Below, in pieces: positions 1 to 26,145 of a stretch of 26,145 nt of DNA; within the stretch, counting starts at the first letter, position 1; every line of letters begins with the position of its first letter. The stretch covers positions 1-26,145 of IMG/VR virus record IMGVR_UViG_3300042934_000995. One strand, written 5' to 3'. Made by a program: the position numbers and the translations under genes. Below the pieces are notes generated by a model that did not search any database, was not told the origin of the DNA, and worked only from the letters and a program-made list of their open reading frames with translations. The DNA comes from a virus.

Positions 1-23
1 CCATTTTAACGGGAGGCTAACAT

Positions 24-155
24 ATGCAAGAAGTGAGTAAATTGGAAGCTGAAAGTTTGAGATTGTGCGGTTTTAAAATAGTGAGGACTAAACATAAGTA
101 TTATTTACTGAAGATTGAAGGCAAGACAATGACGGGATATGCAGACTTTTTATAG
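24..155 (+). CDS. small hypothetical phage protein (43 aa)
   Basis: An ATG follows a good ribosome site (GGGAGG at 11-16) at 7-nt spacing, and the frame runs 43 codons to TAG. The product is small and basic/hydrophobic (MQEVSKLEAESLRLCG... ending TGYADFL). No family is recognised. The preceding bases may be the last codons of another gene ending at TAA 18-20, so this would be one member of a tightly packed early operon. It ends 16 bases before the chosen start of the next gene. Reality rests on the ribosome site and packing only. Confidence 0.55.
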   Translation: MQEVSKLEAESLRLCGFKIVRTKHKYYLLKIEGKTMTGYADFL

Positions 156-171
156 AAAGAGTGGTGAAGCG

Positions 172-624
172 ATGTTTAAAGATGATGAGAAGACAACGAA
201 ATTGAAAAACTTGTTATACAGTTACACTTACATAGAAGATGAAATTGAAGGCATAAATGAAAAAATTATTAATCTTGGCGAGGCAATAAGTTCACAAAGA
301 GATTTAAGTATTCCTTGCTTAACCGGGATGCCAGGCGGCAGTAATATTTCTGACACTGTTTATGCAAATGTTGAAAAGATCATGGTCACATACGGGCAGG
401 AGGTGGCCAAACTTGAAAACCGGCTTGAAAAGGCGTTCAAAAAAAGAAATACAATTGATGAATTAATTAATATGCTAGAACCTGTTGAAAAGAAAGTTAT
501 TGAATTAAAGTATTTTAAAAGATATAAGACTTGGATGATATGTAGCAGTGTATCATATGAGAAGAGTCAGGTATATAGATTGCATGATAAAGCATTACAA
601 AAGTTAATTGAGTTCACAAACTAG
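172..624 (+). CDS. ArpU/DUF1492-like sigma-factor-like late transcription regulator
   Basis: The 150-aa protein has a helical, charged N-terminal two-thirds and a C-terminal helix-turn-helix like sigma-70 region 4: LEPVEKKVIELKYF, then TWMICSSVSYEKSQVYRL and a final helix. This matches the architecture of ArpU/RinA/DUF1492 proteins, which in Gram-positive phages sit at the end of the early region and switch on late packaging genes. I chose the ATG at 172 because GGTGAAG lies just before it; the in-frame ATG at 139 has no ribosome site and would overlap the previous gene. Its place upstream of the terminase block fits. Its target promoter is not visible with certainty. The family call comes from recalled architecture, not a search. 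Confidence 0.72.
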   Translation: MFKDDEKTTKLKNLLYSYTYIEDEIEGINEKIINLGEAISSQRDLSIPCLTGMPGGSNISDTVYANVEKIMVTYGQEVAKLENRLEKAFKKRNTIDELINMLEPVEKKVIELKYFKRYKTWMICSSVSYEKSQVYRLHDKALQKLIEFTN

Positions 625-649
625 AAAATTAGACTTTAGTAAATGCCTA

Positions 650-677
650 TTGTCTAATGATACAAAAATGGTATAAT
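650..677 (+). promoter_or_regulatory. promoter for the 704-1117 gene
   Basis: TTGTCT at 650-655 and TATAAT at 672-677 are separated by 16 bases, in front of a single gene that is followed by a terminator. The 15 bases from the -10 onward (TATAATATAGAAAAA) are identical to those at the promoter at 2106, although the genes served are unrelated. Confidence 0.65.
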
Positions 678-703
678 ATAGAAAAACATATGAGGAAATA
701 ATT

Positions 704-1117
704 ATGAACTATGATGAATTTACCAATTCAGAATTAAAGAAACTTTATAATAAAGATTCATGCAAGAACACCGAAAAACTATATAATGAAGTAAGTGATT
801 TATTAAAAGAATACTTTAAAAAAGCTGAAGGCATAGAAAGCAAAAAAATTCAAGAGCTTTTAAAAATAGATATTGAAAGCTTGAATGATTTAGACCACGA
901 TATGTCTTCAATGGTAAGTATATTTGGGTTAGTTGGTGTTACAGCGGGCTTGGTAATAAGTACAACGAATTATGAATTAATAAAACAATTGTACATGATT
1001 ATAATGGTTTTAATTACTTTTGTTATGATTAAAATTTTCATGAGAAAATTTGATGTTTACTCATATAAAAAGAAAGTTCTAATCGTATGTTTAAAGGTAC
1101 TTGAAAATTTAAAATGA
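704..1117 (+). CDS. small membrane protein with autonomous promoter (moron-like)
   Basis: 137 aa with no recognised family. Residues 1-65 are hydrophilic and probably helical. Two hydrophobic segments follow: about 66-82 (SSMVSIFGLVGVTAGLVI) and about 90-110 (LYMIIMVLITFVMIKIFM). A basic C-terminal tail completes the protein. This suggests a hairpin inner-membrane protein with a long N-terminal cytoplasmic part. The ATG has GAGGA upstream. It has its own promoter (650-677) and terminator (1180-1208), and base composition is lower in GC than the following integrase gene. Such a self-contained unit in a prophage is typical of a moron expressed in the lysogen, for example for superinfection exclusion; that role is inference only. 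Confidence 0.7.
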   Translation: MNYDEFTNSELKKLYNKDSCKNTEKLYNEVSDLLKEYFKKAEGIESKKIQELLKIDIESLNDLDHDMSSMVSIFGLVGVTAGLVISTTNYELIKQLYMIIMVLITFVMIKIFMRKFDVYSYKKKVLIVCLKVLENLK

Positions 1118-1179
1118 AACATGGGACATTATGGGAAAAATTTCATGGTAGTATGATAATAACTAAAATTATAAAAATT

Positions 1180-1208
1180 AAAAGGCATCCAGAAGGGTGC
1201 CTTTTATC
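1180..1208 (+). terminator. intrinsic terminator
   Basis: An 11-bp stem AAAAGGCATCC / GGGTGCCTTTT (one G-T pair) with an AGAA tetraloop is followed by T-rich sequence. The A-run on the left makes it potentially bidirectional. It closes the 704-1117 unit. Confidence 0.85.
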
Positions 1209-1215
1209 ATTCGTG

Positions 1216-1229
1216 AACACTATAGTGTT
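1216..1229. promoter_or_regulatory. 14-bp perfect palindrome upstream of the integrase gene
   Basis: AACACTATAGTGTT is its own reverse complement. It lies between the terminator at 1180-1208 and the integrase ribosome site (AGGTGAGG, about 1236-1244). Possible operator or recombinase-binding site; no further support in the sequence. Confidence 0.4.
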
Positions 1230-1248
1230 ATCAAGTAGGTGAGGATAT

Positions 1249-1851
1249 ATGTACAAAAGACCGGCAAACCCAATAAAACAGCCAAGCAAAGTGCTGGATA
1301 TTCAGGATTATTTAAAAGAACAGAATGAAAGAGATTATGTGCTTTTCGTGCTGGGAGTGGCAACCGGGTATCGTGCTGGTGATCTTGTGGCACTTCAGAT
1401 CAGAGACATTAAGGCAGCTTTGCGAGCTGGCTATTTCAGGATTATGGAAGCAAAGAAGGCCAACAGCAAGAACATAAGAAAGTGCAATATGAAGCCACGA
1501 GAAGTTGTGATAGTGGTAAAGCTTGAGAAGATATTGAAAAATTACATCAAGGACAAGAAGGACTACGAGTACATGTTCCCATCCAGGAAAGGGAGCTATG
1601 ATCACATAGGTGTTCCACGGGTATCCAATATCCTTAAGGAAGCCGGAGAGGCATTTGGACTTGATAACATCACTGCTCACAGCATGCGAAAGACATATGC
1701 ATACTGCATCTTTGTTGAAAGTAACTATAACATTGTTGTTGTAAAGGAGATGCTTGGGCACAGCAGCATAGAAGAAACAAAAAGATACCTGGGATTAGAC
1801 AGAAGAGACTATGACAATTACAGCAAAAGTCTCAATGCTCTAATCCTATAA
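1249..1851 (+). CDS. short tyrosine recombinase (catalytic-domain-only integrase)
   Basis: The 200-aa protein carries the full catalytic set of the phage integrase/XerC-D family: Arg42 in TGYRAGDL, a beta-hairpin Lys around 69-74, His144 and Arg147 in HSMRKTY, His171 in GHSSIEETKRYLGL, and nucleophile Tyr180. The N-terminal SAM-like core-binding domain and arm-binding domain of a classical 350-400-aa integrase are almost absent. The ATG follows AGGTGAGG. Short recombinases of this type occur near the terminase genes of clostridial phages, where a role in host integration is not assured. The gene looks richer in GC than its neighbours, suggesting separate acquisition. The family call is firm; the function (integration, dimer resolution, other) is open. 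Confidence 0.88.
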   Translation: MYKRPANPIKQPSKVLDIQDYLKEQNERDYVLFVLGVATGYRAGDLVALQIRDIKAALRAGYFRIMEAKKANSKNIRKCNMKPREVVIVVKLEKILKNYIKDKKDYEYMFPSRKGSYDHIGVPRVSNILKEAGEAFGLDNITAHSMRKTYAYCIFVESNYNIVVVKEMLGHSSIEETKRYLGLDRRDYDNYSKSLNALIL

Positions 1852-1868
1852 TTTTTTATTTATCTTTT

Positions 1869-2066
1869 GAATGTTTTATATTTTGGTATATGAACATTCG
1901 AGGATAAAAAATATCAAGTATATACTGTATGAAGAAACAGGATTAAATTGAATGTTTGATTTACTAAGAAAATAGCACATTCAAATCAAGCAATACGAAT
2001 ACAAATAGTTATAATTAATAGTAATGTTCGTGTATTTAAAGGCGCTTTTACTACAGATATTCGAGG
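1869..2066. repeat. cluster of short inverted and direct repeats in a gene-free stretch
   Basis: The ~290 bases between the integrase and the next gene are AT-rich and hold repeated short motifs. GAATGTT at 1869-1875 pairs with AACATTC at 1893-1899. TTGAATGT at 1948-1955 pairs with ACATTCAA at 1977-1984. ATTCGAGG occurs at 1897-1904 and again at 2059-2066. The cluster ends just before the promoter at 2083. Repeats like these beside an integrase gene could be recombinase or regulator binding sites; no function is shown by the sequence. Confidence 0.45.
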
Positions 2067-2082
2067 TTATTTTTTTATATTA

Positions 2083-2111
2083 TTGTAAGGAAATAATTTC
2101 CATGTTATAAT
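2083..2111 (+). promoter_or_regulatory. promoter for the 2140-2577 cassette
   Basis: TTGTAA (2083-2088) and TATAAT (2106-2111) are separated by 17 bases and followed by TATAGAAAAA. It shares TATAATATAGAAAAA with the promoter at 672-686. Confidence 0.75.
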
Positions 2112-2139
2112 ATAGAAAAATTTAATTTTGGGGGTTATT

Positions 2140-2403
2140 ATGAACGGGAATGCAAGATATGAGGTAACTACATTAACTGCTGACAAAACTTTATTGGAAT
2201 CTGACAGCGAAGTAATATTTGCAAAAGGTGCAATTACAATCACTTTACATGAGGCAACAACACCAGGAATCATTAAGAAAATTTATAACATAGGTGATGA
2301 AATTGTGACTTTAATAGGAACTGAAAAGGGAAAAACAAATGCGATTCTTTATCCAAATGAAAGCGTAGAGCTGATTACAGACGGCTCGGTATGGAGAAGT
2401 TAA
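2140..2403 (+). CDS. stand-alone phage fibre-type beta domain protein (87 aa)
   Basis: I chose the ATG at 2140 because a run of five G ends 5 nt upstream; the in-frame TTG at 2128 would place that run inside the gene. The sequence alternates short beta strands (YEVTTLTADKTLLESDSEVI, then GAITITLHEATTPG) and ends ESVELITDGSVWRS. This resembles the small domain at the C-termini of many tail fibres and appendage proteins, which follows a pattern of hydrophobic strands, LP/LHxAT, NxG, and a final 'sVxLitDGSxW'. Here it is the whole protein. It heads a two-gene unit with its own promoter and terminator, unusual for a structural gene. Could be a decoration or surface protein, or a lysogenic moron. 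Fold assignment is by pattern only. Confidence 0.6.
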   Translation: MNGNARYEVTTLTADKTLLESDSEVIFAKGAITITLHEATTPGIIKKIYNIGDEIVTLIGTEKGKTNAILYPNESVELITDGSVWRS

Positions 2404-2433
2404 TACTGAAAATGCATTGAGGGGGTTTATACG

Positions 2434-2577
2434 TTGGGGTATCATAATTATAAATATAAGCCTGGAGGGTATTACAGAGGAAGATCACATGGCCGATATT
2501 ATACATCGCATGGTTGTTTAATACCGATTATTAATATCATATTGATTTTAGTTTTAATTATATTAATTATATTTTGA
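2434..2577 (+). CDS. 47-aa Tyr/Gly-rich peptide with C-terminal membrane segment
   Basis: A TTG start lies 9 nt after a strong GAGGGGG ribosome site, and the frame runs to TGA at 2575-2577. The N-terminal half is Tyr/Gly/Arg/His-rich (GYHNYKYKPGGYYRGRSHGR). The C-terminal half is almost purely Ile/Leu/Val (LIPIINIILILVLIILIIF), a clear transmembrane helix. The layout recalls very small YjcZ-type membrane peptides, but no family is claimed. The stop codon overlaps the terminator stem. Start with a rare codon and small size lower certainty; the ribosome site and the membrane helix support it. Confidence 0.6.
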   Translation: MGYHNYKYKPGGYYRGRSHGRYYTSHGCLIPIINIILILVLIILIIF

Positions 2578-2603
2578 GAACTCTTAATAGGGTTCTTTTT
2601 TAT
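2576..2603 (+). terminator. intrinsic terminator
   Basis: The stem AGAACTC / GGGTTCT (one T-G pair) with loop TTAATA is followed by a T-rich run. It ends the 2140-2577 cassette and its left arm overlaps the 47-aa peptide's stop codon. Confidence 0.75.
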
Positions 2604-2656
2604 TTGTGATGATGCAGGCATGAAAATAAACTGCATAGGGCTTGGGGTGGGTAGTT

Positions 2657-3010
2657 TTGAATATTTTAAATCAGGATGAAGTTGGTACATGGATAAGAAA
2701 GCTTATTGTTGAGGATAAGTTAGAAGAGTTTTATAACTCAAAGTACTGGCGAAGGCTACGCAAAGAAGTATTGATTGAATATAAGTATGAATGCCAGGAT
2801 TGTAAAGCTAAGGGATTTTATACTAAAGCAGATACAGTACATCATCAGCAGTATGTAAGGAAGCATCCAAGGTTAGCACTCAGTAAGACGTATATGTTTC
2901 AGGGTAAAGAGTATAAGAACTTAATTCCATTGTGTCATAATCATCATGAGATACGACATGGTTATAGGCAAAAGGAAATCAAGCAACCTTTGACAGAGGA
3001 GAGATGGTAA
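2657..3010 (+). CDS. HNH endonuclease (packaging-associated)
   Basis: 117 aa from the TTG at 2657, which has GGGGTGGG 5 nt upstream; an in-frame TTG at 2642 is possible but poorly served. The HNH fold is clear: zinc ligands Cys46-x2-Cys49 and Cys93-x2-His96, the active-site pair His62-His63 in DTVHHQQYV, and a C-terminal CHNHHEIRHG. It directly precedes the terminase genes. HNH proteins in this position, next to terminase in HK97-like cos phages, are known to assist terminase in specific end cleavage (Kala and colleagues' work on HK97 gp74). It overlaps the next gene by 7 bases. Role by position and family, not proven here. Confidence 0.88.
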   Translation: MNILNQDEVGTWIRKLIVEDKLEEFYNSKYWRRLRKEVLIEYKYECQDCKAKGFYTKADTVHHQQYVRKHPRLALSKTYMFQGKEYKNLIPLCHNHHEIRHGYRQKEIKQPLTEERW

Positions 3011-3195
3011 AGATGGTTAAGCATATTACGCTTAAATGTATCGATTGTAATTATGAGAAAGAATATCCACAAAGAACAGCAGACGGACATATGTGTCCGA
3101 AATGTAACAGTAGTATGTTTGTGCCAAATATTATTGCAATGAGTAAAGAGGAACACGAGAGAATAACATTAGAAATATACCCCCGGTCAAAATAA
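3004..3195 (+). CDS. zinc-ribbon protein (63 aa)
   Basis: Two CxxC knuckles (LKCIDCNYEK and HMCPKCNSSM) 18 residues apart define a zinc ribbon of the rubredoxin/DNA-binding type. The remainder is a short charged tail. The start is either ATG 3004, overlapping the HNH stop, or ATG 3013; the ribosome site GAGGAG at 2996-3001 sits awkwardly for both. It lies between the HNH nuclease and the small terminase, so a DNA-binding packaging accessory is a reasonable inference. No named family is claimed. Confidence 0.7.
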   Translation: MVKMVKHITLKCIDCNYEKEYPQRTADGHMCPKCNSSMFVPNIIAMSKEEHERITLEIYPRSK

Positions 3196-3279
3196 AACGC
3201 GTTTTAATACGAAATGCTGTAACTCGGCTGGGGTAATACAGAAGAGATAATGCTCCGCGCATGAGGGGGTGGTTTGAAA
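3196..3279 (+). other. gene-free gap before small terminase; candidate cos region
   Basis: This 84-base gap between the HNH/zinc-ribbon pair and the small terminase begins with the 12-bp palindrome AAAACGCGTTTT (3194-3205). It then holds a locally GC-rich stretch (CTCGGCTGGGG, GCTCCGCGC) in an otherwise AT-rich genome. cos sites of HNH/HK97-type phages usually lie just here. The cleavage site itself cannot be read from sequence alone. The end of the gap is the small terminase ribosome site GAGGGGG. Confidence 0.35.
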
Positions 3280-3633
3280 ATGAGTGAAGAAAAAATTACG
3301 AACGATGAGTTCAAGAAATATTACAGGGCAAAATTGTATAAGGAAATTAAAAAGGATCTTCTTGATCAGAATGAACGTAATGGAACCATAGGAAAATATT
3401 ATGTTGATCTCATAGAAGACTATATGGATATGTGGGTAACTAAATGCCTCCTGATAAAAGATATTAAAGAGCGAGGAGTTAGTGTAGAATATAACAATGG
3501 TGGGGGACAGATTGGAATTAAAAAAAATGAATGTGTAGACCAGCTTATGAAAATAAATGCTCAAATGCTAAAACTATTAGCCGAAGTGGGAATAAAACCT
3601 GCCCAGGCTGGTGGGGATGAAGATGAACTCTAA
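3280..3633 (+). CDS. terS: terminase small subunit (P27-like)
   Basis: 117 aa, all-helical and charged. The layout matches P27-family small terminases: an N-terminal helical part, then GKYYVDLIEDYMDMW, KCLLIKDIKERGVS, a glycine-rich turn (NNGGGQIGIKKNE), and a final amphipathic helix QLMKINAQMLKLLAEVG. The C-terminal tail is acidic (GGDEDEL). I chose ATG 3280 with GAGGGGGTGG upstream; TTG 3274 is an alternative two codons earlier. The protein is expected to recognise the packaging site and recruit the large terminase encoded next, with which it overlaps by 11 bases. The family call is from pattern recall. Confidence 0.85.
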   Translation: MSEEKITNDEFKKYYRAKLYKEIKKDLLDQNERNGTIGKYYVDLIEDYMDMWVTKCLLIKDIKERGVSVEYNNGGGQIGIKKNECVDQLMKINAQMLKLLAEVGIKPAQAGGDEDEL

Positions 3634-5293
3634 AATTAACCCACATATTTTACGCTACATAGAAGCTGTAGAAAAAGGAATGATAGAATCATGCGAAGAA
3701 CAGCATTTATTAGTTGTCCTAATTAGAAAGTGTTTTAAAACTGAAGATATATATACTGATGATGAACAATTAGAAAAATATTTTGGCCTTACAAAGTACT
3801 TTCCTTATGAACAGCTTTTTGACTGGGAAGAATTTGTTTTTGCTTTACATTGCTGCACATATAGAGCAGATGGCTTGCCACGTTGGCCAGATTTATTTTT
3901 GCTGATAGGTAGAGGTGCTGGGAAAGATGGTTATATAGCATTCGAAAGTTTTGCTTTGACATCACCGTATAATGGTATTAAGCATTATGATGTTGACATT
4001 TGTGCGAATAGTGAGCAGCAGGCAAAAGCTCCTTTTGATGATATATATGGAGTGTTAGAAACACCTAATCAAATAAAGAAACTCAAAAAGCATTATTATT
4101 GGAATAAAGAAGAGATATTAAATTTAAAAACTAAATCTAAAATAAAATATAGGACAAATAACCCAAAAGGTAAAGATGGTTTACGCTCCGGGATTGTAGT
4201 TTTTAATGAAATACATCAGTACGAAGATTATGCGAACATAAATGTATTTACAACAGGATTAGGGAAGAAACCACATCCTCGAAGAACATATGCAACAACC
4301 AATGGAGATGTAAGAGATGGTCCTTTGGATCATATGATTGAAAGAGCGCAACAAATATTAAAAGGCAATATTTCAGATAATGGAATGTTGCCTTTTATTT
4401 GCAGGCTAAATAAAAAAGAAGATGTTGACAATCCTAAAAATTGGGAAATGGCTAATCCTTCTTTGAAATACCTGCCTAGCTTAAGAGAAGAAATTCAAAA
4501 AGAATATCATGACTGGAAACTTAATCCTTCACAATTTAGTGCATTTATGACAAAACGTATGAATATACCAGATGGCAACAAAGAGATTGAAGTAACTTCA
4601 TGGGAGAATATCCTTGCAGCATGTGGAGATGTCCCAAATCTATCTGGCAAAAATGGAGTAGTGGGAATAGATTATGCAAGCGTAACAGACTTTGCGAGTG
4701 CTGGAATACTAGTTAGAGTTGGAGATAAAAGATATTGGATAACTCACTCATGGGTGTGTGTTCATTCTTTGGATCTACCAAGGATTAAGGCTCCTGTACA
4801 TGAGTGGGAAAAACAAGGATTTCTTACATTTGTTGATGAAGCTGAAATTAATCCAGACATAATAGCTGAATGGATTGCTGAGCAGGCAGTAAAATACAAC
4901 CTGACAAAATTAGCCTTAGATGGATTTAGATACGCCTTGATTGCTGCATCTCTAAAAAAAATAGGTTTTGATTACAAGGATTACAAAAATATTAAGTTAG
5001 TTAGACCTACAGATGTAATGATGATTGAACCAGTTATAAAAAGTTGTTTTATAAATCATAATTTTGCTTGGGGAGATAATCCTTTGATGCGTTGGGCAGT
5101 TAATAATACTAAAAAGGTTAGGTCAGGAAAAAAAGAAGGAACAGACACAGGTAATTATTATTATGCCAAAATTGAAGGTAAGAGCAGAAAGACGGATCCA
5201 TTCATGGCATTAGTTGCAGCAATGACAATTGAAAGTGAATTGGGGGACGGAGGAAGTTCTGAGACACCTGATATTGATGTTTATACATATTAG
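3623..5293 (+). CDS. terL: terminase large subunit
   Basis: 556 aa, the usual length of the Terminase_1/COG4626 type. The ATPase domain has a Walker A-like GRGAGKD at about 96-102 (preceded by PDLFLLI) and Walker B VVFNEIH at about 192-198, with the acidic Glu at 196. The C-terminal RuvC/RNase H-like nuclease carries likely metal ligands Asp350 (GIDYASVTD), Asp433 (LALDGFRY) and Asp525 (KTDPFMALVAAM). It translocates DNA into the procapsid and cuts genome ends. I chose ATG 3623 because GGTGGGG lies 6 nt upstream; GTG 3611 and ATG 3617 are less well served. The start lies inside the end of terS, consistent with coupled translation. Confidence 0.95.
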   Translation: MNSKINPHILRYIEAVEKGMIESCEEQHLLVVLIRKCFKTEDIYTDDEQLEKYFGLTKYFPYEQLFDWEEFVFALHCCTYRADGLPRWPDLFLLIGRGAGKDGYIAFESFALTSPYNGIKHYDVDICANSEQQAKAPFDDIYGVLETPNQIKKLKKHYYWNKEEILNLKTKSKIKYRTNNPKGKDGLRSGIVVFNEIHQYEDYANINVFTTGLGKKPHPRRTYATTNGDVRDGPLDHMIERAQQILKGNISDNGMLPFICRLNKKEDVDNPKNWEMANPSLKYLPSLREEIQKEYHDWKLNPSQFSAFMTKRMNIPDGNKEIEVTSWENILAACGDVPNLSGKNGVVGIDYASVTDFASAGILVRVGDKRYWITHSWVCVHSLDLPRIKAPVHEWEKQGFLTFVDEAEINPDIIAEWIAEQAVKYNLTKLALDGFRYALIAASLKKIGFDYKDYKNIKLVRPTDVMMIEPVIKSCFINHNFAWGDNPLMRWAVNNTKKVRSGKKEGTDTGNYYYAKIEGKSRKTDPFMALVAAMTIESELGDGGSSETPDIDVYTY

Positions 5294-5310
5294 AAAGGGG
5301 GTAGGAAAAT

Positions 5311-6498
5311 GTGAGTATAATAACTTGGTTGATAAACAGATTTGCAGGTGATACTACACCAACTGAAGTTGAAATTGAAGAGTTTTTTAATTTACAGGCT
5401 GAGCTTGTAATCAGAAATTTAGCTTTTCAAACTGCTATAAATTTGATTGCAAACTCAGTGAGTAAGTGTGAGTTTAAAACTTTTTTTAAAAATAAGGAGG
5501 TAAAAGCTCAGGAATATTATTTATTTAATATTGAACCAAACAGGAATCAAAACTCAAGCGAATTTATACATAAGTGGATTTCTAAACTTTATGAAGAAAA
5601 TGAATGCTTGATTGTAGAATCTAATGGACAGCTCTTGGTGGCGGATAGTTTTACTAAAAAAGACTATGCGCTTTTTGATTGTCAATTTTCTGGAGTTACG
5701 GTTGGAGATTTTACTTTCAATAAGACGTTTTTGATGTCGGAAGTAATGTACTTCAAGCTTAATAACAAAGATGTTAGAAAAGTCATAAATGCAATGTATG
5801 AAGGTTATGGAAAGCTCATTACTTACGGCCAGAATAGTTATAAAAAGTCAAGAGGTAGCAAGGGGACTTTAGAAGTAAATACAATTGCTGAAGGAAAAAC
5901 AAACTTCAAAGAGACCTTTGAAAAGCTAATGAATGAGAGGTTTAAAAAATTCTTTGAGGCTGACAATGCTGTATTGCCATTATTTGATGGTTACAAATAC
6001 ACAGATATAGGCTCTAAAACTTACAGTAATGAGGGTACAAGAGACATCAAGGCAATGATTGATGATGTATATGATTTTACAGCAAGAGCTCTTAGAATTC
6101 CACCAGTAATGTTAAAAGGCGATTTAGCAAATGTAAATGAAACAGTAGTTAATAACTACTTGACCTTTTGTGTTGATCCATTAATTGATATGTTGCAGGA
6201 AGAAACGAATCGTAAGCGTTCCGGTTATAGTGGTTTTATGCAAGGTACTTATTTAGAGATTGATACTAAGGCAATTAAGCATATAGATCTCTTAAGTGTC
6301 TCGACAGCGATTGATAAGTTAATTGGTTCAGGTGGGTTCTGTATAAATGATATTAGAAAACTTGTTGGAGAACCAATTATTGATGAGCCTTGGGCATGGC
6401 AACATTATATTACTAAGAATTATGGCACAGTTGAGGAGTTGTTAAACTCCTTAGGAGATGATCCTAATTTATCTAAAAAATCAGAAGGAGGTGAGTAG
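5311..6498 (+). CDS. portal protein (HK97 family)
   Basis: 395 aa, with GTG start 5 nt after GGGGGTAGG. The N-terminal part ITWLINRFAGD, followed by AFQTAINLIANSVSKCEF, is typical of HK97-type portals. The central 'FIHKWISKLYEENECLIVE' and the C-terminal RALRIPPVMLKGDLANVNE and 'INDIRKLVGEPI' segments are hallmark positions (stem/crown helices and the conserved 'N-x-x-R-x-x-x-G-x-P' motif). It forms the dodecameric ring at the head vertex through which DNA passes. It ends directly at the start codon of the protease gene (TAG-ATG), so the two are translationally linked. Confidence 0.93.
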   Translation: MSIITWLINRFAGDTTPTEVEIEEFFNLQAELVIRNLAFQTAINLIANSVSKCEFKTFFKNKEVKAQEYYLFNIEPNRNQNSSEFIHKWISKLYEENECLIVESNGQLLVADSFTKKDYALFDCQFSGVTVGDFTFNKTFLMSEVMYFKLNNKDVRKVINAMYEGYGKLITYGQNSYKKSRGSKGTLEVNTIAEGKTNFKETFEKLMNERFKKFFEADNAVLPLFDGYKYTDIGSKTYSNEGTRDIKAMIDDVYDFTARALRIPPVMLKGDLANVNETVVNNYLTFCVDPLIDMLQEETNRKRSGYSGFMQGTYLEIDTKAIKHIDLLSVSTAIDKLIGSGGFCINDIRKLVGEPIIDEPWAWQHYITKNYGTVEELLNSLGDDPNLSKKSEGGE

Positions 6499-7284
6499 AT
6501 GGTAAAAAAGGTATGGGAATTAAAACAATCCATAGATAATCCAAGTGTATTGGAAATGTTTATTTATGGGGATGTAAAAGGTGACTACTATGATTGGTGG
6601 AAAGGTGAAGCTGTAGAAAGTGAAACATCTGCTAATCATTTTAGGAGTGAACTTGCAAAATATCCAAATGTAACTCAAATTAAAATTTATATAAACTCTT
6701 ATGGTGGAAGTGTTTTTGAGGGAACTGCTATATACAGTCAACTTAAAAGGCATTCAGCTGAAAAGATTGTTTATGTTGATGGTTTTGCTTGTAGCGTTGC
6801 AGCGACGATTGCCATGTCGGCGGATAGAATTATAATGCCTCGCAATACAATGATGTTTATTCACAACGCGTTAAATTGCGTATGTGGAAATTCAAAACAA
6901 TTAAGGAAAGCTGCAGATGATTTAGACGTAATAATGCAAGGCAATGTACAAGCTTACTTAGAAAAATCTAATGGTAAGATTTCTGAAGAAAAATTGATTG
7001 AACTAATGGAAGCTGAAACTTGGCTTACAGCTCAACAATGTTATGAATATGGATTCTGTGACGAGATTCAAGGAAATGATGTTGACTTAACTGAAGCAAA
7101 ACAAATGCTGCAGCAAATCAATAAAACATTAGAGCAACAGTTGAGTTACAGCAAAGCTTTAACAGCGCAATTTAAAGAATTGGTTGAGGCTCCTGTTCAG
7201 AATATGCCGAAACCAAAGGATCCTGACACAGAGCTCATAGGACAAAGTAAATTCAATAGATTTATAAATCAAATATTAAAATAG
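6499..7284 (+). CDS. Clp-type prohead maturation protease
   Basis: 261 aa of the ClpP/crotonase fold. The catalytic Ser99 lies in DGFACSVAATIAM, His122 in MMFIHNA, and an acidic third residue around 140-143 in KAADDLD. The oxyanion glycines are in YINSYGGSVFEG (64-75). These positions match phage head-maturation proteases that trim the capsid N-terminal scaffold. The C-terminal ~60 residues (rich in Gln, Lys and Pro) are probably a scaffold-like tail. The ATG is preceded by GGAGGTG within the portal gene end. The adjacent capsid gene supports the role. Confidence 0.93.
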   Translation: MVKKVWELKQSIDNPSVLEMFIYGDVKGDYYDWWKGEAVESETSANHFRSELAKYPNVTQIKIYINSYGGSVFEGTAIYSQLKRHSAEKIVYVDGFACSVAATIAMSADRIIMPRNTMMFIHNALNCVCGNSKQLRKAADDLDVIMQGNVQAYLEKSNGKISEEKLIELMEAETWLTAQQCYEYGFCDEIQGNDVDLTEAKQMLQQINKTLEQQLSYSKALTAQFKELVEAPVQNMPKPKDPDTELIGQSKFNRFINQILK

Positions 7285-7297
7285 AGGAGATAAGAAT

Positions 7298-8494
7298 ATG
7301 AAAAACAAAGACTTATTGCAACAAAGGAAAACAGACGCATTAAACAAAATAGCACAAGCGCAAAAGGACGACAACATGGAAGCACTTGCACAGGCGTGGA
7401 ATGAACTTTCGGAAATTAATCAGGCAGCGGTAATAGAAGAAGCAAGAGGCTTAATTCAGGCTACAGATACCAATGTATTAGTTGGAAGAGGTGTTAGACA
7501 GCTAACATCTGAAGAAAATAATTATTATCAAAAAGTTATAGATGCAATGAGAACATCAAATCCACAGCAGGCTTTAACTGACCTTGATGTTGTGTTGCCA
7601 ATTACTACTATTGATGCAGTTTTCGAAGATTTAACTACAGCTCATCCTTTGCTCGATATGATTAATTTTCAAAATACTTCAGGTTTGATAGAGTTCCTGG
7701 TAAATACTAATGGAGCTGAATTAGCAACTTGGGGAACCTTAACATCGACAATTGTAAAAGAACTCACAAGCGGATTCAAGAAAATTAATATGGGATTGCA
7801 TAAACTATCTGCATTTTTACCTGTTGCAAAATCTATGCTTGACCTTGGTCCAGTATGGATGGATAGATATGTTAGAAGCATTTTAAGTGAAGCTTTATTT
7901 AATGGGCTTGAAGAAGGTATTATAAATGGTACTGGAAAAGATATGCCTATAGGAATGAATCGTCAAGTTGGTGCTGGTGTAGTAGTTACCGATGGAGTAT
8001 ATCCATTAAAAGCAAAAACAGCGGTAATAAGCTTGGATCCTATTTCTTATGGTGCGTTAATAGGTGGTATGGCGGTTGATGCAAATGGAAAAGCAAGGGT
8101 AGTTAATGAAGTAATCATGGTCGTAAATCCAACGGATTATTTAACTAAAGTTATGCCGGCTACAACAGTAAGAAGTGCAGATGGTACTTATGTAAATAAT
8201 GTATTTCCATTCCCAACAAAAGTTATCCAGTCTACAAGATTGGCTGCTGGTGATGCTATATTTGGACTTGGAAAAAGATATTTCATGGGAATAGGGACAC
8301 CTAAGAGTGGGAAAATTGAATATTCTGATGAATATAAATTCCTTGAAGATGAAAGGACATATCTGGTTAAGCTTTATGGCCATGGTGAACCACTTGACAA
8401 TAAGGCATTTGTATATGCTGATATCAGTGGATTAGTACCTACAATTCAAACTGTAACAGTTAGTGGAACAGTAAATACTCACGAAGTGGTGTAA
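7298..8494 (+). CDS. major capsid protein (HK97 fold)
   Basis: 398 aa. Residues 1-~75 are charged and helical (delta/scaffold-like domain, QQRKTDALNKIAQAQKDDN), expected to be removed by the upstream protease. The body shows HK97-capsid landmarks: 'VLPITTIDAVFEDLTTAHPL', then WGTLTSTIVKELTSGFKKI, LPVAKSMLDLGPVWMDRYVR, and EEGIINGTGKDMPIGM, a near-universal motif in this family. The ATG has GAGGAGAT upstream. It is followed by a remnant small gene and a hairpin terminator, consistent with extra expression of this gene relative to its neighbours. Confidence 0.95.
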   Translation: MKNKDLLQQRKTDALNKIAQAQKDDNMEALAQAWNELSEINQAAVIEEARGLIQATDTNVLVGRGVRQLTSEENNYYQKVIDAMRTSNPQQALTDLDVVLPITTIDAVFEDLTTAHPLLDMINFQNTSGLIEFLVNTNGAELATWGTLTSTIVKELTSGFKKINMGLHKLSAFLPVAKSMLDLGPVWMDRYVRSILSEALFNGLEEGIINGTGKDMPIGMNRQVGAGVVVTDGVYPLKAKTAVISLDPISYGALIGGMAVDANGKARVVNEVIMVVNPTDYLTKVMPATTVRSADGTYVNNVFPFPTKVIQSTRLAAGDAIFGLGKRYFMGIGTPKSGKIEYSDEYKFLEDERTYLVKLYGHGEPLDNKAFVYADISGLVPTIQTVTVSGTVNTHEVV

Positions 8495-8497
8495 TAA

Positions 8498-8574
8498 ATG
8501 AAAGTGAGAGTAGTTAGGTCCTTTTCAGACAAATACTCTTTAAAATAGTTCCTATAGGGACAGAAATTAAGTAA
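8498..8574 (+). pseudogene. remnant of a small post-capsid phage protein, broken by a frameshift
   Basis: An ATG 4 bases after the capsid stop begins MKVRVVRSFSDKYSLK and stops at TAG 8546-8548. The start matches the common small Firmicutes phage proteins beginning 'MKVkVl-sF-DKYtg' that follow the capsid gene. Reading on in the -1 frame gives IVPIGTEIK and then TAA, which fits that family's next segment. The point of shift is T TTA AAA, a classical slippery heptamer in the correct phase. It is most simply a decayed gene of about 25 residues; translation by slippage is possible. Confidence 0.4.
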
Positions 8575-8580
8575 CAAAAG

Positions 8581-8621
8581 CGAGGTTCAGTGAATTAAAC
8601 ACTGGGCCTCGTGGTGTTTTT
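8581..8621 (+). terminator. hairpin/partial terminator after major capsid gene
   Basis: A 12-bp stem (8581-8592 with 8600-8611: CGAGGTTCAGTG / CACTGGGCCTCG, two T-G pairs) has loop AATTAAA. A short T5 run follows 5 bases downstream. The gap before the T-run makes it a weaker terminator, or an RNA-stability element for capsid mRNA. Confidence 0.6.
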
Positions 8622-8661
8622 GTAGAGGAAATAAATAAGAAAACTAAAAGTAGGTGATTGA

Positions 8662-8973
8662 ATGTCATTACCTGAAGGATTATTAAAAGATGTTAGAGGA
8701 TATTTAGACATTACCTGGGTAGACACTGCTACTGATGAAAAGCTAACAGGTATTATAGAACGTGGAATTAAATATATAGACAGGATTGCTGGCTCTGAAA
8801 TGGTTTATACGACAAATGATAAGCCTAAGGAGCTGTTATTAGATTACTGCAGATATGCCCGTTCTAATGCGTTAGAAATGTTTCAAAAGAATTATTTAAA
8901 TGAGCTGCTTTCTCTTCAAATTGATAAGGAGGTTGAAGCTTATGAAATTGCCAACCCAGACACAACCGTTTAA
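8662..8973 (+). CDS. head-tail connector protein (gp6-like)
   Basis: 103 aa, mostly helical. The pattern LLKDVRGYLDITWVDTATDEKLTGIIERGIKYIDRIAG, then YCRYARSNALEMFQKNYLNEL, matches phage head-tail connector (HK97 gp6 / SPP1 gp15-type) proteins that dock on the portal. The ATG has TAGGTG upstream. The end overlaps the next gene, whose ribosome site (AAGGAGGT) lies within this reading frame. Assigned from pattern and position directly after the capsid. Confidence 0.83.
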   Translation: MSLPEGLLKDVRGYLDITWVDTATDEKLTGIIERGIKYIDRIAGSEMVYTTNDKPKELLLDYCRYARSNALEMFQKNYLNELLSLQIDKEVEAYEIANPDTTV

Positions 8974-9301
8974 TGATGGCATCGTGAATATATACAGTGT
9001 AAAAAATACTGCAGATGCCGGAAACATGCCTAAAGAAGATGGTCTAACACTAAAGGTGGGCTCTTTGCGTTTTGAAGAAAGAGTTGTTGGCATGGGTAGG
9101 TATTGGACAGCACTCCAGGAACAAGCACGAATTGAACAACTTTTAAGAGTGCCAAGAATCAATTCTGTTAATGTTCATGACGTTGCTATTCTAAACGGAC
9201 AGCAATACAACATTATGCAAGTTCAATATCCGCCAGACGTAAAACCACCTTGTATGGACCTTTCATTAGAACGTTTGGAGGTTGCTTATGAAGTTAACTG
9301 A
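8942..9301 (+). CDS. head closure / head-tail adaptor protein
   Basis: 119 aa. I chose the ATG at 8942 with AAGGAGGT at 8926-8933; earlier in-frame codons would sit deep inside the connector gene. The protein is beta-rich (GLTLKVGSLRFEERVVGMGRYW, VHDVAILNGQQYNIMQVQY), as in SPP1 gp16/HK97 gp7-like stoppers. Position between gp6-like connector and tail-completion genes supports head closure. It overlaps the next gene by 14 bases and its end carries that gene's ribosome site (GGAGG). Confidence 0.72.
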   Translation: MKLPTQTQPFNDGIVNIYSVKNTADAGNMPKEDGLTLKVGSLRFEERVVGMGRYWTALQEQARIEQLLRVPRINSVNVHDVAILNGQQYNIMQVQYPPDVKPPCMDLSLERLEVAYEVN

Positions 9302-9605
9302 TCTAAGAGATTTATTACTGACAGTTACCCCTAATACGTTTCATTTTAAGGCTTATGCTAAGCCGGATAAATACATAGTATGGGCTGAGGATGGAGAAGC
9401 TGGATCAAGTAATGCTGATGATCAGAAAGTAGATCAAGTGTTGCAGGGTACAATTGATTACTTTACAAAGACGGAATTTGATCTTAATTTTGAATTGATC
9501 CAGGATAAATTAAATTCCGCAGACTTAGTATGGAGACTTAATTCAATTCAATATGAAGAGGATACAGGTTACATTCACTATGAATGGTTGTGGGAGATGA
9601 TTTAA
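9288..9605 (+). CDS. probable tail terminator/completion protein
   Basis: 105 aa from ATG 9288 (TGGAGGT 5 nt upstream). The segment QGTIDYFTKTEFDLNFELIQDKLN followed by WRLNSIQYEEDTGYIHYEW matches a set of small siphovirus neck proteins with the tail-terminator alpha/beta fold (gpU-like). Normally this gene follows the HK97 gp10-like one; here it precedes it, a small order change seen in some Firmicutes phages. It shares TAATG with the next gene. Assignment is tentative. Confidence 0.6.
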   Translation: MKLTDLRDLLLTVTPNTFHFKAYAKPDKYIVWAEDGEAGSSNADDQKVDQVLQGTIDYFTKTEFDLNFELIQDKLNSADLVWRLNSIQYEEDTGYIHYEWLWEMI

Positions 9606-10093
9606 TGGCTAAGATGACTATAAAAGGAACTGATGAACTTGCACTGCAATTATCAAGGCTTGCAAATAAGTCTACTGAAATATCTAAGGATATAGTTATG
9701 GCCGGAGCTCAACCGGTTGCGGATGAAATCAGAAGAGGAATAGAAAGCCTGCCGGTTGATGGACTTAAGCAATTAAAGAGTGGTGAGAAATTTGATGTAT
9801 CTACTTATGGAGAACTTAAGGATTTAGCTGACAGTCTTGGCATTGCTCCTCCGGGTGTTGACGATACTGGCTATGTTAACACAAAGGTTGGTTTTGACGG
9901 TTACGGCAGCTATCCTTCCATGAAATATCCAAAGGGGCTACCAAATAAATTACTTGCCAGGTCAATTGAAAGCGGTTCATCAGTAAGACAGAAACAACCT
10001 TTTGTGAGACAGGCTGTTAATAGATCTAAGAAAAAAGCGTTAGAAGAAATGCGAAAGAAATGTGATGAAGAAATAAAAATAATATTTGAGTAG
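9605..10093 (+). CDS. HK97 gp10-like tail-component protein
   Basis: 162 aa, start by TAATG overlap, with GGGAG 8 nt upstream. Typical layout of the HK97 gp10/minor capsid-neck family: N-terminal MTIKGTDELALQLSRLAN, then APAQPVADEIRRGIESL-type helix (GAQPVADEIRRGIESLP), a middle loop with GFDGYGSYPSMKYPKG, and a basic C-terminal helix RSKKKALEEMRKKCDEE. It is thought to act at the head-tail joint. Neighbours on both sides are neck genes. Confidence 0.8.
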   Translation: MAKMTIKGTDELALQLSRLANKSTEISKDIVMAGAQPVADEIRRGIESLPVDGLKQLKSGEKFDVSTYGELKDLADSLGIAPPGVDDTGYVNTKVGFDGYGSYPSMKYPKGLPNKLLARSIESGSSVRQKQPFVRQAVNRSKKKALEEMRKKCDEEIKIIFE

Positions 10094-10106
10094 GAGGAAA
10101 CAAAAA

Positions 10107-10904
10107 ATGAAAAGGGTAGGATTAAAGCATCCTGTTTATGCTCGTTATTCAGATGCAACAGGTTTACCGGTTTATACCAATGGAGCTGTTATTGCAAAGG
10201 CAATGAGTGCAAGTATCGCTATAAACAAAAACAATACAATCCTTTATGCAGATGATGATATTGATGAAATAGACCAGAGCTTTATAAGCGGTACTGAAAC
10301 CCTAGGGATCAATGAACTTCCATTAGAAGTACAATCCGTACTTCTTGGGCATGCCATTGTCAATGGCGAAATGACTGCAAACAGCAATGATATTTCTCCA
10401 TATGTTGGTCATGGCTTTTATGGAAAAATAAAAAGAAACAATGTTAATAAATGGAGAGCAATCTGGCTTAAAAAGATGCAATTTGGTGAGCCAAATGATG
10501 AAACTGAGACACAAGGTGAAAGTGTTGTATTCCAAACTCCATCAATCGAGGGAACAATTATGAAAGACATTAATGGAGATTGGAAAGATGAAAAGGTGTT
10601 TAATACAGAGGCGGAAGCTATAGCATGGCTAGATGGCAAAGCAGTCATAACACCAATTTGCAAGACCCCAGTAGCAAGCGTAGCAGCTGGATCATATGCA
10701 GTGGCGCAGTCAGTTGAATTGACAGCTGGCGAAGGTGAAGCTATCTACTACACCACAAATGGTACAACACCATCTGCGACAAATGGAACTCTTTACAGCG
10801 TGGGCATTAATATTGCAGCAACAACTATGTTAAGAGCTATTGCAACAAAAGCAGGTTCTAGTAATTCAGAGATTGCGAACTATGAATATATAATAACAGC
10901 TTAA
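10107..10904 (+). CDS. major tail tube protein with C-terminal CHB_HEX-like beta domain
   Basis: 265 aa from ATG 10107 (AGGAGG at 10092-10097). Residues 1-~175 follow the phi13-type major tail protein: VGLKHPVYARYSD, ISGTETLGINELPLEVQ, YVGHGFYGKIKRN, WRAIWLKKMQFGEP, and EGTIMKDINGDWKDE. Residues ~180-265 form a separate Ig/FN3-like domain of the chitobiase C-terminal (CHB_HEX_C_1) type, with the hallmark IYYTTNGTTPSATNGTLY and ATTMLRAIATKAG. Such domains project from the tail surface and may bind carbohydrates. Followed at once by a strong terminator. Confidence 0.9.
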   Translation: MKRVGLKHPVYARYSDATGLPVYTNGAVIAKAMSASIAINKNNTILYADDDIDEIDQSFISGTETLGINELPLEVQSVLLGHAIVNGEMTANSNDISPYVGHGFYGKIKRNNVNKWRAIWLKKMQFGEPNDETETQGESVVFQTPSIEGTIMKDINGDWKDEKVFNTEAEAIAWLDGKAVITPICKTPVASVAAGSYAVAQSVELTAGEGEAIYYTTNGTTPSATNGTLYSVGINIAATTMLRAIATKAGSSNSEIANYEYIITA

Positions 10905-10929
10905 GAGTGGATTAACTCCACTCTTTTTT
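10903..10929 (+). terminator. intrinsic terminator after major tail protein
   Basis: A perfect 9-bp stem AAGAGTGGA / TCCACTCTT with loop TTAAC runs into six T. Its left arm overlaps the stop codon of the tail tube gene. The following chaperone gene starts only 16 bases later, so it must be read through in part. Confidence 0.85.
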
Positions 10930-10944
10930 AAGATAGGAGGACTA

Positions 10945-11337
10945 ATGTTAGACATAATTAAATATATAAAAGTTGATGGGAAAGAATACCCTGTAGCCTT
11001 CACATTTAATGTTATGGAGTCTGTACAAGAAAAATATGGTTCAATGAAAGAATGGGGAGAAGTATTGCAACCATCATCAGGAGAACCACGAATAAAAGAT
11101 TTAAAATGGACCATGAAGGAATTTATCAATGAAGGCATTGACATCGAAAATGAAGAAAAAGGTGAAAAAAGAGAATTTGTTACAGAAAAGCAAGTAGGTA
11201 GGCTGATTTCATGCATTGGATTGACAGAAATTACATCTGCAATTCAAAATGTTACAGTTGAAAGTATGGTAACAAATGAAAAAAACGAGAAGACCACGCA
11301 GATGACGGAAGCGGATCCGGAGACGGAGATAGCTTAA
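10945..11337 (+). CDS. tail assembly chaperone, short form (gpG-like)
   Basis: 130 aa, ATG 5 nt after AGGAGG. An N-terminal alpha/beta part (IKYIKVDGKEYPVAFTFNVM, EKYGSMKEWGEVL) is followed by 'LKWTMKEFINEGIDIENEE' and a helical segment GRLISCIGLTEITSAI. Position between tail tube and tape measure is that of the lambda G/T pair. The gene contains A AAA AAC at 11280-11286 in frame. Ribosomes that do not slip end at TAA 11335-11337 after the acidic tail (TEADPETEIA). It helps tape measure folding and tail tube polymerisation. Confidence 0.88.
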   Translation: MLDIIKYIKVDGKEYPVAFTFNVMESVQEKYGSMKEWGEVLQPSSGEPRIKDLKWTMKEFINEGIDIENEEKGEKREFVTEKQVGRLISCIGLTEITSAIQNVTVESMVTNEKNEKTTQMTEADPETEIA

Positions 11338-11351
11338 TAAATTTTGCGTGG
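11280..11351 (+). promoter_or_regulatory. programmed -1 ribosomal frameshift signal
   Basis: The slippery heptamer A AAA AAC (11280-11286) is in frame with the upstream chaperone. After a 7-base spacer, CCACGCAGA (11294-11302) can pair with TTTGCGTGG (11343-11351) as a 9-bp stem (one G-T pair). That stem encloses a purine-rich loop containing the zero-frame stop TAA. Spacing and layout match known -1 signals. Confidence 0.82.
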
Positions 11352-11540
11352 CTTTTACTTATGGGCAAGAAAATGGGTTTTACTGAAAAGCAAGTAGGGC
11401 ATATGACATTTTATAAATTTGACAAGTTGTATCAGGCCTACAAAAATATTTTTGATCTAGAAAATAAACTAAAATATAACAGAACAACATACGCAGAACT
11501 GGAGAAAGAAGAAACACTAGATGATGCAATACCATTCTAA
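11286..11540 (+). CDS. tail assembly chaperone, -1 frameshift extension (gpT-like part of gpGT)
   Basis: The -1 frame is open from 11280 to TAA 11538-11540. It continues the gpG-like chain as a 198-aa fusion, join(10945..11286, 11286..11540). It begins REDHADDGSGSGDGDS, a Gly/Ser/Asp linker, then INFAWLLLMGKKMGFTEKQVGHMTFYKFDKLYQAY, which is the usual start of the second tail chaperone domain. It has no start codon with a ribosome site in its first part, so expression by slippage at A AAA AAC is the natural reading. It lies directly before the tape measure gene, as in lambda and most siphoviruses. Confidence 0.85.
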   Translation, partial: REDHADDGSGSGDGDSLINFAWLLLMGKKMGFTEKQVGHMTFYKFDKLYQAYKNIFDLENKLKYNRTTYAELEKEETLDDAIPF

Positions 11541-11560
11541 AAAGGAAGGAGGTAAAAATT

Positions 11561-14218
11561 ATGGCTTATGATATTGGACCCAAGATAGGCATTGAAGGTG
11601 AAACGGATTTTAGAAATGCGATAAAAAATATCAACACAAATTTAAAGACTCTTGGCACTGAAATGATGGCCGTTACATCAAAATTTGATAAAAATGAGCA
11701 AAGCACCGAATCATTAACTGCAAAAAATAAAGTATTGAACAAACAGATTGACGAACAAAAAAATAAACTTTCAGAGCTTGAAAAAGGATTAGCAGTAAGT
11801 GCAGAAAAGTATGGACAAAACGATAACGTCACTCAAGGATGGAGACAAGCATTAAACAAAGCTACAGCTGATTTGAACAAAATGGAGCGTGAGCTGAAAA
11901 ATAATACTGAAACCTTGGAAAAGGGTGACAAAGCAACTGATGACATGGCTGAAGAAGTTAAAAGGTTTGGCAAAAATGCAGATGAAGCAGGGGAAAAAAC
12001 TCTATCGTTTGGAGATATAATAAAAGCTAACCTTATAAGTGAAGCGATAATAGGCGGTGTAAAGGCGCTGGGTTCTGCAATATTAGTAGTTGCAAAAAAT
12101 ATAGGCGAGTCAGTTCAAAATACATTAGATTATAGTGGATCTATATCTGACATGGCAAATAAAACAGGCGTAGGGGCAGAAGAACTACAAAAGTATGCAT
12201 ATGCTGCTCAAATGAGTGGAATGGAAATATCAACACTAGAAGATGCAATGATTAAGCAGCAAAAGGCATTTGCAGATGCAACTACAGGTTCAAAGGCAGC
12301 AAGTGAAGCTTATAAAGAATTAGGAGTTAATATTGATGGTATTTCTTCCGCTGAAGCTTTTGCACAGGTAATTGCAAACTTAGCGGATATGACTGATACC
12401 ACTAAGCAAAATGCTTTAGCAAATGATATATTTGGCAAATCTTATGCAGAATTAGCACCGCTTTTAAATGTGGGTTCAAGTGGAATTGAAGCTTTGAAGA
12501 AAAAGGCAGAAGAACTTGGAATTGTAATGTCTGAGGATGCAATAAATTCAGGTGAATCTCTTGGAGATACTCTTGATACTCTCAAACTGACAACTGAGGG
12601 CTTAACTAATTCAGTTGTTACTATGCTTTTACCAGGACTTGCTAGTCTTGCAGAGGGTGCGACTACATACATGGCTGACTTTTCTACAGCTATTCAAGGA
12701 GCTAATGGGAACGCAGTGCAGATTGGAGAAATAATAGGCGCAACATTAAGTGACTTGACCAATAAATTTATTGAGAAATTACCTGAAATAGTTGAAGGTG
12801 CAAAATCAATAATTACTTCTTTCGCAGGTGGAATAGTTGAAAATATTCCTATGATTTTAGCAACCGGTATGTCAATTATTACAAATTTAGTTACTGGGAT
12901 AATGCAAGAATTACCTGAAATTATACAAACAGGTTTAGGTGTTGTTCAATCGTTAGTTAATGGAATTATAGGTGCAATACCTATGCTTATTCCCATAGCA
13001 ATTTCAATTGTTACAGGCTTAGCAGATAATATAACAGGTAATATAGGAACTATAGTTGACATGGGTATTGGGCTAATATTGGCCTTAGTTCAAGGTTTGG
13101 TAAGTTCCTTACCTACTTTGATACAGGAAGTACCTAGAATAATAAATGAATTTTCAAGTGCTATTTATGCTCAAGTACCTAAAATTCTGAAAACTGGCTT
13201 TGATATAATACTTATGCTAATAAAAGGAATTATTGACAGTATTCCAACACTTGTGGCAAATATACCACAGATAATATTAGCTATAGTAAATGTTATAACC
13301 TTATATAACTGGGCAAGCCTTGGAAAATCTATTATAACTAAAATCGGTGAAGGAATAAGCGGTATGAAAGGCAATATAGGTACTATCGCTAAAGAATTAG
13401 CTGAATCTGTTATAAATGGTATTAAGAATATTTTTTCGGGTGGAGTTAACATAGGTAATTATCTTATTGAAGGCCTTTGGAATGGTATATTAGGTGCTAA
13501 AGATCTGCTGTTAAGTAAAGTAAAAGAATTTGCAGGCAGTATACTTGGCGCATTTGCAGAAAAATGGGGCATAGCATCTCCTTCAAAAGTAATGGCTGAA
13601 TACGGAAAATATTTAGATGAAGGACTTGCAGAAGGGATTGAAGGCAATTCAGATAAACCTTTAAATGCTATGAATAGTGTAGCAAACGGTATAAATGCAA
13701 CTATCCAAACTATAACGGATACTGCCAATTCAGCCGTAGAAGCTGTAAAAAATTTAGTATCATCTGAAACGATGTCTAAAATTAACAAATATAACAGCTT
13801 AAGCAGTAGTGAAAAGGATTCAAGCAGAAAACAGTACAATGAACAGGAGAAAAATTTTGAAAATTCGTATGATAAAGAAATAAGAGCATATTCCAAATTA
13901 TATGATGTTGATTTAGGAGTTGCTAAAGAGATTCTTAAGAAGGATCTTAACTACATCCCTAAATATGCTTCAGGTACTGCTTATCATCCAGGAGGGTTAG
14001 CCTGGGTTGGAGATAATGACAAAGAGCTTGTAAGTTTGCCACGTGGGACACAGGTGTTTAATGAAGAACAGTTAAGCAACATGTTCAATAGAAAATCAAT
14101 AACATTAAATTTGAATATAGGCACCTTGGTTGCTGATGACTATGGATTAAAACAGCTTGAGAGAAAACTTAGCAGTGTCAGAATCGATGAAAATTATAGG
14201 TTAGGGGTGACAGGATGA
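11561..14218 (+). CDS. tail tape measure protein
   Basis: 885 aa, preceded by AAGGAGG. Residues ~35-130 are coiled coil (KVLNKQIDEQKNKLSELEKG, then ATADLNKMERELKNNTETL). Residues ~155-185 hold a hydrophobic helix. The mid part (~190-340) resembles TP901/TMP core (MANKTGVGAEELQKYAYAAQ, IFGKSYAELAPLL). A long hydrophobic, Ile/Gly-rich repeat region (~410-600) is predicted to enter the host membrane. The tail end has WGIASPSKVMAEYGKYLDEG and AWVGDNDKELVSLPRGTQVF, both widespread in Firmicutes tape measures. It sets tail length. The end overlaps the next gene by ATGA. Confidence 0.95.
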   Translation: MAYDIGPKIGIEGETDFRNAIKNINTNLKTLGTEMMAVTSKFDKNEQSTESLTAKNKVLNKQIDEQKNKLSELEKGLAVSAEKYGQNDNVTQGWRQALNKATADLNKMERELKNNTETLEKGDKATDDMAEEVKRFGKNADEAGEKTLSFGDIIKANLISEAIIGGVKALGSAILVVAKNIGESVQNTLDYSGSISDMANKTGVGAEELQKYAYAAQMSGMEISTLEDAMIKQQKAFADATTGSKAASEAYKELGVNIDGISSAEAFAQVIANLADMTDTTKQNALANDIFGKSYAELAPLLNVGSSGIEALKKKAEELGIVMSEDAINSGESLGDTLDTLKLTTEGLTNSVVTMLLPGLASLAEGATTYMADFSTAIQGANGNAVQIGEIIGATLSDLTNKFIEKLPEIVEGAKSIITSFAGGIVENIPMILATGMSIITNLVTGIMQELPEIIQTGLGVVQSLVNGIIGAIPMLIPIAISIVTGLADNITGNIGTIVDMGIGLILALVQGLVSSLPTLIQEVPRIINEFSSAIYAQVPKILKTGFDIILMLIKGIIDSIPTLVANIPQIILAIVNVITLYNWASLGKSIITKIGEGISGMKGNIGTIAKELAESVINGIKNIFSGGVNIGNYLIEGLWNGILGAKDLLLSKVKEFAGSILGAFAEKWGIASPSKVMAEYGKYLDEGLAEGIEGNSDKPLNAMNSVANGINATIQTITDTANSAVEAVKNLVSSETMSKINKYNSLSSSEKDSSRKQYNEQEKNFENSYDKEIRAYSKLYDVDLGVAKEILKKDLNYIPKYASGTAYHPGGLAWVGDNDKELVSLPRGTQVFNEEQLSNMFNRKSITLNLNIGTLVADDYGLKQLERKLSSVRIDENYRLGVTG

Positions 14219-14547
14219 AACTAAATGGGATTGAGATATTAGAACCTGAAGAATTAAAAGTTAATCCTGTAGAATATGGAGTCAGTGCCAGAACAGCTAG
14301 CGGAAGATATGTTAAAGATATAATAGCAACAAAAAATAGTTACACATTAACATATAAAGGGTTAAAGCCAACAACTGCAGCAGTCTTTAAGAATGCTTAT
14401 TTATCAGGGAATTCAGTGCCATTTGAATATAAAGATTCTGATGGAATTAAAACTGTTCAGTCAAGTATAACATCATTGCCTTATAGTATTTTGAAGCATA
14501 ATACTACACTTAATCAGAATGTTACTATTACGTTAGAAGAGGTGTAG
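14215..14547 (+). CDS. small tail protein following tape measure
   Basis: 110 aa, begins within ATGA shared with the tape measure stop. It is beta-rich, starting MKLNGIEILEPEELKV, with a mid 'KDIIATKNSYTLTYKGLKP' segment and an ending VTITLEEV. This is the small protein (~110 aa) found between tape measure and baseplate genes of many Firmicutes siphoviruses; possibly a distal-tail or hub-associated piece. No enzymatic motif. Assignment is mainly positional. Confidence 0.65.
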   Translation: MKLNGIEILEPEELKVNPVEYGVSARTASGRYVKDIIATKNSYTLTYKGLKPTTAAVFKNAYLSGNSVPFEYKDSDGIKTVQSSITSLPYSILKHNTTLNQNVTITLEEV

Positions 14548-14549
14548 AC

Positions 14550-16403
14550 ATGTATGAAGTAAGCGCAGGATTTAAGGAAAAAATTAAAGCTCAAACAAGG
14601 CGAATATACGGTAAGGTTCAGATAGATTACACAGATCCTTTTCTTGATCAGTCAATAAGCGTTACTGCAAACGAGGAAGCAAATATATCCTTTCCGGACC
14701 AGACTGCCGACAATGTTCAGGAGCCAGCCGGCAAAATAGCAAGTCTTGACGGCTCATGGGTGCTGGATGGTACCTATGTACTGGCTCCTACTTCTGATGA
14801 GATAGCAACTCATCAAATGGGATGGTGGGGAAGCCATCTGGCCGGATCCGGAGGAACATTCACTGCGCCTTATCCAACTTTGACAGTAACATTTTTATCA
14901 AGACCAATTACGAAGTTAAAGGTTGTCGGTGATGCTTCCAGGGGTGAGTATCCGGTGGACTTCACTATCAAGCTTTATGGCGCTGCTTATGTCTTGCTGC
15001 ACACAGAGACTGTGGCGGCAAATTCGCTCATATCGTGGAATAAAGTTCTAAGCAGTGCAATCACTCAAGTAGTAAAAATGGTGCTTGAAATAACTAAATG
15101 GAGCCATGAAGGAAGACAATGCAAGATAATTGAATTCTTCACATCCATTCAGGAAGTATATGAAGGTGATGACATCCTCATGATCAACATGCTTGAGGAA
15201 AGGGAAGTAGGGCAAGGTTCGCTGCCGGTTGGGAATATCTCATCCAATGAAATTGACATAAGGTTATATAATGCAAACAGAAAATTTGATGCCGGCAACA
15301 CTCAAAGTCCACTTTACCAAACATTAAAACAAAACCGAAGGATTAAAGCATGGATAGGTGTTAACACAACAACCGGAAAAGAGTATGTTCCTTTAGGCGT
15401 ATTCTGGTCCGGTGACTGGAATGTACCTGAGCAGGATGTTTACGCTCAGACTACCGGCAGAGACAGACTAGAAATGCTTAGAAAATCTACATACAACACT
15501 TCACAGGTGCAAGTCAATCAGACATTATACAGTTTGGCCATTACTGTATTGGAGGATGCTGGGCTAACTGAAGAGGAATATTTTATTGACACGGAGCTGC
15601 AGAATTATCTTGTTCCCTATAGTTATTTCGAAGATCAGTCACATCGTGAAGCTTTAAGAAAAATAGCTGAAGCTTGTCTGGGACAGGTTTATTGTGACAG
15701 AAACGGAGTAATCAGAATCGAAGGACCATCATATTTACAGTCTCAGACAGTACCAGTAGAAACTCTGACAGGGGATGATTACTTCAGCAAGGATAACCCG
15801 GTTAAATGGTCAGAGGTTGCAAACTATATCGAAGTAGAAACAAAGCCTTTACGTCCAGATGTGCTGCAGGAGGTATACAGGTCAAACGAAGTCATAAGCA
15901 TTGCAGCAGGCGAAACAAAGACAGTCACAGCATATTATAACAATGCTCCATGCATTAATGCTGCAGCTAGTATATCTGGAACAGGATCCATTACAAGCGC
16001 AATATATTACGCCTGGGGAGCAACGGTTAAAGTCTATAGTGTTTCTGCAGGAACATTTGAACTGACTATCAATGCGCAGCCATTGAAGATATTGAACAAG
16101 GATAAGGTGGTACGCCAGGATGCAGACTCAATCGTTGATATGGGCACCTTAAAATATACTTATCCGGGTAATACTTTAGTGCAGACGGTGGCCGTTGCAG
16201 AAACAATTGCAGACAGGCTGCTTGCATATTACAAGAATCCCCGAAGAGACGTAGAAGTAGATTGGAGAGGAAATCCTGCAATGCTTCTGGGGGACAGAAT
16301 AACGGTGACAGATAAGCTGGAGCAGAATGATTACTTTGTAATAAAGCAGGAGCTGGAATTTAACGGTGCATTAAATGCAAAATTAAGTGGAAGGAAGGTG
16401 TAG
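14550..16403 (+). CDS. tail tip / baseplate protein
   Basis: 617 aa starting ATG 2 bases after the previous stop. N-terminal part (1-~220): MYEVSAGFKEKIKAQTRRIYG and a jelly-roll-like region. Middle: 'MINMLEEREVGQGSLPVGNISSNEIDIRL', KAWIGVNTTTGKEYVPLGVF and TTGRDRLEMLRKS, which recur in clostridial phage tail-tip proteins and relate to hub proteins. C-terminal part: 'EVDWRGNPAMLLGDRITVTDK' and FNGALNAKLSGRKV. Codon use looks richer in GC than the tape measure, suggesting a separately acquired module. No peptidase or glycosidase motif was seen. Probably part of the adsorption apparatus. Confidence 0.75.
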   Translation: MYEVSAGFKEKIKAQTRRIYGKVQIDYTDPFLDQSISVTANEEANISFPDQTADNVQEPAGKIASLDGSWVLDGTYVLAPTSDEIATHQMGWWGSHLAGSGGTFTAPYPTLTVTFLSRPITKLKVVGDASRGEYPVDFTIKLYGAAYVLLHTETVAANSLISWNKVLSSAITQVVKMVLEITKWSHEGRQCKIIEFFTSIQEVYEGDDILMINMLEEREVGQGSLPVGNISSNEIDIRLYNANRKFDAGNTQSPLYQTLKQNRRIKAWIGVNTTTGKEYVPLGVFWSGDWNVPEQDVYAQTTGRDRLEMLRKSTYNTSQVQVNQTLYSLAITVLEDAGLTEEEYFIDTELQNYLVPYSYFEDQSHREALRKIAEACLGQVYCDRNGVIRIEGPSYLQSQTVPVETLTGDDYFSKDNPVKWSEVANYIEVETKPLRPDVLQEVYRSNEVISIAAGETKTVTAYYNNAPCINAAASISGTGSITSAIYYAWGATVKVYSVSAGTFELTINAQPLKILNKDKVVRQDADSIVDMGTLKYTYPGNTLVQTVAVAETIADRLLAYYKNPRRDVEVDWRGNPAMLLGDRITVTDKLEQNDYFVIKQELEFNGALNAKLSGRKV

Positions 16404-16405
16404 TT

Positions 16406-16513
16406 ATGTTTGAAACACCTAAGACAGATTGGACATATAATAATGTACCTACAAAAGACGATTTTAACAGAATTGAAAAAAACATTAAATACTTGCAAGA
16501 GTTATTAGGATAA
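16406..16513 (+). CDS. 35-aa stand-alone fibre-anchor peptide
   Basis: An ATG 8-9 nt after AAGGAAGGTG opens a 35-codon frame: FETPKTDWTYNNVPTKDDFN, then RIEKNIKYLQELLG. It is a paralogue of the first ~35 residues of the next gene (TPKTDW...DFNRIEGNIEFL). This segment begins many Firmicutes tail fibres and is thought to attach them to the tail. Here it exists as a free peptide without any fibre body. It could be a translated relic of a lost fibre gene, or a real small baseplate part. Sits 2 bases after the tail-tip gene and 11 bases before the fibre gene. Confidence 0.6.
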   Translation: MFETPKTDWTYNNVPTKDDFNRIEKNIKYLQELLG

Positions 16514-16524
16514 GGGGTGATTAA

Positions 16525-17715
16525 ATGCCATGGACAACACCTAAAACAGACTGGGACACCAATCCCACTAGCCCTCTTCCAAGTGATTTTAATAGAATTG
16601 AAGGCAATATAGAATTTTTAAATACGGACATTGAGACGAAAAAAGGTCTGATAGTTGATGCGCTCAACAGTGTAGGTATAGCTGTACTAATAGCTGATAC
16701 ACATGTGCAGCTTGCAAGCAAAATAACCAGCGCCGAAAAAATCGGCATAAGCATTACGCCAGGTACAGTAAACCAAGAGATTCCAAAAGGCATTTATGAT
16801 ACCGGAGGCGGTTTAGTAGTAGGCGACCCTGGTTTAATATCAGCCAATATAAAAGCTGGTGTCAACATATTCGGAGTATCAGGTAATTCAAGTGTGGTTG
16901 ATACATCACCCGGTACTGCAGTTGCAGCAGACATATTAAGTGGTAAAATCGCATTTGTTGATGGAGTATTGATAACAGGCACTATTCCAAGCAAATTGGC
17001 TGCAACAATAACACCAGGGACTACAAATCAGCAGATTGCAGCAGGTCAATATTTAAGCGGAATACAAACAATTGCTGGCGATGCGGAATTAATATCAGCA
17101 AACATAAAAGCCGGGGCAAACATATTTGGAGTAGCTGGAAATGCCAATATTGTTGATACATCTGCTGGGACAGCAGTTGCGGGCGACATATTGGCGTCGA
17201 AAATTGCATTTGTAGACGGTGCACAGGTAACAGGTAGCATGGTTGAAAGGGGAACAGTTAATCAAACACTAACAACACAAGGCGGAAGTTATACAATACC
17301 CGCTGGAAGGCACAGCGGCAGCGGTGTAATAACAGCAAGTTTATCTAATTTAAGTTCGGGAAATGTTAAAGAGGGCGTTAATGTTGGGGGTATTGTAGGA
17401 ACATTGGAGGCAATGCCTCAAATATTACCGGCCGACTATGTTGTACAAGTAAGTACTGGTGGACAGTTGAGTGGTTCCGGCACGACCGGCTGGACGTCAA
17501 GCAACGGAATTTTGTTTTCTACTAAAGCACAAGCGACATTTACAAGTAGCGGAAAGCCGTTTATGGTTTATAATTATGCAACAATGCAATATTCCGGTTG
17601 GGTTACATCATACACAACGGTAAGCAGCAGTTATTACAATGTATTCTTTAATCCGTATAAAGCAACAATTTCTTTTAATGGGGTATCCGCGACTGTTATA
17701 CACTATATAAAATAA
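16525..17715 (+). CDS. tail fibre with tandem 85-residue repeats
   Basis: 396 aa, ATG after GGGGTGA. Residues 1-~38 are the anchor (TPKTDW...PSDFNRIEGNIEFL). Residues 77-161 and 162-~242 are two homologous repeats, each running ITPGTxNQ... LISANIKAG.NIFGV.GN...VDTS.GTAVA.DIL..KIAFVDG...TG. A partial third unit follows (GTVNQTLTTQGGSYTIPAGR, VKEGVNVGGIVGT). This GTA/NI-rich repeat is typical of fibre shafts built as beta prisms. The last ~100 residues (from about 298) are aromatic/Ser-rich and may be the receptor-binding tip. Likely trimeric. Function as fibre is inferred from repeat type and position. Confidence 0.85.
   Translation: MPWTTPKTDWDTNPTSPLPSDFNRIEGNIEFLNTDIETKKGLIVDALNSVGIAVLIADTHVQLASKITSAEKIGISITPGTVNQEIPKGIYDTGGGLVVGDPGLISANIKAGVNIFGVSGNSSVVDTSPGTAVAADILSGKIAFVDGVLITGTIPSKLAATITPGTTNQQIAAGQYLSGIQTIAGDAELISANIKAGANIFGVAGNANIVDTSAGTAVAGDILASKIAFVDGAQVTGSMVERGTVNQTLTTQGGSYTIPAGRHSGSGVITASLSNLSSGNVKEGVNVGGIVGTLEAMPQILPADYVVQVSTGGQLSGSGTTGWTSSNGILFSTKAQATFTSSGKPFMVYNYATMQYSGWVTSYTTVSSSYYNVFFNPYKATISFNGVSATVIHYIK
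16753..17250 (+). repeat. two-unit 255-bp coding repeat inside fibre gene
   Basis: Unit 1 (16753-17007) and unit 2 (17008-17250) encode 85 and 81 residues with clear identity from ISANIKAG to KIAFVDG. DNA identity is lower than protein identity, so the duplication is old. Confidence 0.8.
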
Positions 17716-17743
17716 TAAAATTCATATTTGAGGAGGCTATAAT

Positions 17744-18103
17744 TTGAATAAAGCAATAAATATTGAAACAACAGGCAAAAATGTGACAAGAGTACTGTCA
17801 ATCGCCGATGAGACTATAATTGTAAGCAATCCGACAGGATTAGAATATATTTTGATTACAGATTATGAGGAGCCACCGACAATAGTAAATGGCTTAAGTA
17901 AGAATTACCCTATGTACGACAAGGTAAGTAGGAAGTTCAAATGGGTACAGGTACAGTATCAAAGCACCGCAACAGAAGAAATGTTGGGTATTGAAAATCT
18001 AAATAGTGAAGTTTCAATTTTAAAGGGTACATCAGCTGCAACAGTGGAAAATGTAAATTTGTTAATTGAGCTGCAGGCTGATATGATTGGAGGTGCGGTT
18101 TAA
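17744..18103 (+). CDS. small tail-fibre-associated protein (119 aa)
   Basis: TTG start 7 nt after AGGAGG. The N-terminal half is beta-rich (MNKAINIETTGKNVTRVLSI, GLEYILITDYEEPP). The middle has NYPMYDKVSRKFKWVQVQYQS, a segment common in the proteins that follow fibre genes in clostridial phages. The C-terminal ~45 residues are helical (EEMLGIENLNSEVSIL, then LLIELQADMIGG). Probably a fibre-accessory or chaperone-like protein; no known catalytic motif. TAATG overlap with the next gene suggests coupling. Confidence 0.65.
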   Translation: MNKAINIETTGKNVTRVLSIADETIIVSNPTGLEYILITDYEEPPTIVNGLSKNYPMYDKVSRKFKWVQVQYQSTATEEMLGIENLNSEVSILKGTSAATVENVNLLIELQADMIGGAV

Positions 18104-18249
18104 TGTCAACGATTCAAAAAAAGGTAATAATTGCAGGAATAAAAATTAAGCTAGCCAGGGGTGAAGACTTGGAATCAATTCTGGCAATGTATGTCAATTT
18201 GACTAACGAAGAGAAGCAGGAAGTTCGAGATTCATTGGGGGTATTATAA
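18103..18249 (+). CDS. small conserved-type phage protein (48 aa)
   Basis: An ATG overlapping the previous stop (TAATG), with GGAGGTG 6-7 nt upstream, opens 48 codons: MSTIQKKVIIAGIKIKLARG, EDLESILAMYVNLTNEE, ending RDSLGVL. It is helical and mixed-charge, in the position where XkdX-like mini proteins occur between fibre and lysis genes. I do not recognise the family. The packing and ribosome site make it a likely real gene. Confidence 0.65.
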   Translation: MSTIQKKVIIAGIKIKLARGEDLESILAMYVNLTNEEKQEVRDSLGVL

Positions 18250-18251
18250 AC

Positions 18252-19190
18252 ATGGCAGCTTATACAGAACTACTTGAAAAAGATTTTGCAAGACAAATAG
18301 AATTTCTTAACATAAAGAAGTACCATGAATTGGGTTATAGGGGTATAGGCATAGCCATTCTGAATGCAGAAGGTTCTGGCGATCATCGGGAAATGACTTC
18401 TAAAGTTATTATGGATTATGCTCCAGAAGTAACTTTGTTAGAAAGTATCATATCAGTTAGAACAAGCGGAGATAAAGTGTTAGAAGCAACGGTAACTATC
18501 AATGGAGAAAAACTTGATTTTGAAAAAGTTATTGATAAGTATAATATCAAAATTATTACAAGATCATATTCTGGTTCATCCTCTACAGCATATTTGAATT
18601 ATTTAAAAGACATTCAAAAGAGGAAGGGTGTTATTTTTTTAAATAGCGCTGGCAATGAAGTTGTTGACAATGGTATTTGGTCAAGAAACAATACGGCAAT
18701 CACAGTGTCAGCTTGTAAATTATATGAAGATGGTAATATTAAAATAGCTTATTATGGATCGCAAGGAGAAGTAGATTTCGCCTGCTTTATGGCGAGAGGG
18801 CAAGGTACAAGCGCAGCATCTCCTGCTTTAGCTGCCATGACAGCGTTATTGCTGCAGAAGTATGGGGATTTTAATCAGGAGGAATGCGTTGAAATACTTA
18901 AGTCTATAAGTAATGACATAGGTGACCCTGTTAAGTATGGTTGGGGCTTGCCAATACTACCTTTAGAAGATAAATTAGAAATCTTAGAAAAGCTGAGGGG
19001 AGCTGAGGAAATGCAATTCAAGGATGTTGAAGACACAAGATGGAGCAAGGCTGCGATAGATCGCTGTGTGGCAGAAGGCCTGCTGGTAGGTTTTGAAGAT
19101 GGAACCTTTAGGCCAACTGAAACAGTAACAAGAGAGCAGTTTGCAATCATTTTAACACGCATATTAGATAAGATTGAAGGGAGACAATAA
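18252..19190 (+). CDS. subtilisin-like (S8) serine peptidase with C-terminal SLH domain, catalytic Asp altered
   Basis: 312 aa. S8 landmarks: GIGIAILNAEG (31-41) where subtilases have the Asp of 'vaViDtG', but the codon at 18363-18365 is AAT (Asn38). His45 is in GDHREMTSKVIMDYAPEVTL, aligning with HGTHVaG...APxaxL. Oxyanion Asn135 is in FLNSAGNEV. Ser187 is in GQGTSAASPALAAMTALL. Residues ~257-303 form one SLH domain (FKDVEDTRWSKAAIDRCVAE, FEDGTFRPTETVTREQFA), which binds pyruvylated wall polymers. No signal peptide is seen, so export is via holin or virion. Candidate S-layer/wall protein degrader or a binding-only derivative. Next to holin. Confidence 0.82.
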   Translation: MAAYTELLEKDFARQIEFLNIKKYHELGYRGIGIAILNAEGSGDHREMTSKVIMDYAPEVTLLESIISVRTSGDKVLEATVTINGEKLDFEKVIDKYNIKIITRSYSGSSSTAYLNYLKDIQKRKGVIFLNSAGNEVVDNGIWSRNNTAITVSACKLYEDGNIKIAYYGSQGEVDFACFMARGQGTSAASPALAAMTALLLQKYGDFNQEECVEILKSISNDIGDPVKYGWGLPILPLEDKLEILEKLRGAEEMQFKDVEDTRWSKAAIDRCVAEGLLVGFEDGTFRPTETVTREQFAIILTRILDKIEGRQ

Positions 19191-19678
19191 TGGGAGAAAA
19201 AGTCAATGAAATAAAAGCCGGTTTAGTTGGTGTAATAGCTGTGATATATGCTTTTATAGCAAATATATTCGGAGCTTTTACACCTTTACTTATTATAACG
19301 CTAGGAGCTATGTTTGCAGACCTTATTACAAGGATCTATGCTGCAAGGGTACGGCCTGATGAGGAAGTTGAAAGCAAGCTTGTCATAAAAGGCATATACA
19401 AGAAGTTAGGAATGTGTATGCTTATTATTTTGGCTCTAATTCTGGACAAGGCGCTTCTTATATTGGCCGATGTTATAGGAATAAGCGTTATCAGCAAAAT
19501 AATGGTTACAGCACTTGTGATGGCCTGGCTGCTTGTAAGAGAATTAATATCTAATGCAGAGAACCTGCAGCATGCAGGAATAGAGTTGCCGGTTTTCCTT
19601 ATAAAGATACTCGGCATAGCCAAAGATAAGATAGATAACGCAGGAGATGCGATTGTAGGCGGTGATGAAAGTGATTAA
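19190..19678 (+). CDS. holin (TcdE/Phage_holin_4 family)
   Basis: 162 aa, start overlapping the peptidase stop (TAATG). Hydrophobic segments at about 11-30 and 32-50, and about 74-95 and 100-117. The family signature is visible in KGIYKKLGMCMLIILALILD, then MAWLLVRELISNAENLQHAG and PVFLIKIL. This is the cys/TcdE-type holin of clostridial and Bacillus phages. It permeabilises the membrane to release the cell-wall enzyme. The C-terminus (IVGGDESD) overlaps the endopeptidase start by 14 bases, giving a compact lysis pair. Confidence 0.88.
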   Translation: MGEKVNEIKAGLVGVIAVIYAFIANIFGAFTPLLIITLGAMFADLITRIYAARVRPDEEVESKLVIKGIYKKLGMCMLIILALILDKALLILADVIGISVISKIMVTALVMAWLLVRELISNAENLQHAGIELPVFLIKILGIAKDKIDNAGDAIVGGDESD

Positions 19679-20255
19679 GTTTAAGCACAATCCAACAGCA
19701 AATCAACGAATAACATCTGAGTTTGGCAAGCGCGATTTTCGCGGCTATCAATGGCACAGCGGAGTCGACATCGGAGCTATCAAGCCAGGCATTGAAGGCG
19801 ATGAACTGTATGCAGTTGCTGATGGTGTGGTAATGGTCAGTAAGGTCGATAGTGGAAATATCAAAGTAGGTTATGGTAATTACATAATAATAGAGCATGA
19901 TGAGTATTGCACATTATATGCTCATTTACAAAATCTTAAGCTAAAAGCAGGGGAAAATGTAAGATCTGGACAAGTAATCGGACATATGGGCAATACTGGA
20001 GAGAGCACTGCTACACATCTTCATTTTGAAGTAAGGAATTGTAAGTATGAACATCCTTATTTTTGGACAAAAGGAGAGTATGCCGGACAGTTCTTGATGT
20101 GCATTAATCCGATTAATTATTTTGTAAAGCCGCATTGGGCTGAAGAGCATAAGTTGAGTTTGGAAAGTAAAGGCATTGAGATTAAAGACACCAGATATAA
20201 TGACTTCATGACACGTGGAGAAGTTTTTGCATTGTTGGATAGGATAGTAAAGTGA
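19665..20255 (+). CDS. M23 endopeptidase endolysin with partial SLH-like C-terminus
   Basis: 196 aa from ATG 19665, inside the end of the holin gene (GTG 19662 is the codon before). LytM/M23 zinc ligands are intact: His31 and Asp35 in WHSGVDIG, and His120 in THLHFEV; His87 in LYAHLQ and His118 complete the active site. It cleaves peptide cross-bridges of peptidoglycan. The last ~45 residues (PHWAEEHKLSLESKGIEIKD, then MTRGEVFALLDRIV) resemble half an SLH unit, probably the wall-binding part. No signal peptide, consistent with holin-dependent release. A decayed relative of this C-terminus lies at 21461. Confidence 0.9.
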   Translation: MKVIKFKHNPTANQRITSEFGKRDFRGYQWHSGVDIGAIKPGIEGDELYAVADGVVMVSKVDSGNIKVGYGNYIIIEHDEYCTLYAHLQNLKLKAGENVRSGQVIGHMGNTGESTATHLHFEVRNCKYEHPYFWTKGEYAGQFLMCINPINYFVKPHWAEEHKLSLESKGIEIKDTRYNDFMTRGEVFALLDRIVK

Positions 20256-20281
20256 CCAGGCATTATGCCTGGTCCTTTTTA
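20254..20281 (+). terminator. intrinsic terminator of lysis module
   Basis: A perfect 9-bp stem GACCAGGCA / TGCCTGGTC with loop TTA leads into CTTTTT. It also lies at the 3' end of the convergent minus-strand gene and may serve both. A related hairpin sits at 21634. Confidence 0.9.
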
Positions 20282-20524
20282 ATGCAGTTGTTTAATATGA
20301 GTCTCATCATAATTACTTATTATTGTTATTGTTCGTGGGCTATGTTCTTGCATCTTAAGATAGTTCTTTTTTATTAAAAGTTGTATATGACAATATATTG
20401 AGCTTACAGAAACTCTATTTGTTAATATTGCAATCTCCCTATATGTAGGAGGATAGCCGTAAGTTCTGGTATAATCATCAATGCACTTCATAATTTCAAA
20501 TTGAGCATTAGTTAAATACTTCAA
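20279..20524 (-). CDS. LexA-type DNA-binding domain only (no autocleavage domain)
   Basis: 81 aa, TTG start 7 nt after GGAGG (minus strand, 20536-20531). It matches the LexA N-terminal winged helix: LTNAQFEIMKCIDDY, YGYPPTYREIA (22-32), recognition helix SVSSIYCHIQLL (39-50), KKNYL, and the PRTI strand (63-66). Full LexA continues for ~120 residues with the Ala-Gly cleavage site and Ser/Lys dyad; here the chain ends at residue 81. Its promoter contains a LexA box. It could repress its own gene and, by binding host SOS boxes without being cleavable, dampen the SOS response; without a dimerisation domain, affinity may be low. Divergent to the methylase. Confidence 0.82.
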   Translation of the reverse strand: MKYLTNAQFEIMKCIDDYTRTYGYPPTYREIAILTNRVSVSSIYCHIQLLIKKNYLKMQEHSPRTITIISNYDETHIKQLH

Positions 20525-20556
20525 ATTAAGTCCTCCAGAATATTTAGTTATAATAA

Positions 20557-20585
20557 ATTATAACAGAACAAATGTTCGATGTAAA
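20557..20585 (-). promoter_or_regulatory. promoter of the LexA-like gene
   Basis: On the minus strand, TTTACA (20585-20580) and TATAAT (20562-20557) are separated by exactly 17 bases. The spacer holds the SOS box at 20566-20577. Confidence 0.78.
20566..20577. promoter_or_regulatory. LexA/DinR-type SOS box
   Basis: GAACAAATGTTC fits GAAC-N4-GTTC. Read on the minus strand with flanks it is CGAACATTTGTTCT, close to the Firmicutes consensus CGAACRNRYGTTYC. Its place between -35 and -10 would block RNA polymerase when LexA or the LexA-like product binds. Confidence 0.8.
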
Positions 20586-20598
20586 TATATTTTCGCTA

Positions 20599-20627
20599 TT
20601 TTCAATACCCAAATATGAAGATATAAT
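20599..20627 (+). promoter_or_regulatory. promoter for the adenine methylase
   Basis: TTTTCA (20599-20604) and TATAAT (20622-20627) are 17 bases apart. The expected start is only about 10 bases before the ATG, so the leader would be very short and barely include the GAGGTGA ribosome site. Confidence 0.55.
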
Positions 20628-20644
20628 TATATTGAGGTGATGAA

Positions 20645-21400
20645 ATGGATAGTTTTTTAAGTTGGATAGGAGGGAAAAAACTATTAAGAAAAGAAATAGT
20701 GGATAGATTTCCTGAAAAAGTAAATAGATATGTCGAAGTATTTGGAGGAGCAGCATGGGTATTGTTTTATAAAGATAAACATGCAAATTTTGAAGTATAC
20801 AATGATTATAACTCCGAGTTGGTAAATATATTCAGGTGTGTAAAATATCATAGGGAAGAATTGCAAAGAGAACTGAATTATTTTCTAAACTCCAGGGAAA
20901 TGTTTCAAGACTATTTAGCTCAATATAAGACCAGAGGACTTACAGACATACAAAGAGCTGCAAGATATTTTATGATAATAAAAACTTCATATGGAAGTAA
21001 AGCCAGTACATATGGATGCGTAAAAAAGGATACAGCAAAATATATTAATTATCTTACAGACATACAAAATCGACTAAGCTCAGTTATAATAGAAAATAGA
21101 GATTTTGAAAAAATAATAACCACATACGATAGAGAAGGTACATTATTTTATTTAGATCCACCATACTACGGTACTGAAAACTATTATAAAGAGGTAGACT
21201 TTACTACTGATGATCATGAACGATTAAAGAGAGCATTAGTTAATATAAAAGGTAAATTTATTTTATCATATAATGATTGCCCAGAGATTAGAGAGTTATA
21301 TAAAGATTATAAAATTGAAGAAATTAAGAGAAAAAACAATTTAACTTCAAGATATAGTAATGCAGATAAAGAGTTTAGTGAATTGTTAATAGTTAATTAG
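20645..21400 (+). CDS. dam: D12-class N6-adenine DNA methyltransferase (Dam-like)
   Basis: 251 aa, ATG after GAGGTGA. Dam-family motifs: N-terminal SFLSWIGGKKLLRKEI, SAM-binding motif VEVFGGAAWVLF (about 31-42), motif IV DPPYYG (about 175-180, in LFYLDPPYYGTE), and motif VI-like KGKFILSYND. The central target-recognition region includes TSYGSKASTYG. Dam-type enzymes mostly methylate GATC, but the target of this one cannot be read. No partner restriction gene adjoins it, so it is a solitary enzyme, perhaps protecting phage DNA or marking it for regulation. It is divergent from the LexA-like gene and shares the intergenic control region. Confidence 0.9.
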   Translation: MDSFLSWIGGKKLLRKEIVDRFPEKVNRYVEVFGGAAWVLFYKDKHANFEVYNDYNSELVNIFRCVKYHREELQRELNYFLNSREMFQDYLAQYKTRGLTDIQRAARYFMIIKTSYGSKASTYGCVKKDTAKYINYLTDIQNRLSSVIIENRDFEKIITTYDREGTLFYLDPPYYGTENYYKEVDFTTDDHERLKRALVNIKGKFILSYNDCPEIRELYKDYKIEEIKRKNNLTSRYSNADKEFSELLIVN

Positions 21401-21460
21401 AATTTTTTAACTATAACCTAAATAGTAAAAAAACCGTCCCTGATATTATAATCTGGTGAC

Positions 21461-21633
21461 ATGTATATTAAGTCTATTGAAGAGTATTACAAAGGTATCA
21501 CCAAGCAACCGCACTGGGCTGACAAGCACAAAATGAGCCTGCAAACAAAAGGCATTACAATCAATGATGAAAGATTTACGATTTTATGACACGTGGTGGA
21601 GTATTAACGTTATAAGATAGGATAGTGAAGTAA
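21461..21633 (+). pseudogene. decayed 3' end of a second endolysin
   Basis: The frame from ATG 21461 reads MYIKSIEEYYKGITKQPHWA, then DKHKMSLQTKGITINDERF, and stops at TGA. The next piece, MTRGGVLTL, is in another frame. This parallels PHWAEEHKLSLESKGIEIKD...FMTRGEVFALL of the M23 gene (20128-20252). DNA similarity continues into GGATAGTGAAG and the terminator hairpin. Divergence is large, so it is a remnant of a related endolysin rather than a recent duplicate. It has at least one frameshift and no catalytic domain. Confidence 0.8.
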
Positions 21634-21666
21634 GCCAGGCGTATTGCCTGGTCTTTTTTATTTTTT
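21634..21666 (+). terminator. intrinsic terminator at endolysin remnant
   Basis: The stem GCCAGGC / GCCTGGT (outer G-T pair) with loop GTATT is followed by long T-rich runs. It is a relative of the hairpin at 20254 and may now end the methylase transcript. Confidence 0.82.
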
Positions 21667-21702
21667 GACAAAGTATGTTTCAATTATGGTTATTTTAATA
21701 CA

Positions 21703-21731
21703 TTGACATTTTTTTATATGAATGATATAGT
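21703..21731 (+). promoter_or_regulatory. promoter of the restriction-modification operon
   Basis: A perfect TTGACA (21703-21708) with 17-base spacing to TATAGT (21726-21731). This is the best vegetative promoter in the window. Confidence 0.85.
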
Positions 21732-21756
21732 AAGTTAGTTAACTAACTAACTTACT
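21729..21756. promoter_or_regulatory. inverted-repeat operator over the RM operon -10
   Basis: AGTAAGTTAG (21729-21738) and CTAACTTACT (21747-21756) are perfect inverted copies around an 8-base centre. Inside lies a second perfect palindrome AGTTAGTTAACTAACT (21733-21748). It begins in the -10 and covers the start site. It is a natural target for the HTH protein encoded next. Confidence 0.72.
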
Positions 21757-21771
21757 TTTAGGGGTGGTAAT

Positions 21772-22140
21772 TTGCCAAGAAAAATTCTTTGTTCCATGGG
21801 GTCGTTTGGTGAGCTTCTTTCTGAAATGATAGAAGAAAAGAATATGACCAAAACAAAATTCTATGAAGAATTAGGTATATCAAAAACATATTTTTTTGAT
21901 GTCTTAAAAGGTAGAGTAGTACCGCCATGTAGTGAAATGCAATTTAGGATTATACAAATACTACAGCCATCTGTAGAAAAGAGAAAACAATTCTTTGAAC
22001 TTGCAGCAGAAAAACGAAATGAAATGCCTGCTGATATTGTGTGGTACTACCGGTCGCAAAATAACCGAAATAAAATAAGAAAGAGTATAGACTATTCAGA
22101 ACTTCTAAAATCCGGAGGAAAAAATAATGCTGTTGAATGA
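21772..22140 (+). CDS. XRE-type HTH protein, likely controller of the RM operon
   Basis: 122 aa, TTG start after AGGGGTGG; ATG 21796 is an alternative. The Cro/CI-like helix-turn-helix spans about 11-50: FGELLSEMIEEKNMTKTKFY, ELGISKTYFFDVLKGRVVPP. The rest is helical and basic. It heads an operon with the RM and S genes and overlaps the RM gene by 14 bases. The inverted repeat over the operon's -10 suggests autoregulation in the manner of C proteins of type II systems. It is longer than classical C proteins (~80-100 aa). Control function is inference from position. Confidence 0.78.
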   Translation: MPRKILCSMGSFGELLSEMIEEKNMTKTKFYEELGISKTYFFDVLKGRVVPPCSEMQFRIIQILQPSVEKRKQFFELAAEKRNEMPADIVWYYRSQNNRNKIRKSIDYSELLKSGGKNNAVE

Positions 22141-24109
22141 TATTTTTAAAAATACTAATTACGAGGATTCTTTGTTTAGCGATGAGGTGAGAACAGCTAT
22201 TGAATCATCGATTTTTACAAAATTTGTCCGTGGATCAGAAGTACCATATATAGGATGCTTAGTGCGCAAAAAGGATATTAAATTGACACCGGAAGAAGCT
22301 GTTCGTCAGCTGTATATTTATAGATTGATTAATGAATATGGCTATCCTATTGATAGAATTCAGTTGGAAACGCCAATTCATTTTGGAAGAGAGGTAAAAA
22401 GAGCGGATATAACTATTATGGATAAAGACCGTAATATGGTACCGTATATTATAGTCGAACTTAAAAAACCTAAACTAACGGACGGCAAGGAGCAGCTGAA
22501 ATCCTATTGTAATGCTACAGGTGCGCCTATTGGAGTTTGGACAAATGGTGAGCAGATATCCTGCTATAATAGAAAAGACCCAAATTTTTTTGAGTCAATT
22601 ACCGATATTCCTAAGGCTACACAAAAATTATCTGATATTTTAAACGAAAAATTTACCTATGAAGACTTAAAGAAAAGAGATAAAATCAGTATCGAACGAC
22701 GCTCTCTCCGTAACTTGATTAAAGAAATGGAAGATGAAGTGCTTGCAAGTGCAGGTGTTGATTCATTTGAAGAAATTTTTAAACTTATTTTCGCAAAACT
22801 TTACGATGAACTTATCTGTGCCAACGATAAAACAGCATATTTACATTTTCGCAATAGCGGAGATACTGATTTTGAATTAAAAGTTAAAATTCAAGCTTTG
22901 TTTGACGATGCAAAAAAGAAGTGGGAAGGTGTTTTTGTCGATGAAAGCAAAATTCTGCTTTCACCCTCTCATCTTGCCGTTTGTGTTTCCACTTTGCAGG
23001 ATATTAAGCTTTTTAACAATAATCTCGATGTCGTTGACGATGCTTTTGAATACCTGATGAGCAAAGCACAAAAGGGCGAAAAAGGACAATACTTTACACC
23101 TCGTTATGTCATTGATATGTGCGTAAAAATGATGAATCCATCTGCTAAGGATAAAATCATTGATACAGCTTGCGGAAGTTCTGGTTTTACTGTACACAGC
23201 ATTTTTAAAGTGTGGAAAGATATTCGTCGTGAAAAGGGCTTAGAAGAGGGAGAGGGCTTTACTGCAGCAGAGAGAATAATAGAAGAAAAAACCTTCGTCC
23301 GAGATAATGTATTCGCTATTGATTTTGACGAAAAGACTGTACGCGTTGCTCGTACACTCAATTTAATTGCTGGCGATGGACAAACAAATGTATTGCACCT
23401 CAATACACTTGATTACTCTCGATGGAACGAAATCACCAAGCAGGAAGACTGGAACGATACATATAATGAAGGATTCAAGAAATTAAAAAAGCTACAACCA
23501 AAAGGTAGTAATGATTACAGTCAGTTTGACTTTGACCTTGTTATGGCAAATCCCCCTTTTGCAGGTGATATTAAAGAAAATACTATTCTTTCCCATTATG
23601 AACTTGCTAAGAATGATAAAGGTAAGTGGCAAAAGGCTGTTGGCAGAGATATTCTATTTATTGAGCGCAATTTGAATTTTTTGAAGCCAGGCGGAAGAAT
23701 GGCGGTTGTATTACCGCAGGGTAGGTTCAATAATTCAAGCGATAAACAGATTCGTGAATTTATCGCTGAGCGCTGTCGCATTCTTGCTGTTGTAGGTCTT
23801 CATGGAAATGTTTTTAAACCTCACACTGGAACTAAAACCTCAGTTTTATTTGTGCAAAAGTGGGATGAAGTACTATGCCCGAAAAAAGAAGATTACCCTA
23901 TCTTTTTTGCTACAATGCAGAAACCAAGTAAAGATAATTCTGGCGATAAAATATATGTGAAAGATAAAAATGGAGAAATTTCCCTAGATTCGCACAAGCA
24001 TTTTATTGTTGATCATGATCTATATAATCACGATGGTCTAACACAGGATGGTATTGCCGAAGCATTTATTGAATTTGCGAAAAAGGAAGGTTTAAGTTTT
24101 TTTCGATAA
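22127..24109 (+). CDS. fused restriction nuclease/N6-adenine methyltransferase (BcgI-like RM subunit)
   Basis: 660 aa, ATG after GGAGG. N-terminal HSDR_N-like nuclease: Glu81 (QLETPIHFG), Asp94 (RADITIMD), Glu111-Leu-Lys113 (IIVELKKPK) and QLKSY at 123-127, i.e. the PD-(D/E)XK site with QxxxY. Residues ~165-310 are helical linker like HsdM N-termini. Methyltransferase: GQYFTPRYV (320-328), SAM motif DTACGSSGF (346-354), and catalytic NPPF (475-478). No DEAD helicase motor exists in the window. With a separate S gene next, the organisation equals BcgI-type (type IIB) enzymes: one chain cuts and methylates, the other reads DNA. It ends after a run of seven T (see junction). Confidence 0.85.
   Translation: MLLNDIFKNTNYEDSLFSDEVRTAIESSIFTKFVRGSEVPYIGCLVRKKDIKLTPEEAVRQLYIYRLINEYGYPIDRIQLETPIHFGREVKRADITIMDKDRNMVPYIIVELKKPKLTDGKEQLKSYCNATGAPIGVWTNGEQISCYNRKDPNFFESITDIPKATQKLSDILNEKFTYEDLKKRDKISIERRSLRNLIKEMEDEVLASAGVDSFEEIFKLIFAKLYDELICANDKTAYLHFRNSGDTDFELKVKIQALFDDAKKKWEGVFVDESKILLSPSHLAVCVSTLQDIKLFNNNLDVVDDAFEYLMSKAQKGEKGQYFTPRYVIDMCVKMMNPSAKDKIIDTACGSSGFTVHSIFKVWKDIRREKGLEEGEGFTAAERIIEEKTFVRDNVFAIDFDEKTVRVARTLNLIAGDGQTNVLHLNTLDYSRWNEITKQEDWNDTYNEGFKKLKKLQPKGSNDYSQFDFDLVMANPPFAGDIKENTILSHYELAKNDKGKWQKAVGRDILFIERNLNFLKPGGRMAVVLPQGRFNNSSDKQIREFIAERCRILAVVGLHGNVFKPHTGTKTSVLFVQKWDEVLCPKKEDYPIFFATMQKPSKDNSGDKIYVKDKNGEISLDSHKHFIVDHDLYNHDGLTQDGIAEAFIEFAKKEGLSFFR
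24097..24109 (+). promoter_or_regulatory. T7 run at the RM/S junction: possible -1 slippage site
   Basis: Seven T (24097-24103) in AGT TTT TTT CGA TAA contain the heptamer T TTT TTT in phase with the RM frame, two codons before its stop. A -1 shift there enters the S frame without any stop, giving FF-SISPSVKPFNEAKYK and on to 25560. Confidence 0.45.
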
Positions 24110-24153
24110 GCCCATCTGTTAAACCTTTCAATGAAGCCAAATATAAGGCATTG

Positions 24154-25560
24154 ATGGATGGGCTGGAAGCAGTAGAAATTAGCTTCGCTCAGATTACTAA
24201 ACATAAATATTATCGTTTAGATAATGAGTATTTTTTAAAACAATATCTGTTAAATGAAGCTCAAATTCAGTCCTTTGGATATAAACAAATAAGCGATATT
24301 GCTTATAAAATAACAGATTTTGGAGCATATTCACAAACCAATTTTATAGAGCTATATGAAAAGGGAATAAATTTTTTTAGAAATCAAGATGTAAAAGAAA
24401 ATTGGATCGATTTTTTGGGATGTGCCAAAATTAGTCATAACGCTTATGAAAAGTTAACATTGAAGTTAGAAGAAGGAGATATTCTCATTCCTAGAGCAGG
24501 TACATTAGGAAATGCGGCAGTGGTTTCATCTGATTGTTTACCCGCTACAGCAAATCAAAATTTAGCTGTTATTAGAAATTTAAAGAGCTTTTTACCCAAT
24601 TATGTATCGACCGTTTTGTCTTCAAGACTTGGGAAATTACAGATAAGTAGGACATCTACAGGCAATGTTCAACAATGGCTAAATTTGGAAACAATAAGCA
24701 ACATAAAGATTCCTTCTACTTCACTGCTATTTCAGAAACAAATACAGTGTACAGTTAATAAAGGTGTTGATTTAGCTAAGAAGGCAGCTAATATATATTC
24801 TCAAACTGAACAATTCTTACTCTCAGAACTTGATATGACTGATTTCACACCTTCTTTAGAAGATGTAGCAGTTAAGTTATTCTCTGATAGTTTTGGCAAA
24901 AGTGGTCGCCTTGATGCGGAATACTACCAACCAAAGTATGAAGATTATATGTGGCATGTAAAAGCATATTCAGGCGGATATACTACAATAAATGATAAAT
25001 TCAGACAAGTGACAACAAAATATCAAAAAACAGAGCATGAATATCCATATATTGAAATTAGTGACATAAATGTAGGCGATGGTTCATTTTCTTTCAATAT
25101 TATACCATCAGAAAAATTGCCTGCAAACGCCAAAATTAAAGTATCTCTATATGATCTGCTTATTTCTAAGGTCAGACCTTACCGTGGAGCAGTTTCAATA
25201 ATCAATCATAAAATTGATAACTTAATTGTGAGTGGTGCATTTACAGTTTTACATGAAAAATCTGATTATCCAGTAGAGACACTTTCTGTTTTGTTAAGAA
25301 CTACAGTATACAAAGATTGGTTCTTAAAATGGAATGTTGGCACTTCTTATCCAGTAATCAAAGATGAAGATGTTCTAAATCTACCTATACCGCTGTTCAA
25401 AGATGAGATACATGTGAAGATTAAGGAAAACATTGTAAGTGCATATATTCTCCGAGATCAATCTGAACAATTGCTAGAAAATGCGAAAAGAGCGGTTGAA
25501 ATAGCGATAGAGCAAAGCGAGGATAAAGCTATAAAGTGGCTTGAAAATGTAAGTATATAA
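24154..25560 (+). CDS. specificity subunit (HsdS-like, two target-recognition repeats)
   Basis: 468 aa from ATG 24154 (weak AAGG 5 nt upstream; TTG 24151 also possible). Two half-repeats each begin RLDxEY: RLDNEYFLKQY (about residue 21) and RLDAEYYQPKY (about 252). Each is followed by a target-recognition domain with LEEGDILIPRAGTLGNAAVV or 'DLLISKVRPYRGAVSI' and ends in a long helix (NKGVDLAKKAANIYSQTEQF; ENIVSAYILRDQSEQLLENA). It directs the RM subunit to a bipartite site. The reading frame is open and protein-like for 50 bases before the start (PSVKPFNEAKYKALMDGLEA), so the natural N-terminus may lie upstream, reached by a -1 shift from the RM gene. Confidence 0.88.
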   Translation: MDGLEAVEISFAQITKHKYYRLDNEYFLKQYLLNEAQIQSFGYKQISDIAYKITDFGAYSQTNFIELYEKGINFFRNQDVKENWIDFLGCAKISHNAYEKLTLKLEEGDILIPRAGTLGNAAVVSSDCLPATANQNLAVIRNLKSFLPNYVSTVLSSRLGKLQISRTSTGNVQQWLNLETISNIKIPSTSLLFQKQIQCTVNKGVDLAKKAANIYSQTEQFLLSELDMTDFTPSLEDVAVKLFSDSFGKSGRLDAEYYQPKYEDYMWHVKAYSGGYTTINDKFRQVTTKYQKTEHEYPYIEISDINVGDGSFSFNIIPSEKLPANAKIKVSLYDLLISKVRPYRGAVSIINHKIDNLIVSGAFTVLHEKSDYPVETLSVLLRTTVYKDWFLKWNVGTSYPVIKDEDVLNLPIPLFKDEIHVKIKENIVSAYILRDQSEQLLENAKRAVEIAIEQSEDKAIKWLENVSI

Positions 25561-25630
25561 AATGATTGTAAAAAAAGAACGGATTAATTTAATGTCATTA
25601 AGTTAACCGTCATGTAACAAATAGAATTAT

Positions 25631-25669
25631 AGTCAATTGAAAGTTTATGTGCTTTCAATTGACTTTTTT
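25631..25669 (+). terminator. strong intrinsic terminator of the RM operon
   Basis: A 13-bp perfect stem AGTCAATTGAAAG / CTTTCAATTGACT with loop TTTATGTG is followed by TTTTTT. Confidence 0.92.
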
Positions 25670-25731
25670 CTTTCCATATCCTTATTTATTGTGCGCAAAT
25701 AAAGAGAGACATTTCTCTGCTAAAAAATATT

Positions 25732-25854
25732 TCACAGGTTCAAGTTTTGACCATTACCTGCCGTTGAAAGCAAAACATTAAGCATTTCTTTGAAATCTAG
25801 GTTTCTTTTTAAAGTGTAAATGCTAGTCTTATGATTAACAAAAATAATTTTCTT
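25732..25854 (-). pseudogene. possible C-terminal fragment of an unknown protein
   Basis: On the minus strand, 40 codons with no stop read YTLKRNLDFKEMLNVLLSTA, GNGQNLNL and then TGA. The sequence looks protein-like, but has no start with a ribosome site, and TAA stands in frame two codons upstream of the first residue given. Family not recognised. It could be chance in AT-rich DNA. Confidence 0.25.
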
Positions 25855-26045
25855 AGTTTAAATTGGATATTTAAATAATCAGTTCCGCTAATAAAATTAG
25901 GTGGTGTAATTATAGAATTTTGTCTAGACAAAGAAGTAATTTGTGATAATAATTGAGAATTCTTGCTATACTTATATTAAACATAAAATTGGAATAGTCA
26001 AAGTTTTCTATTGATTAAATATGACATATTTTATTAGAATAGGTA

Positions 26046-26073
26046 TTTACAATTTTTAGAAATAGAGTATACT
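26046..26073 (+). promoter_or_regulatory. promoter candidate toward the right end
   Basis: TTTACA (26046-26051) and TATACT (26068-26073) have 16-base spacing. The downstream gene is outside the window. Confidence 0.4.
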
Positions 26074-26145
26074 TATAATCAAGACATTAATATATTGAAA
26101 TTTCAACATAATATTATTACAGATAACCCCTTGGAACGCATTCTT

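What the first reader, a model, noticed from the sequence alone, without database searches (positions are those of the whole stretch)
24080..24200. RM and S genes may be joined by slippage on seven T
Seen: the RM frame ends TTT TTT CGA TAA, and the -1 frame is open from 24073 through the whole S gene. That frame encodes a protein-like stretch (SPSVKPFNEAKYKALMDGLE) before the first usable S start. The shift point is T TTT TTT. Inference: a share of product could be a ~1120-aa single-chain RM-S enzyme, or the two genes derive from a fusion split by one indel. Either way the annotated S start probably truncates the natural N-terminus.
Basis: partly seen in the sequence, partly recalled or inferred. 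Interest (0 to 1): 0.58.

Follow-up and report, generated by a model that had tools for sequence, protein, structure and literature searches.

The report
Ribosome slip joins restriction enzyme halves
In this phage genome, and in the same place in dozens of relatives from many bacterial phyla, a DNA-cutting/modifying enzyme and its DNA-recognition part sit in two reading frames joined by a conserved ribosome-slipping signal, so one message should yield both the enzyme alone and the enzyme fused to its recognition part, probably in the ratio its assembly needs.

Summary
RM (22127-24109) ends in T_TTT_TTT (24097-24103) and the -1 frame runs on through S. Of 110 assessable loci, 74 have S in the -1 frame behind a canonical slippery heptamer (TTTTTTT 45, TTTTTTC 14, GGGAAAG 14, AAAAAAG 1). 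Another 15 are in-frame RM-S fusions that keep the run, and there the -1 frame stops at once: the mirror image, as in E. coli dnaX. A covarying stem follows, mostly 5-6 nt on, stronger than in synonymous-codon shuffles in 85 of 89. Upstream SD-like motifs are enriched. All 19 relatives ending in FW lack the signal. Both arrangements predict a short RM and a long RM-S (660 and 1144 aa here). Best reading: programmed -1 frameshifting supplies RM and RM-S for an (RM)2S-type enzyme resembling BsaXI/BcgI. Frameshifting was not measured and the stoichiometry purpose is inferred. Some independent initiation of S at 24151/24154 is not excluded. I found no printed report of frameshifting in restriction systems, in an open-licence library only.

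The parts
22127..24109 (+). RM gene, zero frame, 660 aa: nuclease domain (HSDR_N_2, about 22289-22612) and N6 adenine methyltransferase (about 23024-23995); the short product
   Evidence: best solved relative by sequence RM.BsaXI 8w0p_A, E 8.7e-22
24084..24087 (+). Shine-Dalgarno-like AGGA about 10 nt upstream of the slip site, possible stimulator
   Evidence: enriched in the family, 63 of 89 against 44.0 +/- 4.1 in synonymous shuffles
24097..24103 (+). slippery heptamer T_TTT_TTT (X_XXY_YYZ in the RM frame)
   Evidence: first Phe codon TTT in 74 of 74 T-type loci
24107..24109 (+). TAA stop of the unshifted RM product
24109..24122 (+). 5' arm of the downstream stem (AGCCCATCTGTTAA)
   Evidence: fold -22.2 kcal/mol, z -3.57; covariation
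24151..24164 (+). 3' arm of the stem (TTGATGGATGGGCT)
24103..24192 (+). -1-frame linker SISPSVKPFNEAKYKALMDGLEAVEISFAQ, conserved where the slip signal is present
24103..25560 (+). S (specificity) part in the -1 frame, 485 aa plus stop, two target-recognition domains (about 24238-24702 and 24931-25392)
   Evidence: model pLDDT 85.7; Foldseek to PacII S, 1yf2, BsaXI S, EcoKI S
22127..25560 (+). predicted long product RM-S, 659 + 485 = 1144 aa, by -1 frameshift at 24097-24103
   Evidence: inference from the above; natural in-frame counterparts L032, L058, L074, L086
24151..24156 (+). possible independent S starts, TTG 24151 and ATG 24154 with weak SD (TAAGG); both lie in the 3' arm of the stem

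Best explanation
The RM/S junction is a programmed -1 ribosomal frameshift site. Part of the ribosomes read RM to its TAA and release a 660-aa nuclease-methyltransferase. A set share slip back one base on T_TTT_TTT, helped by an SD-like motif upstream and a stem downstream, and go on through S to give a 1144-aa RM-S chain. The two products would assemble as RM + RM-S, i.e. two catalytic modules on one two-domain specificity part, the (RM)2S make-up of Type IIB enzymes such as BsaXI and BcgI. Shown by sequence: heptamer, frame, spacing, covarying stem, SD-like enrichment, mirror-image fusions, linker present with the signal. Inferred: that slippage happens, its efficiency (about half would give 1:1), the assembly, and that the ratio is what selection keeps.
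For: Of 110 assessable non-redundant loci, 74 are split with S in the -1 frame behind a heptamer, 15 are in-frame fusions with the heptamer, 21 have none. The four heptamer types differ in sequence but not in place, so the slip, not the letters, is kept. First slip Phe is TTT in 74 of 74 T-type loci against 1450 TTT: 882 TTC elsewhere; 22 of those loci prefer TTC elsewhere. The three slip codons are the three most conserved of 22 comparable positions. Stem score mean 27.4 against 12.6 in synonymous shuffles, p <= 0.05 in 85 of 89. Spacing 5 or 6 nt in 72 of 89. 42 double-changed pair cells against 9.5 shuffled and at most 16 when slid (44 loci). SD-like 63 of 89, never above 54 in 200 shuffles. 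In the fusions the -1 frame stops at the first codon after the heptamer in 14 of 15 (random positions 12.3%) and at the second in 1 of 15; these fusions need at least 3 separate label changes on the tree. New viral contigs scanned afterwards: 5 of 7 carry heptamer, -1 S and stem. All 19 relatives ending FW lack the heptamer; the 13 of them with a found S lack the linker (S match starts at residue 19 or later). L046, a fusion whose S part is only about one recognition domain long, has lost the heptamer though it nests among slip-bearing relatives. EcoKI M-S fusion needs extra HsdM in vitro (PMC3510504 passages).
Against: No measurement of frameshifting or of either product. In the window's own clade an ATG/TTG with a weak SD could start S on its own. 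L008, L016, L033 and L014 do not pass the stem test. SD-like motifs are absent in 10 of 14 GGGAAAG loci. L052 keeps the -1 S but only A_TTT_TTC. L138, a phage relative, has no listed heptamer and no S found. L020, L034 and L056 have short or broken -1 frames. The single-domain exception L046 is one case; a search of 396 genomes of its order found no second.
Confidence: 0.86

Rival explanations
1. S is made only as a separate protein by translational coupling or re-initiation at TTG 24151 or ATG 24154, as EcoKI hsdM-hsdS is coupled; the open -1 frame is incidental.
For: In the window an ATG with a 5-nt SD match lies 45 nt after the RM stop. EcoKI genes overlap by 1 nt and are coupled (PMC3510504 abstract). 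Public annotation of the E. coli and Klebsiella copies lists two genes.
Against: 24 of 74 split loci have no ATG/GTG before the recognition domain and 3 of 74 (L018, L034, L042) no ATG/GTG/TTG. One search prints 25 and 4; I take out L021, where the motif was matched by chance at the first residues and an in-frame ATG is present. In loci without a recognised domain motif the limit was residue 45. Heptamer, stem and linker conservation and the 15 mirror-image fusions are unexplained.
Confidence: 0.06
2. Both: RM-S by frameshifting plus some free S from the internal start in the window's clade.
For: Conserved M with SD-like sequence in most of that clade.
Against: The start lies inside the stem and is not conserved outside the clade; the SD match also follows from the codons of the conserved residues.
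Confidence: 0.2
3. Transcriptional slippage on the T run gives a mixed mRNA with the same two products.
For: Seven T in a row; dnaX of Thermus uses transcriptional slippage on nine A (PMC3711429 passage).
Against: 15 of 89 loci have only six T and 14 use GGGAAAG, which should not slip this way; spacing and stem fit the ribosome.
Confidence: 0.04
4. Phase variation or a frameshift mutation (pseudogene).
For: Homopolymers often vary in restriction genes (recalled).
Against: Same -1 frame and heptamer in loci of many named phyla; identical T7 in 4 of 4 near-identical enterobacterial copies.
Confidence: 0.01

Closest known systems
dnaX tau/gamma programmed -1 frameshift
   Same: X_XXY_YYZ heptamer with flanking stimulators, two products sharing the N-terminus, both arrangements (long product in the zero frame or by recoding) reported (PMC3711429 passages)
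   Different: Replication clamp loader, not restriction; here the added part is a DNA-specificity subunit
Type IIB restriction enzymes BsaXI and BcgI
   Same: RM subunit of nuclease plus methyltransferase, S with two recognition domains; RM.BsaXI best solved match; (RM)2S in PMC11997821, 2RM:1S for BcgI in PMC4081073, both passages
   Different: There RM and S are described as separate subunits; the word frameshift does not occur in the held text of either paper
Single-chain RMS Type IIB enzymes (AloI, PpiI, CjeI, TstI)
   Same: RM and two-domain S in one chain, like the fusions here
   Different: [quoted passage not shown] whether they carry a slip signal was not tested
EcoKI engineered M-S fusion
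   Same: C-terminus of M joined to N-terminus of S works; extra HsdM needed in vitro (PMC3510504 passages)
   Different: Engineered, separate HsdR, no slip site
MADS mad2/mad5
   Same: Best NCBIfam hits for RM and S
   Different: 309 and 144.5 bits, below the 720 and 400 cut-offs
PADLOC MTase_I model PDLC03034
   Same: RM matches over nearly its whole length, 1083 bits
   Different: The model covers the short product only; the tool's entry names no frameshift or fusion

Membership tests
Programmed -1 ribosomal frameshift signal | X_XXY_YYZ heptamer in the zero frame at the frame overlap | tested here: met
   window T_TTT_TTT; 89 of 110 assessable loci
Programmed -1 ribosomal frameshift signal | RNA structure starting 5-8 nt downstream (PMC4066793 passage) | tested here: met
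   window 5 nt; 72 of 89 at 5 or 6 nt; covariation
Programmed -1 ribosomal frameshift signal | SD-like motif 6-17 nt upstream (optional) | tested here: met
   63 of 89 against 44.0 +/- 4.1; absent in 10 of 14 GGGAAAG loci
Programmed -1 ribosomal frameshift signal | measured frameshifting in vivo or in vitro | not testable with these tools
   needs reporter, blot or mass spectrometry
Type IIB restriction-modification | nuclease and methyltransferase in one RM subunit | tested here: met
   HSDR_N_2 and N6_Mtase; BsaXI match
Type IIB restriction-modification | S part with two recognition domains | tested here: met
   AlphaFold model of S, Foldseek to two-domain S subunits
Type IIB restriction-modification | cleavage on both sides of a bipartite site | not testable with these tools
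   needs purified enzyme
Type I restriction-modification | HsdR helicase-nuclease partner | tested here: not met
   no recurrent flanking family in 46 loci looks like HsdR: 8 representatives scanned gave no Pfam hit, RhuM, GGDEF/EAL, Helicase_C/DbpA or GmrSD; limited to about 5 kb of flank
MADS | MAD2 and MAD5 above curated cut-offs | tested here: not met
   309 of 720 and 144.5 of 400 bits

The most novel reading that the evidence does not exclude
Ribosomal frameshifting is the only source of the specificity part in a widespread class of restriction enzymes, and its efficiency is a control point: a change in translation (phage takeover, Phe-tRNA charging, arrival in a new host) shifts the RM to RM-S ratio and so when the enzyme methylates or cuts.
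Probability: 0.12. Interest if true: 0.9.

Novelty: new variant of a known kind. Interest (0 to 1): 0.73.

Why it matters
Programmed frameshifting in bacteria is known mostly from insertion elements, phages, dnaX and prfB. A conserved case in a restriction-modification family would give a ready mechanism for setting the ratio of catalytic to specificity subunits. It bears on an open question in print, how single-chain RMS enzymes work with one catalytic part for two recognition domains (PMC4081073), since a hidden short RM could supply the second. It also means that annotations of these genes as two proteins, or as one fusion, each miss a product.

Tried and rejected
Phase variation, transcriptional slippage, pseudogene and pure re-initiation were considered and set aside for the reasons given under rivals. 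Rfam at E <= 1 on 23900-24400 gave only two matches below gathering score (rli27, SNORD35), neither at the stem. A search for more single-recognition-domain fusions like L046 found only L046 itself in 396 genomes of its order. Short S frames in L014 and L056 were looked at as further single-domain cases; both are near contig ends, so undecided. The 1170-aa fusion model (L074) has pTM 0.54 and low confidence at the linker, so no geometry is drawn from it beyond domain order. Alignment A2 and its consensus fold agree with A1 but hold close relatives.

Rows dropped: of 130 records (129 loci and the window) 10 were duplicates and 4 did not reach the RM end; 6 of the remaining 116 do not cover the junction. 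L024 and L084 were given their heptamer by the method because the best blast segment ended early. The tree used 109 rows, by a quick method with long branches flagged. One search counted L021 as lacking a start codon by a motif artefact; the counts in this report leave it out.

Literature: searches returned no papers. Searches returned papers of which none, by title or by the passages opened, reports frameshifting in a restriction system. In PMC4066793 the hsdS hit is a strain genotype; in PMC3750655 the programmed frameshift passage is on recA. The library is open-licence PMC only; supplements of PMC3711429, where 146 recoding clusters are reported, could not be read, and only the first 300,000 characters of PMC5009743 are held. 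All papers were seen as search listings, abstracts or passages (find), none in full.

Full report
What is in the sequence. RM runs 22127-24109 and ends AGT TTT TTT CGA TAA; S lies in the -1 frame, open from 24073 to 25557. Seven T stand at 24097-24103 so that T_TTT_TTT reads X_XXY_YYZ in the RM frame. RM has an HSDR_N_2 nuclease domain and an N6_Mtase domain, S a weak Methylase_S hit. The window is an IMG/VR virus record with terminase, portal, head, tape-measure and holin genes.

Relatives. RM relatives came from genome contigs (79 loci), viral contigs, plasmid and phage records (four fetched) and four phylum samples (16 of 386, 11 of 398, 7 of 395, 7 of 398 genomes). After removal of 10 duplicates and 4 that stop short, 116 remain, of which 110 cover the junction. 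Class A: 74, S in the -1 frame after a canonical heptamer. Class B: 15, in-frame fusion with the heptamer. Class C: 21 without a listed heptamer (the call prints 27, including the 6 not assessable). Of those 21, 19 end in FW; of these the 13 with a found S have it starting at query residue 19 or later, i.e. without the linker. The other two are L046 and L052.

The signal. Class A heptamers: TTTTTTT 45, TTTTTTC 14, GGGAAAG 14, AAAAAAG 1; class B: TTTTTTT 14, TTTTTTC 1. Such heptamers are rare elsewhere in the same genes, 67 in 47045 codons. In T-type loci the first Phe is TTT in 74 of 74, though TTC makes up 882 of 2332 Phe codons elsewhere and is the majority in 22 of these loci. The preceding Ser is AGT in 67 of 70. 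Behind it lies a stem, 5 or 6 nt on in 72 of 89; its strength beats synonymous-codon shuffles at p <= 0.05 in 85 of 89, the exceptions being L008, L016, L033 and L014. On the 44 loci of one register, 93.3% of cells pair, 42 cells are changed on both sides against 9.5 in shuffles and at most 16 when slid; one pair occurs as C-G, U-A, A-U and G-C. These controls do not fully remove relatedness. The window's own stem folds at -22.2 kcal/mol, z -3.57. SD-like motifs 6-17 nt upstream: 63 of 89, shuffles 44.0 +/- 4.1, highest 54 in 200 shuffles.

The mirror image. Random positions in the same genes give 12.3%, and 23.3% for either. On the RM tree class B needs three changes, forced by well-supported branches (quick method). 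So the arrangement flipped more than once while the two-product outcome was kept. L058 even has a different hairpin at this place.

A natural exception. L046 is an in-frame fusion of about 970 aa whose S part is about 270 aa and ends with the usual C-terminal segment, so probably one recognition domain; it lacks the heptamer and nests among class A. With one recognition domain per catalytic part no extra RM would be needed. This is one case and no second was found.

Later test. A scan of viral contigs with an RM alignment gave ten loci, three seen before and seven new; of the seven, five have heptamer, -1 S and stem, L138 has neither heptamer nor found S, and L143 is too distant to judge.

Enterobacteria. 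Three of 5426 E. coli genomes and one Klebsiella plasmid carry nearly identical copies; the junction with AAGGAGGG, T7 and stem is identical in all four and annotated as two genes. This gives material for a laboratory test and argues against phase variation.

How it should work. In S a model shows two recognition domains with two long helices matching PacII, BsaXI and EcoKI S subunits; RM matches BsaXI. BsaXI is (RM)2S (PMC11997821, abstract and passages) and BcgI 2RM:1S (PMC4081073 passage). An engineered EcoKI M-S fusion needs extra HsdM in vitro (PMC3510504 passages). A frameshift share of about one half would give RM and RM-S one to one, hence two catalytic parts per S. The share is not known. 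The linker is low-confidence in the fusion model.

Alternatives. Re-initiation alone fails because 24 of 74 class A loci have no ATG/GTG and 3 no ATG/GTG/TTG before the recognition domain (less L021, see rivals) and because it does not explain heptamer, stem or fusions. It may add free S in the window's clade. Transcriptional slippage does not fit TTTTTTC or GGGAAAG.

Print. The searches named under Tried and rejected found no report of frameshifting in restriction systems; the library is partial.

Noticed in passing
window 20645-21400: Dam-like D12 adenine methyltransferase upstream of the RM gene.
   Followed up: no
window 21772-22140: Small ORF overlapping the RM start by 14 nt, weak AimR N-terminal hit below cut-off; could be a regulator.
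   Followed up: no
L047:8401-9216, L059:8752-9546, L085:9389-10177: Unknown ORF of about 265 aa directly after S (family found in 14 of 46 loci examined), no Pfam hit.
   Followed up: partly
L046:4989-7898: In-frame fusion with about one recognition domain and no slip site, nested among slip-bearing relatives.
   Followed up: partly
L034 and L038 (Polaribacter sp. MSW5): Two copies of the system about 13 kb apart; S of L034 is frame-broken.
   Followed up: no
L058:7043-7090: Slip site followed by an unrelated hairpin in place of the usual stem.
   Followed up: no
L138: Phage relative whose RM ends SFLK with no listed heptamer and no S found downstream.
   Followed up: no
L085 and L130, downstream of S: Two DUF262 genes next to the system in the Klebsiella plasmid and an E. 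coli chromosome.
   Followed up: no
window RM and S against L002-L013: S diverges fast (about 24-32% identity) while RM stays at 80-89%.
   Followed up: no
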